Assembly (NCBI GenBank): GCA_016215465.1
Contig: JACRJT010000021.1
Location: 1-64,000, forward strand
DNA from: Nitrososphaerota archaeon
Lineage (GTDB): Archaea > Thermoproteota > Nitrososphaeria > Nitrososphaerales > Nitrosopumilaceae
DNA length: 64,000 nt
Direction: 5' to 3'
The notes below the pieces were generated by a model that was not told the origin of the DNA, ran no database searches, and worked only from the letters and a program-made list of their open reading frames with translations. This document shows positions 1 through 64,000 of this stretch, piece by piece. The position numbers and the translations under genes were made by a program. Every line of letters begins with the position of its first letter. The stretch's first letter is position 1.

Positions 1-20
1 AACATCATCATAGAAATCCA

Positions 21-737
21 ATGAACCTTATTAGAAAAGGACATAGACAATCCCATCGAGGAGTCATAGGCGTAGAGTCTGCCATAGTTATGATTGCATT
101 TGTAATTGTAGCAGCAGCTTTGGCTTTTGTCGTTCTCAACACGGGTTTTTCTACAACACAAAAAGCAAAGACCACAATAGTGTCTAGCTTAGGTGAGGCA
201 TCAAGCAGCCTAGAGATATCAGGCAAAGTCACAGGACTTGGAAACGTATCACAAGCAAAACTTGAGGTAGTTGCAGTTCCAATAAAAATTGCATCCGGTG
301 GCGAATCTGTAAATCTCGATCCATCTACTGCAGCTGTAAAATATATCAGTAATACAGTAGAATATGACAACATCTATGCTGGTACCTTGACCGCAGCAGC
401 AGACGGCGACGATGATAACGGTTCCGGCGAATGGTTATCATTAGAGCTGGCTACTGACGATGCAGCAGATGCTGATCTTTATATCACTGAAGATCCATTT
501 GACGCAAACGGAATTCCTGCAAGTACAAAGGCATTCATCTATTGGACGGTCAACAACAACAACAATGACATCTTGGATCATGGCGAACATGCAACATTGG
601 CAATTGCCTACAAATCAGCCGATCAACCATCCGCACTAGACAAAGTCCGTGCAGAGATATTGATCCCAACTGGTGCAGCATTATCTGTTGAACGCCAAGT
701 ACCTTCAATAACAACTGCCGTAGTGGATCTAGGATAA
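21..737 (+). CDS. arlB: Archaellin (archaellum filament subunit, FlaB/ArlB)
   Basis: Filament subunit of the archaellum, the rotating archaeal motility structure. The 238-aa product begins with a short basic leader and a class III (type IV pilin-like) signal: the likely PibD/FlaK cleavage is after Gly14 (HRG|VIGVESAIV), with Glu at mature position +5 and a hydrophobic helix at residues 15-39 that packs the filament core. The rest is a beta-rich outer domain with an acidic, Gly/Ser-containing loop around residues 125-135 and an Asn run near residue 178. It is the first gene in view of a seven-gene operon; another archaellin could lie upstream. The ATG at 21 lies almost at the window edge, so the promoter is not visible. 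Recognition rests on the signal motif and on the following arl genes. Confidence 0.9.
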   Translation: MNLIRKGHRQSHRGVIGVESAIVMIAFVIVAAALAFVVLNTGFSTTQKAKTTIVSSLGEASSSLEISGKVTGLGNVSQAKLEVVAVPIKIASGGESVNLDPSTAAVKYISNTVEYDNIYAGTLTAAADGDDDNGSGEWLSLELATDDAADADLYITEDPFDANGIPASTKAFIYWTVNNNNNDILDHGEHATLAIAYKSADQPSALDKVRAEILIPTGAALSVERQVPSITTAVVDLG

Positions 738-753
738 ACAATGGAGTGATCAC

Positions 754-2076
754 ATGTTTGCTCCAAGCAACCTTTTTTCTTTTTTAATAAAAATACTGTC
801 AAGTTTACCGGAAAAATTTCGCATGTTTGTTACAGGTAGTGTAATTGGAATCTATAGCTTAGTTTTATATAAAATGTTTCCAGGACTTTTGTTTGATATC
901 AATAATTCTGTATTTTATTTTGTAATTCCAGTAAGCGTCACAGCTTCTATAATGATCGTATTGCCAAAATTAACGATCAAAAATAAATCAAGTATGCAAA
1001 ACATAGCGTCTGCTACAAACGATGCTGATTCTCTATTAAATGAGTTAATCACAGAGCCATCACAACCAGCTACTCAAGATACTACCGTGCCGCCACAGGA
1101 AGAGAAAATTGATGTCTCTGCAATTGGGGGCAACAATTCTGAGCTTGATGCATTACTTGCAGGTACTAATTTGGCTAGTGATGACACCATAACTACTGAT
1201 CAGGTCAGTGTCACTCCCATAATGACAGGATTTGACGAGAATAAAATTCGTGATCTAATTGACCAAAAATTCGAACCAGTAGAAAAAGATCTTACCACCT
1301 TCAAAAAGGATCTAAACAAAATCAAAGAAGACATGAAAATAACAAAGGAAAGTGTTGATACTCTAACCGAATCGTTTGAAGGAACACTAACTGACATGAA
1401 AGCATTTCAGGCCGAAATTTCAAATCCGCTTAATTTCATGAGAAAATACTTTGAGGCACTAGATCTCTCAAACTTGTCAGATCCATCATTACCATTACGA
1501 CAGGGAGTATTGCAAGCAAATCTGAATGTACAAAACAATCAAGCGTCTAATAACCAAGCCCAAAATGTAGCAGCGCCTATTACACAAGTTCAAAGCAATC
1601 CAATACCCGTAATGGTACAAAATCATGGTACAAACCCCCCAACAGCTACCTCACCCCCAAACCCGCCAACAGCAATAGTTCGAGGCAGTGAAATGGATAA
1701 CCTTGTACATGGAACAGACCTTGGGCCGATGGACTCCGTAATGAAGCCGCTATTTAATGGAAATCTCTCTGTTGCAAACATGATGGCCATAATCGAGCTT
1801 GTGGGAGAGATGTTTGAAGAAAAAGGGGATGATTGCATAGATCTACTAGTAGAACAATGCAAACTAATGGGACTAAAGGCAGAAGACGAACATACCATTT
1901 ACAACATTATAGACATGCTCAAGAACTCTGGCATGTCAACTGAGGAATCAATATCACAATTATACAGATTTGCAAAAATTGTTGGGCTCAATGACCGAGA
2001 GGCAGATGCTTATTATGCAAGACTGACTGCGCATAAAAAAACTGGCACAAGACGTGACCACTCAAGGAGTGAATAA
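754..2076 (+). CDS. Membrane-anchored archaellum scaffold (ArlX/ArlCDE-like) with two FliM-like peptides
   Basis: Fills the operon slot where other archaea encode ArlC/D/E (Euryarchaeota) or ArlX (Crenarchaeota), the cytoplasmic ring around the motor. The 440-aa product shows two predicted membrane helices (about 22-43 and 51-72), a Pro/Thr-rich linker, a coiled coil (about 150-215) ending in a conserved-looking 'NPLNFMRKY' segment, a low-complexity Gln/Asn/Pro stretch (about 250-308) and a helical C-terminal domain (about 325-430) that weakly resembles the Arch_fla_DE domain. Two short motifs, S129-L140 (SELDALLAGTNL) and S312-L323 (SEMDNLVHGTDL), resemble the CheY-binding peptide of bacterial FliM/FliY. 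Family assignment is by position and architecture, so moderate; that it is part of the archaellum is likely. Start ATG 754 has GGAGTGAT just upstream. Confidence 0.7.
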   Translation: MFAPSNLFSFLIKILSSLPEKFRMFVTGSVIGIYSLVLYKMFPGLLFDINNSVFYFVIPVSVTASIMIVLPKLTIKNKSSMQNIASATNDADSLLNELITEPSQPATQDTTVPPQEEKIDVSAIGGNNSELDALLAGTNLASDDTITTDQVSVTPIMTGFDENKIRDLIDQKFEPVEKDLTTFKKDLNKIKEDMKITKESVDTLTESFEGTLTDMKAFQAEISNPLNFMRKYFEALDLSNLSDPSLPLRQGVLQANLNVQNNQASNNQAQNVAAPITQVQSNPIPVMVQNHGTNPPTATSPPNPPTAIVRGSEMDNLVHGTDLGPMDSVMKPLFNGNLSVANMMAIIELVGEMFEEKGDDCIDLLVEQCKLMGLKAEDEHTIYNIIDMLKNSGMSTEESISQLYRFAKIVGLNDREADAYYARLTAHKKTGTRRDHSRSE

Positions 2077-2079
2077 ATC

Positions 2080-2553
2080 ATGGCATCAGGCGTAATGACA
2101 GAAGCAATTTTGATTATTGCATCTATTGTAGTTGCAACATCCGTCGCGGGAATAGTAATGTCAAAGGTTGGCTCTTTTGAATCAACATTTACAGCTACTT
2201 CAGAAAGTCAAAAAAATATAATGCTTACAAAACTTACAATTCCATATGCTATTCAAAATGCTACGTCGACAACCATTGTAGAAGTCTGGGTAAAAAATGT
2301 CGGTATTGATCCTGTAACTAATCCTACATCTATGGATGTTTATTTTGGTCCAATTGGTTCCGTAAAGAGATACCAGTATGATACGTCTGCTACAGATGAT
2401 ACATGGAAATTCAAAACTTTGCCCACAATAATTCAGAAATCAGATGCAGTCCAAATTAGAATAACCGAAACTAGTCTATCTGCTGGTACCTATATGGTAA
2501 GAATAACTGCTCCAAATGGTGTTTACTCTGATTACATATTTTCAATTTCTTAA
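2080..2553 (+). CDS. arlG: Archaellum stator protein ArlG (FlaG)
   Basis: Small pseudo-periplasmic protein that with ArlF anchors the archaellum motor to the S-layer. The 157-aa sequence begins MASGVMTEAILIIAS, the typical FlaG N-terminal membrane helix (about 4-28), followed by a beta-sandwich domain. It starts 3 nt after the scaffold stop, with AAGGAGTGAA as ribosome binding site, and precedes the ArlF gene, the usual FG order. Separation of G from F rests on the N-terminal helix: 'VMTEAILIIAS' matches FlaG, while the next protein has the FlaF-type 'MGLSIAIS' start. Confidence 0.8.
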   Translation: MASGVMTEAILIIASIVVATSVAGIVMSKVGSFESTFTATSESQKNIMLTKLTIPYAIQNATSTTIVEVWVKNVGIDPVTNPTSMDVYFGPIGSVKRYQYDTSATDDTWKFKTLPTIIQKSDAVQIRITETSLSAGTYMVRITAPNGVYSDYIFSIS

Positions 2554-2574
2554 TTATATGGAGAGAATATCAAA

Positions 2575-3078
2575 TTGGGACTGAGTATTGCTATATCTGG
2601 AGGCATAGTTATGTTTACACTGGTTTCTATATTGTTTTTGTTTCCTGGTTTGGCTGACAAAACTGCTTCAATAACGGAAGCATCATCAAGAATGTCACAA
2701 ATAGATAACTCAATATTAAAAACAAACGTCAGTGTAGGTGGTCTAACTAGGATTGATAACGATAATTTTGATTTTAATTTAACAAATTTAGGATTAGAAA
2801 AATTATGGGACTATGAAAAATTCACAGTGATTATATCATACAATGATGGTTCTAATATCGTAACTCGGGTTCTCACATATGGTGGCGTGTGCTCAGGATA
2901 CCCATCTGCAAATCAATGGTGCCGCCAATCCATAAGCTCTGATAACATAGATTCTGGCATACTTAATACAAATGAAATAATGTCAGCAAGAGTCACAGTT
3001 AATCCGACCTCAACTGCTGCTACAACTACCATCGTTGTATCTACAGACAATGGAGTAATTGCAACCCAAACTATCTAG
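2575..3078 (+). CDS. arlF: Archaellum stator protein ArlF (FlaF)
   Basis: The 167-aa product has one N-terminal membrane helix (about 4-27) starting MGLSIAISGG, then an immunoglobulin-like outer domain. In other archaea ArlF binds the S-layer and forms a filament with ArlG that serves as stator. The start is TTG at 2575 with GGAGAG about 12 nt upstream. A Cys pair (in GGVCSGYP and QWCRQ, about residues 104-116) could form a disulfide outside the membrane, unusual for this family as I know it. Same operon as arlG, 21 nt downstream. Confidence 0.75.
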   Translation: MGLSIAISGGIVMFTLVSILFLFPGLADKTASITEASSRMSQIDNSILKTNVSVGGLTRIDNDNFDFNLTNLGLEKLWDYEKFTVIISYNDGSNIVTRVLTYGGVCSGYPSANQWCRQSISSDNIDSGILNTNEIMSARVTVNPTSTAATTTIVVSTDNGVIATQTI

Positions 3079-3198
3079 TTTCTAATTTCGTTCGAAAAGA
3101 CCAAACACCATCTTATATCAAATTTTTCTTAAAAGCTGTCGTGAGTACTGTATCTGGATTATCGTATATTATGGATTATGATCACCTGAGGTGTTTAA

Positions 3199-3900
3199 TT
3201 GACTGATATTATTCCATGTGGAAACGAAGAAGTAGACAGACAGTTTGGAGGGGGAATACCATTTCCAACCCTGATGCTAATTGAAGGCGATCATGGAACT
3301 GGAAAAAGTGCACTATGTGCCCAGTTCATGAAAGGACTTCTTGCATCAGATAAAAGAGTTCTCTGTGTTACAGAAAACACAGTCAAAGAATACATCGAAA
3401 ATATGAAATCAATCACATTCAATTTTTCAACAGCATTTTTACGTAACAGACTAACAATCATGCCGCTACACATGTATGGAGTGCAATGGAATAAAGAACA
3501 GTCCTCGTTTCTCTTACCTGTAATTGGAAGATACATCGGTAACAGCTTCAAAGAACACAATTGCGTTGTAATAGACTCTCTGTCACTTTTGACAGTTTTT
3601 TCAGACGCAAGTAAAATTTTAGAATTTTTCACGCAGTGCAAGTATCTCGTAGCGCGTGGAATGAGTATCATACTAACAATTCATCCAGAGGACATACCTC
3701 CAGACCTGAGAATGAGAGTAAAAGGAGGGGTTGACGTATACCTAAAGCTTGGATCAACTAACATTGGTGGAAGAGACGTTAAAACACTAAAAATTGTAAA
3801 ACTAATCGGCTCAAAAGAAAACACCGATTCTGGTTTTGCATTTGACATAGACATGACATTTGGAATAAAGATCGTGCCGATATCCATGGCAAATGCATAG
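3199..3900 (+). CDS. arlH: Archaellum regulatory ATPase ArlH (FlaH)
   Basis: KaiC/RecA-like ATP-binding protein of the archaellum motor; it binds ArlI and sits within the cytoplasmic ring. The 233-aa product shows Walker A GDHGTGKS (residues 30-37) and a Walker B-like strand ending at Asp126 (CVVIDS). The usual catalytic glutamate is not evident, as in other ArlH proteins, which bind rather than rapidly hydrolyse ATP. Start TTG 3199 with GAGGTG just upstream. It follows a 120-nt gap after arlF, the largest within the archaellum cluster, so a second promoter could lie there (an AT-rich stretch near 3112-3130). Confidence 0.9.
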   Translation: MTDIIPCGNEEVDRQFGGGIPFPTLMLIEGDHGTGKSALCAQFMKGLLASDKRVLCVTENTVKEYIENMKSITFNFSTAFLRNRLTIMPLHMYGVQWNKEQSSFLLPVIGRYIGNSFKEHNCVVIDSLSLLTVFSDASKILEFFTQCKYLVARGMSIILTIHPEDIPPDLRMRVKGGVDVYLKLGSTNIGGRDVKTLKIVKLIGSKENTDSGFAFDIDMTFGIKIVPISMANA

Positions 3901-3926
3901 GGTGAATTTAATGGAGGATTCAGAAT

Positions 3927-5600
3927 TTGCCATTTGATTTCTCGCAGATAAGAGATCAAAGATTTATTGATGAGCTAAAGAAATCTCCTCATCTCTTAAA
4001 TCACATTGAAAACTATACTGCAAGGGGTAATCCCTTACCACTTTTTACTGAACAGCTGCAGGCTGAGCACAAGAAACTCAAAGAACCAAATCTGCTGTAT
4101 CCAATAGCAGAGCAGGTCTACATCCACATCAACCCGCATACTTCGTCTGATGATGGCTACATGGAATATGTGATAGTTGAGCCTGATGCGCCAGACAGAA
4201 AAATCATGGAATATGCAGACAAGATGTTTGCAGTACAATCTGCAGATCTAATTCCGCCAGTTGAAATCACAGAACGATTTAACATGGTTGAGACCTATCT
4301 CAAAGAACACGTAGATCTAACCGATGCCTCGGTAAACTATGATACTATAGGCGATATATACAAGCTAAAGACTCTACCTGTCAACAAAAAGGACTGGGTT
4401 GGGCTAAGGCATCATTTTTTACAAAGGAGGGCAGGAGTTGGAATACTAGATCCGTTTCTTGCTGATCCAAACCTAGAAGACATATCAATTATTGGAGCAG
4501 GAAATGTTTACGTAATTCACAAATCGTTTGGTGCGCTAAAGTCTCCTCTATTTCTTGGTGTAGAAGAAATCGACGAATTAATTATTAGCATGTCGGAGCA
4601 ATTTGGAAAAACAGTATCTCATGCAAAGCCAGTAGTTGACGCAGTGCTTCCTGATGGATCTAGAATTAACATTGTATTTGGCAAAGACATCAGCAGAAGG
4701 GGAACTAATGCAACAATAAGAAAATTTGCAAGTACTCCACTTTCTATTACACAAGTTCTGTCATCAAAGGCACTTGACTTTAGGGAGGCAGCATACATGT
4801 GGATGATGCTAGCAGAAGGAATGAGTGTATTCATCAACGGAGAAACAGCATCTGGAAAAACCACAACACTGATGGCACTTACCGCATTTATCCCATCAAA
4901 CTGGAAAATAGTGACAATTGAAGATACGCCAGAACTCACACTACCTCACTCTAACTGGATTACCGAAGCAACAAGGGACACTGGGCATGAAAGTTCTAGT
5001 GTGACCATGTTTGATTTGCTAAAAGCAGCGTTAAGACAGAGACCAAACTATATCTTTGTAGGAGAAATCAGGGGCGCAGAGGCAAACATTGCGTTTCAAG
5101 CAATGCAGACTGGTCACCCAGTAGTTAGTACATTCCACGCAGCAAACATGACTGCACTGATTCAGAGAATTACAAATCCTCCAATGCTCATACCAAAAAC
5201 AAACGTAGAAAACCTAAACATTGGATTGTTCCAAGGCGCAGTCCAGGGACCTGGAGGAAAAAGAGTAAGAAGAGTTCTCTCGATTAATGAAATCCTAGGT
5301 TATAACCCGGAGGGTGGAAACATAATGTTCATTCCTGTCTTTAACTGGGATCCTGGAACAGACGAGGTAAAGTTCAGAGGCAAAGGAAGCAGCGCGCTAT
5401 TTGTTCAAAAAGTGCTTGAAAAACGGGGGATGCACAAAAAAGACGAGGGCTTGTTGTATGAAGAACTAGAGTTACGGGCAAAAATATTGCAGAGAATGAT
5501 GGAAAAAAGGATTTTCAACTTTTATGATGTTTTTGATTCCATATCTCACTGCAGAGAGATAGGTCTTGATGCATTTTACAAGGAACTTGAATCACTATGA
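3927..5600 (+). CDS. arlI: Archaellum motor ATPase ArlI (FlaI)
   Basis: Type II/IV secretion superfamily ATPase that powers both assembly and rotation of the archaellum. The 557-aa product has the N-terminal domain, then a RecA-like domain with Walker A GETASGKT (residues 305-312), an Asp box (TIEDTPEL), Walker B (IFVGEIRG) and His box (STFHAA), all in family order. Start is TTG 3927 with GGAGG 10 nt upstream; the nearby ATG at 3911 is out of frame. It overlaps arlJ by 4 nt (ATGA), the standard coupling. Confidence 0.95.
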   Translation: MPFDFSQIRDQRFIDELKKSPHLLNHIENYTARGNPLPLFTEQLQAEHKKLKEPNLLYPIAEQVYIHINPHTSSDDGYMEYVIVEPDAPDRKIMEYADKMFAVQSADLIPPVEITERFNMVETYLKEHVDLTDASVNYDTIGDIYKLKTLPVNKKDWVGLRHHFLQRRAGVGILDPFLADPNLEDISIIGAGNVYVIHKSFGALKSPLFLGVEEIDELIISMSEQFGKTVSHAKPVVDAVLPDGSRINIVFGKDISRRGTNATIRKFASTPLSITQVLSSKALDFREAAYMWMMLAEGMSVFINGETASGKTTTLMALTAFIPSNWKIVTIEDTPELTLPHSNWITEATRDTGHESSSVTMFDLLKAALRQRPNYIFVGEIRGAEANIAFQAMQTGHPVVSTFHAANMTALIQRITNPPMLIPKTNVENLNIGLFQGAVQGPGGKRVRRVLSINEILGYNPEGGNIMFIPVFNWDPGTDEVKFRGKGSSALFVQKVLEKRGMHKKDEGLLYEELELRAKILQRMMEKRIFNFYDVFDSISHCREIGLDAFYKELESL

Positions 5601-7075
5601 TGCCGATTCCTCTTCTCAAAAACCTTACACTTGCAAATCTGCAAAAAACTGATGAGAAATTCGTTTACTTTATGGCGTTTTTGTTTTGTATATCTACTGG
5701 TGAAATAGGTGGCATAGATCTAATCAAGACTACGCGTGATACAAACTATGGAAAATACACTAAAGCATTCAAAGAAGTATATCAACTGGGAATCGGGTGG
5801 AGCTTTGGAGTATCTGCATCACTCGAGATGATTTCAGCGAAAGTTTCAAATGATAACCATGATGCTTTAAAACAGCTCCTGATCAAGCTAGCCCAAGTCA
5901 TCCGATTAGGAGATACACTAAAAACATTTCTTGCAGATGAACTGAAATCAACTCTGATGAATTTCAGTATAGTTTACGAAAGAAAGCTTGAAAACCAAAA
6001 ATTATTCCTGGAAATGTTTTACACCCTGATGTCAACTGCTGCCTTTATGATTTCAGCAAACTCGATTATGAGCATGCTCATGGGGCAATCGAACTCGGAA
6101 GAAATTCTACTGATGTCATTTATTGGAGTTACGGTAAGCATGAGCGCATTTGTCTTTATGATGTATATCATGTTCCCTCGTGATATTCTAGGATACCAAT
6201 CAGGAGACGAGGATCTAAAATTTAGGATCAAAGTCTACATGGCACTGGGGGCTGGTATCGGAATAGGTATCGTTCTTTTAGTGATCCAAATCGTACCAAC
6301 CGTCTTGATTGTAGGTATTGCTGCTGCACCCATGCTATACCCAGGAATGATTGCAAGAAAAATTGAAAAAAGAATCAAAGAGCTTAACGACTGGTATCCT
6401 GAATTCATTCACCACTTTGGAGAAATTTATGCCACAATTGGCTCAATTGGCAGTACACTTGAAGCAGTATTGAGAAGCGACTTTGGACCTCTTCAAAAAC
6501 ATGTAGAACGATTTAAAAATCGAATCAAGCATAGGGTTGATCAGAAAATTAGTTTCGAGTTATTCTCTCGTGACACTGGAAGCCAAATAATTGCAAACGG
6601 AAACGAAGTCATCTCACATGCGATGGACAAAGGAGGAAACATGGGTCTTGCAGGAAACCACGTCTCAGACATTACAGTAAAAATTAATGAGCTTAGGGCA
6701 AAAAGAGCACAAACATCTAAAACATTTGAAACTATCATAATAGTACTTCACGCATTAACGATGGCAGTATTTGGTTTGATGAACAAACTGACCGGAATAT
6801 TTTATGAAATGATAAAAACAGTAGACGTTTCAAATGATGCCTTAACATTAACTCCGATAAACCCAGAATTCATGGCAATGATGATGCCTGCAATGATTCT
6901 AATGATATCAGTTATCAGTGCAATGGCACTCAAAGTTGCACAAGGTGGATTGTACAAAACTGTGTTCTATCACATTGGGATGCTAATAGTGATAGGCTCA
7001 GTTGTCATGTTTGTAATGGATGCATTATTGTCAGATTATTTGGCAACTCATGTATTAGACTTTGTTAAACCATAA
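5597..7075 (+). CDS. arlJ: Archaellum membrane platform protein ArlJ (FlaJ)
   Basis: Polytopic T2SF-type membrane protein that forms the rotor platform on which ArlI acts. The 492-aa product shows clusters of membrane helices at about 135-200 and 210-250, a large basic cytoplasmic domain (about 250-370) and three C-terminal helices (about 375-490). The cytoplasmic domain carries two T2SF-like repeats. It overlaps arlI by 4 nt and ends the archaellum operon; a 96-nt gap with a TATA-like element separates it from cheW1. Confidence 0.92.
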   Translation: MMPIPLLKNLTLANLQKTDEKFVYFMAFLFCISTGEIGGIDLIKTTRDTNYGKYTKAFKEVYQLGIGWSFGVSASLEMISAKVSNDNHDALKQLLIKLAQVIRLGDTLKTFLADELKSTLMNFSIVYERKLENQKLFLEMFYTLMSTAAFMISANSIMSMLMGQSNSEEILLMSFIGVTVSMSAFVFMMYIMFPRDILGYQSGDEDLKFRIKVYMALGAGIGIGIVLLVIQIVPTVLIVGIAAAPMLYPGMIARKIEKRIKELNDWYPEFIHHFGEIYATIGSIGSTLEAVLRSDFGPLQKHVERFKNRIKHRVDQKISFELFSRDTGSQIIANGNEVISHAMDKGGNMGLAGNHVSDITVKINELRAKRAQTSKTFETIIIVLHALTMAVFGLMNKLTGIFYEMIKTVDVSNDALTLTPINPEFMAMMMPAMILMISVISAMALKVAQGGLYKTVFYHIGMLIVIGSVVMFVMDALLSDYLATHVLDFVKP

Positions 7076-7099
7076 GTCTAATTGAAAACTGTATGATTG

Positions 7100-7171
7100 G
7101 ATCAAACACACACCACTCTATATTTTTAATTAAAAAATAACTTACATGAGTAAACTTGATAGTGATGTAGT
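7100..7171 (+). promoter_or_regulatory. Promoter region of cheW1
   Basis: Gap between arlJ and cheW1. A TATA-like box (CTCTATATTTTTAAT, about 7116-7130) lies about 45 nt before the ATG. The block GATCAAACACACACCACTCTA resembles the region upstream of cheW2 (13148-13190: GATCATCACAAACACACTCTA), suggesting a shared or duplicated promoter. Placement is by eye. Confidence 0.45.
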
Positions 7172-7825
7172 ATGATGGTACAAACTATTTCAGATTCTAT
7201 GCAGGTTGTATCGTTTAACATAATCAACTCTTCTGGCAAGAAAGAAGATTACGCAGTTCCAATTGAACAGGTGCGAGAAATACGCGCAGTTGAAAAAATT
7301 ACCAAAGTTCCTCACTCTGAACCTCACGTCAAGGGAATAATGAATCTCCGAGGATTGATAATTCCAGTAATTGACGTAAAGGAGAAACTTGGACTTGATT
7401 CTGTGAGCACCAATTCTTCAAAGCAGCGAATTTTGGTTGCAGAGGTAAACAACTCACTTACTGGCCTTCTCGTAGATGAAGTAGATCAAGTAATGAGAAT
7501 TCAGACAAAGGATATCGAGCCTGCACCTCAGGGAGCACTGGAGTCACGCAATTATGTAAAGGGTGTTGCAAAGATCAACGAAAAACTGATGATTCTTTTG
7601 GATGTGGGCCTCTTACTTCCATCAAACAAAACAGAAAATACCCACAAATCAAGCACTTTTCACAGGGAATCAAAACCCTTGGAAAAACCACAATTAGTTG
7701 AGAACTCTTGTCCTAAAAACACTGAAAGCCCAGGCGACATTCCGCCAGAATTAGCCGCAGTGTTTAAAGAAGATGCGGAAGGAATTCCCCCAACCCAAAT
7801 AATTAGAGAAGAAACAACTCCGTAG
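7172..7825 (+). CDS. cheW: Chemotaxis coupling protein CheW, copy 1 (with C-terminal tail)
   Basis: SH3-like adaptor that links receptors to CheA in chemosensory arrays. The CheW domain covers about residues 8-152, with the typical 'YAVPIEQVREIRAVEKITKVP', 'VKGIMNLRG' and 'IPVIDVKEKLGL' segments. Residues 153-217 form a charged Pro/Ser tail absent from copy 2 (13255-13755). Nucleotides 7361-7560 differ from 13444-13643 at only 3 of 200 positions while flanking parts differ clearly, a mark of gene conversion. It opens the chemotaxis island directly after the archaellum operon. Confidence 0.93.
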   Translation: MMVQTISDSMQVVSFNIINSSGKKEDYAVPIEQVREIRAVEKITKVPHSEPHVKGIMNLRGLIIPVIDVKEKLGLDSVSTNSSKQRILVAEVNNSLTGLLVDEVDQVMRIQTKDIEPAPQGALESRNYVKGVAKINEKLMILLDVGLLLPSNKTENTHKSSTFHRESKPLEKPQLVENSCPKNTESPGDIPPELAAVFKEDAEGIPPTQIIREETTP

Positions 7826-7925
7826 TTAGAGTAGTTCCAGAAATGAGTAATATTTGGATGATTTAGTGCCGTTTTGGAGTCGATCTTTTCTAAAAAATTC
7901 CTTTCTGCTTAATATTGTGTAAGGT

Positions 7926-8192
7926 ATGGCTTTGTACATGTCGTTTAAGATGCCAAAACTTGAGGATATCTATGACAAAATTGAATCCGAAGAAAACAAA
8001 CCCATGAGCCAGGCAGACGGATATCAATGGGGACTTGATTACCTAGGTGACACGATCAGACAGCTTGAGAAGCTAGAGCAAAAGGCTTTGGCAAAAAACG
8101 ATCCAACATTCTACAATAATGTCAAGATATCAATGCAGAGAGCACAACATGCACAAAAAGAACTCCAAGATAAGCTAGCCAAAATAAAATAA
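7926..8192 (+). CDS. Small helical protein of unknown function in the chemotaxis island
   Basis: An 88-aa, highly charged, probably all-helical protein; no membrane segment and no cysteine. The N-terminus could begin at ATG 7926 or at internal Met codons 5 or 9 (MPKLEDIYDKIESEE). It sits alone between cheW1 and cheB with its own AT-rich upstream region (TTAATATT, 7910-7917). I do not recognise the family. The helix-loop-helix look (DGYQWGLDYLGDTIRQLEKLEQKAL) would suit a coiled-coil or scaffold role, but its location is the only hint of a link to chemotaxis or motility. Confidence 0.6.
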   Translation: MALYMSFKMPKLEDIYDKIESEENKPMSQADGYQWGLDYLGDTIRQLEKLEQKALAKNDPTFYNNVKISMQRAQHAQKELQDKLAKIK

Positions 8193-8237
8193 ATTACAGG
8201 TCTGTCTTAGCTGATAAATTAAGCCTCATTAGCTTTG

Positions 8238-8272
8238 TATGATCATATCAAACATACTTTATGATATATCAT
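8238..8272. promoter_or_regulatory. Palindrome pair upstream of cheB
   Basis: Two perfect palindromes, TATGATCATA (8238-8247) and ATGATATATCAT (8261-8272), lie in the 198-nt gap before the cheB-cheA-cheC-cheD-cheR run. Related TGATAT / ATATCA half-sites occur upstream of the MCP gene at 44497-44522. They could be an operator, but AT-rich DNA yields short palindromes by chance. Confidence 0.3.
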
Positions 8273-8390
8273 GAATTGATTTAACGGAATTTAATGCAAC
8301 TTTGTGTATTTTACTCTAATCTTATTACATTATTGGAGTGTTCTTGATGAATCTATGTCATACATCTCACCAAAAAGGAAATAATGCCTA

Positions 8391-9455
8391 ATGCTAGCTA
8401 AATCTGTCTCCTCACAAATCAGTGTCCTGATAATCAACGATTCAAATTACATGAGCACATTATTGAAAGATCTTATCTCAAGTCAAGCTGTGCGAGTATG
8501 TGATATCGCAAGAGATGGCATAGACGCATTAAGGAAAATTACAATGCAGAAACCTGATGTAATACTACTTGATTTGGAAATGCCGCACATGGATGGGTTG
8601 ACATTCATTGAAGAAATGGTCAAACGAGGAACGTTGATACCAACAATTTTAGTTAGTAGCTTTAGCCAAGATGGGGCAAAGATAGTACTAGACGCATTAG
8701 AAAATGGGGCAATTGATTTTGTACCAATTTCCCAATTAAACCCAGAAAACATGACTATTCTAAAAGAGACGTTAATTACTAAGATAAATGCCGCAGCACA
8801 ATCCGATCCACAAAAGGCGATCTTGGAGAAAATCAAAAATCTAAAACCAAAAAGAAAGGCAATAGTTTCTCCTCAGGCTGCATCAGTTGTTGTTACAATA
8901 GCCTCATCAACTGGAGGACCAGGAGTAGTGCAATCGATACTGTCTGCATTTCCAGCAGACATCCATGCAGGAATCCTGGTTGTGCAACATATGCCAAAAG
9001 GTTTTACAAAAAAATTTGCTGAGCGACTTGATGAAAATTGTGAAATAAATGTCAAGGAAGCTCAAGATGGAGATCTGATAACAGAAGGAACTGCCCTTGT
9101 TGCTCCAGGCGATCTGCACATGGAGGTAGATTCTCAACTAAAAATAAAACTCGTTGATGGGCCAAAAAGGTTTGGCGTCAGACCTGCCGCAAATGTAACA
9201 ATGATATCGTCTGCTGAATACTTTGGGGTGAATACCATTGGTGTGACTCTGACTGGAATGGGTCATGATGGCGCATTTGGCATGAAGACCATAAAAAGGA
9301 GAGGAGGAAAGACGATTGCTCAAGACGAACAATCTTCTGTAGTGTTTGGTATGGCAAGAGCAGCGTGTGAATTAAATGCAGTAGATAAATTGTTGTCACC
9401 AGACAAAATTTCCAAAGCGGTTTTAGAAGAGGTAAACAAACTTGTCACAAAATAA
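8391..9455 (+). CDS. cheB: Chemotaxis methylesterase/deamidase CheB
   Basis: Removes methyl groups from receptor glutamates and deamidates glutamines during adaptation. The 354-aa product has an N-terminal receiver domain (about 9-125) and a C-terminal esterase (about 160-350). The esterase keeps its triad: Ser173 in SSTGG, His in VVQHMP, Asp in TGMGHDG. The receiver keeps the phosphoacceptor Asp61 (LLDLEMP), but one of the acidic pair is Asn16 (IINDS) and the usual Lys is Ile113 (FVPIS), so phosphorylation control may be altered. ATG 8391 start; the 3' end overlaps cheA by 14 nt. Confidence 0.93.
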   Translation: MLAKSVSSQISVLIINDSNYMSTLLKDLISSQAVRVCDIARDGIDALRKITMQKPDVILLDLEMPHMDGLTFIEEMVKRGTLIPTILVSSFSQDGAKIVLDALENGAIDFVPISQLNPENMTILKETLITKINAAAQSDPQKAILEKIKNLKPKRKAIVSPQAASVVVTIASSTGGPGVVQSILSAFPADIHAGILVVQHMPKGFTKKFAERLDENCEINVKEAQDGDLITEGTALVAPGDLHMEVDSQLKIKLVDGPKRFGVRPAANVTMISSAEYFGVNTIGVTLTGMGHDGAFGMKTIKRRGGKTIAQDEQSSVVFGMARAACELNAVDKLLSPDKISKAVLEEVNKLVTK

Positions 9456-10989
9456 TTACAGAGAGATGTATGTTTCAGAGGCACTGGAGCACGTTGAAAC
9501 AATCAATGATACATTGCTAAAACTAGAAGAAGAACCAGATAAGAAAGAACACCTGGATCTGATATTTCGTTCCGCTCATACAATTAAGGGAATGTCAGCA
9601 ACAATGGGATATGATGATACAAGAGAATTATGTAAAAACATTGAAAACATCTTTGACAACATCAGAAAAGGACAGGAAAAACTCACTCCAAACCTGGCAA
9701 GTGCGTTATTCAAATGTATAGATCTTTTGCGTGAAATGATTGCGGATGAGAAAAAGAAGGTTGATCTAAAACCATACCTTCAGATGCTTGAACATCCAGA
9801 TGACGCTCAAGTTGATGTGGCTGAACCGACAAACAGCACCAAATCTCCGACAATACGAGTAAAAATGTTAGATCTTGACTCACTGGTTAATCTTGTCGGC
9901 GAGCTTGTTATATCTAAAATGAGACTTGAGCAAACCCTGAGTCACAATGGCTCAGATGACGCTCGTCAAGTCATGACGGAGCTTGACAGACTTGTCACGG
10001 ATCTGCAATATCAATCAATGAAGCTCAGACTTGTACCAATAGATCAAATCTTTAGTCGATTTACAAGACTTGTACGGGATACATCAACTGGACTTGGCAA
10101 ACAAGTTAATCTGATCATGGATGGTTCGGGAATAGAACTTGATCGAACCGTTCTGGATGCAATAACTGATCCTCTATTACACATTCTACGAAACTGTGTA
10201 GATCATGGGATTGAAATACCACAAGAAAGGGAATCAAATGAAAAATCTCCAATGGGCACAATCAAGCTTACTGCATACGGTGTGGGAGATCAGGTTGCAA
10301 TCAAAATTGAAGATGATGGCAGGGGAATCAATACTGATAGGCTCAAGGCAAAAGCAGTAGAAAAGAAGCTCATCACACAGGATGAAGCAGACAAGATGTC
10401 AATTGATGAAGCAATCAATCTCTTGGGAACTCCTGGACTCTCAACAGCCAAAGAAGTCACAGACGTTTCTGGAAGGGGAGTAGGAATGGACGTGGTGATA
10501 ACCCAAGTTGAAGCAGTAGGTGGTAATGTAAAAATCACAACCGAACGTGGAAAGGGAACTACAATTGTCCTGACAATCCCGCTTAGCGTATCTATTATTG
10601 GTGGACTACTGATTAATGTATCCGGGGACAAGTATGTTCTACCACTTTCAAGTATTTCGACCACAGTGGTAGTTGAAGCAAATCAAATCAAAAGCATACA
10701 TGGGCAAGAGGCAATTGTATTGCGCGAACAGGTTGTCCCATTAGTCAGAGTATCAAAACTACTCGGCATGCAAGAAACTGAGTCAAACGATACCGACAAG
10801 ATAACAATAGTAATTGTCAACAAGGGAGGAAAGCCCTATGGACTTGTTGTAGATTCATACGATAGAAAGCAAGAAATTGTAATTAAACGACTAAACAACG
10901 AAACACATTCATCGGATCTGTTCACTAATGCAACAATTCTTGGTGATGGAAGCGTTGCATTAATCCTTGATCCGGCACTGTTGGTATAG
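9442..10989 (+). CDS. cheA: Chemotaxis histidine kinase CheA (no P2 domain)
   Basis: Central kinase of the chemosensory array; transfers phosphate to CheY and CheB. The 515-aa product has a P1 Hpt domain with phospho-His46 (RSAHTIKG), then directly the P3 dimerisation helices (about 140-215), a P4 ATPase with N box (NCVDHGIE), G1 (DDGRGI) and G2 (GRGVGMD), and a P5 CheW-like domain (about 380-515). Only about 25 residues separate P1 from P3, so there is no P2 CheY-binding domain. The start is TTG 9442, inside cheB; the stop overlaps the GTG of cheC1 by one nucleotide. Confidence 0.95.
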   Translation: MSQNNYREMYVSEALEHVETINDTLLKLEEEPDKKEHLDLIFRSAHTIKGMSATMGYDDTRELCKNIENIFDNIRKGQEKLTPNLASALFKCIDLLREMIADEKKKVDLKPYLQMLEHPDDAQVDVAEPTNSTKSPTIRVKMLDLDSLVNLVGELVISKMRLEQTLSHNGSDDARQVMTELDRLVTDLQYQSMKLRLVPIDQIFSRFTRLVRDTSTGLGKQVNLIMDGSGIELDRTVLDAITDPLLHILRNCVDHGIEIPQERESNEKSPMGTIKLTAYGVGDQVAIKIEDDGRGINTDRLKAKAVEKKLITQDEADKMSIDEAINLLGTPGLSTAKEVTDVSGRGVGMDVVITQVEAVGGNVKITTERGKGTTIVLTIPLSVSIIGGLLINVSGDKYVLPLSSISTTVVVEANQIKSIHGQEAIVLREQVVPLVRVSKLLGMQETESNDTDKITIVIVNKGGKPYGLVVDSYDRKQEIVIKRLNNETHSSDLFTNATILGDGSVALILDPALLV

Positions 10990-11750
10990 TGATTCACATG
11001 GCTGCACTAGTAGGTATAAATTCAGAAGAGGTTCAAAACCTTATCAAAGTATTTGATCAATACATCACATCAAAAACATCCGTGGCACTATCCACACTTT
11101 TGAACGAATCAGTAATTCATAATGTGAAAATTTTGGAATGTGGAATTTCCGATATTAAAGACATTAAGCTAGATCCTGATGAAATTAAAATGTGTGCGGT
11201 AAGATTGAACGGAAAAGGGGACACTCACATCGAAATTCTTTATACTATACAACAAAAACATGCAAAGAAAATAGCAGCAAAACTACTTTGCCAAAATGAA
11301 GTTTGTGAAATTGATGAAATGGGTGCATCTGCAATACAAGAGGTTGCCAATATTATGACCGGTTCTTTCTTCAATGCCTTATCTAACGGTACTGGCTTTC
11401 GAGTCGATCTATCGACCCCAAATTACACAAACGATGAACTGCATTCACTAATAGACACATCAGTTAAGGACATTGCAAAACCAGTTGAGCATGTAGTAAT
11501 AACAGATGTGGAGTTGATCGGAAAACCAAGTGAAACAAAACTACACATGATAATAATGCAAAATACAATGGATGCGCGAAAATTACTCGCTAACCACTCC
11601 GATCAAATTAAAGAGCAACAGTGTATCTTTGGCAAGCAAAACTCTGAGCTTGATGCCTTACTGGACGGCACTGATCTACAATCCTATCCCGTTGGCGGAC
11701 AAAACTCTGAGCTTGACGCTCTAATTAATGATGCACTAAAGGAGAAGTAG
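10989..11750 (+). CDS. cheC: CheC-family CheY phosphatase with two C-terminal SELDAL[LI] peptides
   Basis: CheC family proteins dephosphorylate CheY-P and stimulate CheD. The 253-aa product has the CheC fold with one intact active-site pair in the second half (SAIQEVANIMTGSFFNAL, Glu and Asn). The equivalent first-half helix (LIKVFDQYITSKTSVALS) lacks the Glu/Asn pair. After residue 210 there is an extra tail with two copies of a peptide, S219-L230 (SELDALLDGTDL) and S240-I246 (SELDALI), similar to the motif in the archaellum scaffold at 754-2076 and to the CheY-binding peptide of bacterial FliM/FliY. Start GTG 10989 or ATG 10998. Confidence 0.88.
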   Translation: MIHMAALVGINSEEVQNLIKVFDQYITSKTSVALSTLLNESVIHNVKILECGISDIKDIKLDPDEIKMCAVRLNGKGDTHIEILYTIQQKHAKKIAAKLLCQNEVCEIDEMGASAIQEVANIMTGSFFNALSNGTGFRVDLSTPNYTNDELHSLIDTSVKDIAKPVEHVVITDVELIGKPSETKLHMIIMQNTMDARKLLANHSDQIKEQQCIFGKQNSELDALLDGTDLQSYPVGGQNSELDALINDALKEK

Positions 11751-11752
11751 TA

Positions 11753-12268
11753 ATGAGTTTTACCAAGCAAACTCAGACAAATCACAACATTGTTGAAATT
11801 CCAATGGGCGCATTGGGATTTACAACCCAAGAAAAAACATTATTACAAACATTTGTCGGTTCATGCATTGCAATATGTCTCTATGATCCAAGTACAAAAA
11901 TTGCTGCGATGGCTCACATCATGCTTCCAAAAAACAATACAAGTGATCCAGATCCAAAACCTGAAGCAAAATTTGCTGATGTTGCAATTAAAATCATGCT
12001 GGATAAGATGCAGGTCAATGGTGCAAAACTAAACCGATTGAAAGCAAAGATGGCAGGAGGTGCCAACATTTTTCAAAATGAAGGAAAGCCAAATGTCTTT
12101 AACATAGGGGCCAGAAATGCAGATGCGATCAAATCTCTTCTAGAAGAGAAAAAAATTCCAATAGTTGCACAGGATATAGGATCAACTTCGGGTAGATGGA
12201 TTACTTTTGATATGAGTTCACTAGAAATGAAGATAAAAGATAGGGCAAAGGGAGTGACAGTAATCTGA
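11753..12268 (+). CDS. cheD: Chemoreceptor glutamine deamidase CheD
   Basis: Deamidates receptor glutamines and partners with CheC. The 171-aa product carries the family signature: catalytic Cys38 in VGSCIAICLYD, His55 in MAHIMLP and the KMAGGANIF loop. It follows cheC1 with a 2-nt gap, which fits the known CheC-CheD pairing. ATG 11753 is preceded by GGAGAAG. Confidence 0.95.
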   Translation: MSFTKQTQTNHNIVEIPMGALGFTTQEKTLLQTFVGSCIAICLYDPSTKIAAMAHIMLPKNNTSDPDPKPEAKFADVAIKIMLDKMQVNGAKLNRLKAKMAGGANIFQNEGKPNVFNIGARNADAIKSLLEEKKIPIVAQDIGSTSGRWITFDMSSLEMKIKDRAKGVTVI

Positions 12269-13098
12269 GCCTTAATGAAACAGTTTCAGATCAGCAGTTA
12301 TTGCTTATTGAAAAAATAATGCAAGTAAAAACTGGGAAGGATCTACATCAATTTAAAAGACCATTTCTGAATCGACGTATTAATGCAAGAATGAAGGCAG
12401 TTGGAGTAAGAGATGGCTCTGAATATGCAAAATTACTTGAATCTGATTCGACTGAACCATCCATCTTATTCAAAAGCTTCTCAATTAATGTAACCGAATT
12501 CTATCGAGATTCTTTTGTTTGGGAGTGTATGTCATCAAAAATAATACCACAAATCCTCAAAAATAATAAAACTTTACAAATCTGGAGTGCAGGATGTGCA
12601 TCAGGAGAGGAACCATACAGTCTTGCGATTCTCTTAAGAGAGGTAATAGGCACAAAAAATGTCAAATTTAGCATTATTGCAACCGATATTAATACAGATG
12701 CAATAAATCGGGCAAAAAAAGGTCACTATCTTTCTCAAAGCCTCAAGAATCTAACTCCTGGCGTTATTGCAAAATACTTTACACCAATAAACAATGATAC
12801 ATATCAAATAAACGAGTCAATAAAACAACTTGTAGCATTTCAGCAAGGAGATATCATATCATTTCCAGTTGAACGCATTAATTTGATCACTTGCAGAAAT
12901 GTTTTGATATACTATGATAAGCCGGCACAGGAACTAGTCTTCAAAAAATTCCACAAGACACTAAACGATGATGGTTATCTTGTCATAGGACAGGATGAGA
13001 CAATGATGGGAATGACATCAGGCAAGTCTTTCTCATGTATTCTACCAAGAGAAAGAATATACAGCAAACTGGTATCTGGAGGAAACTTAGTTGTTTAA
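12265..13098 (+). CDS. cheR: Chemotaxis receptor methyltransferase CheR
   Basis: S-adenosylmethionine-dependent methylation of receptor glutamates. It has the N-terminal helical domain (KTGKDLHQFKRPFLNRRI) and the SAM-binding domain with SAGCASGEEPYSLA, IIATDIN and TCRNVLIYY. The shortest ORF starts at TTG 12301, but the CheR N-terminal helix seems to begin earlier (SLNETVSDQQLLLIEK in frame). A CTG at 12265 overlaps the cheD stop as CTGA, analogous to ATGA coupling, giving 277 aa. I chose this longer start; TTG 12301 (265 aa) is the conservative alternative. Confidence 0.85.
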   Translation: MSLNETVSDQQLLLIEKIMQVKTGKDLHQFKRPFLNRRINARMKAVGVRDGSEYAKLLESDSTEPSILFKSFSINVTEFYRDSFVWECMSSKIIPQILKNNKTLQIWSAGCASGEEPYSLAILLREVIGTKNVKFSIIATDINTDAINRAKKGHYLSQSLKNLTPGVIAKYFTPINNDTYQINESIKQLVAFQQGDIISFPVERINLITCRNVLIYYDKPAQELVFKKFHKTLNDDGYLVIGQDETMMGMTSGKSFSCILPRERIYSKLVSGGNLVV

Positions 13099-13147
13099 TA
13101 CCGTAAATCAAATCCGCGTTTTAACATATCGCCAAAGGATCTTGTCT

Positions 13148-13254
13148 GATCATCACAAACACACTCTAGATTATTATTTAATCAGAAAACTAAACAGTAT
13201 GAGTTCATACTACAACACCAAATTGAGTTTTAAACAAAAAATGGGAGTAATTTC
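13148..13254 (+). promoter_or_regulatory. Promoter region of cheW2-cheY-cheC2
   Basis: Gap after cheR. It contains GATCATCACAAACACACTCTAGATTA (two pieces of a block similar to 7100-7130 before cheW1), followed by the AT-rich TTATTATTTAAT (about 13171-13182), a plausible TATA region 75-85 nt before the ATG at 13255. GGGAGT just before the ATG is the ribosome binding site. Confidence 0.4.
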
Positions 13255-13755
13255 ATGACCGTGCAACTTGTATCCCTTGACGCATTCCAAGTTGTTACTT
13301 TTAGTCTAATGGATAGCCAAAAAAAGGAAAATTATGCAATACCAATTGAACAAATTCGCGAGATCCGTGCAGTTGAATCCATAACAAAAGTACCAAAGGC
13401 AAAATCCTATGTCAAGGGAATAATAAATCTCCGAGGACACATCATTCCAGTAATTGACGTAAAGGAGAAACTTGGACTTGATTCTGTGAGCACCAATTCT
13501 TCAAAGCAGCGAATTTTGGTTGCAGAAGTAAACAACTCACTTACTGGCCTTCTCGTAGATGAAGTAGATCAAGTAATGAGAATTCAGACAAAGGATATCG
13601 AGCCTGCACCTCAGGGAGCGCTGGAGTCACACAATTATGTAAAAGGAATAGCAAAATCAGATGAAAAATTGATTGTTCTATTAGATGTGGCAAAATTACT
13701 TGATGACTCCTCTTTTGCTATTACAGAAGCGATACAGGGAGGAAATCAGCAATGA
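13255..13755 (+). CDS. cheW: Chemotaxis coupling protein CheW, copy 2
   Basis: A 166-aa single-domain CheW without the tail of copy 1. The central 200 nt (13444-13643) are nearly identical to copy 1 (7361-7560; 3 differences), while the N-terminal ~60 codons and the last ~40 codons differ clearly. Both copies thus present the same central surface but different edges, perhaps for different receptor or CheA contacts. It overlaps cheY by 4 nt (ATGA), so the two are translationally coupled. Confidence 0.94.
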   Translation: MTVQLVSLDAFQVVTFSLMDSQKKENYAIPIEQIREIRAVESITKVPKAKSYVKGIINLRGHIIPVIDVKEKLGLDSVSTNSSKQRILVAEVNNSLTGLLVDEVDQVMRIQTKDIEPAPQGALESHNYVKGIAKSDEKLIVLLDVAKLLDDSSFAITEAIQGGNQQ

Positions 13756-14132
13756 GTTACGGTGCCAAAAAAATTCTCGTAGTTGATGATGCTTCGTTTA
13801 TGAGAACTGTCTTAAAAGACATTGTCAAAGGAAATGGCCTTGCTACCGAAGTGATCGAGGCAGCAGATGGTGTTGAAGGAGTGAAGGCATATCAAACACA
13901 AAAACCAGATCTTGTAACAATGGATGTGAACATGCCAAGAGCTGATGGAATTCAAGCATTACGCGCTATTATGAAAATTGATCCCTCTGCAAAGGTAGTA
14001 ATGGTCACATCTGTAGAACAAAAACAAATTGTTCAAGACGCAATGAAAATTGGAGCAAGAGATTACATTGTAAAACCATTTGACAGAAGTAATGTGGGTC
14101 TTGTACTAAACAAGGTTATGAGACAAAAATAG
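13752..14132 (+). CDS. cheY: Chemotaxis response regulator CheY
   Basis: Single-domain receiver, 126 aa, that carries the phosphoryl signal from CheA to the motor. All catalytic residues are present: acidic pair Asp12/Asp13 (LVVDDAS), phosphoacceptor Asp58 (TMDVNMP), Thr in VMVTS and Lys in YIVKPF. It lies between cheW2 and cheC2, so kinase adaptor, output and phosphatase are co-transcribed. In Euryarchaeota CheY reaches the archaellum through CheF; no CheF-like gene is recognised in this window. Confidence 0.95.
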   Translation: MSYGAKKILVVDDASFMRTVLKDIVKGNGLATEVIEAADGVEGVKAYQTQKPDLVTMDVNMPRADGIQALRAIMKIDPSAKVVMVTSVEQKQIVQDAMKIGARDYIVKPFDRSNVGLVLNKVMRQK

Positions 14133-14144
14133 AGAGATATTACA

Positions 14145-14750
14145 ATGCAAACCTATGCCATAACTGAATCTGAACTTGAACAACTTTCTGAAATTTTTAA
14201 CAAGTGTGTTTCAACAAGGACAGTTGAATCTCTTTCAACAATGCTTGGCGAGCCGTTTGATTACAAGATTGGCAAAACAAAAATGCTAGATATATCTGAG
14301 CTTGATGAACTGACTCCTGCATTTTCTGATTCAGTAGATATGTCTGCAGTTTATCTAAAGCAGACAGGTGATATCAATGTTGGAATATTATATTACATGC
14401 CAGAAAAGGATGGAAAAAAATTTGCAGCAAAGTTGCTTGGACTAAAAAAACTAGGAGCATTTTCTAAATTAAGCAAATCCTCGCTCTCAGAGACAGGAAA
14501 CATTCTTTCAGGCTCATTTTTTAATGCACTAGCAACTGAAAAACACTGTAAAACTACATCTGACATACCTGGCTTTGCTATTGACACGTTTAGGTCATTA
14601 CTTGAGATTCCAGCAACTGACATTGGAATAGAAACTCAATCATTAATTGCATGCGACGCTGAATTTAACTCACAAAGTGATCTGAGACTGAGAATGCTCA
14701 TAATATTAGACCCAATCAATGCAAAAAAACTCTTGGATATACACAGCTAG
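14145..14750 (+). CDS. cheC: CheC-family CheY phosphatase, copy 2
   Basis: A 201-aa CheC paralogue, shorter than cheC1 (10989-11750) because it lacks the C-terminal SELDALL tail. As in cheC1 the first putative active-site helix (LSEIFNKCVSTRTVESLSTML) lacks the Glu/Asn pair, while the second is intact (SLSETGNILSGSFFNAL). It probably acts as a one-site CheY-P phosphatase. It is the last gene of the island and its stop overlaps the convergent gene at 14747-16123 by 4 nt. Confidence 0.85.
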   Translation: MQTYAITESELEQLSEIFNKCVSTRTVESLSTMLGEPFDYKIGKTKMLDISELDELTPAFSDSVDMSAVYLKQTGDINVGILYYMPEKDGKKFAAKLLGLKKLGAFSKLSKSSLSETGNILSGSFFNALATEKHCKTTSDIPGFAIDTFRSLLEIPATDIGIETQSLIACDAEFNSQSDLRLRMLIILDPINAKKLLDIHS

Positions 14751-16123
14751 ATTCGAAAAATAGTGGAATTCCTTCTAATAATTAAGATGGATGACATTGC
14801 AACGGTGAATGTTACAAATACAATCGAACCAAATTCTGGTACGACCATCAATCCAAATTCAGTGCTCATGTCAGTTCCTCTTAGTTTTTCAAATCGTATC
14901 TTCGTGTGACCTGACTGTTCTTCAGAAAATTTGTAATCTGCATAATCGCCACCGACCTGAGCATTGCCTGATTTCTTGTAGATCTGTTTTTCGTTTTGAA
15001 CTATGATAAAATCGTAAGATGTGTTACGAATGGTTTCTCCTGTCTTTGCGTTGCGGAAAGTGAAAATGAATTTTGTATTCTTACCTGGTTCAATTATGGT
15101 TGGATCCCATGATAAATCCACTTGAATCTCTTCATTTTTTGTCATGGCTACCATTGGAAAGACGATATTGTAGCCTGCTTCCAGTGTAAACTTCATGTTT
15201 TCTGACTTGTCAACGCCTATTTTTTGCTGGGCTTGCTTGAGGAATTTTAGATTGTCTTGTGACAAAATAAAGTGAATTATTCTTTCGTTTTCATCCGAAT
15301 AGTCATCAATTGTTATCGATGATTTGAATAGATCAATTCCATTTACCTTACCAGTATAGCTTGGAACAAAAAAATCACCAAATTTCTTTGGAAAATGAAC
15401 TTCCTCATGAACCACAGGCACATGCAAGATATTTTGTTCGCTCCAATCAAAGGGCATCTCAAAACTCACAATATTTGCGTTTGAATCATAGTCAAAATTT
15501 GATATCTTGTCATAGTATGATTTTACACCAAACGTTACAACACTTCCATTCTTGTCTTTTTTATCAAATTTCTGCACTGTTGGTATGGTGATATCTGTAA
15601 CATGTGTTTCCAAGTTTTCTACTATGTTAGTTGGCTTGTCGATAGTTCTGATTTCAATTTCAAAGTGATATAATCCACCAGAGCTAAAAACTGGACCTGC
15701 AAGCTCTATTGGTTTAGAATCGGTTTCATACCATGCACCAAGAAGATTGTCTTTTTCGCCAGTAATTGTAGTATTGTTGCTTATTGTTGGATTAACTTTA
15801 ATATTGATTATGCCGTTTGCTGCAAAAAAATAATTCCTAAAAATCATTTTTCCTTCATGATATAGTCCAATCAAAAATGTTGTATTGTTTGTGTTTTGGT
15901 TTGTTTGGGAATCAATAGATCTGATTATGATTTTTTTTTCCTTATTTTCTGTAAAATCCATAGGGATTATTTCTGTAGTTATAGTAATCTTTTTGCCGTT
16001 TACGTCTACTGATTTTATTGCATCTAGACCAAGACCATGGCCATATACATCAACAATTGGTACAATCATTAATGCTGATAAAATACAAACTGTCATTATT
16101 GACAGTGGCCTACTTCTAATCAT
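14747..16123 (-). CDS. Secreted PEFG-CTERM surface protein
   Basis: A 458-aa exported protein of unknown function: N-terminal signal peptide (about 1-28), Ig-like beta-rich body, and a C-terminal sorting signal made of VVPEFG, a hydrophobic helix and an Arg-containing tail (about 424-458). PEFG-CTERM tails are considered substrates of a thaumarchaeal archaeosortase. The body shares segments with the protein at 27079-28563 (GAW..., SGGLYHFEI, SYYDKI, MPF.W, VNG), so the two are paralogues with different anchors. Its ATG overlaps the stop of the NikR-like gene (ATGA), so it may be metal-regulated. Confidence 0.8.
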   Translation of the reverse strand: MIRSRPLSIMTVCILSALMIVPIVDVYGHGLGLDAIKSVDVNGKKITITTEIIPMDFTENKEKKIIIRSIDSQTNQNTNNTTFLIGLYHEGKMIFRNYFFAANGIINIKVNPTISNNTTITGEKDNLLGAWYETDSKPIELAGPVFSSGGLYHFEIEIRTIDKPTNIVENLETHVTDITIPTVQKFDKKDKNGSVVTFGVKSYYDKISNFDYDSNANIVSFEMPFDWSEQNILHVPVVHEEVHFPKKFGDFFVPSYTGKVNGIDLFKSSITIDDYSDENERIIHFILSQDNLKFLKQAQQKIGVDKSENMKFTLEAGYNIVFPMVAMTKNEEIQVDLSWDPTIIEPGKNTKFIFTFRNAKTGETIRNTSYDFIIVQNEKQIYKKSGNAQVGGDYADYKFSEEQSGHTKIRFEKLRGTDMSTEFGLMVVPEFGSIVFVTFTVAMSSILIIRRNSTIFRI

Positions 16124-16503
16124 AATGTGACTAGCTTTACAGTATCCATTTTTTTATTTGTCTGAAAATTTTTTGTAATTAAGTTGATCTGCTCTGCTTC
16201 TCCATCTAACATGAATAACTCAACACATTTGTTGCCATGAATTTTGCTATGCAGCTGTGTAGTGATCAAGTCCTCAAAACTGTGTTTCATTCCTGCAATG
16301 ATGTGATCAAATTCGTCATTATGCACTACAAGTAGAATTGCATGTAGATTGCCTGAAAGCTCGTTTTTCTGTCTTTCCTCTGAAACAAAATTTCTTATTC
16401 CTGCTCTAATTGCCTCTGATCTGCCAGTAAAGCCCATTGATTTTTGCAGCTTGTCAAGTTCTGTTAGCATCTCATCGTTTAACGAAATTGATACAATTGG
16501 CAC
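16120..16503 (-). CDS. NikR-like ribbon-helix-helix metalloregulator
   Basis: A 127-aa protein with an N-terminal ribbon-helix-helix DNA-binding domain (VSISLNDEMLTELDKLQKS) and a C-terminal ACT-like, metal-sensing domain as in NikR. Candidate ligands are His74, His85, His89 and Cys93. The spacing H-x3-H-x3-C differs from the H-x-H-x5-C of classical NikR, so the metal may not be nickel. It is divergent from znuABC across 91 nt, which makes zinc import its likely target. GTG start at 16503. It is co-transcribed with the PEFG-CTERM gene downstream. Confidence 0.8.
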   Translation of the reverse strand: MPIVSISLNDEMLTELDKLQKSMGFTGRSEAIRAGIRNFVSEERQKNELSGNLHAILLVVHNDEFDHIIAGMKHSFEDLITTQLHSKIHGNKCVELFMLDGEAEQINLITKNFQTNKKMDTVKLVTL

Positions 16504-16594
16504 TGATCAAATTATTATTAAACTTGTTATAAAGATAGCCATTAAACTTATTAATTTTTTATAGGTTTATTAATAATCATACGCATAAAATCAT
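16504..16594. promoter_or_regulatory. Divergent promoter/operator between nikR-like and znuA genes
   Basis: A very AT-rich 91-nt gap with a repeated ATTAAACTT (16518-16526 and 16541-16549) and the palindrome TTATTAATAA near 16567-16576, plus a similar CTTATTAAT. These are reasonable candidate sites for the adjacent ribbon-helix-helix regulator controlling both directions. Identification is by eye. Confidence 0.4.
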
Positions 16595-17548
16595 GTGAAA
16601 AAGCCACTGATGATCAGTATAGGCATTGCAATTATGGCAATCATATCTATTATCATAATTGTTGGTGACAATGACTCTAAACAAGATATTTCACTACAGG
16701 AAGAAAAACCAGCAAAACTAAGAGTGGTTGCTTCTTTTTATCCGCTTTACGAGTTTTCAAAAAATGTAGCAGGCGACAAGGCTGAAGTCTCTACTTTTAT
16801 TCCAAATGGAATCGAGCCACATGATTGGGAACCAACCACAAATGACATACTAAACCTCAAGGAATCTGATATCTTTGTTTACAATGGTGCGGGAATGGAA
16901 CCTTTTGTTGATAAATTAATTGACTCTGGTGAGTACAACAATGTGAAATTTGTTGAAACAACAAAGGGAATAAATCTTATACAAACAAATGATGAACATC
17001 AAAAAGAACCAGATGATCATATTGTGTATAATCCACATGTCTGGTTAGATCCGATTCTTGCAAAACATCAAGTGATGATGATCAAAGATGCCATGGTTGA
17101 TGCTGATCCAGATAAAAAAGGGGGGTATGAAGATAATGCAAATGCCTACGGCGATAAACTAGACGAATTAAATTCCAAAATTCAAACAGAACTGTCCAAT
17201 TGCAAAAAAGATACTTTTATGCCGTTTCATGACGCATATTCCTATTTTGCCAACCAGTATAGATTGAAAACTTTTCCATTATCTGGAATATCGCCAGAAT
17301 CCGAAGTAACCGCTACTGATCTTAGGGAATTTGTAGATTTCATTCAAAAGAACGAAATAAAGACAATATATTCAGAAGAGATGGTAGATCCAAAACTTGC
17401 TACTACTCTTGCCGAGGAAGCAAATGCACAAGTTTTAATCTTCAGCCCATTAGAAGGACTAACAGATAAAGAAATGATGGATGGCAGTACATATTTGGAT
17501 AAAATGAGTGAGAACGTACAAAATCTAAAGATTGGGCTTGAATGCTAA
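16595..17548 (+). CDS. znuA: Zinc ABC transporter substrate-binding protein ZnuA
   Basis: Captures Zn2+ (or Mn2+) outside the membrane for import. The 317-aa product has an N-terminal signal/anchor helix (5-23) and the cluster A-I fold with ligands His76 (EPHDWEP), His148 (NPHVWLDP), His212 (PFHDAY) and an acidic residue in SEEMVDP (261-265). A short His/Asp-rich loop (132-142) between the first two ligands favours zinc. GTG start 16595. It forms an operon with znuC and znuB and faces a metalloregulator. Confidence 0.9.
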   Translation: MKKPLMISIGIAIMAIISIIIIVGDNDSKQDISLQEEKPAKLRVVASFYPLYEFSKNVAGDKAEVSTFIPNGIEPHDWEPTTNDILNLKESDIFVYNGAGMEPFVDKLIDSGEYNNVKFVETTKGINLIQTNDEHQKEPDDHIVYNPHVWLDPILAKHQVMMIKDAMVDADPDKKGGYEDNANAYGDKLDELNSKIQTELSNCKKDTFMPFHDAYSYFANQYRLKTFPLSGISPESEVTATDLREFVDFIQKNEIKTIYSEEMVDPKLATTLAEEANAQVLIFSPLEGLTDKEMMDGSTYLDKMSENVQNLKIGLEC

Positions 17549-18342
17549 TGAACGTATTAGAAGTCTCCGACGTTTCCATAAAATACAATGGTCATTTGGC
17601 CGTGGATAAGATCAATTTTAATGTAAAGGAAGGCGATTTACTTGGTATAGTAGGGCCAAATGGAGCCGGTAAGACTACCCTGTTTAAGGCAATAATAGGA
17701 CTGCAAAACCACAGTGGAAAAATCAAACTATTTGGGTACGATGAGGCAGATTATCAACCACTTCTTCCGCTGATAGGATATGTTTCACAAAAAGTTAGCT
17801 TTGAGCCAAACTTTCCTGCCACCGTATCAGAAGTGGTATCAATGGGATTAATCCCAGAAAAAAAATTACGTAAAGGGGCCGTATTGTTAAAAAATTGTGG
17901 CTACTCTTGGAATCTGTTATATAAAAAAGTAGGAAAGGACAGCGACAAGGTTTTAGAATGCCTGAAAACGGCAGGATTGGAATCATTAAAGGATAGAAGA
18001 ATAGGTGATCTCTCAGGGGGAGAACTCCAACGTGTATTTATTGCAAAGGCTTTGGTAAAAGATCCAGTACTTCTGATATTAGATGAGCCAGTAACTGGTG
18101 TAGATGCAGATGCGCAAAACAAGTTTTACACTGTCTTAAGAAAAATAAACACCGAAAATAAGATTACAATTGTTTGGTCATCTCATGATTTAGAGGCAAT
18201 ATCAAAGCTTGCAAACAGAGTCGCATGCATGAACAGAAAATTATTCTTCCATGGTGAAAAAGAGGAATTCTTCTCAAACAAGGAACTACTAAAAACATAC
18301 GCAGAATCTGCAATGCAAATGCATATGCATGATCATAACTAG
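17548..18342 (+). CDS. znuC: Zinc ABC transporter ATPase ZnuC
   Basis: ABC-type ATPase with Walker A GPNGAGKTT, Q-loop Gln (GYVSQK), signature LSGGE, Walker B LLILDEP and H-loop (WSSHD). The longest frame starts at ATG 17542, but ATG 17548 overlaps the znuA stop as TAATG and is preferred. An insert of about 30 residues sits between the Q-loop and the signature. The C-terminus is Met/His-rich (MQMHMHDHN), which could bind metal. Confidence 0.92.
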   Translation: MNVLEVSDVSIKYNGHLAVDKINFNVKEGDLLGIVGPNGAGKTTLFKAIIGLQNHSGKIKLFGYDEADYQPLLPLIGYVSQKVSFEPNFPATVSEVVSMGLIPEKKLRKGAVLLKNCGYSWNLLYKKVGKDSDKVLECLKTAGLESLKDRRIGDLSGGELQRVFIAKALVKDPVLLILDEPVTGVDADAQNKFYTVLRKINTENKITIVWSSHDLEAISKLANRVACMNRKLFFHGEKEEFFSNKELLKTYAESAMQMHMHDHN

Positions 18343-18344
18343 AA

Positions 18345-19193
18345 ATGAATCTTGAAATTCTTGGTTACAGTTTCATCCAAAAGGGACTAATAGCAGGAAC
18401 TGCGATCGCAATAATTTGTTCCCTAATGGGAATGTTTCTTGTCTTGAGACGATATTCTCTTTTTGGAGACGCACTTTCTCATATGGCATTTGGTGGAATC
18501 TCACTTGGTCTGTTTACTGGAATCTATCCTCTATGGACCGCATTTATTGTATCCGTTTTGGGTGCATTAGGTATAACGAAGCTTAGAAAAAGCACCAAGA
18601 TTTCTGGCGATGCAGCAATTGCAGTGCTTTTGGTATCTGGTCTTGGAATTGGCGTGCTGCTGATTAGTGCCACAGGTGGATTCAAAGTTGATCTGTTTAG
18701 CTTTCTTTTTGGCAGCATTTTGCTGATTAGTACTGAGGATATGTTACTCATACTTGGAATAAGTAGTGGAATCATTGCAACTCTTGTTGCTTTACGAAAA
18801 CAATTACTACATCTAACATTTGATGAGGAGCAAGCCCAAGTGAGTGGCATCAACACAGACAAGCTAAATTATGTTTTTGTAGTGTTGGCAAGCATTACTG
18901 TAATCACATCTATGCGTTTGGTTGGCATATTACTCATTTCTGCATTAATTGTACTGCCAAACATCACTGCAATTATGTTTGGAAAGGGATTCAAAAAAAC
19001 AATAGCACTCTCAGTATCAATGTCAGTCATCTCCGTTGTAAGTGGAATAATTTTATCATACTACCTTGATTTAGCTCCCTCAGGCACAATTGTCATGATC
19101 TCAGTAGCTATGCTGGTTGGTACACTGTTATTCAAATATGTTAACGTTCTAGGAAAATCTCATGTTATACAAAAACTGACTAGCGAAGCCTAA
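18345..19193 (+). CDS. znuB: Zinc ABC transporter permease ZnuB
   Basis: A 282-aa membrane permease of the metal ABC-3 family with about eight predicted helices and the conserved 'SLFGDALSHMAFGGISLG' segment near residues 39-56. It begins 2 nt after znuC and completes the ZnuABC importer. The 3' end overlaps the convergent coiled-coil gene by 14 nt. Confidence 0.92.
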   Translation: MNLEILGYSFIQKGLIAGTAIAIICSLMGMFLVLRRYSLFGDALSHMAFGGISLGLFTGIYPLWTAFIVSVLGALGITKLRKSTKISGDAAIAVLLVSGLGIGVLLISATGGFKVDLFSFLFGSILLISTEDMLLILGISSGIIATLVALRKQLLHLTFDEEQAQVSGINTDKLNYVFVVLASITVITSMRLVGILLISALIVLPNITAIMFGKGFKKTIALSVSMSVISVVSGIILSYYLDLAPSGTIVMISVAMLVGTLLFKYVNVLGKSHVIQKLTSEA

Positions 19194-20853
19194 ACGAATT
19201 TTTTTTATCTTCGTATTCTGACTCTAACTTTTTGAATCTATATTTTAAATCGTCATATTCTATCTGAATTTCTCTTTTCCTAGAGTTTATCTCGTCATAA
19301 CTCTCCTCAAGTTTTTCTATTTTATTTCGTAGGTGATTCAACTCCATCTTGAGAGAATCTCTTTCTGGTTTTAGATATGTCAGAACTTCTCTTACCTCTG
19401 CTAGACTTTCGTTTGCCGACTTTTTATCCTCATATTCTGATTCTGCCTTTTTGATTCTTATCTTCAAATCGCTTAGTTCAGTTACAAGCAATTCTTTTTC
19501 TAATTTTAAATGAGTTAGAGCGGCGTTAAATTCGCCAAGCTCTTCCTTTGCCGCTTTTTTATCCTCATATTCTGATTCTGCCTTTTTGATTTTTGTGCGC
19601 AACTCTTCAAGATTTGTTCCGAGTGTTTCCTTTTCTGCCTTTAGCATAGAAACTGAAAGCCTTACGTCCTCAAGCTCTTCCTTTGCCGACTTTTTATCCT
19701 CATATTCTGATTCTGCCTTTTTGATTTTTGTGCGCAACTCCTCCAAATCAGATTTGAAGGCATCTCTGTCTAACTTTAGATAATCTAGAATTGCCCTTAC
19801 GTCCTCAAGCTCTTCCTTTGCCGCTTTTTTATCCTCATATTCTTTTTTTGCCTGTTCTATCTTTTGTTCTAATTCTCTTAGTTCTTGCCTTGGCTCTCTG
19901 TTTTGGTTTTCTAATTTTTTAACTTCATCTCTTAGACGATCTCTTTTTTCTTCCAGTTCGCTTATTTTGCCTCTTACGTCCTCAAGCTCTTCCTTTGCCG
20001 ACTTTTTATCCTCATATTCTGATTCTGCCTTTTTTGTTTTCCATCTTATTTCAAACAGTTTTTTCTCCTCTTCTTTGATTTCTTGTTGTATCTTTGATAG
20101 TTTACTGAGATCTTGATCATCATTTTGTATTGAATTAATATTCATTACTTGATTGGAAGTTATAACGTCAAACTCCGTATTTGGCGCCTGCTGGTTAATA
20201 TCTTGAATTATTCCATTGCTGGAATCATTGGAAGAAAAGTCTACATTTGCAAATTCTTTTGCGTGTAGCCTAGCCTGATTCAGTTTTGTTCTAAATTCAA
20301 CAAGCTCCGTCTCTTTTTGTTTTATATTGTCTTTAAATTCCTGCAATTCATCTTTTATGGAATCAGCATCAAACCTTAGATTTGATAATGTATCAGTTGT
20401 ATATTCTGACACATCGTTTCCAATTTCCTTATCATCGTTTGCTTGTTCGTCGTTATTCTTTGATTCTAGAATTGATGCACTTAATTCATCTAGAGTCAGA
20501 CTTTGCTCAGAATTAGTTGAGGATCTAAGTGCAAAATCTACTCCGTTATAACTACAGGAACCAAACGGATCACACAACGGATTGCCGACATCTGCCAAAT
20601 TGGCAACCTTTTTCACTCTTTCAAGTCCTTCTTTCATAGATGAGACAAGCTTTGCAGTTTCATTCATGTCTCCGGCCATCGCGGCAATTGACTTGCTACT
20701 TTCTTCAAATATCTGGCCGTATTTTGGATTTGGAGGATTTTCATCAGCTTGTGTTGTTGACTCCTTTGGGGTGTCTTGTTGATCTACGCCTTTTTCTTTT
20801 AGTCGACTTGCAAAATAGCCTGCGCCTTTTTTTGGTTCACTAGGACTATGCAT
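19180..20853 (-). CDS. Repetitive coiled-coil protein (45-residue repeats)
   Basis: A 557-aa, strongly charged protein. Residues 1-170 are low-complexity with a Cys-containing patch (LCDPFGSCSY); residues about 175-555 are predicted continuous coiled coil. A unit containing 'ESEYEDKK.A.EEL' recurs with an exact 135-nt period at 19426, 19561, 19696 and 19831, and again at 20008 and 19207 with longer spacing. The DNA of the repeat core is nearly identical between copies, pointing to recent tandem expansion. No signal peptide or membrane helix is seen. Function unknown; an SMC-like or cytoskeletal/scaffold role is possible. Confidence 0.75.
   Translation of the reverse strand: MHSPSEPKKGAGYFASRLKEKGVDQQDTPKESTTQADENPPNPKYGQIFEESSKSIAAMAGDMNETAKLVSSMKEGLERVKKVANLADVGNPLCDPFGSCSYNGVDFALRSSTNSEQSLTLDELSASILESKNNDEQANDDKEIGNDVSEYTTDTLSNLRFDADSIKDELQEFKDNIKQKETELVEFRTKLNQARLHAKEFANVDFSSNDSSNGIIQDINQQAPNTEFDVITSNQVMNINSIQNDDQDLSKLSKIQQEIKEEEKKLFEIRWKTKKAESEYEDKKSAKEELEDVRGKISELEEKRDRLRDEVKKLENQNREPRQELRELEQKIEQAKKEYEDKKAAKEELEDVRAILDYLKLDRDAFKSDLEELRTKIKKAESEYEDKKSAKEELEDVRLSVSMLKAEKETLGTNLEELRTKIKKAESEYEDKKAAKEELGEFNAALTHLKLEKELLVTELSDLKIRIKKAESEYEDKKSANESLAEVREVLTYLKPERDSLKMELNHLRNKIEKLEESYDEINSRKREIQIEYDDLKYRFKKLESEYEDKKNSFRLR
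19426..20036 (-). repeat. Tandem 135-bp repeats inside the coiled-coil gene
   Basis: The block TCCTCATATTCTGATTCTGC and its flanks recur at 19426, 19561, 19696, 19831 (third-codon drift in this copy) and 20008. Consecutive distances are 135, 135, 135 and 177 nt, all multiples of three, so the frame is kept. They encode a 45-residue coiled-coil unit. Confidence 0.85.
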
Positions 20854-20924
20854 ACAAGTAAACTAATGAAAAAGTGGAATAATACCGCAATGTCGTTCGA
20901 AAAGAACAAACTAATTTCCAATGT

Positions 20925-23669
20925 TTATTCAATTAATGCGTCTAGTCGTCTTTTATCACGCACACTTTTTACAAAAAATAGTGATGTTGCAATTATTCCA
21001 ACCGTTATAAGCGGTGCTGCGATCTCAGAATATTTGAGACTTATCATTGGTTGTTCCTGAATAGTCCTTTGGCTTGGGACTTCTGAGATTACTACGTTTC
21101 CTAATTTGTTTCCACGTTGTTCCACAAACCAAACATTTCCATCCTTATCTGAAGTCACAAACTGTGTAAACGATGTTTTTGTAGGAATGTTTACTTCGGA
21201 AAATTCGTTTCTGGTAGGATCATACACACCTAACTTGTCCACTGTATGCTGTGCAAGCCAAATGTTGCCAAATTTGTCTGACGTCATACCAAACGGTGCA
21301 GCCTGTGGATCAACTACTGGAGTCTTTTCGAATGTTTCAAGAAGTGGATTGAACTTGACCATGTTCAAACCTACATGCTCTGATATCCAGACATTCTGTT
21401 CTGAATCAATGAACAACGCAAAGGGCTCGCCTAAAAGTCCGTCTGGGGCAAACTCTCTGATCTTTCCACTTTGGGGTTCAATTACGCCGATTTTTCCACC
21501 CTGTGCTTCAGCAAACCAAATGTTTCCGTTTGCATCTCGTGCAAGCGCAGCGGGCCCTGATGGATTTGTTGGAATCTCATGTTCCTCAAATTGACCAGTT
21601 ACCGGATCGTATTTTAGCAGCATGCTCTGATCTACAAGTGCAATCCAGACATTTCCATCAAGATCTGTTTCCAAAGAAATTGGAATTGCTTTTGTTGGCA
21701 GTGAAATTATTTGGGATTTTTCTGTTGTTGGATCAAAGTATCCTATTTTAGAGTCAGGCGTATCGGTAAACCACACCAATCCATCAGAAGCTAATTTGAG
21801 AAATACGGTGGTCTTGCCCCCTTCAAACGTGTATGATTGGAATTGTTTATTTTCTATGGAAAATTTCCACAGGCGAGGCTGCGATGTATCGCTAATCCAA
21901 ATGATGTCGTTGCCGTCATATGTGGGATAAAGCACCGCCCCACTTACTGGGATGTCGTATTCAATTATCTGCGTTTTTAGCTCAGATGTGTGAGGCTTGA
22001 CTACTACTGAAAAACTGATGCTTTCATTTGCATGATTCTTTCTTTTTGCCTCTACTTCAATATTCCAGTTTCCTGAAAAGCCAAACGCTAGGTTGCCTTG
22101 GTATTCATTTTGTTTCTCTGAAACATTACTTACTAGAATATCAATTGGAGCAATATTTCTTTGTGGATTTGAAACCTTTAGCACCAAGTCATCCATATCT
22201 CCCAGAGGATTTCCATCAGAATCAAAAACAGATACGACAATTGTATTAGAACCGCTTGCAAATGGTTTGATATTGATGTCAAACCTTGCATTTTCGGAAA
22301 ACTCCGATGTCTGAAAACCATAGGTAACCTGTTGCACTTGCTGAGCTTGACTGGTAGGAAGTGACGAGTTAGTTAACAGTGCAACTAGACCGAGCAGAAT
22401 TATACCAAGCACTGCTTCTGTCTTTAATGACCTTCCAAGTTTTCTATGCACGTTAATTGTATTTGATTTGACGTCTCTTTCTGCAGACTTTTGTATTTTG
22501 AACTGATTATATCCACCAAGTGCTGCCATGATGGAAGCCACTCCAATTTTTGCCATTATCAAAACCCCATAAGAAGACTGACTGAGCAATGCAACATCGT
22601 CTTCTAACAACCACAAAAGTGCAGGTCCTGTAATTACCAAGATTCCAAGTGAGATAACTATCATTGATGAAAATCTTGGAATGGCCAATAACGTGATGAT
22701 CTCTTTCTTGTTACCATCTAATTTTGATAAGGCGGGAAGCAAAATGAATCCAAAAAAGATTACACCGCCAATCCAAACCGATGCAATCAAACTGTGCGCA
22801 TAATCAATTATGATTGCAGAGATCTGCTCACTTGCAGCGCCGTGGCCGATTATTGTCGTGGTACTAATCAGTATAAGAGACAACCCTAACAACAAAATCT
22901 GTTTTTTGTTTGAAACGTTTGATTTGTTTTCTATCAAAAACCAGACTGCAAGTAAAACCACGGTTATCGCCATTCTGATTATCCATATTGAACCAAATGA
23001 TGTCTGCAATACCATAGAAGCAGATGTTTGAAGGCGTAATGTTTGTACGACAAGCATCAAAATGTTTGATGCAAAAACCAAAAACAAGCCAATTCCAACA
23101 ATGGAAGAAAACTTGGCCTGATAGAATTTCTGCAACTCGGAAAGATTTTCCTTTATGATGTTTTTTTTACGCATTGCACCCCATATTATGACAGAAGATA
23201 TTGCGGATCCAAGCACTATAACCTGTCCTATAATTCCTGGTAGCCTTGCTCCAGCTTCTGGAAAATATGTTGATTCTGTTATGTCTCGTGGTTTTGGGGG
23301 GGGAACAGATACATCACCAACACCAAAGACAAATGCCTCATCTACCAAATGCCCATCAATTTTAGAGAGAACCTTGCTTGTAACAGTATAGATTCCATCT
23401 TTTAGTGGAGGGGTGGTAACTGCAAGTGTAGATTCGCTACCGATGTATTTTGTGTCCTTGTTATCTATTTGATTTCCACTACTATCGAATATTTTGATTG
23501 CACTAAATTCGATTTCTATTGCTTCTGAATAATGGATTACGATCTGACTAATTCCAGCTGAAACACTTGATGATTGAACAGGATCTGAACTGACAATAGC
23601 TGGATGCGCATATGCAAAAGGCATACTGGAAATTATGATCAAAAATGGAATGATTAGAAATTTTTTCAA
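20925..23669 (-). CDS. CopC-CopD copper protein fused to a Vgb-type beta-propeller
   Basis: A 914-aa membrane protein built from three parts. After a signal peptide the mature protein starts near AHPAIVSSDP, a CopC domain with the N-terminal His and a second His in SKIDGHLVDEAF (about 20-125). Then comes a CopD-like set of about eight membrane helices (about 150-430), an Ig-like domain (about 440-555), and a virginiamycin-B-lyase/NHL-like propeller (about 565-870) with repeated 'GNVWFxE / GxIGxxxP' units, ending in one membrane helix and a basic tail. CopC and CopD handle copper, needed in bulk by ammonia oxidisers. The propeller may dock another surface protein. Confidence 0.82.
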   Translation of the reverse strand: MKKFLIIPFLIIISSMPFAYAHPAIVSSDPVQSSSVSAGISQIVIHYSEAIEIEFSAIKIFDSSGNQIDNKDTKYIGSESTLAVTTPPLKDGIYTVTSKVLSKIDGHLVDEAFVFGVGDVSVPPPKPRDITESTYFPEAGARLPGIIGQVIVLGSAISSVIIWGAMRKKNIIKENLSELQKFYQAKFSSIVGIGLFLVFASNILMLVVQTLRLQTSASMVLQTSFGSIWIIRMAITVVLLAVWFLIENKSNVSNKKQILLLGLSLILISTTTIIGHGAASEQISAIIIDYAHSLIASVWIGGVIFFGFILLPALSKLDGNKKEIITLLAIPRFSSMIVISLGILVITGPALLWLLEDDVALLSQSSYGVLIMAKIGVASIMAALGGYNQFKIQKSAERDVKSNTINVHRKLGRSLKTEAVLGIILLGLVALLTNSSLPTSQAQQVQQVTYGFQTSEFSENARFDINIKPFASGSNTIVVSVFDSDGNPLGDMDDLVLKVSNPQRNIAPIDILVSNVSEKQNEYQGNLAFGFSGNWNIEVEAKRKNHANESISFSVVVKPHTSELKTQIIEYDIPVSGAVLYPTYDGNDIIWISDTSQPRLWKFSIENKQFQSYTFEGGKTTVFLKLASDGLVWFTDTPDSKIGYFDPTTEKSQIISLPTKAIPISLETDLDGNVWIALVDQSMLLKYDPVTGQFEEHEIPTNPSGPAALARDANGNIWFAEAQGGKIGVIEPQSGKIREFAPDGLLGEPFALFIDSEQNVWISEHVGLNMVKFNPLLETFEKTPVVDPQAAPFGMTSDKFGNIWLAQHTVDKLGVYDPTRNEFSEVNIPTKTSFTQFVTSDKDGNVWFVEQRGNKLGNVVISEVPSQRTIQEQPMISLKYSEIAAPLITVGIIATSLFFVKSVRDKRRLDALIE

Positions 23670-23762
23670 TTTACTTTTGATAGTGCTTTTGCTAATTTAA
23701 ACAAATTACCACTTTGGTAGTTCTACCACTCTTGCATAAAGATAATAACATGATTTGGACTA

Positions 23763-24407
23763 ATGATTATTATGAAAAGTCATTTTGCACTGCCTCTCAT
23801 ATTTATTTTAGGATTTGGCTTTTACTTTGCATATGCACACAAGACAATTACTGTAGAACAATATGATATTGAAGTAGGTTGGAAGGAAGAGCCGCCGCTA
23901 GTTGGGATTCAAAACGCGATAACCTTTGAATTCAGCCAAGACGAAGGAAACGGAGTCACAACTCCTGTAACAAATTCATTTAGGGATTTGGAGGCTACTG
24001 TAAAATCCGGCAGCCTCACAAAAACACTAGAAGTTCTCTCTGATGCAAAGCCTGGAAATTATTATACAAAAATTATTCCAACCAAGACTGGCTCACTCAT
24101 AATTGAGCTTAAAGGAACACTAAACGGTGTACCAGTAAACCAAGAAATACAAATTGAAGACGTGGAAAGCACCGATGTCCTTGCGTTTCCTCTTTCAGGT
24201 TCATCATCAGGTCAGGATGTGAGTGCATTAAAGAATGCCATGTCGTCACTCCAAAGGGATGTCACAGAAATCAAATCAAAAATAGGTAATGTTGCAGGTG
24301 GGGATGACATCGATCTTTCCAAGGCGTACGACTTTGGAGTTTTTGGTCTTGCACTTGGGACAGCGGGCGTAATACTTGCAGTATTTGCAATGGTAAAAAG
24401 AAAATAA
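23763..24407 (+). CDS. Exported membrane-anchored protein next to copper genes
   Basis: A 214-aa protein with a signal peptide (about 1-25), a single beta-sandwich domain, a short coiled coil (about 160-178) and a C-terminal membrane helix with basic tail (about 190-214). The predicted mature end is AHKTI, so an N-terminal His could bind Cu, as in CopC. It is divergent from the CopC-CopD fusion and convergent with a blue copper protein. No firm family; role in copper handling is inferred from position only. ATG 23763 or ATG 23772. Confidence 0.65.
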   Translation: MIIMKSHFALPLIFILGFGFYFAYAHKTITVEQYDIEVGWKEEPPLVGIQNAITFEFSQDEGNGVTTPVTNSFRDLEATVKSGSLTKTLEVLSDAKPGNYYTKIIPTKTGSLIIELKGTLNGVPVNQEIQIEDVESTDVLAFPLSGSSSGQDVSALKNAMSSLQRDVTEIKSKIGNVAGGDDIDLSKAYDFGVFGLALGTAGVILAVFAMVKRK

Positions 24408-24412
24408 GAATT

Positions 24413-25288
24413 CTAAAGTCTTGGAATTACTTTAGATCTTGCAGTGACAGCAACAATGCTTACTATGGCAACTGCCAGAATCATCATGGCAATTTGACCG
24501 AACTCAGGCACGACCTGAACTGATATGGTTTCACCCATTGGGCCTTCCCAGTTTACTTGATCATCTGGAAGTCCAAGTCCGAGTATTTTGATTTGTACAT
24601 CTACTGGACTATCGGAGCTCAATCCGCTTGTTGTAAAATCAGCTAATCCGTCATGTGTATGTTGCTCTGATTCAGAAAGAACTTCAGTTCCATCTTGTGT
24701 TGCAACGATGTCGTAATTGACATGTTCTATTGCATTGCCATCAGCATCGGTGAATTCTATCTCAAGAGATAACTCTTCACCCTCTGTTGGCACACCAGAA
24801 TGAATCCCTACCGTGACTGAACCGTCAGCTGACATTGCCATCGCACGATCTCCACCATCCTCATGTCCGTCCTCAGCATGAGCTTCTTGAACAATTACTT
24901 TGCCTGTCATCCAAGGATGTACTTGGCAGAAGTATGGAAATTCTCCAGATTCTTCAAATTTATATGTGAAGCTTTTCCCTGCCATGAAAAGGCCGCTGTC
25001 AAAGTGTCCGTCTGGTCCATCTTGTCTGATATCACCGCTTGTGACAGTATGTGCAGCAGTATCGTCGTTTGACCAAGTGACTTCACCACTAACATCAATA
25101 GTTACTTCGCTTGGATCGTAACAGCTGTTGGTCGTCTCGCATCCTGGGGCTGATGATCCCGGAGTGATGCTTACAGTCTCTTTGGCGTGGTCAGCAAAAA
25201 CTGCTGGTGCTACTGTCATTAGGGCAACTAATACAAAGATAGAGCCTATGACTATTGTCTTCATTGGCTTAGTTCTGGCAGAGACCAA
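24413..25288 (-). CDS. Plastocyanin-like blue copper protein with PEFG-CTERM anchor
   Basis: Exported electron-transfer candidate, 291 aa. After the signal peptide comes a cupredoxin domain (about 35-135) with type 1 copper ligands His (TAAHTVTSG), Cys, His and Met (FCQVHPWM). Next is an Ig-like domain (about 150-255) and a PEFG-CTERM tail (VVPEFG + helix + RSK). In ammonia-oxidising archaea such proteins are thought to replace cytochromes. It lies tail-to-tail with the preceding gene, 5 nt apart, within a copper-rich stretch. Confidence 0.9.
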   Translation of the reverse strand: MVSARTKPMKTIVIGSIFVLVALMTVAPAVFADHAKETVSITPGSSAPGCETTNSCYDPSEVTIDVSGEVTWSNDDTAAHTVTSGDIRQDGPDGHFDSGLFMAGKSFTYKFEESGEFPYFCQVHPWMTGKVIVQEAHAEDGHEDGGDRAMAMSADGSVTVGIHSGVPTEGEELSLEIEFTDADGNAIEHVNYDIVATQDGTEVLSESEQHTHDGLADFTTSGLSSDSPVDVQIKILGLGLPDDQVNWEGPMGETISVQVVPEFGQIAMMILAVAIVSIVAVTARSKVIPRL

Positions 25289-25326
25289 TAAAAATCCTTA
25301 TCCAAATTACCATCTAAACGTGAATT

Positions 25327-26124
25327 TTATTTTCTAAAATTTCGTATTTTTGATATTATTATGGCTGGTACAACAAAATACATTCCAACATTTAGTAGGA
25401 TTATTCCAATTCCATATCCCAACATATCTTTCTCAGAATCTATGTTGACATGATTTAGTATTGATAGTGTAGACAGCATTGGTGTTATTGCCAACTTTAC
25501 AGTTTCCCTGAACATGGGGCTCTGTCGTTCTACATCTGCAACTGTAGGACTAAATGAATAATAGAGTGCATTGAACGCACTCATGAAACTTGTTCCAGAA
25601 CTTGTACTAAACAATACGTTATCTCTTACCTCCCTGAGCAGCTGAACCTGCGGTGCAAGCTCAGACCCGTATGCAGCAGTTGCAATTATGCATGATCCGC
25701 CCTGTTCTCTGGTCTGATCTGAAGCATCGTCAATCACTTCAGTAAAAGTTACTGTCTCTGACGGTATTGGTTGAAACAAAATTCCTTCAATATCGACAAT
25801 TATCTTATGTTCTCCATTTTCTTTGAACTGTACTGGAATTGTTACCGCGCCCTCTGAAGTATGAGTTAGTGGTATTGGTCCAAAAACTGGAGTTCCATCC
25901 TTCGTGACTGTTACCTTGTAGTCAATGTGCTCCTGAATATTATTTGTTTTTGGATTTATGAAATCAATTTTTAATTTTGTCAGATCCCCGAGTACTGGTT
26001 TTGCAGGCTCTGTGGATATTGATACAAGCAGTGTCCCCTTGTCAGTAGGTGATTGAAACTGATCAGCGAACGCAGGCAATACTAAAACAGGTAACAAAAA
26101 TAACACAAAGAAATACTTCATCAA
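25327..26124 (-). CDS. Exported protein with CFI-box domain
   Basis: A 265-aa protein with a signal peptide (about 1-20), an Ig-like/YtkA-like domain (about 25-130) and a CFI-box region starting at 'SCIIATAAYGSELAPQVQLLREVRDN', followed by two hydrophobic segments (about 185-215 and 237-258). The Ig-like part resembles the equivalent domain of the blue copper protein just upstream on the same strand. The CFI box is widespread in archaeal and bacterial exported proteins but of unknown chemistry. Confidence 0.7.
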   Translation of the reverse strand: MMKYFFVLFLLPVLVLPAFADQFQSPTDKGTLLVSISTEPAKPVLGDLTKLKIDFINPKTNNIQEHIDYKVTVTKDGTPVFGPIPLTHTSEGAVTIPVQFKENGEHKIIVDIEGILFQPIPSETVTFTEVIDDASDQTREQGGSCIIATAAYGSELAPQVQLLREVRDNVLFSTSSGTSFMSAFNALYYSFSPTVADVERQSPMFRETVKLAITPMLSTLSILNHVNIDSEKDMLGYGIGIILLNVGMYFVVPAIIISKIRNFRK

Positions 26125-26217
26125 CCAAAATCACTCATGATTATATTAATAACTTACTCAAGTTCTAACAGTACACAATCCTAACATTATAATGCTGATT
26201 ATACGCAATAACATAAA

Positions 26218-27021
26218 ATGAGTTTGAATAAACTTTATCTGTTTTTTGGGATACTTTCACTTTTTATAATTTTACAAACAACAGATTATGCGTTTGCACA
26301 AAACGCGACTAATACACGGTCTGACATTCAAGACATAACATACACCGCAAAATTTGTCTGTGGCTCAATTCCAGATGACACCGGCCCTCTACGACCCGGT
26401 CATTATGATACAGCAATTAGCGTACTCAACAAGAAAAACTATGAAATCAATGTTTTATGGAATGCCGTGATAAATGATGGCCCTGCATCAAATGCAGTTT
26501 TGAAGACTCTCAATGCCGAAAAATCAACTGGTATAACATGCAGAGACATCAAGGACATATTTGGAATCACAGCAAAGGAAGTTGTTGAGGGATTCATAAT
26601 AATAAGAGTCCCAGTCGATTCACTGCGTGGCTTTGACAACGAGCAAATCATATCTGATTATTCACAAGACGCGCTAAACCTACTTGACGTACAGGTGTTC
26701 TATACTGCCAATGCCCTGTCTACACTACCACATGAAGTTGCCCAAGAAAAAATTTCATTTTACATAATCCAAGATTTTACAAACAAAATCCCAAAGGAAT
26801 CGTTTCGAAAACCACTTGATGTAACATTACCATCTACACTAAACGAACTCTCTGACACTGAGCAGAAAGTAAAATTTGTCTTAGCTAAAAAATATGATCT
26901 TGACAACAAAGATCTTGAAAAAATTATAATTCGCATAAAGAGTGTATCTGTAGGAGTGGGAGCATTATTGGACGATCATGCAATATCATTACACGTTGTA
27001 AAACCACAAATCAATTCATGA
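26218..27021 (+). CDS. Secreted protein of unknown function
   Basis: A 267-aa protein with a clear signal peptide ending near AFAQN (residue ~28) and no other membrane helix. Two Cys (residues ~47 and ~103) could form a disulfide. The segment GPLRPGHYDTAISVLN is the most distinctive part; I do not recognise a family. It is divergent from the CFI-box gene and precedes another exported protein by 57 nt, so it belongs to the surface-protein region. Confidence 0.65.
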   Translation: MSLNKLYLFFGILSLFIILQTTDYAFAQNATNTRSDIQDITYTAKFVCGSIPDDTGPLRPGHYDTAISVLNKKNYEINVLWNAVINDGPASNAVLKTLNAEKSTGITCRDIKDIFGITAKEVVEGFIIIRVPVDSLRGFDNEQIISDYSQDALNLLDVQVFYTANALSTLPHEVAQEKISFYIIQDFTNKIPKESFRKPLDVTLPSTLNELSDTEQKVKFVLAKKYDLDNKDLEKIIIRIKSVSVGVGALLDDHAISLHVVKPQINS

Positions 27022-27078
27022 TTTTCAATAGCTCAAATCTTCTTAAAAGTTAAATATCTACAAATTTGCTTCAGTGCA

Positions 27079-28563
27079 TTGAATTTTAAAAGAATACTCA
27101 CATCAATTTTTGCTACATTACTATTATCTCAGATGTTCTCAATTACACAATTCAATGCATACGGGGATGGGCTCACACAAGAAAACCTTCCTCCCGCAAG
27201 CTTTGGAGACAGGCAAGCCGCACTTTTCATCAAAATTAGCCCGCCAATTCTAACCAAGGAAACAGTTGGCGATACCTATGTACAACTTAGGCTGTTTGAT
27301 GCAAAAACAAACGAATCTGTACCACATACGTCATATTTTATTTCGGTCTGGAAAGATGACAAACTCTTACTGAGAAATCTATTTCATGCACATTCCGGAG
27401 AACTAACACTCAAAATAGTACCAACTAAAGTGGATGTAAATAATGTAATAATATACGGCGATGAGGTGCCTCAAATCCCAGGCGCGTGGACCGGATTCAA
27501 TGACAGGGTTGACGTACACGCACCGGTACTGCTTGACTCTGGACTGTATCATTTTGAAATCAAGATTTTTGGAATTGATTACGACCAGAACATATTTGCA
27601 GAAAATAATGTCAAGACATTCAATTCATGGCTTAGCGTTGGTGATATTTCCAATCAAAAAATCACATATAATGGAAAGTCATACGACGCTTCAGTAATTT
27701 CGTATTATGACAAAATAAACAGTTTCAAATTTGACGAAACAAAAAAATCCATTTCATTTTCAATGCCATTTAACTGGGATACAAAAAGAATTGGAGATCA
27801 ACCAATATTCGTACATCAGGAAGTAAGGGTACCAAAGGCCTTCAAGGAATTTACTGATACGACTGCATACGATGGTAGGGTAAATGGTATGCCAACCATA
27901 GGACGCATGTTGATTTTAGATCCTTATTCCATTGAGGGAACATCAATTCTGCATTTTCTGATAAACAAGGAGGACATTCTCAAAATAGCTAAAACAATCC
28001 CTGTTGGTGCAAAAACAATGGACTTTACAGTCGCGCCCATGTCCACAGTAGCAAAAAACATCTTTGATGTAAAACTTGATTCTGGAGCGACTGCCAAAGT
28101 ATCATACGATGCTAATCTCGGAGTCGGAGACATAATTCCACTACAGATTTCCTTCTTTGATCCAAATGGTGAACTTTTGAAGTTTGTCAGACACGGATTT
28201 AGAATAGAGGACAGCTCAGGCAAAACTCTAATAGAAAACTACGGGGATGATCCGCAAAAACCAGGAATACTTTCTTCAGAAGGAATAGACGTTCAAGAGT
28301 TCAAGTTTCCTTCTCAGGGCAACTACAAATTTACACTTGTTATCTATGATCATGGATTAGATGAACTTACGACATACCAAGGACTTGGAAGTTCTACCTT
28401 TGCCATAGGCAAGTCAGGTCAGACAAGCCAACCAATTCCAGATTACCAAATTCCATCTTGGATCAAAAACAATGCAAAGTGGTGGGCAGAAGGTACAATT
28501 GGCGACTCTGACTTTGTGCAGGGAATCCAGTATTTGATCACACAAGGAATAATCAAAGTATAA
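27079..28563 (+). CDS. Secreted protein, paralogue of 14747-16123, with SWIKNNAKWW tail
   Basis: A 494-aa exported protein with signal peptide (about 1-30) and beta-rich body homologous to the PEFG-CTERM protein at 14747-16123 (shared PGAW, SGLYHFEI, SYYDKI, SMPF.W, HQEV, VNG segments). Instead of a PEFG anchor it ends with 'IPSWIKNNAKWWAEG' and 'FVQGIQYLITQGIIKV', a C-terminal module frequent in thaumarchaeal surface proteins. Start TTG 27079. Function unknown; a surface or S-layer-associated role is likely. Confidence 0.72.
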   Translation: MNFKRILTSIFATLLLSQMFSITQFNAYGDGLTQENLPPASFGDRQAALFIKISPPILTKETVGDTYVQLRLFDAKTNESVPHTSYFISVWKDDKLLLRNLFHAHSGELTLKIVPTKVDVNNVIIYGDEVPQIPGAWTGFNDRVDVHAPVLLDSGLYHFEIKIFGIDYDQNIFAENNVKTFNSWLSVGDISNQKITYNGKSYDASVISYYDKINSFKFDETKKSISFSMPFNWDTKRIGDQPIFVHQEVRVPKAFKEFTDTTAYDGRVNGMPTIGRMLILDPYSIEGTSILHFLINKEDILKIAKTIPVGAKTMDFTVAPMSTVAKNIFDVKLDSGATAKVSYDANLGVGDIIPLQISFFDPNGELLKFVRHGFRIEDSSGKTLIENYGDDPQKPGILSSEGIDVQEFKFPSQGNYKFTLVIYDHGLDELTTYQGLGSSTFAIGKSGQTSQPIPDYQIPSWIKNNAKWWAEGTIGDSDFVQGIQYLITQGIIKV

Positions 28564-28628
28564 TCACTCAGAAAACTCACAAACCAGATTTACATTATTA
28601 TACAATCTCTTCTCTTCACTAGTTATTC

Positions 28629-29408
28629 ATGCTTCCAATAAGGGACGAAAATCCAAAGCCTCCGGGCTTCAAACCAAAAATGACGTATGCCCTTATTGCG
28701 GTAAATGTGATAATATTCTTTTTTGAGGTAGCATATACTGGTCAATTCTTTGAGTTTAGTAATCAGCGTGCTGCAACACTATTCTACAACTGGGGTGCGG
28801 TTCCAGCATGTATTGCAGGGGAGAATAGCATTTCGATAGAATCTATGCGAGTGTCTTGCCCTGACATGTCACTGTTTGGATTGTTGAGCTCTACCTTTCT
28901 GCACGGTGGAATAATGCATCTTGGAGGTAACATGTTGTTTTTGTGGATATTTGGAGATAACATTGAGCTAAAATTTGGCAGATTCAAATATCTTGGGATT
29001 TATCTCATGTGGGGGATAGTTGCAGGACTTGTCCATATTGTAGGGGATCTAAACAGCACAATTCCTGCAGTTGGAGCGTCTGGTGCAATTTCAGGAGTGC
29101 TTGGAGCATACCTCATAATGTTTCCAAGGGCCAAAATAATGACCATTGTTATAATGGGATTCTTTACAAGAATGTCGCATATTCCCGCAAAGTGGTTTTT
29201 ACCGTTCTGGCTTGTCTTTCAAAACCTTCTTCCGCTTTTTGTTGGGGGATTTGGATTTGGTGCTGGTGGTGTAGCGTATCTTGCACACGTAGGTGGATTT
29301 GTAATAGGACTTGCGACTGGGTTTTTGTACAAAAAGACACACGGATCAGAATTCATGTATGGTTCAAGAAACCCGTCAAGATATGGCTGGAAGAGAGACG
29401 ATTACTAA
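28629..29408 (+). CDS. Rhomboid family intramembrane serine protease
   Basis: A 259-aa membrane protein with six or seven predicted helices and the rhomboid catalytic dyad: Ser in VGASGAISG and His in LAHVGGFVIG. The HGGIMHLGGNMLFLWIFG segment (the conserved H...N region) is also present. It cleaves membrane proteins within the bilayer; substrates are unknown. It ends 38 nt before a small tautomerase gene. Confidence 0.92.
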   Translation: MLPIRDENPKPPGFKPKMTYALIAVNVIIFFFEVAYTGQFFEFSNQRAATLFYNWGAVPACIAGENSISIESMRVSCPDMSLFGLLSSTFLHGGIMHLGGNMLFLWIFGDNIELKFGRFKYLGIYLMWGIVAGLVHIVGDLNSTIPAVGASGAISGVLGAYLIMFPRAKIMTIVIMGFFTRMSHIPAKWFLPFWLVFQNLLPLFVGGFGFGAGGVAYLAHVGGFVIGLATGFLYKKTHGSEFMYGSRNPSRYGWKRDDY

Positions 29409-29446
29409 AATCATAGGAATAAATCAAACATCGGAAAAACCAACTC

Positions 29447-29623
29447 ATGCCAATAATTACAGTATCAATGTATCCTGGCAGAACGCAGCAACAAAAAGAA
29501 GAATTTGCAAAGGCAATTACAAAATCGGCAGTAGAAATTCTAAAAACAAAAGAAAGCCATGTAATTGTAGTCTTTGAAGATAATCCTAAAGAAAACTGGT
29601 ATATGGCAGGAAGCCAACTTTAG
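29447..29623 (+). CDS. 4-oxalocrotonate tautomerase family protein
   Basis: A 58-aa protein starting MPIITVSMYPGRTQQQKEE. Removal of Met exposes the catalytic N-terminal Pro of the tautomerase superfamily; Arg at residue 12 and the 'SHVIVVFEDNPKENWYMAG' C-terminal strand also match. Length agrees with the family's usual ~60 residues. Substrate is unknown; such proteins convert enol and keto forms of aromatic breakdown products or analogues. It sits between the rhomboid and nitrilase genes on the same strand. Confidence 0.85.
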   Translation: MPIITVSMYPGRTQQQKEEFAKAITKSAVEILKTKESHVIVVFEDNPKENWYMAGSQL

Positions 29624-29661
29624 ATACCATTCTTTTTATTTTCATTAGTTGTGGTAACTCT

Positions 29662-30471
29662 ATGACAAAAGTAGCTGTGGTACAATTCAAAGCATCCACA
29701 GACAAAAACCAAAATCTCAAGCGAATTGTTAATTTTATCAACAAGGCTGCAAGTCGTGGAGCAGATCTTTGTGCATTTCCAGAATTTATGATGTTTTATA
29801 CAACTTCACAACAGTCGCCAAGGGAGCTAGCATCACAAGCAGAAACAATCAATGAAAACTTTGTTAGGACTATTGCAGACGCTGCAAAGAAAAACTCAAT
29901 TGAAGTTATAGGTACAATATATGAAAAAAGCAAAAAGAAGTATAGGGTGTACGACACATCGTTTCTAGTTGACAAATCCGGAGTAATAAAATCGACATAC
30001 AGAAAAATTCATCTTTATGATGCACTTGGATTCAAAGAGTCAAAAAAATTAGAACCAGGCTCCAAAATTTCAGTCCCGATAAAGACTTCGGTCGGTAAAT
30101 TAGGCATGCTAATATGCTATGATTTGAGATTTCCTGAAATGTCACGTACCTTGGCCTCTTCTGGCTCTGAAATTTTAGTTGTTCCCTCTGCGTGGGTTAA
30201 AGGAAAAATGAAGGAGGAGCATTGGCTTACAATCAACAAAACACGAGCAATAGAAAACGGATGTTACATTATTGCGCCGGATCAAGTTGGAAACATCTAT
30301 TGTGGAAGAAGTCTAGTTGTAGATCCATATGGAAAAATTTTACTTGATATGAAAAAGAAACAAGGAATAGGAATGGTAGAAATTTCTATTCCCAAAGTAA
30401 AAGAAACAAGAAAAGCACTCCCTCTTTTGCAAAACAGAAGAACCGATATCTATTCTGATCTTAAGCTTTAG
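29662..30471 (+). CDS. Carbon-nitrogen hydrolase (nitrilase/omega-amidase family)
   Basis: A 269-aa enzyme with the Glu-Lys-Cys triad of the superfamily: Glu in FPEFMMF, Lys in YRKIHLYD and Cys in LICYDLRFPE. It resembles the Nit1/Nit2 branch, which hydrolyses amides such as deaminated glutathione or alpha-ketoglutaramate; the substrate cannot be set here. The start ATG 29662 follows a T-rich stretch (CTTTTTATTTTC). Its 3' end overlaps the convergent zinc-finger gene by 11 nt. Confidence 0.88.
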   Translation: MTKVAVVQFKASTDKNQNLKRIVNFINKAASRGADLCAFPEFMMFYTTSQQSPRELASQAETINENFVRTIADAAKKNSIEVIGTIYEKSKKKYRVYDTSFLVDKSGVIKSTYRKIHLYDALGFKESKKLEPGSKISVPIKTSVGKLGMLICYDLRFPEMSRTLASSGSEILVVPSAWVKGKMKEEHWLTINKTRAIENGCYIIAPDQVGNIYCGRSLVVDPYGKILLDMKKKQGIGMVEISIPKVKETRKALPLLQNRRTDIYSDLKL

Positions 30472-30928
30472 GTTTTCTGCTGGAGCAATTAATGTTGGAG
30501 CACTGCTTTGTCCATTTTTGTTTTCTAGAATATCGAAAAACCACTAATGGCCATGAACACGACTCACACGGAATTTTTGTTGCACGCAACATTGCCTTTT
30601 GTAACAACGGCGATGATGCTTTGCAGCCATTATAATAGTTGGAGCAGCCAATGAAGCGCTTTTTTGTTTTCCTTGATCGTATGACGATCAGCTTTCCAAC
30701 ATGACATGACGGACACTTTACAAGGCCATCCTTTGGTTGGTTTGAACCCAAAATGATGTACTTTTTTTTGCTTGCAGACCATGAAAGGTAGCTATTACTG
30801 TCAAAATATTGCATGATCTCGGTTTTTAGTGATGCAATTCGGCGTTTTGTGGGCTTGGTGACGTTTCGCCGACTTTTTCTTTTTTGAATAGATTTTTCTG
30901 TCAAAATCATATTGTTCAATATGTCCAC
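30461..30928 (-). CDS. Topoisomerase I-type zinc finger protein (stand-alone)
   Basis: A 155-aa basic protein with a Lys/Arg-rich N-terminus (about 10-35) and two topoisomerase IA-like C4 zinc fingers: CPSCHVGKL...FIGCSNYYNGC and CESCSWPL...CSNINC. These fingers usually sit at the C-terminus of topoisomerase I and bind single-stranded DNA. Here there is no catalytic domain, so it is probably a free nucleic-acid-binding protein. Alternative start at Met7. Confidence 0.75.
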   Translation of the reverse strand: MDILNNMILTEKSIQKRKSRRNVTKPTKRRIASLKTEIMQYFDSNSYLSWSASKKKYIILGSNQPKDGLVKCPSCHVGKLIVIRSRKTKKRFIGCSNYYNGCKASSPLLQKAMLRATKIPCESCSWPLVVFRYSRKQKWTKQCSNINCSSRKPKA

Positions 30929-30976
30929 ACTAAAAATTGTTGAAGAATTTTTATATGGACTTGGTCAGGGAGTCTT

Positions 30977-32131
30977 GTGGAAAAGGTCTGTGTTCTTGGT
31001 GCTGGAAGCACGAAGTATGGAAAGTTAGATGATAGCATTACCGATATTACTATTCAGGCGTCAGTTGCCGCAATTGAAAGTGCAGGAATTGACCCAAAAG
31101 AAATTGATGCAGGCTACATATCAAACGTTTTTGGCGTAGCAGACAAACAAGTTCACCTTGGACCTGTAATCATGAGCAACTTGGGAATCTCCGAAAAGCC
31201 GTCGCTTTCTATAGAATCGGCATGTGGGAGTGGCTCTGTATCATTCAGAGAAGCATTTGCAAACGTTGCAGCGGGATTTTATGATGCAGTCTTAGTTACT
31301 GGAGTAGAAAAAGTAACCCACACTGGTACTGAGTGGACTACTACTTACTTTTCATATTGCTCCGATTTCTTTTATGAGGGTGGTGCAGGTGCATCATTCC
31401 CTGGATTGTTTGCGTCAATGGCTCGTGCATATCTTACAGAATTCAAGGCAACAGAAGAAGACTTTGCAATGGTTGCAGTAAAGAATCATGCTAACGGTTT
31501 TCTAAACCCGAAGGCTCACCTCCGAAAGAAAATAACAATTGATGATGTAATGAAATCCGCAGTAGTAGCAAGTCCGCTCAAATTGTATGACTGCTGCCCG
31601 TTTTCTGACGGTGCAAGTTCAGTAATAATATGCAATGAAAAATTCGCAAAGGCTCATTCAAAAAATTATGTGGAAGTGATAGGATCAGGCAGGGGTGGTT
31701 CACCTGCAACCCTACAAGGCCGTGAACACATGACTACTATCCCAAGTACCAAACTAGCAGCACAAGCAGCGTACAAGATGGCAGGAATAACTCCAAAGGA
31801 TGTTGACTTTGCTGAGGTACACGACTGCTTTACAATTGCTGAAATTGTAGATACTGAGGATCTTGGATTCTTTGAGAAAGGCCAGGGAGTACAAGCAATT
31901 CGAGAAGGCAGAACATCGCTTAATAGCGAGATTTCAATTAACCCATCTGGCGGACTAAAGTCAAAGGGCCATCCAATCGGTGCTACTGGAGTAGGACAAG
32001 TAGTTGAGGCTTTTGAGCAATTAACCGGAAAAGCAGGAGATCGTGCAGTCAAAGATGCGCATATAGGATTAACCCATAATTTTGGCGCAACCGGAGCAAG
32101 CTGCGCCGTCCATTTATTCAAAAGCGTGTAA
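30977..32131 (+). CDS. Thiolase family protein (acetyl-CoA acetyltransferase)
   Basis: A 384-aa archaeal-type thiolase with nucleophile Cys in SACGSGS, His in EVHDCF and the KSKGHPIGATG motif. It would join two acetyl-CoA, as needed for the mevalonate pathway, or cleave acetoacetyl-CoA at the end of the 3-hydroxypropionate/4-hydroxybutyrate CO2 cycle of this phylum. GTG start 30977. The next gene, a DUF35 OB-fold protein 4 nt downstream, is its usual archaeal partner. Which pathway it serves is inference. Confidence 0.88.
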   Translation: MEKVCVLGAGSTKYGKLDDSITDITIQASVAAIESAGIDPKEIDAGYISNVFGVADKQVHLGPVIMSNLGISEKPSLSIESACGSGSVSFREAFANVAAGFYDAVLVTGVEKVTHTGTEWTTTYFSYCSDFFYEGGAGASFPGLFASMARAYLTEFKATEEDFAMVAVKNHANGFLNPKAHLRKKITIDDVMKSAVVASPLKLYDCCPFSDGASSVIICNEKFAKAHSKNYVEVIGSGRGGSPATLQGREHMTTIPSTKLAAQAAYKMAGITPKDVDFAEVHDCFTIAEIVDTEDLGFFEKGQGVQAIREGRTSLNSEISINPSGGLKSKGHPIGATGVGQVVEAFEQLTGKAGDRAVKDAHIGLTHNFGATGASCAVHLFKSV

Positions 32132-32135
32132 GACC

Positions 32136-32501
32136 TTGTCAAATAAACAAGAATTCATAGATGCGGTAAACTCAGGTAAAGTACTTACAAGAAAATGTGC
32201 AAAGTGCGGCAATCTGCATTTGGCAACTGTCTATTTCTGCCAACAATGTGGGCACAAGGAGTTTGAAAACAAGCTACTTGATGGGACAGGCGCAGTTGCG
32301 ACATATACGATAATTACGGTTCCACCAGCAGGCTTTGAAAAATATACGCCATACGCATGGGTTGTAATGAAAATAGACAACTATGATCTTAGAATTTCAG
32401 GATTTTTAGGAGGAATTGCCTCCCCGTCCCAGCTCCCAATTGGATCGAAAGTAAAGATTATCGGATATGACGATCGCGGCATTATCCTAGAAAAGCAGTA
32501 A
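32136..32501 (+). CDS. DUF35 zinc-ribbon/OB-fold partner of thiolase
   Basis: A 121-aa protein with a rubredoxin-like zinc ribbon (CAKCGNLHL...CQQCGH) followed by an OB-fold (GAVATYTIITVPPAGF). In archaea this family bridges acetoacetyl-CoA thiolase and HMG-CoA synthase to channel the intermediate. Start TTG 32136, 4 nt after the thiolase stop; a longer frame from 32082 exists but lies inside the thiolase. No HMG-CoA synthase gene is in the window. Confidence 0.87.
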   Translation: MSNKQEFIDAVNSGKVLTRKCAKCGNLHLATVYFCQQCGHKEFENKLLDGTGAVATYTIITVPPAGFEKYTPYAWVVMKIDNYDLRISGFLGGIASPSQLPIGSKVKIIGYDDRGIILEKQ

Positions 32502-32571
32502 ATCAAATTTACCGAGTAATTAACAAATTTCAAAAAGGATTCTTAATAGTTTCAAAAAAACTTGACTTTCA

Positions 32572-32733
32572 TTGTCAGTTGATGTAATCTGTGGTAAGTG
32601 TGGAAACAAGATCTCTAATATGAAAATGCTCAAATCGATCAAAGATGTCATGAAGCACTACAACAACAAATGCCCTTCATGTGGTCAAACACTTTCAACA
32701 TCAGAGTTTTCCATGGATGTACAGAAAAACTGA
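32572..32733 (+). CDS. Small zinc-ribbon protein (53 aa)
   Basis: TTG-started 53-aa ORF with two CxxC knuckles (ICGKCGNK and KCPSCGQT) separated by a basic helix, typical of small archaeal zinc ribbons. No catalytic motif. Confidence is moderate since the ORF is short, but the paired CxxC is unlikely by chance. It ends 62 nt before the HTH-ATP-cone gene. Confidence 0.65.
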   Translation: MSVDVICGKCGNKISNMKMLKSIKDVMKHYNNKCPSCGQTLSTSEFSMDVQKN

Positions 32734-32795
32734 TCAGAAAGTTTAGTGAGGATCTAGTCATAAATCTTATTTAGTCCCGATCTCTAGCCATAGTC

Positions 32796-34898
32796 ATGAG
32801 CATAGAACTGACCACTGGTGCAATGGATCCAAAGAAGGGTGGCGGAATTTTACAATCTACATCAAAGCGTGTAAGAATGATTTTCTCTGTTATGGCAAGT
32901 CCTAACAGAATTGACATTTTGCGGATCTTAAACTCAAAAGGCCCACTGACATATTCAGAATTAAAATCGCTTGCCGGTTTCAAATCAAAAAAAGAAAGCG
33001 GTAAATTTGCTTACCATCTGAGAAAATTACTAAGACAATCACTTGTCGCACTCAATAAATCTGAAAGACGATACACCATAACTAATCTGGGAAAACTTGT
33101 CCTAAGTCTTGCGAGACAAATCGAAGAACGCTCCATTATAGAAAGCGGCAAAATGTATGTCCGAACCTCACACGACTCAATTGAGGAATTTAATTCGCAT
33201 AAAATCATTCAATCGCTAGTCCGAGAAGGAAGCCTTCCATTAGAGTTGGCACAAAAAATCACCGAAGAGGTAGAAAATCGAATTTACAAGTACCAAACCA
33301 CCTATCTTACAGGCTCACTTATTCGCGAAATGGTAAATTCTGTACTGCTTGAGCATGGCCATGAAGAATATCGAAACAAGCTTGCAAGGCTTGGAATGCC
33401 TGTTTTTGATGTACAAGAAATGATCACCAATGTGGATAACGTCGACAACGGCGCACAGGGACTGTTTTTCAAAGCAGGACAGACTGTATTTGCAGAAAAC
33501 CTAATCCTAAATACCCTGCCAAAGGATGTTGCAGATTCTCACCTTTCTGGCGACATACACATATCAAATCCTGGAATATGGTCATTACTCCCAGATACAA
33601 TATTCTTTAACTTAAAAGAGCTAATTGAGGATGGAATTGACCTCAAAGGAAAATTCCTAGGCGTGACAAGAATAGCCACAATCAAGACACTGGACAACCT
33701 CATGTCATCTTTATCCATGATGCTGTCTCTTGCATCAAAGGAGGCGTCGAGAGAGGTAATCATGGATGGCCTAGTACAAATTTGCCTAAAGCATGCAAAA
33801 AACATAACCGAACTTGAAGAAAAACTGGTCGGTGCATTTGCAACATCATCAGTCTCTTCCAAATACACAAAAGAGCCAACTTTGGTATCTTTTAGGATTC
33901 AGCTTGGCTTGGAACCGAAAATTGTGCAAGTGATCCTTTCAGCATACAAAAATTATATCAAGATGACACCAGTTCCGCAGATCGGCCTCATAATTGATTA
34001 TACAAACAACAAAGTCGCAGACGTCTCAGATATAGTCGCAGAAATAATCTCTCTTGGAGGCAAAGTACAGTTCTCAAAGGATGAAACCTCATACAGCGGA
34101 ATAATACGAGTCAAAGCAAAAAACAGCACGTCGTCGATCAACTTGCAATCCCTTACGATCAACCTGCCAAGACTTGCGTTTGAATCAAACAAAGACGAAA
34201 CTTACTTTAGAGCACGTCTTGCACTGATGATGAAGCCTGCACTTTCCGCAATGTCACTTCGTAAAAAAGACATCTCTGATCTTACCAGACGTGGACTGAA
34301 TCCCGTACTTGCAGCAAATACACAATACATGCAAAGAAGCTCCGTATGTCTAGTTGTGAATTTAGTGGGATTACACGAGGCCGTATTCAACATACTTGGA
34401 TACAACGATCAAAAGGAAGGCCAAGAAATAATCTACAAGGTCATCCAAACCGCAGTAGACGTGGCAGAAAAGAAAGGCAAAGAAATGGGAGATCTAGTCG
34501 TAGTCACAATGACTGAAAGTGATGGAACTCCAAGATTTGGATCACTTGACGGCGAAAAATATGGCAAGATGTCAGTTAACAGATCCCTTGACGGGGAAAA
34601 TTATTCAGAAGGAGTGGTTCTTAACGCCTCAGAACTTGACTCTATGAGCGCAAAAACCGATAAAATCGTTGAGGCCAACAAGATGGCAAAAATACTAAAT
34701 GGGGGACTGCTAGTGCAACTCAAATTTGAAAAGGATGCCAAAATAGAGGAGATCAAAAAGTCAATAGAAAAAGCAGGCGATCTAGTGGGTTCGTTTAGAC
34801 CGCTCAAAGAGGTCCCAATCTGCGGAAACTGTGGGTTCAAAGACGAAAAACTCTTTGACAAGTGTCCTTTGTGCAAGTCTCCGTACATCGTAAGCTGA
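32796..34898 (+). CDS. HTH + ATP-cone + NrdD-like protein without glycyl radical site
   Basis: A 700-aa fusion. Residues ~20-110 form an ArsR-type winged HTH (SPNRIDILRILNSKGPLTYSELKS). Residues ~118-210 are an ATP-cone, the nucleotide-sensing module of ribonucleotide reductases. Residues ~220-665 resemble the barrel of anaerobic NrdD, and the C-terminus has a CGNC...CPLC zinc site. The chain ends 5 residues after the last Cys, so the glycyl-radical loop found after this site in active NrdD is missing. The likely role is an (d)ATP-responsive regulator of the neighbouring nrdJ; enzymatic activity is unlikely. Start ATG 32796. Confidence 0.75.
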   Translation: MSIELTTGAMDPKKGGGILQSTSKRVRMIFSVMASPNRIDILRILNSKGPLTYSELKSLAGFKSKKESGKFAYHLRKLLRQSLVALNKSERRYTITNLGKLVLSLARQIEERSIIESGKMYVRTSHDSIEEFNSHKIIQSLVREGSLPLELAQKITEEVENRIYKYQTTYLTGSLIREMVNSVLLEHGHEEYRNKLARLGMPVFDVQEMITNVDNVDNGAQGLFFKAGQTVFAENLILNTLPKDVADSHLSGDIHISNPGIWSLLPDTIFFNLKELIEDGIDLKGKFLGVTRIATIKTLDNLMSSLSMMLSLASKEASREVIMDGLVQICLKHAKNITELEEKLVGAFATSSVSSKYTKEPTLVSFRIQLGLEPKIVQVILSAYKNYIKMTPVPQIGLIIDYTNNKVADVSDIVAEIISLGGKVQFSKDETSYSGIIRVKAKNSTSSINLQSLTINLPRLAFESNKDETYFRARLALMMKPALSAMSLRKKDISDLTRRGLNPVLAANTQYMQRSSVCLVVNLVGLHEAVFNILGYNDQKEGQEIIYKVIQTAVDVAEKKGKEMGDLVVVTMTESDGTPRFGSLDGEKYGKMSVNRSLDGENYSEGVVLNASELDSMSAKTDKIVEANKMAKILNGGLLVQLKFEKDAKIEEIKKSIEKAGDLVGSFRPLKEVPICGNCGFKDEKLFDKCPLCKSPYIVS

Positions 34899-34964
34899 AT
34901 CCGAAATCCGCAAGACGTATCTTTATGGAATAAAAGCTAGTCATAGTTAGCAAAACGATCTTGT

Positions 34965-35096
34965 ATGAAATTAACTGATTTCGTTTTCAGATCCACGACT
35001 GACTGTTGTGAAATTTCTCGTAACGGTGTAAACATTGTTGAGCTAAAATCTGAAATTTTTGGTAATCACAGTTATATTCGAATTGATATTACCTAG
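34965..35096 (+). CDS. Possible 43-aa upstream ORF of nrdJ
   Basis: ATG-started ORF of 43 codons (begins MKLTDFVFRSTTDCC, ends YIRIDIT) whose stop lies 13 nt before the nrdJ ATG. Composition looks protein-like and the stop overlaps no other feature, so a small leader or microprotein is possible. No clear ribosome binding site precedes it, and I know no family. Confidence 0.35.
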   Translation: MKLTDFVFRSTTDCCEISRNGVNIVELKSEIFGNHSYIRIDIT

Positions 35097-35109
35097 TGAG
35101 GGGAAGCAT

Positions 35110-37764
35110 ATGACAACAGATTTTTCACAAATAGAGAGTTCGATCATTGACGTTAAGAAAAGAGATGGCCGAATAACCAATTTTAACAAAGAAAAAATTA
35201 CAAATGCGATCTATAAAGCACTAGTCGCAACAGGTAAGGCAGACCGCAAAATTGCAGAGGATCTTACAAATGGTGTATTAAACAAGTTAATACAACAAGG
35301 ATTCTCAGCATCACATCCGCCGTCAGTGGAAGATGTGCAAGACATGGTTGAATCTACCTTGATTGAAAAGGGCTATGGTGAAATTGCCAAGTCTTACATT
35401 TTGTACCGACATGAGCGAAGAAAAGTAAGAGAAGACAAGATGAAAGTCCTAAACACTAAATCACTCGATAATGTTGCAAAGGCATTCGATCTTAACTGCC
35501 TCCGAGTTTTGGCGTCAAGATATCTGATGAGAAACAACAAAAGTGAAATCACTGAAAGCCCAGGCCAAATGTTTGAGAGAGTGGCAGTCCTTGTTGCACT
35601 TGGAGACATCATGTATGATAATGAGGTATTCTTAAGAGAAGGAGGAATAACACAAGACATAGAAGAAGCTAAAAAATATCTTGCAAAGCTTGATGACTTT
35701 GATTACAAGTTCAAGATTGGAAACTATTATCTGAACAAGTGGCACTTTAGGGGGCTCATCAACCATTATGTCTATCTTGCAAGCAGAGGACAAATGAAGA
35801 AGAGCTTCAAAGAAGTACTCACATTGCTTGCAGCTAAAAAGTTTGACAACTATGCAGACAGAATACAGGAATACTATTCTCTAATGACAGAGCAAGAGTT
35901 TTTGCCAAACTCGCCAACTATGATGAATGCGGGCGGGCGTCTAGGCCAACTATCTGCATGTTTTGTGCTTGGAATGCCTGACGACATGGGCGATATAATG
36001 AAGTCAACATCTGACGCTGCCCTCATATTCAAATCTGGAGGAGGCGTCGGAATCAACTATTCAGACCTAAGACATGAAGGAGACATTGTTGCATCCACAT
36101 CAGGTGTAGCATCAGGCCCAGTTTCCTTCATGAACATAATCAACACCGTAACTGAAGTAGTCAAACAGGGTGGCAAAAGAAGAGGAGCAAACATGGGAAT
36201 CCTCGAAGTATGGCACCCAGACATTGAAAAATTCATCACAAACAAAACAGAAGCAGGAATCCTTGAGAACTTTAATGTCAGTGTTGGAATATGGGAGGAC
36301 TTTTGGTCTGCAGTGGTGGACAGCTCAGATGGCAAGTACACCCTGAGAAGCTCAAAGGACAGGGCACCAATCCGTGAGATAAACGCGCATCAACTAATCG
36401 ACTTGATTGCACTATCTGCATGGAAGAGTGCAGAACCAGGACTTATTTTCTTTGACAACATCAACAAGTACAATGTGTTTGCAAAGGCAAGAGGAATGCC
36501 GCTTAGAGCGACAAACCCATGTGGAGAGCAAAGCCTCTATCCATACGAGTCATGCAACCTAGGATCAATCAACCTTGCAAATCTTGTGAAAAGAAAGGCA
36601 GACGGTCAATTCGAATTTGATTGGCAAAGATACGAAGAGACAATCCGCAAGACAACAAGATTCCTTGACAATGTAATAGACATGAATCACTACCCAGTAC
36701 CAGAAATTGACACAGCCTCAAAAGAATCAAGAAGAATAGGACTTGGTGTAATGGGTGTTGCAGATCTTCTGTACAAGCTAAGAATTCCATACAACTCAAA
36801 GGAAGGATACGAATTCCAGTCAAAACTCGCTGAGGCGTTGACATATTATTCCATGGAAGAAAGTGTTGCCCTTGCGAGATCAAGAAGCGAATTTGACCTG
36901 TGCTCAAAAACAGAATATCCAGAAGGCAAGATTCCTGTTGCAGGCTACTACGAAAAGCCAAAAGGAGAGCATTATTACGATTGGGATGCACTAATTACCA
37001 ATATCCAAAAGTACGGAATACGAAACGTGCTTACCACGACAGTTGCGCCTACAGGAACGCTTTCCATGATTGCAGACTGTACAAACGGAATGGAACCGAC
37101 ATTCGCGCTTGTATTTGAAAAACGAGTAACTGTTGGACGATTCTTCTATACCAACAAGATCTTCGAACAAGTACTACGGGAAAACGGATTATACAGTGAT
37201 GAACTCCTAGCAAAGATCGCAGATAACTATGGCTCTGTTCGTGGACTGCCAGAAATTCCAGAATGGATCCAAAACATCTTTGTCACTGCAATGGACATAC
37301 ACTGGTCTGACCACCTAATGGCTCAGGCAACCTGGCAAGAGTGGATTGGAAACGCAATCTCAAAGACAATTAACATGCCAAGTGATGTTTCAGCGGAAGA
37401 TGTTAAAGCAGCATATCTTCTTGCACACGAACTCGGACTAAAGGGAATAACAGTATACCGCGATGGCTCAAGACATACTCAGGTACTACACATGACTAGC
37501 GAAAATGCAGAAAAAACATTTGATGTATCGCCAAGTACCCATCTGCGAGAATACATCACAAAAAGCATCAAAAACCACTATGTCAGAAGCCAAGTCAATA
37601 AGGCACTGGAGCTGAAAATTCCTGATGAGCAAATGATGGAGAACCCAATCAAAGAAGAAGTAAGGGAAGAAAGACTCTGTCCCACATGCAAGAATAACTT
37701 GGTATTCGTTGAAGGGTGCAGCATCTGCATTGAATGTGGCTATAGCGGCTGTACGTCAGGCTAG
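35110..37764 (+). CDS. nrdJ: Adenosylcobalamin-dependent ribonucleotide reductase (class II)
   Basis: Reduces ribonucleotides to deoxyribonucleotides with a B12-derived radical. The product (884 aa) has an ATP-cone (about 12-105), the ten-stranded barrel with 'NPCGEQSLYPYESCNLGSINL' (active-site Cys and Glu), a substrate loop (TVAPTGTLSMIADCTNGMEP) and a C-terminal Cys pair region (CPTC...CIECGYSGC) that reloads the active site. The longest frame starts at 35059, but ATG 35110 with GTGAGGGGAAG just upstream fits better. It is oxygen-tolerant and needs no partner subunit. Confidence 0.93.
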   Translation: MTTDFSQIESSIIDVKKRDGRITNFNKEKITNAIYKALVATGKADRKIAEDLTNGVLNKLIQQGFSASHPPSVEDVQDMVESTLIEKGYGEIAKSYILYRHERRKVREDKMKVLNTKSLDNVAKAFDLNCLRVLASRYLMRNNKSEITESPGQMFERVAVLVALGDIMYDNEVFLREGGITQDIEEAKKYLAKLDDFDYKFKIGNYYLNKWHFRGLINHYVYLASRGQMKKSFKEVLTLLAAKKFDNYADRIQEYYSLMTEQEFLPNSPTMMNAGGRLGQLSACFVLGMPDDMGDIMKSTSDAALIFKSGGGVGINYSDLRHEGDIVASTSGVASGPVSFMNIINTVTEVVKQGGKRRGANMGILEVWHPDIEKFITNKTEAGILENFNVSVGIWEDFWSAVVDSSDGKYTLRSSKDRAPIREINAHQLIDLIALSAWKSAEPGLIFFDNINKYNVFAKARGMPLRATNPCGEQSLYPYESCNLGSINLANLVKRKADGQFEFDWQRYEETIRKTTRFLDNVIDMNHYPVPEIDTASKESRRIGLGVMGVADLLYKLRIPYNSKEGYEFQSKLAEALTYYSMEESVALARSRSEFDLCSKTEYPEGKIPVAGYYEKPKGEHYYDWDALITNIQKYGIRNVLTTTVAPTGTLSMIADCTNGMEPTFALVFEKRVTVGRFFYTNKIFEQVLRENGLYSDELLAKIADNYGSVRGLPEIPEWIQNIFVTAMDIHWSDHLMAQATWQEWIGNAISKTINMPSDVSAEDVKAAYLLAHELGLKGITVYRDGSRHTQVLHMTSENAEKTFDVSPSTHLREYITKSIKNHYVRSQVNKALELKIPDEQMMENPIKEEVREERLCPTCKNNLVFVEGCSICIECGYSGCTSG

Positions 37765-37777
37765 ACCATAACATCGT

Positions 37778-37800
37778 AACTCTTTTTATTATCATTTTTT
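37778..37800 (+). terminator. Oligo-T terminator after nrdJ
   Basis: T-rich run CTCTTTTTATTATCATTTTTT directly after nrdJ, typical of archaeal intrinsic termination. It is also close to the next start (37814), so it could in part be promoter. Confidence 0.4.
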
Positions 37801-37813
37801 AAAAGCAAAACTA

Positions 37814-38947
37814 GTGGACAAAAAAATTCTTGGGGCAATTGGCGCAGCTATTGCAATAGCAATGGCAGTTTTGATCTTACTGCCAAACTCTCCATCAAAT
37901 TTGTCACCTGAACCTGTCTCGATTAGCCACAACGAAAAACTTGGAATTGTAATAAACCCTCCATCAAGGGAGGTAACCTTGGATCAGCTAAAAAAAGTGT
38001 ATTCTGAGGCATCCCTTACCGGAATAGGAAGAAACAACCTGTATCTTTTTTGGAGTCATATAGAGCCACAAGAAGATCAATACAGCTGGAAAGACACCGA
38101 CATCATGATGAGTCTAAATAAGCAAAACGGCCTTGCAGTAACACTTTACTTTTCTGTAGTAAATGGACGAATAACAGGACCGTTCCCTGACTGGATGGGA
38201 GAGCCAAGTCTTGGCCCAATACTTGAAAAAAATTTAGTAAAAACACTTGATGCGGTTTTGAGTCGATATGACATAATTGATCATGTGATAATTGGAGGAG
38301 AACTTGATTCTTACTTTAATGATGCTCACGGAGATGTAGGACAATACAATGAATTCTTTAACAACGTATACACGGAACTAAAACAAAAGCATCCAAACGT
38401 TCAGTTTGGAAATGCATTTTCGTTACATAATATAATAAACAAAAATCTAGATCATTACGTATCTGATGTTGATGTGGGAGACTTTGTGGCATTTACGTAT
38501 CTTCCAGTAGACAGGCTAAACGATATTTCAAGAACACCAGAAGACGCACAAAAAGACCTACAAAAAATGCTAGATCTAGTGCCTGACAAAAAAATCGGCA
38601 TCTTTGAGATAAGCTGGAGCACGTCTGATTTTGTAAACGGGAGTGAACAAAACCAAGCCAAATTCATAACGGAATCATACGACTTTTACAGACAAAATGC
38701 GTCAAAATTTGAGTTCTTTACATGGTACAGGCAATATGACAGACCAGAAGACACATGTGGAATAGAGCAAAACTTTCCGTCACCAACAATTACGATCGCG
38801 CCAGATTCAGGACTTGGTGGCAATGAATATGTAAAGGAAAGACTCTCAAAATACACCTGTAATGCGGGATTGATCAAAACTGATAACACGCAAAAGTCAG
38901 GCTGGACAGAAATCAAAAAACAAATACAATTAAGTGAGAATTCTTAA
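37814..38947 (+). CDS. Membrane-anchored TIM-barrel protein (glycoside hydrolase-like)
   Basis: A 377-aa protein with an N-terminal membrane anchor (about 4-24) and an extracellular (beta/alpha)-barrel-like domain. Motifs resemble clan A glycoside hydrolases: LYLFWSHIEPQED at strand 2, VIIGGELDSYF near the acid/base position and GIFEISWS near the nucleophile position. The GH family is not clear, and activity is inferred from fold only. GTG start 37814. Gap of 8 nt to nep1 suggests co-transcription. Confidence 0.6.
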   Translation: MDKKILGAIGAAIAIAMAVLILLPNSPSNLSPEPVSISHNEKLGIVINPPSREVTLDQLKKVYSEASLTGIGRNNLYLFWSHIEPQEDQYSWKDTDIMMSLNKQNGLAVTLYFSVVNGRITGPFPDWMGEPSLGPILEKNLVKTLDAVLSRYDIIDHVIIGGELDSYFNDAHGDVGQYNEFFNNVYTELKQKHPNVQFGNAFSLHNIINKNLDHYVSDVDVGDFVAFTYLPVDRLNDISRTPEDAQKDLQKMLDLVPDKKIGIFEISWSTSDFVNGSEQNQAKFITESYDFYRQNASKFEFFTWYRQYDRPEDTCGIEQNFPSPTITIAPDSGLGGNEYVKERLSKYTCNAGLIKTDNTQKSGWTEIKKQIQLSENS

Positions 38948-38955
38948 TCTTAGCA

Positions 38956-39630
38956 ATGTTATCGCTAATTATTGCAGAAGCGTCACTTGAGCTAGTTCCA
39001 AAGGAACTGCAACATCATAATTCCGTTGCATCGCATGCAAGAAAAATGGGAAAAAGACCATCAGAGATCTTGCTTGACAATTCTTGGCACTTTGGGGCAA
39101 TGAAGGGAATCAAAAACGAAATCAAAAGGGGCAGGCCAGATCTGGTTCATTTCTGCTTGCTTGAGGCATGTACAATTCCGCTTTACTTTGAGGACGAAAT
39201 TTCAGTTTATGTTCACACCCTTGATGATAAGGTAATAACTGTGGAACCGGGAGTACACCTTCCAAAATCATATCATAGATTTGCTGGCTTGATGGAAAAA
39301 CTCTTTGCAGAAAAAGTCATTAAATCAGACGGGCAAAAATTACTTGAAATCAAAAACATGACGTTTTCTGATCTGATTGACAAAATAAAACCGGAAAATG
39401 TGATTGGTCTTAGCTCAGAAGGAACCGAAAGCTCGTATTATGATGCTGCAGCAACCTGCACTTCAGAGTCCTGTCTTGTAGTAGGTGCATTCCCAAAGGG
39501 AGATTTTTCAGATTCTGTAAAGAAAAGAATCAACAGCTTGCTCTCAGTTGATGCCAGTCCTCTTGAGGCACATGTTGTCATTGCACGCGTTCTGTACGAG
39601 TATGAAAAAGGTCTGTTATTTCATAACTGA
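38956..39630 (+). CDS. nep1: rRNA pseudouridine N1-methyltransferase Nep1 (Emg1)
   Basis: SPOUT-class enzyme that methylates pseudouridine in the small-subunit rRNA and aids ribosome assembly. The 224-aa protein matches Nep1 in LLDNSWHFGAM, 'KRGRPDLVHFCLLEA', YVHTLDD, LPKSYHRFAGLMEKLF and 'ASPLEAHVVIARVLYEYE'. Archaeal Nep1 is usually about 220 aa. ATG 38956. Confidence 0.92.
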   Translation: MLSLIIAEASLELVPKELQHHNSVASHARKMGKRPSEILLDNSWHFGAMKGIKNEIKRGRPDLVHFCLLEACTIPLYFEDEISVYVHTLDDKVITVEPGVHLPKSYHRFAGLMEKLFAEKVIKSDGQKLLEIKNMTFSDLIDKIKPENVIGLSSEGTESSYYDAAATCTSESCLVVGAFPKGDFSDSVKKRINSLLSVDASPLEAHVVIARVLYEYEKGLLFHN

Positions 39631-39719
39631 TGAGACAACTGAGCTGCACCAACTTGAGGATTATTTACTTAGAAGCAGGTGAAGCAATGGTAGAGAAGGT
39701 AACACGCATAAAAAACCGT

Positions 39720-39728
39720 TTTTATGTA
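39720..39728 (+). promoter_or_regulatory. Box A of tRNA-Gly
   Basis: TTTTATGTA lies about 26-32 nt before the mature 5' end of the tRNA, the usual TATA position in archaea. Confidence 0.5.
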
Positions 39729-39751
39729 GGCAACAGGGGTTTCATTCTTGT

Positions 39752-39824
39752 GCGGCCGTAGTATAGTCTGGTAGTACGCTGGCCTTCCAAGCCCGTTACC
39801 CGGGTTCAAATCCCGGCGGCCGCA
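39752..39824 (+). tRNA. tRNA-Gly (anticodon TCC)
   Basis: A 73-nt tRNA with acceptor arm GCGGCCG / CGGCCGC, a D arm (GTATAGTCTGGTAGTAC), anticodon loop CTTCCAA giving anticodon TCC (Gly), T arm CCGGG-TTCAAAT-CCCGG and discriminator A. CCA is not encoded. The anticodon stem CTGGC/GCCCG has one U-C mismatch at the second pair. No intron. Confidence 0.93.
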
Positions 39825-39891
39825 TCCGTTTTCTTTCATAAAATTATTGTTTATTGAATTTAGTAATGCACGTTCAAGAATTCAACACATT

Positions 39892-40929
39892 TCAGACTTT
39901 AATTTTCATATGTGCTGCCTTGCCTAGTCTGTTCATAATTCCTAATCCAAGTCCTTCCTTGCTGATTCCATGAGCAAGAATGATGTCAATTTTTCCCTCA
40001 TCAAATTCTCTGAATACTTTGAACAAATTTGCAGCAATCCTGTCTGGGCTATTTCCGACAAATCTTATCATGTCTGCCTTGTAAGTATGATTTCTTTGCA
40101 TGATCATTATACCTACACGCTTTTGTTGTTTTTTGAATTTGCTGATAAGTTGTAAAATTTTTTTGTCTACATTTTTGTCTGTACCTTCGATTAGGATTAT
40201 TTTGGCATTTGGGGAATAATGCTTGTATTTCATGCCAGGTGAGCGATGCATCATTTTTGATTTTCTTCCTTTGATAATGGGGTGAATTTTGATTGCTCCC
40301 ACAATCTCCTCTATCTGCTCTAATGTTATGCCCCCTGGGCGCAACAACATTGGAGTTTTACTTGTCAGATCAATCACGGTAGACTCGATACCAATCCTTG
40401 TCTTGCCACCGTCGAGGATCATGCTTATTCTTCCGGACAAGTCTTCTGATACATGTTTTGCCAAAGTTGGGCTTGGCCTGCCAAAAAAGTTCGCAGAGGG
40501 GGCAGCCAGTGGAACACCTGACTCTTTTATCAAAAGACTGGCAATTTTATTCTTTGGCATTCTAATCGCTACCGTATCAAGACCACCAGTAGTTATTTTT
40601 GGAACAATTTTTGATTTTTTCAAAACAATAGTCAGTGGGCCCGGCCAGAATTTCTCAATGATTTTTTCTGTTATTTTTGGTATATTCATTGCAAGTCTTT
40701 TGAGATCCTTTTTGTCCTGTATGTGAATTATTAGTGGATTATCTGCAGGTCTTCCCTTTGCCTCAAAAATTTTCTTTACTGCTGAAGGATTTAGGGCGTC
40801 TGCCCCAAGACCGTAAACTGTTTCTGTAGGAAATGCCACTACATCTCCTTTTTGTATCAGCCGTGCAGCTTGCCTTATCATTGAAATTTGGGGTTTTGCT
40901 TGATTGACCTTGAGAATTTTTGTTTGCAT
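39892..40929 (-). CDS. sua5: Threonylcarbamoyl-AMP synthase Sua5
   Basis: Makes threonylcarbamoyl-AMP from threonine, bicarbonate and ATP for the t6A37 modification of tRNA. The product has the YrdC domain (KGDVVAFPTETVYGLGADAL; RPADNPLIIHI; APSANFFGRPSPT) and a C-terminal Sua5 domain (about 230-345) after a RSPGMKYKHYSP linker. The longest frame starts at 40962, but Met12 at 40929 gives the usual N-terminus. It is a two-domain form as in Sulfolobus. Confidence 0.92.
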   Translation of the reverse strand: MQTKILKVNQAKPQISMIRQAARLIQKGDVVAFPTETVYGLGADALNPSAVKKIFEAKGRPADNPLIIHIQDKKDLKRLAMNIPKITEKIIEKFWPGPLTIVLKKSKIVPKITTGGLDTVAIRMPKNKIASLLIKESGVPLAAPSANFFGRPSPTLAKHVSEDLSGRISMILDGGKTRIGIESTVIDLTSKTPMLLRPGGITLEQIEEIVGAIKIHPIIKGRKSKMMHRSPGMKYKHYSPNAKIILIEGTDKNVDKKILQLISKFKKQQKRVGIMIMQRNHTYKADMIRFVGNSPDRIAANLFKVFREFDEGKIDIILAHGISKEGLGLGIMNRLGKAAHMKIKV

Positions 40930-41008
40930 TTTACTTGATTTTAAAAGAGAATTGCTTTGCATATTAACGAAACTTGCCCTTAATCACGATTGAATTTTTA
41001 AGGGAATT

Positions 41009-41326
41009 ATGTTTTCTTACTTTGTGAAGCTAGATCTTAGAGAAATAGCAAAAGAAAGAATGCAGATTCTGATTAGGGAGGCAATTTCAAATGCCAGAAA
41101 AAACCCAACGCTAGCTCAAAGGCAGGCCTCACTTGCAAGGAAAATTAGCACAAAACACAGGATACGAATGCCATATGAAATTAAGATGAATTTTTGCAAA
41201 AAATGCAAAAACTTCATTGCGCCTGGGGTAAATTCAAGAATACGACTGGGCAGATCACCAGTCAAGTCAATACGAATAACTTGCGGCTTTTGCAATCACA
41301 CGTACCGCAAGATAATTACTAAATGA
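41009..41326 (+). CDS. rnp4: RNase P protein component 4 (Rpp21)
   Basis: A 105-aa RNase P subunit with zinc site CKKC...CGFC and the basic helices 'AKERMQILIREAI' and 'ISTKHRIRMPYEIK'. It assists tRNA 5' maturation. The start is either ATG 41009 or GTG 41024. It is upstream of eS19. Confidence 0.85.
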   Translation: MFSYFVKLDLREIAKERMQILIREAISNARKNPTLAQRQASLARKISTKHRIRMPYEIKMNFCKKCKNFIAPGVNSRIRLGRSPVKSIRITCGFCNHTYRKIITK

Positions 41327-41357
41327 TTTATAAGACCACTCGCAAGTTTTTCTTTTC

Positions 41358-41810
41358 ATGGCAAAAGCCTATGATGTACCAGCAGATATTCTGTTATCAA
41401 GACTAGCTGACATACTCAAAAGTGAGAATATTGGCAAGCCTGAGTGGGCAATGTTTGTAAAGACTGGATCTCATGCAGACAGGCCTCCACAAAACAGAGA
41501 ATGGTGGTACACACGTTGCGCATCAATTCTAAGAAAACTGTATCTTCATGGACCAGTTGGAATAAATGATTTGCGTATCATGTATGGCGGTGCAAAATCC
41601 GTAGGATATGGCGGTGCTCATCATAGAGATGCGGGTGGTTCAATCATACGACATGCTATACAAGAGCTTGAAAAACTAGGTTATGTTGAAAAAGTTGCAG
41701 GAAAAGGTAGAGTAGTATCCCATCAAGGAATGAAAAAGCTTGACAGACTTGCAAGTGACATCCTAGACGAGCTTGCAGTGAAAAACCCAATGTTGAAAAT
41801 TTATTCATAG
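41358..41810 (+). CDS. rps19e: Ribosomal protein eS19
   Basis: A 150-aa small-subunit protein with the eS19 pattern: AYDVPADILL, EWWYTRCASILRKLYLHGPVG, GGAKSVGYGGAHHRDAGG. ATG 41358. It is coupled to the PDCD5 gene 9 nt downstream, a common archaeal order. Confidence 0.95.
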   Translation: MAKAYDVPADILLSRLADILKSENIGKPEWAMFVKTGSHADRPPQNREWWYTRCASILRKLYLHGPVGINDLRIMYGGAKSVGYGGAHHRDAGGSIIRHAIQELEKLGYVEKVAGKGRVVSHQGMKKLDRLASDILDELAVKNPMLKIYS

Positions 41811-41819
41811 TGAAGCACT

Positions 41820-42092
41820 ATGAGCTACCCGCAAGATGAAAACACTCCAAATGAGGCGGAAATCACAGCACAAAAAGAAATGATTCTAAAACAAATTCTA
41901 TCCTCTGATGCAAGACTCCGATTAAATAATGTGAGAATGGTAAAACCGGATCTTGCATCGCTTGTTGAAAACTATTTGATCGGCATGGCATCTCAAGGAA
42001 AAATACACGCCCAGATAACTGACGATCAGCTAAAGCAAATACTCTTGTCAACCCAACAACCAAAACGCGACTTTAAGTTCAACCGACGATAA
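41820..42092 (+). CDS. PDCD5-like DNA-binding protein
   Basis: A 90-aa protein of the PDCD5/TFAR19 family: N-terminal helix and a three-helix core with 'ILSSDARLRLNNVRMVKPDLASLVENYLI'. It binds DNA in vitro in other archaea; its role is not known well. GTGAAG upstream of the ATG. Usual neighbour of eS19. Confidence 0.9.
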   Translation: MSYPQDENTPNEAEITAQKEMILKQILSSDARLRLNNVRMVKPDLASLVENYLIGMASQGKIHAQITDDQLKQILLSTQQPKRDFKFNRR

Positions 42093-42135
42093 TACCCAAA
42101 CAAAATATAATTAGGGGTTATGAAGGATCCAAATC

Positions 42136-43212
42136 ATGAAGGCAGTAGTTTATGAAGAATATGCACCTGATGATAATTACAAGAAAATTCTCAAAGTTAA
42201 AGAAATAGACGACCCAAAGCCAAAACCAAACGAGGTAGTCTTCAAGATAAAAGCGGCGGCTCTAAACTATAATGATATCTGGGGAATGCGAGGGCAGCCT
42301 GTTGCAGTGCCATTGCCACACGTATCTGGCTCAGATGCAGCTGGAGAAGTTATTGCAGTTGGTGAAGAAGTAACAAACATCAAAGTTGGCGATAGAGTAG
42401 CTTCTCATTCCAACATGTCTTGTAGAGTTTGTAAGGCTTGTACTGATGGCCGAGAATTTGACTGTACTAAGAGGGCTATCTGGGGATTCCAGACCGGCCC
42501 AACATGGGGAGCTTTTTCAGAAATTACACATCTTCCTGAAGTTAACGTGGTAAAAATTCCAGATGGAGTAAGCTATGACGATGCAGCAGCCGCATCAATG
42601 ACACTTTTAACATCATGGCACATGTTAGTTGGAAGAGCTAAGATAAAGCCAGGACAAACCGTCCTTATCATGGGTGGCGGTTCTGGGGTTGGTTCATTTG
42701 GAATACAGATTGCTAAACTTTATGGTTGTACAGTAATTGCTACTGCAAGCGGTGATAAACTTGACAAGTGCTTGCAGCTTGGTGCAGATTTTGCAGTAGA
42801 TCACAGAAAAGAAGACTGGAGTAAAGAAGTATTCAAGATTTCAAAAGAAATTGCAAAATCAACAGGAGGCGTACCTGGCATCGACGTGTCATTTGATCAC
42901 ATTGGTCAGACTCACTGGAATCAGCAACTAACTTTGCTCAAATACGGTGCAACTCTGGTGTCGTGTGGCGCAACAACTGGTTATGATGCAAAAACCGATC
43001 TAAGACATGTCTTCTTCAAAGGAACAAACATCTTGGGCTCAACTCAAGGTACAAGGGCAGAGCTTGAAGATGGATTCTATTGGATGGGCAAAGGAAAGAT
43101 AAAGGCGGTAGTTGATTCCGTATACTCGTTTGAGAATGCCGCAGAGGCCCACACAAAGATGCTTACAGGTAAAGGCCTCTTTGGCAAAATCCTGATGAAA
43201 CCAGAAGCATAG
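42136..43212 (+). CDS. Zinc-type alcohol dehydrogenase-like reductase (acryloyl/crotonyl-CoA reductase-like)
   Basis: A 358-aa medium-chain reductase with structural zinc Cys set (CRVCKACTDGREFDC), a Rossmann GGGSGVGSFGIQ motif and NADPH-type fold. The sequence lacks the usual catalytic-zinc His/Cys set and is close in style to acyl-CoA-reducing MDR enzymes, such as the acryloyl-CoA reductase of archaeal 3-hydroxypropionate pathways. That role is inference. It precedes a CitE-like lyase by 5 nt, which suggests shared CoA metabolism. Confidence 0.75.
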   Translation: MKAVVYEEYAPDDNYKKILKVKEIDDPKPKPNEVVFKIKAAALNYNDIWGMRGQPVAVPLPHVSGSDAAGEVIAVGEEVTNIKVGDRVASHSNMSCRVCKACTDGREFDCTKRAIWGFQTGPTWGAFSEITHLPEVNVVKIPDGVSYDDAAAASMTLLTSWHMLVGRAKIKPGQTVLIMGGGSGVGSFGIQIAKLYGCTVIATASGDKLDKCLQLGADFAVDHRKEDWSKEVFKISKEIAKSTGGVPGIDVSFDHIGQTHWNQQLTLLKYGATLVSCGATTGYDAKTDLRHVFFKGTNILGSTQGTRAELEDGFYWMGKGKIKAVVDSVYSFENAAEAHTKMLTGKGLFGKILMKPEA

Positions 43213-43217
43213 ATTTT

Positions 43218-44075
43218 ATGACAAGGCTTTTTCGCAGCCTTTTATTTGTGCCCGGAAACAACTCTCGTTTTTTAGAAAAGGCAAAAACCATTCAGGCAGA
43301 TATTGTGTGCTTTGATCTTGAGGACTCTATTCCGGATTCTGAAAAAGTAAATGCCCGCAATTTAATAAAAGAGGCACTAAAGTCGCGTTTACAATACACA
43401 CCAGATATCTACGTTAGAACAAACTCGCCTGTCTCTAGGAAAATTCCAGATGATCTTGAGCAAGTCATACAAAAGGGAATTGACGGAGTAGTGATACCCA
43501 AAGTAAACAATTCAAAAGAACTACTAAAGATTGAAAAAATAATTGCAAGTCTTGAAAAAAAGCGAAAACTAGGACCTATCTCCCTTATACCGTCAATAGA
43601 ATCTGCACAAGGAGTTGTAAATACATATGATATCGCATCTTGCAGCAAAAGAATTTCTGCAGTAGTCTTTGGCGTATTTGATCTGCTAAATGACATGGGA
43701 ATAGAATACACAAAACAACCAGAGGGTGCAAAATATGCAAGAGCCAAAGTCCCGCTTGATGCAAAGGCAGCAGGAGTACATGCGATTGACGCAATATGGC
43801 AGGACCTGAAAGACGAGGGCGGACTCAAAGAAGACTGTACAATTGGAAAAAGTCTTGGCTATGTTGGAAAAAGCATCATACACCCTGATCAAATACCGAT
43901 CATCCATGAAGCGTTTTTGCCAAACAAATCAGAAATTGAATGGGCCCGCAAAGTTTGTGATACCTATCTAGAATCAACAAAAAAAGGAAAGGGTGCTACC
44001 GTAGTTGATGGGAAAATGATTGACGAGGTTCACTACAAACGTGCAAAGGCCTTACTTGATTTGGCAAAAAACTAA
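43218..44075 (+). CDS. CitE/HpcH-family CoA-ester lyase
   Basis: A 285-aa barrel enzyme of the HpcH/HpaI aldolase/citrate lyase beta family. Conserved parts: 'RSLLFVPGNNSRFLEKA' (CoA contact), DLEDSIP, Arg in YVRTNSP, IPSIESAQGV (Glu metal ligand) and VFGVFDLLNDMG (Asp metal ligand). It could cleave malyl-, citramalyl- or methylmalyl-CoA type substrates. Start ATG 43218. With the preceding reductase it may form a CoA-metabolism pair. Confidence 0.82.
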   Translation: MTRLFRSLLFVPGNNSRFLEKAKTIQADIVCFDLEDSIPDSEKVNARNLIKEALKSRLQYTPDIYVRTNSPVSRKIPDDLEQVIQKGIDGVVIPKVNNSKELLKIEKIIASLEKKRKLGPISLIPSIESAQGVVNTYDIASCSKRISAVVFGVFDLLNDMGIEYTKQPEGAKYARAKVPLDAKAAGVHAIDAIWQDLKDEGGLKEDCTIGKSLGYVGKSIIHPDQIPIIHEAFLPNKSEIEWARKVCDTYLESTKKGKGATVVDGKMIDEVHYKRAKALLDLAKN

Positions 44076-44162
44076 CTCTATACAGTACACTTGCAGTTTT
44101 TTGATTAGTATAATGATCTGCCGTTCAGTTGAATGCACAAACTTTTTGTTTTTTAATTCCAA
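44076..44162. other. Intergenic region, left part
   Basis: First part of the 538-nt gap between the CitE-like lyase and the MCP gene. It holds T-rich runs (TTTTTTGATTAG, CTTTTTGTTTTTTAATT) that probably end transcription of the CitE-like gene. No ORF. Confidence 0.4.
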
Positions 44163-44325
44163 CTACACCTTTTTGTCAAGGGGGCTGTTATGATTATAGC
44201 TGTGGCTTTTCATTTTCTTGACTAGTTTCTCATACCGTGTATACAAAGCAGATAATCTGCCTGCCCAGCGTAGAGTTTCAGGGTGAAATGAATAACAAAT
44301 TTTGTCTTCGGTAGGGATTATTCAT
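44163..44325 (-). pseudogene. Frameshifted small gene
   Basis: On the minus strand, ATG 44325-44323 opens a frame that stops after 15 codons. Dropping one C in CTACCGAAG (about 44308-44316) joins it to a 45-codon open frame with protein-like sequence (FHPETLRWAGRLSALYTRY...KSHSYNHNSPLDKKV) ending at 44163. An AGGAGAA ribosome-binding-like site precedes the ATG. The product would be a 53-aa charged helical protein. It is either a decayed gene, a sequencing error or a frameshift-translated ORF. Confidence 0.5.
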
Positions 44326-44613
44326 ATTGCACGTTCTCTATGTTCTCCTGGCAAATAATTTCTATAGAGAATTTGTGGATATGTCAAAAATCCACACGAG
44401 TCTCTCCTAATTACAAACCATGTTTTTCATTATTTTGGGAAATCATACCACAATATTTAATGAAAATTCCAAAAGGATTTGTGTTGGCACTAGAATGATA
44501 TCAGATCAATTGATTTTGATATTCCAAAACGAAATAGGTGTTTGGTATGATAATATGAGATGATCAAATTAAACAAACATCGACCTAAATCCCTCAATTA
44601 AATCTGATAATTA
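44326..44613. other. Intergenic region upstream of the MCP gene
   Basis: Holds a 7-bp hairpin TGTGGAT...ATCCACA (44374-44396), a strong compound palindrome at 44497-44522 and an AT-rich region. No ORF above ~30 codons with support. Confidence 0.4.
44497..44522. promoter_or_regulatory. Compound palindrome upstream of the MCP gene
   Basis: ATATCA (44498-44503 region), one base, the perfect palindrome ATCAATTGAT (44505-44514), two bases, then TGATAT (44517-44522). The nested symmetry suggests a dimeric regulator site about 90-115 nt before the TTG. Half-sites recall those at 8238-8272 upstream of cheB. Confidence 0.4.
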
Positions 44614-46746
44614 TTGAAAAACATACTCGCTAGATCACTTAATTCAAAATTAATCTGTCTATTCCTTGTCGTTGCGATGGTTCCAATGGCGACAATTTCT
44701 GTTATTAGTTACACAAACTCTCAAGCTTCGTTAGAAAAAAGAGCGTTTGATCAATTACACACTTTGGCAAATGATCGATCTATTTCCATAAAACAATACA
44801 CTGAGGCAAGAACAGGACAGCTAAACACACTAGCTCAAGACCCAGTTGTGGTACAAGGAACAAAATTCCTAACTGAAAAAGGTGATCTGAATATTGTAGG
44901 AACGGATCAATTTGCAAAACATAATCCAGATTTTGATGATATGCTTACAGGTATTACTATGGCTACTGGTGGAAACGAAAAGGGATTTCATAATTTTAAA
45001 ATTATTTCAAATGAAGGTAAAATACTATATTCTGATAAACACTCAGAAATCGGAACAGATTATTCAGAAAATTCTCTTTTCATAAAAGGTGTATCAAAAT
45101 CTTATACACAGTTAGCCCAAATTGATGCTAAACGCATCACCATTACTGCTATGCCAATTATGGATAGCTTTGGCAAGTACGGCGTATTGGAAGCAGAATC
45201 TCCATCGGATGATCTGGATGTGGTTCTTTTGAACAGACAAGGACTGGGTGAAACAGGTGAAACATACCTAGTTGGGCTTGACCAAAGAACCATGTTAACT
45301 CCATCACGATTCAATGAGGGGTACGAATTTCACCAAAAAGCGGATACGTTGCCAACAAAAGAATGTGCAGATAATGGAAAAAGTATCACACCGTCAATCT
45401 ATCCTGATTACAGAAATGTCCCAATCTTTGGCGTATCTCACTGTGAGCCAGAATTAGGATATGTCTTAATTGCAGAGTATGATGTTGCGGAAATTGTTGC
45501 ACCAATAGTTGCTTTACAAAATATGTACATCATTACGGGTGCAATCATAGCTGGCGTAGTTGGAACATTTGCATTCTTTATGTCAAGATCAATTTCTAAG
45601 CCAATAAGATCTGCAGCAAATATTGCCAAAAAAATAAGCGAAGGCAATCTATCTGTAATAGTACAGGAATCAAAATCAAAAGACGAAATAGGCATTCTAG
45701 TAAATTCGGAAAAACAAATGGTCGAAAACCTAAGAAAAGTCATAAGCGAGGTACAAGGTGCATCTGAATCAGTATCATCAAACGCTCAACAGATGTCTGC
45801 ATCTGGTGCAGAATTAAATTCAGCAGTACAACAAATTGCAACTACAGTAGATCAGATATCAAGAGGTTCTCAGACACAAGCACAGCGCATTGAAAAATCA
45901 AAACAATCAGTTGATCAACTGGCAGATACCATCGCCAATCTTTCACAAAGTGCCCAAGAATCAGTAGAAATCACCAACGATGTGGGAACCGTATCTGAAA
46001 AGGGTGCAATATCTGCAAAAGAAGCAGGAGAGCATATGAATAAAATAATACAGGTAACAAACAAATCTGCACAAAAAGTCAGAGAATTAGCCGAAAAAAC
46101 AAACGAAATCACCGCAGTTCTTGATGTGATTAGACAAATTGCTGACCAAACAAATCTTTTGGCGTTAAATGCCGCAATAGAGGCAGCACGCGCAGGCGAA
46201 GCAGGCCGGGGATTTGCAGTTGTTGCAGACGAGGTTAGGCGTCTTGCAGAGAACTCTGCCAAGTCATCAGAAGAAATCGATAAAAAACTAAAAGAAATCC
46301 AAGAAAACGCTCAAATCGTAGTAGGAGATATTGAAGCAAGCTCAAACGAGGTTAATCAAGGAAAATTAGTAATTGATTCTTCACTAAAGTCACTTGATGA
46401 AATTGCAGCAAACATCAGGAACGTATCAAAGAGTGTAACATTGTTATCGGAATCTGCACAAGCTCAGCTTGTAAAAGTAAAGGCGGTATCAGAAGATGCA
46501 ACCGAGATTTCGGCAGTCTCGGAAGAGAATGCGGCCGCAACAGAAGAAGCCTCTGCTGCAGTAGAAGAGCAAACTGCTCAAACACAAGAAATATCGACTG
46601 CTGCAACTCAAATGGCAGAACTTGCAGAACAGCTCACCAGAACAATTTCGCAATTCAAGTTAGACGGTGATACAAATCAAATACAAACAGCTGAAACAAA
46701 AGAGCCCGCCAAAATTAATCTAATTGCAAAGTTATTGAAAAGATAA
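44614..46746 (+). CDS. Methyl-accepting chemotaxis protein
   Basis: A 710-aa receptor: first membrane helix (about 13-32), extracellular Cache-like sensor domain (about 35-300), second membrane helix (about 303-325), HAMP (about 328-380) and a long signalling domain. The tip is conserved ([20 protein letters not shown], then [18 protein letters not shown]), and Glu/Gln-rich methylation segments are visible ([20 protein letters not shown]). TTG start 44614. It is the only receptor in the window and would signal through the Che proteins at 7-15 kb; the ligand is unknown. Confidence 0.93.
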
Positions 46747-46755
46747 TTTCGAATC

Positions 46756-47610
46756 TCAGGCGTGTTTATGCGACTGTATAAATGAGCTTCCAAGCAGCAG
46801 TATGTTTCTTTTTCGTTCTTTTAGTCTACGAATAGAATATGGAAGCCAGTTTGTTCCATAGGGAACATATTCAGAAACATTAAAACCATTTTTTACAAGC
46901 TTCGGTTTTAGTTCGTCTCTTATTCCACGCAACATCTGAAATTCGAATTTTCGCTCATATTTTTTTGATAATCTTTTGGCATCTTCGATCATTGCAGAAT
47001 CGTGCGTGGCTATGCCAAATTCATTTGCCTTTCTGAAAAGCAATTTCATCAATTTTAGATAGTTCTGATTTATTTCGTCTTTTGATTTGTATGCAATCTT
47101 TGAGTTTTCTCGGTATGCCCCCTTTACTAAGCGTATTTTTGCTCCCATTGCCATCAAATCAACAAGGTCGTTTTCTGTCCGCATTAGATTTGCCTGCAGT
47201 GCTATCCCAAGCCTTTCATATTTTGAAAACAAATTTTGATAGATTTCTATTGTCTCATCTGTATGGTCTGATGACTCCATGTCAATCCAGACAAATGTCT
47301 GTGAAGATATTGCGCTTTTAATTAGGATTTCAAAGTTTTGAAGACACTCCTTCATACTTCGCGAAAGACCAATCTGTGTCGGTTTGACAGAAATGCCTCC
47401 ATTTACTTTCCATTTCTTAAATGATAGCATAATGGCCTTGTATTCGTCAATAGTTTTCTCAATGATTTGCTTTGATGTGTGATATTCACCTAATCTGTTA
47501 ATTATTACTCCCATACCATTTTTGTATGATACTTGTGCTGCAGACAATGCATCATCTATGGTATTTCCAGCAATCCATTGTTTTGCAAAGCCGAAGAGAA
47601 CTTTTTCCAT
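46756..47610 (-). CDS. putA: Proline dehydrogenase
   Basis: FAD-dependent oxidation of proline to pyrroline-5-carboxylate. The product (about 284 aa) is a short monofunctional enzyme with barrel motifs: VDMES-like IDMESSDHTD, RLVKGAYRE (substrate and FAD contact), ATHDS, FQMLRGIRDE and 'YVPYGTNWLPYSIRRLKER'. ATG 47610 (MEKVLFGFAK) fits the family better than the longer frame from 47631. It is convergent with the MCP gene, 9 nt apart. The symbol refers to the PutA dehydrogenase domain only. Confidence 0.88.
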   Translation of the reverse strand: MEKVLFGFAKQWIAGNTIDDALSAAQVSYKNGMGVIINRLGEYHTSKQIIEKTIDEYKAIMLSFKKWKVNGGISVKPTQIGLSRSMKECLQNFEILIKSAISSQTFVWIDMESSDHTDETIEIYQNLFSKYERLGIALQANLMRTENDLVDLMAMGAKIRLVKGAYRENSKIAYKSKDEINQNYLKLMKLLFRKANEFGIATHDSAMIEDAKRLSKKYERKFEFQMLRGIRDELKPKLVKNGFNVSEYVPYGTNWLPYSIRRLKERKRNILLLGSSFIQSHKHA

Positions 47611-47695
47611 TATACGCGTACTTGATACCAATGTTCATGAATCGATCTTCATATGTAAAAATTTTAAGAAGAAATTAAGATACTGTGTCGTATAA

Positions 47696-48295
47696 TCAAA
47701 AATGAACCATAATTACAACATCGCTTAGAGGTAGTTGTCCTCCTCGCGGTTGAGCTTCTTTTACTGCCTTTCCAATGGTTATCATCATGCAAATGATGTG
47801 ATTTGGCAAGTTGATGAGACTGCCAACCTTTTTTGGGTCAAAGCCAATCATCGGACACGAATCATAGCCCATGGATTTCACAGCAAGCATTATGGTTTGA
47901 GCAGTAATTCCGCACGAGTGTATTGCCTCATCACGCATAATCTGGTTCTGGCCGCTGTAAGACTTGAGAATTGCTGGGACAATGTAATCCTGAACCTCCT
48001 TTGGAGCGTTTTTCCAATATCTGGCAGGGTTTTCTTCCCACGCTTTTAGGTCTGCGCATAAAATGAGAAGTATTGACGCATCAGTTACCTGGGCTTGATT
48101 CCACGATTACATGCAAATCTTTTTGCGTAATTCTTTATTGACAACATGAACAAATCTCCAATTTTGAATATTATACGAGGTTGGGGACAATATCGCAAAT
48201 GAGAGAATCTTATTGATCTCTTCAGGTGTCATTTGATACTGAGGATCAAAATATTTTATGGCACGTCGTTTTTTAATTGCATCAAATATATCGAG
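47696..48295 (-). pseudogene. Nitroreductase-family gene interrupted by a stop codon
   Basis: A continuous minus-strand frame from 48295 to 47696 encodes a nitroreductase (FDAIKKRRAIKYFD; SPTSYNIQNWRFV; WNQAQVTDASILLILCADLKAW; AIHSCGITAQ; GFDPKKV). It is cut by a single in-frame TAA at 48107-48109 between KKICM and SWNQAQ. CAA to TAA would explain it (one C-to-T change). No canonical start is seen before LDIFDAI; an upstream in-frame TAA lies about 14 codons earlier. So the gene is probably dead, unless the sequence has an error. Confidence 0.8.
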
Positions 48296-48373
48296 TCCAG
48301 CTTTTGACCTATCTTTTAAGTATTAGTTCAACTGAAAAAATCAATTTATAGCCATATTGCATCATAACAACAG

Positions 48374-48964
48374 TTGTTTACAGGAATTATTGAAGGAATT
48401 GGCAAAGTAATCAAAATAGAAAAAAAGACCAGCAACAGGAGCGCTGTAAAAATGACAGTTGATCTCGGTAAACATGCCAAGGGGCTTAAAATAGGCCAAA
48501 GTGTTGCATTAAACGGAGTATGTCTTACAGTCACCGGTATTTCAAACTCAAAATGTGATTTTGAGATGATAGAGGAAACTACGAAAAAAACTGATCTTGG
48601 AAATCTAAAGGAGGGCGGAGTAATCAACATTGAGCGAAGCTTAAAGGTTGGAGATAGAATGGAGGGGCATTTTGTTCTTGGTCATGTAGATGGTGTGGGA
48701 ATAATAAAGAAAATTGAAAGAAAACCCAAAGAAATTAAAATATGGTTTGAGATACCAAGAAACCTAGCAAAGTTTGTTGTGAAAAAGGGATCAATTGCAA
48801 TTGACGGAATAAGCCTGACCGTAGTCGATGTACAAAAGAATATTGCATCAGTTTGTTTGATACCGCACACAGTTGATGTAACGAACTTTCACACAAGAAA
48901 GGTTAGCGATAAGGTTAATATTGAAACTGACATTCTTGGCAAATATATCCTAAAACAGGAATAA
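48374..48964 (+). CDS. ribE: Riboflavin synthase, bacterial (lumazine-binding) type
   Basis: Dismutates two 6,7-dimethyl-8-ribityllumazine molecules to riboflavin. The 196-aa product starts MFTGIIEGIGKV and has two lumazine-binding repeats (about 1-85 and 90-190; 'GQSVALNGVCLTV' and 'GSIAIDGISLTV'). This is the bacterial and eukaryotic trimeric form rather than the archaeal pentameric RibC. TTG start 48374. First gene of the riboflavin operon. Confidence 0.92.
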   Translation: MFTGIIEGIGKVIKIEKKTSNRSAVKMTVDLGKHAKGLKIGQSVALNGVCLTVTGISNSKCDFEMIEETTKKTDLGNLKEGGVINIERSLKVGDRMEGHFVLGHVDGVGIIKKIERKPKEIKIWFEIPRNLAKFVVKKGSIAIDGISLTVVDVQKNIASVCLIPHTVDVTNFHTRKVSDKVNIETDILGKYILKQE

Positions 48965-49035
48965 ACTATTACCAATATAGTGGTAATTACCAAAATCTTA
49001 GTAAACTTTATAATTATATCAGGTGAGTTTTAGTT

Positions 49036-49710
49036 ATGACACTAGATGATGCAATAACCTCACTTAAGCGAGGTGAATTTGTACTACTTTATGATTCCGG
49101 TAAACGGGAAAACGAAGTTGACATGGTAGTCGCAGCCCAATTTGTCACGCCAGAGCACATATCCCGAATGCGCCAACACGGAGGTGGACTCGTTTGCATC
49201 GCACTAAAGGACTCTTTTGCACAATCCCTTAATTTACAATACATGCATAACATACTGTCCCATTCAACTGATATGGACTCTGACTCAAAACAGATGATAA
49301 TGGGCACTGCACCATATGGCGATCATCCAACATTTTCAATATCTATTAATCACAAACAGACATACACTGGAATTACAGATAGCGATAGAGCACTCACGAT
49401 AAAAGAAATGGCAAATCTTTATCACTCCAACAACGCAAAAAGTGAATTCATATCGTCATTTGCAACGCCTGGTCACGTACCGTTATTGCTTGCATCAAGA
49501 GGATTGCTTGCAACCAGACAAGGTCACACCGAAATGTCCGTCTATCTAGCAGAGCTTGCAAAATTAACTCCTGTTACTGCAATATGTGAAATGATGGACT
49601 CACAAACATATTCGGCTTTGTCAGTTGAAAAAGCAATGAAATTTGCAAAAGAAAACGCCATTCCATTTATCGATGGAAAAGAGTTACTAGAATTCTCAAA
49701 GGTGCAATAG
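49036..49710 (+). CDS. ribB: 3,4-dihydroxy-2-butanone 4-phosphate synthase
   Basis: Converts ribulose 5-phosphate to the four-carbon unit of lumazine. A single-domain 224-aa RibB with 'DSGKRENEVDMVVAAQF', MRQHGGGLVC, GDHPTFSISINHKQTYTGI and 'ATPGHVPLLLAS'. The GTP cyclohydrolase II domain of bacterial RibBA is absent, consistent with use of ArfA instead. ATG 49036. It abuts ribH with no gap. Confidence 0.92.
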   Translation: MTLDDAITSLKRGEFVLLYDSGKRENEVDMVVAAQFVTPEHISRMRQHGGGLVCIALKDSFAQSLNLQYMHNILSHSTDMDSDSKQMIMGTAPYGDHPTFSISINHKQTYTGITDSDRALTIKEMANLYHSNNAKSEFISSFATPGHVPLLLASRGLLATRQGHTEMSVYLAELAKLTPVTAICEMMDSQTYSALSVEKAMKFAKENAIPFIDGKELLEFSKVQ

Positions 49711-50124
49711 TTGAATATTGCAATAGTTACCGCGGAATTTAATGAGGAGATAACATCAAGAATGCTTGATGTGGCTCTCGAAAAGGCAAAATCTCTAAAA
49801 TTACAGGTCAAATATTCTTGCAAGGTTCCGGGCGCATACGATATGCCAATAATTGTAAATTCTCTGCTCCAGAAAAAAGATGTTGACGGCGTAGTTACCT
49901 TGGGTGCCATAATAAAGGGTCAAACAAAACACGATGAAGTAATAGCAACCACAACTGCAAAATCGCTTACCGAACTCTCATTGAAACACCAAAAACCGGT
50001 ATCCCTTGGAATTTCAGGCCCAGGAATGCAGGAACGACACGCACGCGCACGAATAAGGCCTGTAGCAGAGCGAGCAGTAGAGGCCGTTCTAAAGATATCA
50101 AAAGAACTAGAGAAAATACAATGA
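49711..50124 (+). CDS. ribH: 6,7-dimethyl-8-ribityllumazine synthase
   Basis: Condenses the butanone phosphate with the diaminouracil. The 137-aa product has 'VPGAYDMPIIVNSLLQKKDVDGVVTLGAIIKGQTKHDEV' with the catalytic His after KGQT. TTG start 49711 directly after the ribB stop; overlaps arfA by 4 nt (ATGA). Confidence 0.93.
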   Translation: MNIAIVTAEFNEEITSRMLDVALEKAKSLKLQVKYSCKVPGAYDMPIIVNSLLQKKDVDGVVTLGAIIKGQTKHDEVIATTTAKSLTELSLKHQKPVSLGISGPGMQERHARARIRPVAERAVEAVLKISKELEKIQ

Positions 50125-50876
50125 TTCAGCTCACTATAATTAAAATAACAGAATACGGGCCATGGACGCTAACCCTTGGAAGCGACAGGGAGCATGAACT
50201 GCAAATGCTTCAGGCTAATCTTTACGGGCAAGTACAAAAGATGTTTTCCGAAAAAAATTCACTCGTGTTTTCTAATAGATTTGATGAGTTCTTTGCGGTT
50301 ACAAACGGCCTCACACTTGAAGATCACATAGAATTTCAAAAAAAACTGGAAAAACTATCGTCCCTAAAACTATCAATGTCGATTGGATATGCTGATACAC
50401 CGTTTGATGCAAACATCAAGGCATACGAGGGCAAAAAAACACCTGTTGTTTTGAGCAAGGAACATAACATCTATGGGTTTATTGACGGAAAATCTGATCA
50501 AAAAGTCACAATAATGCACTTTGATGTCGAAGATCTAACATCAAGACGTAAGGTAAAGTCGCCATATGAGATTTCTTCAATTATTTTTAATCTGTATGCA
50601 AAAATGTCCAAGTTCTTTTTAGAAAGAAAATCTATGACTTTCTTTATGGGGGGGGATAACTTTATGGTAGTGTCAGCAGATAACTCTAAAGAAAACGCGA
50701 AAGAGTTTTTAGATTTGGCAAAAAAAGAATTTGACATAACGCTAAACTGTGGAATTGGAACGGCAAGAACCGTAAGAGAGGCAGTAAACCTTGCAACAAA
50801 ATCCCTTGACACTATACGGGAGATCAGAAAATCTGGAAAAGAAAAACCAGAAATCTACGAACTATCATGCATTTAA
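50121..50876 (+). CDS. arfA: GTP cyclohydrolase III (ArfA)
   Basis: Opens GTP to the N-formyl pyrimidine in archaeal riboflavin (and F420) synthesis. The 251-aa product matches ArfA: LTLGSDREHELQMLQANLY, VFSNRFDEFFAVTNG, HFDVEDLTSRR and MTFFMGGDNFMVVS. The fold is cyclase-like with a metal Asp pair. The product still carries a formyl group, so a deformylase is needed next. Overlaps the amidohydrolase by 10 nt. Confidence 0.92.
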   Translation: MIQLTIIKITEYGPWTLTLGSDREHELQMLQANLYGQVQKMFSEKNSLVFSNRFDEFFAVTNGLTLEDHIEFQKKLEKLSSLKLSMSIGYADTPFDANIKAYEGKKTPVVLSKEHNIYGFIDGKSDQKVTIMHFDVEDLTSRRKVKSPYEISSIIFNLYAKMSKFFLERKSMTFFMGGDNFMVVSADNSKENAKEFLDLAKKEFDITLNCGIGTARTVREAVNLATKSLDTIREIRKSGKEKPEIYELSCI

Positions 50877-52048
50877 AAAATCTCAGCATTCTGTATGGCA
50901 AAGACCTAAAATACATCCACTCTACAAATCTGCAAATTAATGATCATCTTTTTGGAAAAATCAACGATACACCACAAAATAAAAAATCAATAGATTGTGA
51001 TGGCTTGCTACTTATCCCAGGCTTTGTTAATTCTCATACCCACATTGGGGATTCAATAGCAAAAGATGTCGCGGCAAGCGGTACTGTAGATGACAAAATT
51101 CACCCAATTCTAGGCATAAAGCCACAAATCCTAAGTAAATCAGAGCCTGAACATCTTGTTAGCTTTATGAGAAATTCTTGTCTTTCCATGTTAAGAAAAG
51201 GAATAACCACATTTGTCGACTTTAGGGAAAGCGAGCTTGCCGGAATACTCTTACTAAAAAAGGCAATCTCACAAGTTCCAATCAGAGCTATAATCTTAGG
51301 TAGAATTGAACATTATCAGGATCAAAACCAAGTCCAAAAAAATACACCGCTTCCAATTTTACAAAGAAAAAAACTCTTGGCAATTCTCCGATCCTGCGAT
51401 GGGCTTGGCGTTAGCGGACCAAACGAAAATAGTAATTCCGTGTTACAATACCTGTCCAAAACAAAGAAAATAAGGGCAATTCATTCTGCTGAAACAATAG
51501 AAAGCTCAAAAAAATCCAAAAAAATCACTGGAAAGTCTGAAACCTCTCGCGCATTGTTGCTAAAGCCCCATTTTCTTGTCCATATGACGTACGCCAAACA
51601 AAATGATCTATGTGATGCAGCAAAAAAGACAAGAGGAATTGTCATATGCCCACGGGCAAATGCATCACTTGCAGAAGGAATCCCAGATTTTCCCCTAATG
51701 GAAAAAAATGGATGCAGAGTTGCAATTGGGACTGACAATGTAATGATAAACTCGCCTGACATGTTCCGAGAAATGGATTATCTCTGGAAGGTAACGATGG
51801 GAATTCACAAAAAAAGAACTGATCCAAAAGAAATACTCAAAATGGCAACCGTAAATGGGGGGATTTTACTTGGAAGAAAAATCGGCTCGATTGAGCCAAA
51901 ATACTTGGCAGACGGGATATTCATCGACAAGCACGCACTTGATCTAGAGCCAATGCACAATCCATACGCGTCAATAGTTCATCGGGCATCAGAATCAACA
52001 ATCAAAGCAGTAATGATTGGGGGGAGAATTATCAATGGTAAACTCTAG
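50867..52048 (+). CDS. Amidohydrolase-superfamily enzyme, candidate ArfB deformylase
   Basis: A 393-aa metal-dependent hydrolase with the barrel motifs: HTH in VNSHTHIGDS, His in IRAIHSAE, His in LVHMTY and Asp in AIGTDNVM. Superfamily members hydrolyse amides, formamides or deaminate bases. In this operon the reaction without an assigned enzyme is removal of the formyl group from the ArfA product, done in methanogens by ArfB, an unrelated creatininase-like protein. This gene overlaps arfA (10 nt) and arfC (14 nt), so it is the candidate. Alternative: pyrimidine deamination. Confidence 0.75.
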   Translation: MHLKNLSILYGKDLKYIHSTNLQINDHLFGKINDTPQNKKSIDCDGLLLIPGFVNSHTHIGDSIAKDVAASGTVDDKIHPILGIKPQILSKSEPEHLVSFMRNSCLSMLRKGITTFVDFRESELAGILLLKKAISQVPIRAIILGRIEHYQDQNQVQKNTPLPILQRKKLLAILRSCDGLGVSGPNENSNSVLQYLSKTKKIRAIHSAETIESSKKSKKITGKSETSRALLLKPHFLVHMTYAKQNDLCDAAKKTRGIVICPRANASLAEGIPDFPLMEKNGCRVAIGTDNVMINSPDMFREMDYLWKVTMGIHKKRTDPKEILKMATVNGGILLGRKIGSIEPKYLADGIFIDKHALDLEPMHNPYASIVHRASESTIKAVMIGGRIINGKL

Positions 52049-52688
52049 GCCACACGTGATTTTGAGTGCCGCGGCATCACTTGATGGCAAAATAGCCACA
52101 AAAAACAAGGATTCTGCACTTTCTTCGGGGCAGGACAAAATACGATTTCATAAACTGCGTGCAAAAGTGGATGCTATACTAGTTGGAATCAATACTGTAA
52201 AAATTGACGATCCTCTCCTGACTGTACGACATGCAAAAGGGAAAAATCCAATACGAGTAATTCTGGATTCATCTGGTAGGATATCTCCAAAATCAAAAAT
52301 CATCAAAACCTGTCATACAATACCGACAATTATGGTAGTTTCAAAAAAGGCACCAAAGAAAAACCTCGCAAGACTCGGCAAATATCCATTAAAAGTGATC
52401 ATATCTGGTCAAAGCAAAATTGATACCAAAAAACTATTACGAATTCTCCAAAAACAAAACATCAAGAGCATACTACTTGAAGGCGGAGGTACACTGAACT
52501 GGGAATTTATCCATAAAGGGCTAGTTGATGAATTAATCGTTACAATTACTCCTTATGTTATAGGTGGAAAAGACGCAACAACACTAGTTGAAGGAGACGG
52601 CTTTTCTAAAATAGCAAATTCTACAAAACTAAAACTACAAAATATAATCAGACAAAAAAACGAAATTGTACTGCACTACTATATCTGA
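52035..52688 (+). CDS. arfC: Diaminoribosylaminopyrimidinone 5'-phosphate reductase (ArfC)
   Basis: NAD(P)H-dependent reductase of the RibD-C (dihydrofolate reductase-like) fold that reduces the ribosyl side chain to ribityl. Motifs: VILSAAASLDGKIAT, 'AKVDAILVGINTVKIDDPLLTVR', 'LLEGGGTLNWEFI'. The longest frame starts at 52017; ATG 52035 gives a family-typical N-terminus. In archaea reduction precedes deamination. The 3' end overlaps tfe by 10 nt. Confidence 0.9.
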   Translation: MVNSRPHVILSAAASLDGKIATKNKDSALSSGQDKIRFHKLRAKVDAILVGINTVKIDDPLLTVRHAKGKNPIRVILDSSGRISPKSKIIKTCHTIPTIMVVSKKAPKKNLARLGKYPLKVIISGQSKIDTKKLLRILQKQNIKSILLEGGGTLNWEFIHKGLVDELIVTITPYVIGGKDATTLVEGDGFSKIANSTKLKLQNIIRQKNEIVLHYYI

Positions 52689-53203
52689 CGTCTCATATCG
52701 TTTCTAATGTCGGTAATCTTTGACTCTAGGGCTTTTTTCAACTTGTCATTTTTTCTTAGGTTGACAACACTGCCGCATCTAGGACACTTGAAAAACATTT
52801 CAAGTGCTGTCTCAAATGTGATTCTTTGACAATCCTCGTTTCCACAGTGATAAAACTGTGAAGAATTCTCATAATCTAGCCTTTGCTGTAATCGCTCTGA
52901 AATCTTTTTTTTCTGATTTTCAATAAAGTTTTCAACTTCGTCTTTTCTTGAGCGCCATCTGTAAACAAACCATCCCTTTCTTTCGTCCTTGACTCTGATT
53001 CCCGTAATGAGCGCTTTGCCAAAGAGGTCGTAAAGCACCTTTCTTACCATGTTTATTCTAAGACCAGTTGAGCTTGCAATTTCCTCATCAGTTGCATCCT
53101 CTGCCTTCAAAAGTGCTCGCGCAACCTTGAGATATTCATCTCCTCCTATCATCGCAGAAATTCTTACAAATGGGTCTTCGTAGGATTCAACCAATAAGTA
53201 CAA
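52679..53203 (-). CDS. tfe: Transcription factor E alpha subunit (TFE)
   Basis: Helps open the promoter with TBP and TFB. The 174-aa product has an extended winged helix (about 20-85; DEEIASSTGLRINMVRKVLYDL) and a zinc ribbon (CGNEDCQ...CPRCG). The length suits archaeal TFE. First of the minus-strand run to be read last: hflX, trm56, tfe. Met start at 53203 or Met17. Confidence 0.9.
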   Translation of the reverse strand: MYLLVESYEDPFVRISAMIGGDEYLKVARALLKAEDATDEEIASSTGLRINMVRKVLYDLFGKALITGIRVKDERKGWFVYRWRSRKDEVENFIENQKKKISERLQQRLDYENSSQFYHCGNEDCQRITFETALEMFFKCPRCGSVVNLRKNDKLKKALESKITDIRNDMRRQI

Positions 53204-53224
53204 TTCCCCTTAGTCTATAATTAA

Positions 53225-53752
53225 TCAATCGTTTTTGGTAATCACTGTCTTGCCCTTTTCAGTTGGTACTATTTCCAATCTTGCATCATCATATTTTATA
53301 TCAAATTGTTTTCCGTCTTGAATTCTGTCTAAAACTATGGCAAGTGCACTTATTTCGGAATGCGGTTGGTTGCCGACTGCCACATTATAATCTGCCTGTT
53401 CGTAGACTTCCCGTGGAACTTTTTCTGCTCCAACAACTATCAACACACTATCTTCTTTTTTGATCTTGTCTTGAATTTGGTTTATGCTCTCGCCGTACAT
53501 TGTAAGATGAATGATCTTAACAAAGTTTTTTTTCTTTGATTTGAGCAATTTTCTCCAATCCTCAATGAATTCTATTTGAAAGTCACTGCCCCACGATTTG
53601 TTCACTTTATCTAATGTGTCCTTGATTTCGGGATTTACTTCATTCATGAATATCTTTGAAGCACCAAAGCTCCTTGCTACTAGTGCCACATGAGTAGTCA
53701 CTCTGTCATCCCGTACTACTCTTTGGCCTATTCTTAACACTTCAATCTTCAT
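53225..53752 (-). CDS. trm56: tRNA (cytidine56-2'-O)-methyltransferase aTrm56
   Basis: SPOUT methyltransferase that methylates the ribose of C56 in archaeal tRNA. Match parts: '[29 protein letters not shown]', 'IIHLTMYGE', '[34 protein letters not shown]'. The frame extends 4 codons upstream (53764), but ATG 53752 (MKIEVLRIG) is typical. It overlaps hflX. Confidence 0.9.
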
Positions 53753-54866
53753 AGAATTTGGCATAGTCTGGTTTTTTTGGAATTTCCTTTACATATGGTT
53801 TTGTTTCGGTTAGCATCTTGTTTATCAGCTCTAGTATTTTTGGGACGTTTTCTTTTGTTACGGATGAAATTGGAATCCATTTCTTGTTTTCGCCAAGGCC
53901 CAAATATTCTGCTCTTTCGACAATCTCTTCTGGGCTGATCAGGTCGGATTTGTTTAGTGCATAAATTATCTTGTCTTGGTCTACGTCTAACTCTGCCAGA
54001 GTTTTAAGGGAACTGCGGAATTTTTTACTCAATTCTAGCAATGTATTGCTCACATCTATAACCACAATTACTACTTCTGCATATTTGAGCTCCTCAAGCG
54101 TTGATTTGAAGGCCTCAACCATGTATGCTGGTAATTTACTGATGAATCCTACCGTATCTGAAATAAGAATCGGATTTTTATTAATTAGCATTTTTCTTGT
54201 GGTAGTTGAAAGAGTTGTAAACAGTTCGGGGCTTTCTTCCTTGGTTTCCCCAGTCAACAAGTTAAACAAGGTGGTCTTTCCGGCAGAGGTGTATCCAGCA
54301 AGCGAGATTGTCTTTAGGCCGACTCTTCTTCTTGCCTCTCTGTGTAGCGCCCGCTGTTTTCCTGACTTTGCAAGCTTTGTTCTAACACTTTTCATTCTAT
54401 TTTGAATATCATTTTGATATGCGTCTGCTTCGAACATTCCAATTCCCATAAATCCTGGTTGCTCACCCATCTTGGCCAGTCTGATTTTTTCTTTTGCTCG
54501 TGACATCTCATACCTGAGCTGTGCCAATTTTATCTGAAGGTGTGATTCATGACTAGCCGATCTTCTCTCAAAAATTTCTAAAATCAATGACTCTCTATCT
54601 ACGATGTTCATCTTTAGAGTTGAGGCAAGATTATAATTCTGACTCGGTTTTAGAATTTCGTCATAAATTATCACGTCTGGCTTTATTTTGTTGGCAAGCT
54701 CCTTGATTTCTGCAACCTTTCCTTCCCCAATACCAAATTTGTTCCTGTTGAGAAATTTCTGTCTGATTATTTTTTCTACCTTGTATCCCGCTGCCTCACA
54801 AAGACCTAATGCTTCTCTTATCGAGTTTTCATTATCGTATGTGATTAAAATTGCGGTTAGTGTCAT
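53742..54866 (-). CDS. hflX: GTPase HflX
   Basis: Ribosome-associated GTPase. The 374-aa product has the HflX N-terminal domain (about 1-110), a coiled linker (about 110-185) and the G domain with P-loop [10 protein letters not shown]3 DTVGF and G4 NKSD. In bacteria HflX rescues stalled ribosomes after heat stress. ATG 54866. Confidence 0.92.
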
Positions 54867-54879
54867 GGTGATAAAAATT

Positions 54880-55929
54880 TTACAGCTTGGGCTTTTTTAG
54901 TAGTTTTTCTATATTCATGTTAAGTACGATTTCCGCAATATCACTTGCGTATTCTGCAATTCTGATGATGTTTTCCGACATTCTTCTTATTCTATATGCT
55001 TCCTCTTCATCCTTTATTGACTTTATTGATTCCAGCATCTTTTTTTCATATTTTGATGCATCTGATGCTCTTTTGATTGCAAGCTCTGCCAGATTAAAAT
55101 CCTCCTTGAATAATGCAAGACATGCTTGATCCAAAACAGATACTGCAAAGTCATTTAGGTCTTCAATTTTTTCCATTATGTTATTTTTGATTGGTCTTTT
55201 GAATTCTAAAAGATCCTTTGTTATCAAAACTGCATGATCTCCGGTTCTCTCAATGTTTTTTACAATTAATCTATATCCAAGACACTGTCTCGCATTGGTA
55301 AATCCCATATCTTTTAACATGTATTCATTTTGAATTGCAATTTTTAACTGACGTATAATGTAAAAGCCAAATCTATCTACCTCATCGTCACTGTCGATTA
55401 CTTCTTTTGCAAGCTCGATATTTCCCTCTTTTACTGCAAGTAATGCATCCTTGAGCATTGATTTTGCTAGGTGAAGCATTCTTTTGAATGCTCCATCTAC
55501 TGACAGCTCTAAAAGATTTACAAGAACTTGAATTGTTATCCCATCAACAGAATCCGAAATAATTTCAGCACCCATTAACATTCCTTTGACTGCTGATTTG
55601 ATCGCGTTTCTTTGTCCTGGTTGAAGTCTGTCTGTTTTTGGTTTTATCTGAATTGTCTTGTATCCAAGAAAATACAATGATACAAGCTTACGTATTATGG
55701 CGGAATTTTCGTCATCTCTTGCAATTTCTAAAATGGCTTCTTCTGTTTGTATGGTCTTTGTTTGATCTTTTGCAGGAAGAATCTTGAGGCCTGATTTTCC
55801 TTGCCGCGTAATTGTGATTTGGTCTCCTTGCTTTAGGCCCAATTCTGTAATCCATTGCTTTGGCAAAGATACTATATATGATGACTTTCCGGTAAACTGT
55901 AAGCGTCTGGTCTCTTCACGTTCCTGCAT
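54880..55929 (-). CDS. AbrB-PhoU phosphate uptake regulator
   Basis: A 349-aa fusion of an N-terminal SpoVT/AbrB DNA-binding domain (about 8-52; [22 protein letters not shown]) and a PhoU-like helical domain (about 110-340). Such archaeal fusions are thought to link phosphate status to transcription. No pst transporter is in the window. Upstream of it is a very AT-rich divergent promoter. Confidence 0.87.
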
Positions 55930-56052
55930 GAGTAAACGTATGGCTTGATCTATATAGATTTATAATAATTATATATAATTATTAAAAAATTAATAGAATC
56001 AAATCTGATAGTTTTGTGTTAGATAATAAACACGTTCCACACAAGTTTACAT
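55930..56052. promoter_or_regulatory. AT-rich divergent promoter between phoU-like and histidine kinase genes
   Basis: 123-nt gap with long A/T runs (about 55955-55990: TATAGATTTATAATAATTATATATAATTATT). TATA-like sequences exist on both strands. Confidence 0.4.
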
Positions 56053-57747
56053 GTGCTAAAGTCAATTAGGATTCCCGACGTACTCATAATTATTGCAGTA
56101 ATTGCATCTTTTTCTATAATACTGTATTCCTATGAAGAAGCAGAACAAAATCTTAAAGAAATTCTTTTGCAAAACCAAATTGAGCTCCAGTATGGCGCCA
56201 ACAAAGCAATAAAAATGAGCATAGAGTCTGATCTTAACTCATTAGCTCATGAGTTGCGTAACATTGTACAATATTATCACACTAACGATTATCTCATAAA
56301 TGAGCAGTCTAAAGCGATTATACAACAACAACTTGAAGAGATCAACAAAATCACTCCAACTAAAACATTCTTTGAAACTGACAAAGAATTTAAAATAATT
56401 TACAATATCAGTGGAGACAAAAACTCTCCAATTGGTCTTGATATTTCTAACCAACCATATGTACAGGAAATCAAACAAACAATGAAACCCTCTTTTTCAT
56501 CAGGTACTATGGGTTTAGATGGGAGTTTTCAAATAACTTTAGCATATCCCATTATTGACAAAAATAATGATCTACAAGGGATAATAGGAATTACATTTGA
56601 TCCGTCTCAATTTTTCAGTAAGCACGGAAACATATTTGACATCAATTCTGAATACCTGATAATAATAGATAATGATGCACAATTTATCATTGCGCCAAAG
56701 AACTCCATAATTGACGTAGTAGGTAAAAAATTCTATGATGCTGACGTGCAGCAGTTCTTACGCAATGATCCAAACACGATTAAACTTTTTGAAGATATGG
56801 TGAATGGAAATGCTGCTAAATATTACATAACTAAAACAGAATTGGGCGAAACCCTATCTACAGGTGTTCCTATCATAGTCGATGAAAAAACTGAATATTT
56901 TGCCTTAATCGTGGCTCGTACTGAATCGTTATATTCGGATGCAGAATCAACACTTCAAACAAATAGGCTAGTGTTGATCAGTTTTGCAGCCGCCTTGGTT
57001 GTGGGTATTATCTTATTTGCATTTAGCAGAGACAAACTTTTCAAAAAAGAAGCAGAAATTATCCAAATTAAAAAAGATCTGGAGATTGCAGAATACAAAT
57101 CGAAATCAGATAAACTTGCAGCGGTAGGAGAGCTTGCAGCAAGAATAGCACACGACCTAAGGAATCCACTCTCTGTGATTAGGGCAACATCGGAAATACT
57201 ACAAATGCAAAACAAGGACCTCTCCGAAAAGGAAAAAGAAACATTTGAGAAGCAAAAGAACGCCATTGACAGAATGTCTCATCAAATTGCCGAAGTATTG
57301 GATTTTGTAAGAAGTAATCCAGTAACAAAACAACCGGTAGAGTTTTCAAAAATGATCACTAATGTTCTCAATAGCATACTAGTTCCAAAACGTGTTAAGA
57401 TTATCAAGCCAGACAAAGATCTCGTCTTACAATGTGATCCTGCACAAATAGAAGCCGTTCTTGTTAATCTACTCAGAAACGCAATTGATGCAGTTGAAAA
57501 TGACGGAATTATATCGATAAAATTGTCTGAAGATCAAAATTACTATATCGTTTACATTGAAGACACTGGTCGTGGAGTGCCAGAAGAGAATCTGCAAAAA
57601 ATTTTTGAACCGTTATTTACAACAAAACAAAAAGGAACTGGTCTTGGACTTGCAAGCTGTAAAAATATTATAGAACAGCACGGTGGCACAATAATTGCAG
57701 AAAACAATCCCACCACTTTTACTATAAAGCTTCCAAAAAATAACTAG
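56053..57747 (+). CDS. Sensor histidine kinase
   Basis: A 564-aa membrane kinase: membrane helix (about 8-27), extracellular Cache-like sensor (about 30-290), second membrane helix (about 298-318), coiled segment, HisKA with phospho-His in ARIAHDLRNPLSVI (about residues 360-372) and HATPase with NLLRNAIDAV, EDTGRGVPEE and KGTGLGLA. No HAMP is obvious. GTG start 56053 (the ATG two bases earlier runs into TAA). No response regulator is adjacent, so it is an orphan kinase. Confidence 0.9.
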   Translation: MLKSIRIPDVLIIIAVIASFSIILYSYEEAEQNLKEILLQNQIELQYGANKAIKMSIESDLNSLAHELRNIVQYYHTNDYLINEQSKAIIQQQLEEINKITPTKTFFETDKEFKIIYNISGDKNSPIGLDISNQPYVQEIKQTMKPSFSSGTMGLDGSFQITLAYPIIDKNNDLQGIIGITFDPSQFFSKHGNIFDINSEYLIIIDNDAQFIIAPKNSIIDVVGKKFYDADVQQFLRNDPNTIKLFEDMVNGNAAKYYITKTELGETLSTGVPIIVDEKTEYFALIVARTESLYSDAESTLQTNRLVLISFAAALVVGIILFAFSRDKLFKKEAEIIQIKKDLEIAEYKSKSDKLAAVGELAARIAHDLRNPLSVIRATSEILQMQNKDLSEKEKETFEKQKNAIDRMSHQIAEVLDFVRSNPVTKQPVEFSKMITNVLNSILVPKRVKIIKPDKDLVLQCDPAQIEAVLVNLLRNAIDAVENDGIISIKLSEDQNYYIVYIEDTGRGVPEENLQKIFEPLFTTKQKGTGLGLASCKNIIEQHGGTIIAENNPTTFTIKLPKNN

Positions 57748-57785
57748 TTACACGTATTAATATTGCAAATTATCTGCAATTAACG

Positions 57786-58259
57786 ATGGATCAAGTTTTG
57801 AAGCTAAAGCATACCATTGATGCATTATTTGGAAATGGAGTTTCAAAATATCTACCAAAAGAAATCGAAATTACGTTTTCTAAAAAAACTGGAAGAATTA
57901 AAGAGGTTTATCACAATACCAGATTATTATGTACACTTAGAATCGATGGAGGTCTGGCAATAACTCCGTATTTTGCACAGATATTGATAAAAAGTAAAAA
58001 ATTTCATCAAAACTGCATCGAAATAGATGAAGACTCGAAACCTTTTGTGCAGGATGGCAAGTCAGTTTTCTGCAAACATGTTGTTTTAGCTGGTAAAAAT
58101 ATTATGATAGGTGCAGACGTTCCAGTACTTTACAAAGACAAAGTAATTGCAGTCGGACGAGCAGTCGTAAACTCAGAAATGATGATGACTCTCAAAAGGG
58201 GGGTCGCGATCAAAGTTCGCGATAGTTTAAAATCTGGTTTGGAGGAAAAGACATCATGA
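57786..58259 (+). CDS. PUA-domain RNA-binding protein
   Basis: A 157-aa protein with a PUA domain at about 75-150 (FVQDGKSVFCKHVVLAG...GADVPVLYKDKVIAVGRAV), as in tRNA-guanine transglycosylases and pseudouridine synthases. The N-terminal part has no catalytic motif. It overlaps the NAC gene by 4 nt (ATGA); this pairing suggests a role near the ribosome or translation. Confidence 0.82.
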   Translation: MDQVLKLKHTIDALFGNGVSKYLPKEIEITFSKKTGRIKEVYHNTRLLCTLRIDGGLAITPYFAQILIKSKKFHQNCIEIDEDSKPFVQDGKSVFCKHVVLAGKNIMIGADVPVLYKDKVIAVGRAVVNSEMMMTLKRGVAIKVRDSLKSGLEEKTS

Positions 58260-58600
58260 TGCGAGGTGGCGGTAATCGTGAAATGCGAAGGATGATGGAC
58301 AAAATGGGTTTGGACATGAAAGAGCTCTCAAATGTCCAAGAGGTAATTATAAAGACAGACAAAAAAGAGATCATAATTTCCAAGCCCTCCGTTACCGAAA
58401 TGAAGGCTAAAGATAATTCAATTTTTCAAGTGATAGCAACAAGTTATGAGGAAAAAGAACTGGAGGTTCCAATATTCTCAGAAGAAGACATTATGCTTGT
58501 GTGCCAGCAAGCAAACGTTTCACCAGAGGCCGCAACAAATGCGCTAATTGAGACAAAAGGCGATCTTGCAAGGGCAATCCTACTTTTGAGTACGAAATGA
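58256..58600 (+). CDS. nac: Nascent polypeptide-associated complex protein (alpha-NAC)
   Basis: Homodimeric ribosome-associated chaperone. The 114-aa product has an N-terminal Met/Arg-rich ribosome contact (MMRGGGNREMRRMMDKMG), a NAC beta-barrel (about 25-75) and a C-terminal UBA domain (EEDIMLVCQQANVSPEAATNALIETKGDLARAI). Confidence 0.93.
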   Translation: MMRGGGNREMRRMMDKMGLDMKELSNVQEVIIKTDKKEIIISKPSVTEMKAKDNSIFQVIATSYEEKELEVPIFSEEDIMLVCQQANVSPEAATNALIETKGDLARAILLLSTK

Positions 58601-58637
58601 ATAATTTAATTAACGGGTTCAAAGGGTTTTTAGCTAT

Positions 58638-58988
58638 ATGAAGGAAGCCGCACAAACCACAATTGCAGACTCCAAAGTAAGTAAGATAATTAAATCATTA
58701 TCTGAACTTGAGACTAACATCGATTCCTTAAACGAAAAGGTATCCGACATCAAAAAAACGCTAACTTCCAAGACACAAATTGAGCTTGAATCACTAAAAA
58801 CTCAAGTGACTCAAATGGCAATTAAAGAGGCTGAATCCATAATCTCAGAAACCAAGGCAAAGGCAGAACGACAATCAAAAAAGATTGCCACAGAAGGTGA
58901 TGCAAAACTGACCAAGCTCAAAAGCACAGTTGAATCCTCATTTAACGAGGCAGTAGACAGCGTAGTTTCAACGATTCTAAAGTCATAA
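58638..58988 (+). CDS. Coiled-coil protein, possible A-type ATP synthase subunit H
   Basis: A 116-aa, almost wholly helical, Lys/Ser-rich protein. The pattern of a long helix with Ala/Glu/Lys and a C-terminal 'AVDSVVSTILKS' resembles the peripheral stalk subunit H of archaeal A-type ATP synthases, but such sequences are low in information. No other ATP synthase genes are nearby. It is a real gene by spacing and composition; function uncertain. Confidence 0.6.
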   Translation: MKEAAQTTIADSKVSKIIKSLSELETNIDSLNEKVSDIKKTLTSKTQIELESLKTQVTQMAIKEAESIISETKAKAERQSKKIATEGDAKLTKLKSTVESSFNEAVDSVVSTILKS

Positions 58989-59011
58989 AGCCTTAAATCC
59001 AAAAGATCATC

Positions 59012-59674
59012 TTGTATAGCATCAGCGCATTAGAACACTGTCGTATTGGCGTTGCTACCACCTATGGTAAATCTTACTTTCAATTCGTCAAAACACTCAA
59101 AACATTAAATGTAAAATATGATTCTCTACTCCCAGACGAGATTGAAAGTTATTCAGGAAATCTTATACTTACGACAACAGAGGAATCACCAAAATTTGCA
59201 AACCAGCCAATACTGTATGAGGAAATCCTAAAAGAAGATCCAACTGTAATTCAGGGAATAATAATTGAAATGCTAGATTCTGGGCTAAATGATAATGAGC
59301 TTTTAATTGGCATTGATCCTGGACAACGAATAGGCCTTTCAGTTCTGTATTTTGGCAAAGAAATTGAAAGAGGACTGTATAATTCGCCAGAGGATCTTGC
59401 AAACCACGTTGCTAAAATTCTTGGGGGGCTAAAGGCTGAGCGAAAAATAATCAAAATAGGAAACGGTAACATGCAGGTTACAAAACAAATTACGACTCTT
59501 CTTAACCTTAGATTCTGCTCTCACTTTGAACTGGAATTAGTAGATGAGCGTAAAACCACTAAAAAAATCAAAAACTATAACAAACGTGGTGAGCGTGATA
59601 TGATGTCCGCAAAATTCATTACGCAACGAGAGGGATACAGGCGTTTTGTCCTACCACTTTCAAGAACTGGCTGA
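59012..59674 (+). CDS. RNase H-fold (RuvC-like) protein of unknown function
   Basis: A 220-aa protein. Residues ~93-215 look like a RuvC/YqgF-type RNase H fold: IGIDPGQRIGLSVLYFGKEIE at the first strand with the catalytic-type Asp, a downstream ELELVDERKT (Glu/Asp) and a C-terminal ERDMMSAKFI that could bring a third acidic residue. The N-terminal ~90 residues are unlike known nucleases. TTG start 59012. It may be a Holliday-junction or structure-specific nuclease, or an inactive relative. Confidence 0.6.
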   Translation: MYSISALEHCRIGVATTYGKSYFQFVKTLKTLNVKYDSLLPDEIESYSGNLILTTTEESPKFANQPILYEEILKEDPTVIQGIIIEMLDSGLNDNELLIGIDPGQRIGLSVLYFGKEIERGLYNSPEDLANHVAKILGGLKAERKIIKIGNGNMQVTKQITTLLNLRFCSHFELELVDERKTTKKIKNYNKRGERDMMSAKFITQREGYRRFVLPLSRTG

Positions 59675-59910
59675 TTTTTGCTAAAAATTAATTTCAAAAA
59701 CGCAAAAAATTCACGCCTAAATCGCTAAAATATCATGCGTAGAAAAAACGTTAGATATTTATATAACTTGACGATTTTTTGTCAAATTGATCAAGCTAAT
59801 TGCCAAGATCAACTATAATTTTTATATAATTTATGTAAAAATTATGTAAAAAATATGGATCCATCCTTAAATATTTGCGATTCCTATATCATATTACAAG
59901 TGAATAAAAC
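59675..59910. promoter_or_regulatory. AT-rich intergenic region before the zinc-ribbon gene
   Basis: 236 nt of strongly AT-rich DNA. It contains an inverted repeat TTGAC...GTCAA (59768-59785), a direct repeat ATGTAAAAA (59840-59860 region) and a TATA-like TTAAATATTT (about 59864) before ATG 59911. No ORF. Confidence 0.35.
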
Positions 59911-60351
59911 ATGACATGTAAAGGAATCTGCTCTAGATACAAGGCACAAAAGCCAGTAGGAACTGGACGTTATGCTTCAGGACAGAGACGATGTCAAATT
60001 TGTGAAATCTTCATCAAATGGGAAGGCCTTTGGTGTCCATGCTGCGGTTATAGATTGAGAACAAAACCACGAAATCTCAAGTATAAAGCCAAGCTACGTG
60101 CCAGAGTAGAAGCCGAAGCCCAAGAGGCAATAGCAGTACAACCAAACATTGAGGTGGCAGAAGAGATAACAGCAACAAAAGTAAAAAGAACAAGAAAATC
60201 CAAAACTGCAACCAAAGTTAAAGCTGATGCTAAACAAGCAATACAGCCAAGCACTGAGGTAACAGCAACAAAAGTAAAAAGAACAAGAAAATCCAAAGCC
60301 GCAATCGAAGTTGAAACTGGTGCTCAAGAAGCGATATCAATAAAGGCATAG
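59911..60351 (+). CDS. Zinc-ribbon protein with Lys/Arg-rich repeated tail
   Basis: A 146-aa protein. Residues 1-55 hold a Cys-rich module (MTCKGICSRYKA, CQICEIFIKWEGLWCPCCGYRLR), a family seen in many copies in this phylum. Residues 60-146 form a charged tail with two copies of TATKVKRTRKSK, similar to basic DNA- or RNA-binding tails. Likely a nucleic-acid-binding protein. ATG 59911. Confidence 0.7.
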   Translation: MTCKGICSRYKAQKPVGTGRYASGQRRCQICEIFIKWEGLWCPCCGYRLRTKPRNLKYKAKLRARVEAEAQEAIAVQPNIEVAEEITATKVKRTRKSKTATKVKADAKQAIQPSTEVTATKVKRTRKSKAAIEVETGAQEAISIKA

Positions 60352-60370
60352 ATCTCTATTCAAGAAAGTA

Positions 60371-60706
60371 ATGTCAAGTTCTGACTACAGTAAGATAACT
60401 GTGGAAACAGAAAATCGGAAATTCGATGTCAAAATTGGAAAGTACGACAACGGTTTTTTTATTTCTATAACTGAAGGCATCAATAATCTTGGCGCAATGA
60501 TGATATCTGTTGGGACGGGTCCATCACCTAGCACATCAACAATAATTCCTGCAAGAACAGACGCACTTTTCCTAAAACTGATCTCTCAAAAACTAGCATC
60601 GTACGTAAAAGGAGTATGTGTTGTTTCATTATTCACACAAAAGGAACTTGGCGCAAATCCAGGTAAAGTTCTAATTGAGAAAATTACTGAGGCAATTCGA
60701 GAATGA
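60371..60706 (+). CDS. Small protein coupled to the UbiD-family gene
   Basis: A 111-aa alpha/beta protein with the loop 'SVGTGPSPSTSTIIPART'. No known family. Its last codons overlap the ubiD-like ATG by 4 nt (ATGA), so the two are translated together; it may be a subunit or maturation partner of that enzyme. No signal peptide. Confidence 0.65.
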   Translation: MSSSDYSKITVETENRKFDVKIGKYDNGFFISITEGINNLGAMMISVGTGPSPSTSTIIPARTDALFLKLISQKLASYVKGVCVVSLFTQKELGANPGKVLIEKITEAIRE

Positions 60707-62031
60707 CTGATATCCGCACTTTCATTGAGAAAATAAAAAAAACAGGGCAGTTATCTATTATAAAAAAGAATGTTTCTACAAAATATGAAATTGCGGCAGT
60801 TACGGCAAAAGTGGATGGAGCAAATGCGATTCTCTTTGAGAATATTAAGGAAAGCAAGTTACGCCTTGTTGCAAACTTGGTTGGCACAAGAGCAAGATTT
60901 GCAAATGCTATATCTGCAACGGAATTGACAATTCACAATAAAATGATATCGGCAATAGAAAATGCAAAAAAACCTAAAATTATTCCAGATGGGAAATTCC
61001 TGGAAAATTCTTCTAAGGATCTGTCAATTCTTCCAATAGTGACCCACTTTGAAAAGGAGTCAGGACCATTTATCACATCATCAATAATCTACACGTTAAA
61101 TCAGGAAAAAAAGGCACAAAACTCATCATTTCACAGACTGATGCCATTAGATAAGACTCATTTTTCCATACGAATGGTGGAAGGAAGACACCTTCATAGA
61201 ACATTTGTGCATGCAAAAGAACACGGTGAGGATCTCAAAGTAGCAATAACTATTGGCGTTCATCCTGCAGTATCAATCGCTGGTGCATATCAGGCAGAAT
61301 GGGGCGAAGACGAACTGGAAATAGCAAACTCGCTTTTGGCAGGAAAACTCACGCTCACAAAACTGCCATATTCTGGCATGAAGGTGCCGTCTGGTGCAGA
61401 AATCGTACTGGAAGGAAAAATACTGCAAGATAAAACCCACAAAGAATGGATGGTTGAGATGCTGCGAACCTATGATTTTGCAAGAGACCAACCTGTCTTT
61501 GAGCTTGAAAATCTATATTATAGGAATAATGCAATTTTCCATGATGTTCTGGCAGGGTATTCTGAACATAGACTGCTAATGGGAATGCCAATTGAAGCAA
61601 AACTTAACCGTGATGTCAAAAAAATAATTCCGCAAACAAAACAGGTGGTAATGACAAATGGCGGATGTAACTGGTTGCATGCAGTAGTGCAAATTTCAAA
61701 AAAGAAAGACGCTGATGCAAAAAAAGCAATTGAACAGACATTCGCAGCTCATCGCTCGCTTAAGATGGTAACAATAGTGGATGACGACATTGACCCGTCT
61801 GATCCAGTTCAGGTGGAATATGCAATGGCAACAAGATTCCAGGCTGATAAGAACCTTACAATAATTGAAAAGGTAAGAGGTTCAAGTCTTGATCCATCTA
61901 GTGATCAAAAGAACCTGCTTACTGCAAAGCTTGGAATTGATGCAACCAGACCTATGTCAAAACGACCAGAGGGATTCGAGATAGCAAAGATTCCAAGAGG
62001 AAATAAAATTTCACTTAAAGACTATTTGTGA
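60703..62031 (+). CDS. UbiD-family decarboxylase (candidate anhydromevalonate phosphate decarboxylase)
   Basis: A 442-aa prenyl-FMN-dependent decarboxylase. UbiD features: substrate/cofactor region with His/Arg (EGRHLHRTFVH), Glu-rich AEIVLEG strand, and 'TKLPYSGMKVPSGAE'. Archaeal UbiD homologues act in the modified mevalonate pathway, decarboxylating trans-anhydromevalonate phosphate to isopentenyl phosphate; that is the likely role here, though substrate assignment is inference. The prenyltransferase for the cofactor (UbiX) is not in view. ATG 60703. Confidence 0.8.
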   Translation: MTDIRTFIEKIKKTGQLSIIKKNVSTKYEIAAVTAKVDGANAILFENIKESKLRLVANLVGTRARFANAISATELTIHNKMISAIENAKKPKIIPDGKFLENSSKDLSILPIVTHFEKESGPFITSSIIYTLNQEKKAQNSSFHRLMPLDKTHFSIRMVEGRHLHRTFVHAKEHGEDLKVAITIGVHPAVSIAGAYQAEWGEDELEIANSLLAGKLTLTKLPYSGMKVPSGAEIVLEGKILQDKTHKEWMVEMLRTYDFARDQPVFELENLYYRNNAIFHDVLAGYSEHRLLMGMPIEAKLNRDVKKIIPQTKQVVMTNGGCNWLHAVVQISKKKDADAKKAIEQTFAAHRSLKMVTIVDDDIDPSDPVQVEYAMATRFQADKNLTIIEKVRGSSLDPSSDQKNLLTAKLGIDATRPMSKRPEGFEIAKIPRGNKISLKDYL

Positions 62032-62048
62032 CGTTTTTAGGCAAATTT

Positions 62049-62411
62049 TCAAAGTTGAATGTTCAGACTTTGAATTTTTTTAATAATTTCATCATGGTTT
62101 GCTTCCACATCTAATGAGAAAATAAGTAATCCGTCATCTAGGAACAGCGTTACCAATTTTACGTATTCTTTGGCAGTTATCATCCAATTTGTCTTGCCTA
62201 GTGGTCCATCAAACATTTCTTCCATGTTTGCTTTGACTGATGCGTAATAGTGCGCCAAATTTCCTAGCTCTGCATCAAGAAGTGGCTTCTTGCCCTGATG
62301 CCTTGCAAATGCGATTAGCTTTCTATCTTTGATCCTTCCAACGAATCGTATTGAATCATCTATTGCTAGGACTTCATTGCAGGCTACAAGCGGAGTAATC
62401 TGTTTACTCAT
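62049..62411 (-). CDS. DUF6659-like protein
   Basis: A 120-aa protein with the segments 'VLAIDDSIRFVGRIKDRKLIAF' and 'YYASVKANMEEMFDGPLG', matching in style a thaumarchaeal family with a roadblock/profilin-like fold. These are numerous in the phylum and of unknown role, possibly sensory or GTPase-related. ATG 62411. Convergent with the ubiD-like gene. Confidence 0.6.
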   Translation of the reverse strand: MSKQITPLVACNEVLAIDDSIRFVGRIKDRKLIAFARHQGKKPLLDAELGNLAHYYASVKANMEEMFDGPLGKTNWMITAKEYVKLVTLFLDDGLLIFSLDVEANHDEIIKKIQSLNIQL

Positions 62412-62573
62412 AGGTATTGCTCCAGAAAATGTTCCAATTTAATATTATTGTATGCCTTTCCAAGCTGAGTTTCTACCTCTTTTTAAAAGCCTTTTAACAA
62501 TTAAACAACAATCAATTCCTAGACTGGCAATCTACTTATGTAATTAATAGATAAACCAAATGCCCTGATCTGT

Positions 62574-63863
62574 TTGGCATCAATGAAAAACTTCTTCAAA
62601 AATTTAGGACCTGGAGTTGTGACAGGTGCATCAGATGACGATCCTTCTGGTATTGCAACATATTCTCAAGCGGGTGCCCAATTTGGATTTGGTTTTCTCT
62701 GGCTTGCATTATTCCAGTATCCTATGATGACTGCAATTCAGGAAATGTGTGCACGAATTGGACTTGTTACTGGAGCAGGTCTTGGCAATGCAGTAAGAAA
62801 GCAATTCTCAAGAAAAGTGGTTTTTCCAATAACCACACTTCTTTTGATTGCAAACACAATAAACATTGGAGTGGACATAGGTGCAATGGCATTGTCTACA
62901 AATTTGATTTTTCCACAAATTCCAACCTTTGCAATTGCGCTGTGTTTTACAGGATTAATTATCGGAGCTGAAATTTTTATTCCTTACAAAAAATATGTCA
63001 AAATACTCAAGTATCTTGCATTTTCTCTGTTTGCGTATGTTCTTACCTCAATAATTGTTGGCGGAAGCATTGATGAAATAGTTTTGGCAAGCGTAATCCC
63101 ACACGTGGAATTCAACTCTGCATTTGCAATGATGTTTGTCGCAATATTTGGTACAACAATTTCCCCCTATCTTTTCTTCTGGCAAACATCAGAAGAAGCG
63201 GAAGAAGATGTAGCAAAAAACAAAATCTCTGATGTAGGAACTGGTACACCGAAAATATCAAAACGAGAGATCAAAACAATGCGACTTGATGTCATGATTG
63301 GCATGGGTTTTTCTCAGATGATAATGTGGTTTATCATTTTGACTGCAGCTGGGACACTTCATGCTAGTGGAATAACAAATATTGCAACTGCAGAAGAAGC
63401 AGCAAAAGCAATTGAACCTCTGGTACAAACATTTCCACATTCTGGACAGATCTCAAAAATTATCTTCGCACTAGGTATAGTTGGTGTGGGGTTGCTTGCG
63501 ATACCTGTGCTTGCGGGTTCTTCTGCATACGCACTGTCAGACGGATTTGGCTGGAAACAGGGTCTAAGTAAAAAATTTAGACAGGCAAAGGCATTCTATC
63601 TTACAATTATAGTTTCTACTGCAATTGGATTGTGGATTGATTTTATTAATATCAATCCAATTACAGCGCTAATCTACACTGCTGTGATTAATGGAGTTGT
63701 GGCAGTCCCAATGCTTTTTGTAATAATGAAAATAGCAAACAATAAAAAAATTCTCCACGAAAAAACAAACGGAAAAATCTCCAATATATTGGGATGGTTC
63801 ACATTTGCATTGATGGGCATCTCAGTAGCTGTGATGTTTGCAATGTTTCTTTTTTCCAAATAA
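62574..63863 (+). CDS. Nramp-family divalent metal transporter-like protein
   Basis: A 429-aa membrane protein with about 11 helices and the Nramp fold. The first helix motif is DPSGIATYSQAG instead of the classical DPGN, and helix 6 reads 'TTISPYLFFWQTS' without the usual MPH. This variant resembles Nramp-related magnesium/aluminium-type transporters, so Mg2+ or another hard cation is possible. TTG start 62574, or ATG 62583. Confidence 0.8.
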   Translation: MASMKNFFKNLGPGVVTGASDDDPSGIATYSQAGAQFGFGFLWLALFQYPMMTAIQEMCARIGLVTGAGLGNAVRKQFSRKVVFPITTLLLIANTINIGVDIGAMALSTNLIFPQIPTFAIALCFTGLIIGAEIFIPYKKYVKILKYLAFSLFAYVLTSIIVGGSIDEIVLASVIPHVEFNSAFAMMFVAIFGTTISPYLFFWQTSEEAEEDVAKNKISDVGTGTPKISKREIKTMRLDVMIGMGFSQMIMWFIILTAAGTLHASGITNIATAEEAAKAIEPLVQTFPHSGQISKIIFALGIVGVGLLAIPVLAGSSAYALSDGFGWKQGLSKKFRQAKAFYLTIIVSTAIGLWIDFININPITALIYTAVINGVVAVPMLFVIMKIANNKKILHEKTNGKISNILGWFTFALMGISVAVMFAMFLFSK

Positions 63864-64000
63864 CTATTCTATTTGCTTTTGATCAAGCTCGTTCCATTTC
63901 TCATCAATTATCGCAGAAACCACTTTACCATCAACTACGGTAACTATGATTGCATGAGGAGTGATCGCCTCTGTTACTATCTGATCAGTTCTGTTTCCAT
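63864..64000 (-). CDS. Partial gene truncated by the right window edge
   Basis: The C-terminal 45 codons of a minus-strand frame (ends NELDQKQIE) with 'VTEAITPHAIIVTVVDGKVVSAIIDEKWNELD'. The start lies beyond the window. No family recognised. It is convergent with the Nramp-like gene, zero gap. Confidence 0.6.
   Translation of the reverse strand, partial: GNRTDQIVTEAITPHAIIVTVVDGKVVSAIIDEKWNELDQKQIE

Follow-up and report, generated by a model that had tools for sequence, protein, structure and literature searches.

The FliM and FliY proteins of bacteria begin with a peptide of the EIDALL type, a short helix on a flexible part of the cytoplasmic motor ring with the common core (S/A)E(I/L)DALLxG, whose ligand is the response regulator CheY. 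A second mode of docking is found in CheZ of E. coli, a phosphatase of phosphorylated CheY (CheY-P) with a flexible C-terminal tether that ends in an acidic-hydrophobic CheY-docking helix and presents CheY-P to the active site of CheZ. In FliY of Bacillus and Thermotoga, the EIDALL peptide is combined with a CheC-like phosphatase domain. The EIDALL motif of bacterial FliM has been described in the CheF structure paper, and the two-step FliM model provides a precedent for docking followed by a second contact (PMC9126983). In Euryarchaeota the same job, linking CheY-P to the archaellum ring, is performed by CheF, which binds CheY near the phosphorylation site and not in the FliM groove (PMC9126983) and is exclusive to Euryarchaea (PMC6718144). 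Crenarchaeota possess ArlX, a membrane-anchored cytosolic archaellum scaffold, and have no chemotaxis (PMC8978795). Using profile methods, Makarova et al. reported that all archaellated archaea have divergent FlaC/D/E-like components (PMC4858521), a 2022 review called the thaumarchaeal scaffold unidentified (PMC8978795), and a 2025 paper found CheF absent from Chloroflexota archaella, where another component may serve (PMC12488501). We found no report of the peptide in an archaellum in the open-licence literature, where the term EIDALL was found only in the CheF structure paper, for bacterial FliM, although an earlier notice elsewhere is possible.

The window analysed here, a stretch of 64,000 nucleotides, comes from a 1.7-Mb genome that belongs to the genus Candidatus Nitrosotenuis by its named relatives. 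The archaellum motor scaffold gene (754..2076, + strand) is preceded by an archaellin-like gene (21-737) and followed by arlG, arlF, arlH, arlI and arlJ, after which come cheW1, the gene of an 88-aa protein, cheB, cheA, cheC1, cheD, cheR, cheW2, cheY and cheC2. The 88-aa protein (7926-8192), apparently helical and a candidate adaptor, is kept in the islands of Nitrosotenuis, g6 and Nitrosotalea and had no significant Pfam match. CheW1 has a long C-terminal tail (7736-7810) with a peptide, DIPPELAAVFKEDxxGIPPTQIIRE, that is kept in g1, g5 and g49 and takes the form of a PEI(D/E)xxI variant in g6 and g3, while the CheW of Nitrosotalea has no tail; this may be another docking motif that the clade acquired. 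Two related genomes, G051 (L035:4123 onward) and G189 (L082:5708 onward), have long frames of 793 and 864 aa matching the arlF profile between arlF and arlH.

The scaffold protein (440 aa) appears, from PF24151 (ArlX) matches of its homologues and from AlphaFold2, to be a divergent ArlX-like component, membrane-anchored and cytosolic as ArlX is. The Pfam link is weak: PF24151 was matched by 12 of 20 scaffold homologues, the best at 3.6e-6, with the individual matches seen falling short of the curated 28.7-bit cut-off; the scaffold protein of the window had no PF24151 match. A fold search with the model found no PDB match below E 0.5. From its N-terminus, the protein consists of a membrane hairpin, a disordered linker carrying a peptide, a coiled coil, the conserved NPLNFMRKYF, a second linker and a helical C-terminal domain. 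The hairpin (residues 20-76; 811..981, + strand) is predicted from AlphaFold2 helices H20-41 and H49-76 and from its hydrophobic sequence, and the coiled coil with the conserved FQAEIxNPLNFMRKYF segment (1237..1452, + strand) corresponds to helix H162-223 (pLDDT 73-92), with a column identity of 0.95. In the model, whose overall confidence is low (pTM 0.28), the second linker is disordered as well and gives way to the helical C-terminal domain. Both linkers evolve fast and have a high content of S, T, D, P and N. In the g6 scaffolds (L052:16992-18356, L053:17216-18595) the second linker contains long tandem repeats of PVVQE, and most of the C-terminal domain that Nitrosotenuis has is gone.

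The initial annotation had proposed that four similar peptides occur in the scaffold and in CheC1, and translation of the two reading frames located all of them. The first, SELDALLAGTNL (1138..1173, + strand), occupies scaffold residues 129-140 in the disordered linker; the second, SEMDNLVHGTDL (1687..1722, + strand), occupies residues 312-323 and adjoins the C-terminal domain; and the remaining two, SELDALLDGTDL (11643..11678, + strand) and SELDALINDALK (11706..11741, + strand), lie in the CheC1 tail and at the CheC1 C-terminus, the latter including SELDALI (11706-11726). That the copies are alike holds for those at 1138, 11643 and 11706 but not for that at 1687, which ranked 6 and 23 in the two matrix scans described below and, on its sequence, is best called a weaker variant of the peptide. 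This variant is kept across the genus Nitrosotenuis and partly in G051. An additional candidate, DADSLLNELI (1021-1050), was rejected as a fifth copy, its matrix score being at background; it coincides with the second isolated predicted helix (93-99) of the scaffold linker and is kept in kind across g1, g5 and g40.

Searches of the whole 1.7-Mb genome with a looser degenerate DNA pattern, xE(L/I/M/F)(D/E)AL(x), gave 4 matches, three of them the copies at 1138, 11643 and 11706 and the fourth inside a 17-codon frame that is no gene, while the reversed control pattern gave 0 matches over the same genome. The same three copies were the only matches genome-wide to a stricter DNA pattern, NSE(L/I/M)D(A/S..)L (3/3 in scaffold or CheC1). 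Two matrices were then scanned across every ORF in the 64 kb (33,186 windows). With the first, trained solely on scaffold copies of a different genus, the copies at 1138, 11643 and 11706 ranked 1, 2 and 3; with the second, made from three bacterial FliM/FliY N-termini, of which the enterobacterial one was confirmed in the PDB, the 11643 and 1138 copies were joint first. These results confirmed that the occurrence of the peptide exceeds chance by a wide margin.

A profile of the archaeal peptides searched against 177,635 PDB sequences gave two hits at E <= 10. One was FliM residues 9-24 (AEIDALLNG), matched in register as a single stretch with an E of 0.57; the other was spurious, produced by the summing of repeats. 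Summed repeats also accounted for the designed armadillo repeats retrieved from the PDB by single-peptide phmmer, and no PDB match was obtained with a profile built from the degenerate CheC1 tails. The archaeal peptides have an EIDALL-type core in register with the FliM N-terminus (FliM_N). In both host proteins they are predicted to be short helices on flexible segments, copy 1 (1138-1173) being modelled by AlphaFold2 as an isolated helix (129-136) within a linker of pLDDT < 50. The ligand proposed for them is that of the FliM/FliY peptide, CheY. The archaeal peptides differ from those of FliM and FliY in their host, an ArlX-like scaffold without the FliM fold, in being internal and not N-terminal, and in occurring in 1-5 copies; the FliM/FliN C-terminal domain (FliMN_C, PF01052) had 0 matches in the genome.

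The second host, CheC1 (10989..11750, + strand), is a member of the CheC family of CheY-P phosphatases (PF04509, E 4.5e-11) with a C-terminal tail. Its fold matches include CheC (1xkr, 1.4e-13) and FliY (4hyn, 2e-11), within the CheC/FliY/CheX fold class, and the CheC catalytic signature SxxxExxN (S114, E118, N121; 11328..11351, + strand) is invariant in 37/37 aligned CheC1/CheC2 homologues. Judged by alignment and model, CheC1 is a genuine CheC whose catalytic signature is intact. AlphaFold2 predicted a confident CheC fold over residues 12-202 followed by a disordered tail (pLDDT about 42), in which helices H215-225 and H240-251 cover or overlap both peptides. The pairing of a CheC fold with the peptide recalls FliY, whose structure 4hyn was among the top fold matches, although in CheC1 the peptide is at the C-terminus and the FliN domain (PF01052) is lacking. 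The tail is better compared with the C-terminal CheY-binding tail of CheZ. The tail end in genome G090, NDAIDDLLKNL, resembles on inspection the end of CheZ, QVDDLLDSLGF. Unlike CheZ, CheC1 has a CheC catalytic domain and not a helical bundle, and CheZ (PF04344) had 0 matches in the genome, so that the comparison with CheZ is one of analogy.

Among 400 Nitrososphaeria genomes, 56 had scaffold homologues and 56 had CheA. As the docking proposal anticipated, the motif, with the consensus NSE(I/L)DALLxGT, is kept in both the scaffold and CheC1 across a clade of Nitrosopumilaceae. It is present in the scaffold linker in g1 (Nitrosotenuis), g3, g5, g6, g40 and g49 and in the CheC1 tail in g1, g5, g49 and four g6 genomes. 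Seven g6/g3 genomes have instead a CheC1 tail variant of the GGxNxAIDDLL type, the first acidic residue of the tail motif being lost in part of the clade. In Nitrosotalea (g8) and Nitrosocaldus (g10) the motif is absent from both proteins and CheC1 ends directly after the fold, without a tail; Nitrososphaera-type genomes (g38) have a scaffold linker without the motif and a tail-less CheC of a second type. Among the genomes in which scaffold and CheC1 genes were both seen, 15 had the motif in the two proteins, 6 had it in the scaffold and a degenerate form of it in the CheC1 tail, 11 lacked it in both, and 0 had it in CheC1 without having it in the scaffold. The motif clade formed a single branch of the CheA tree, with 100% support. 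One genome outside this branch, G076, has the scaffold motif NAELDALV and a tail-less CheC, and another, G268, labelled g1 but placed elsewhere by its CheA, lacks the motif. Given this single branch (plus G076), the co-occurrence reflects mostly one evolutionary event and cannot be counted as many. Within the motif clade, column identity was 0.78 for the motif and 0.53 for the surrounding linker, so the peptide is kept while the linker drifts. The scaffold has between 1 and 5 copies per protein and CheC1 between 1 and 3, as expected for docking motifs; for CheC1 the copy number differs even between close species, the window having two and both G282 and G377 three.

Confinement of the motif to the two genes had been put forward as a check, and it was strictly true of the window's own genome (the 3/3 strict matches above), whereas relatives had stray matches in housekeeping proteins. 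Outside the two genes, the pattern matched RPA-like, carboxylase, aldehyde dehydrogenase and similar proteins of these relatives, and some non-coding frames. The recurrent NSEIDAL matches in genus g3 were 40-codon frames and no genes, and two further peptides, SEFDALL of RPA-like proteins and SEFDAMLNGG of KaiC-like ArlH relatives, look unrelated. The motif is nearly confined to the scaffold and CheC1 genes, as these surveys support.

The initial annotation had recognised no CheF-like gene in the island, and this was borne out for the whole genome and class: the CheF family PF04283 had 0 matches in the window's genome, in 400 Nitrososphaeria genomes and in 20 further CheD-bearing Thermoproteota genomes, while control euryarchaea were matched, in agreement with the restriction of CheF to Euryarchaea noted above. 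The further idea that the motif tracks the absence of CheF failed, since every Thermoproteota genome examined was without CheF and yet most CheA-/CheD-bearing lineages were without the motif. The motif-less che-bearing Thermoproteota comprised Nitrosotalea, Nitrosocaldus, Nitrososphaera and other classes. A role of the motif as a general CheF substitute is ruled out by these CheF-less relatives in other families, which carry che genes without it. In the genomes sampled, CheF is missing throughout the phylum; the peptide is specific to one clade and is that clade's own solution, given that the che islands of other Thermoproteota families are without it, and the remaining CheF-less lineages must couple CheY to the motor by other means. 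In Nitrosotalea a divergent receiver-domain gene adjoins arlJ, away from the che island (L041:11369-11785; also L097, L099, L101 and L106), and may give this genus a route of its own to the motor.

The proposed partner, CheY (13752..14132, + strand), has T. maritima CheY (4iga, 2.9e-32) as its best PDB match. In the E. coli CheY-FliM_N complex, I95, A99 and Y106 of CheY contact I11 and L14 of FliM, K119 contacts D12, and K122 contacts residue 16 (PMC3774744). The equivalent positions of the window CheY are V95, M99, Y106, V119 and K122. By this alignment the FliM groove is partly kept, with the hydrophobic pocket (95, 99, 106) and K122 retained and the K119 salt bridge with FliM D12 gone; T. 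maritima CheY is also without K119, having A there. The groove residues are kept in motif-less lineages as well. Position 99 was M in 21/22 motif-bearing genomes and I or L in 18/18 motif-less ones, a suggestive pattern that is confounded by phylogeny and contradicted by the M of the motif-less G268.

Taken together, we consider it probable that the peptides are FliM_N-type docking motifs for CheY-P, which they would recruit to the ArlX-like ring and to CheC1. The scaffold peptides, borne on a flexible cytoplasmic linker, would capture CheY-P through the alpha4-beta5-alpha5 face and enrich it near the motor; the sense of rotation would be biased in a later step, by a second contact of CheY-P with the ring. 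The CheC1 tail, as a C-terminal tether like that of CheZ, would hold CheY-P by this face as well and deliver it to the active site of CheC for dephosphorylation, so that the motor and CheC1 would compete for that one face. We infer binding of the peptides to CheY, its dependence on phosphorylation and its effect on rotation. Convergence with FliM_N is the best explanation for the presence of the peptides in the archaeal scaffold and CheC1.

Alternatively, the shared peptide might bind another partner (CheD, CheA, CheW, ArlH or the 88-aa protein), placing CheC1 at the motor or array, with CheY coupled otherwise. We regard this as rather unlikely. CheD binds CheC in T. maritima (2f9z), but cheD is missing from several motif-bearing islands, such as L051, and G051 and G090 are without any CheD match genome-wide; the 88-aa protein, conserved as it is, could be an adaptor, but it is present in motif-less Nitrosotalea too. 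A related acidic-hydrophobic peptide is conserved in the CheW1 tail of this clade, but the specific sequence likeness of the shared peptide points to the CheY-binding peptide of FliM. It is less probable still that the motif is an assembly element, the scaffold peptides packing on each other or on parts of the ring or receptor array and their likeness to FliM_N being coincidental: up to five copies in one protein and the position of the 1687 copy beside the conserved C-terminal domain would suit such a role, which is hard to reconcile with the same peptide in the tail of a CheY-P phosphatase and with the disordered segments in which AlphaFold2 leaves it. Finally, that functionless acidic-hydrophobic heptads arose by chance in low-complexity linkers, as their fast evolution and high content of S, T, D, P and N might allow, is very improbable, since the motif columns are conserved and the linker is not, all three strict genome-wide matches fall in two genes, and g8 and g10 are without the motif in both proteins.

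Returning to docking of CheY-P, the broader reading that we favour, with somewhat less assurance than docking itself, is that FliM/CheZ-type docking of CheY, as used by bacteria, arose independently in one lineage of ammonia-oxidising archaea, where it was added to an unrelated rotary motor and to a CheC phosphatase. The outcome would be a switch that works without CheF, with motor and phosphatase competing for CheY-P by way of one multivalent short linear motif. For the route from CheY to the archaellum in lineages without CheF, which is the sole adaptor known from archaea, the proposal offers short, synthesizable peptides with a named partner. If true, two unrelated rotary motors would have gained a signalling peptide by convergence, and this would be evidence that the bacterial-type face of CheY is still usable in archaea, whereas euryarchaeal CheY uses another face.
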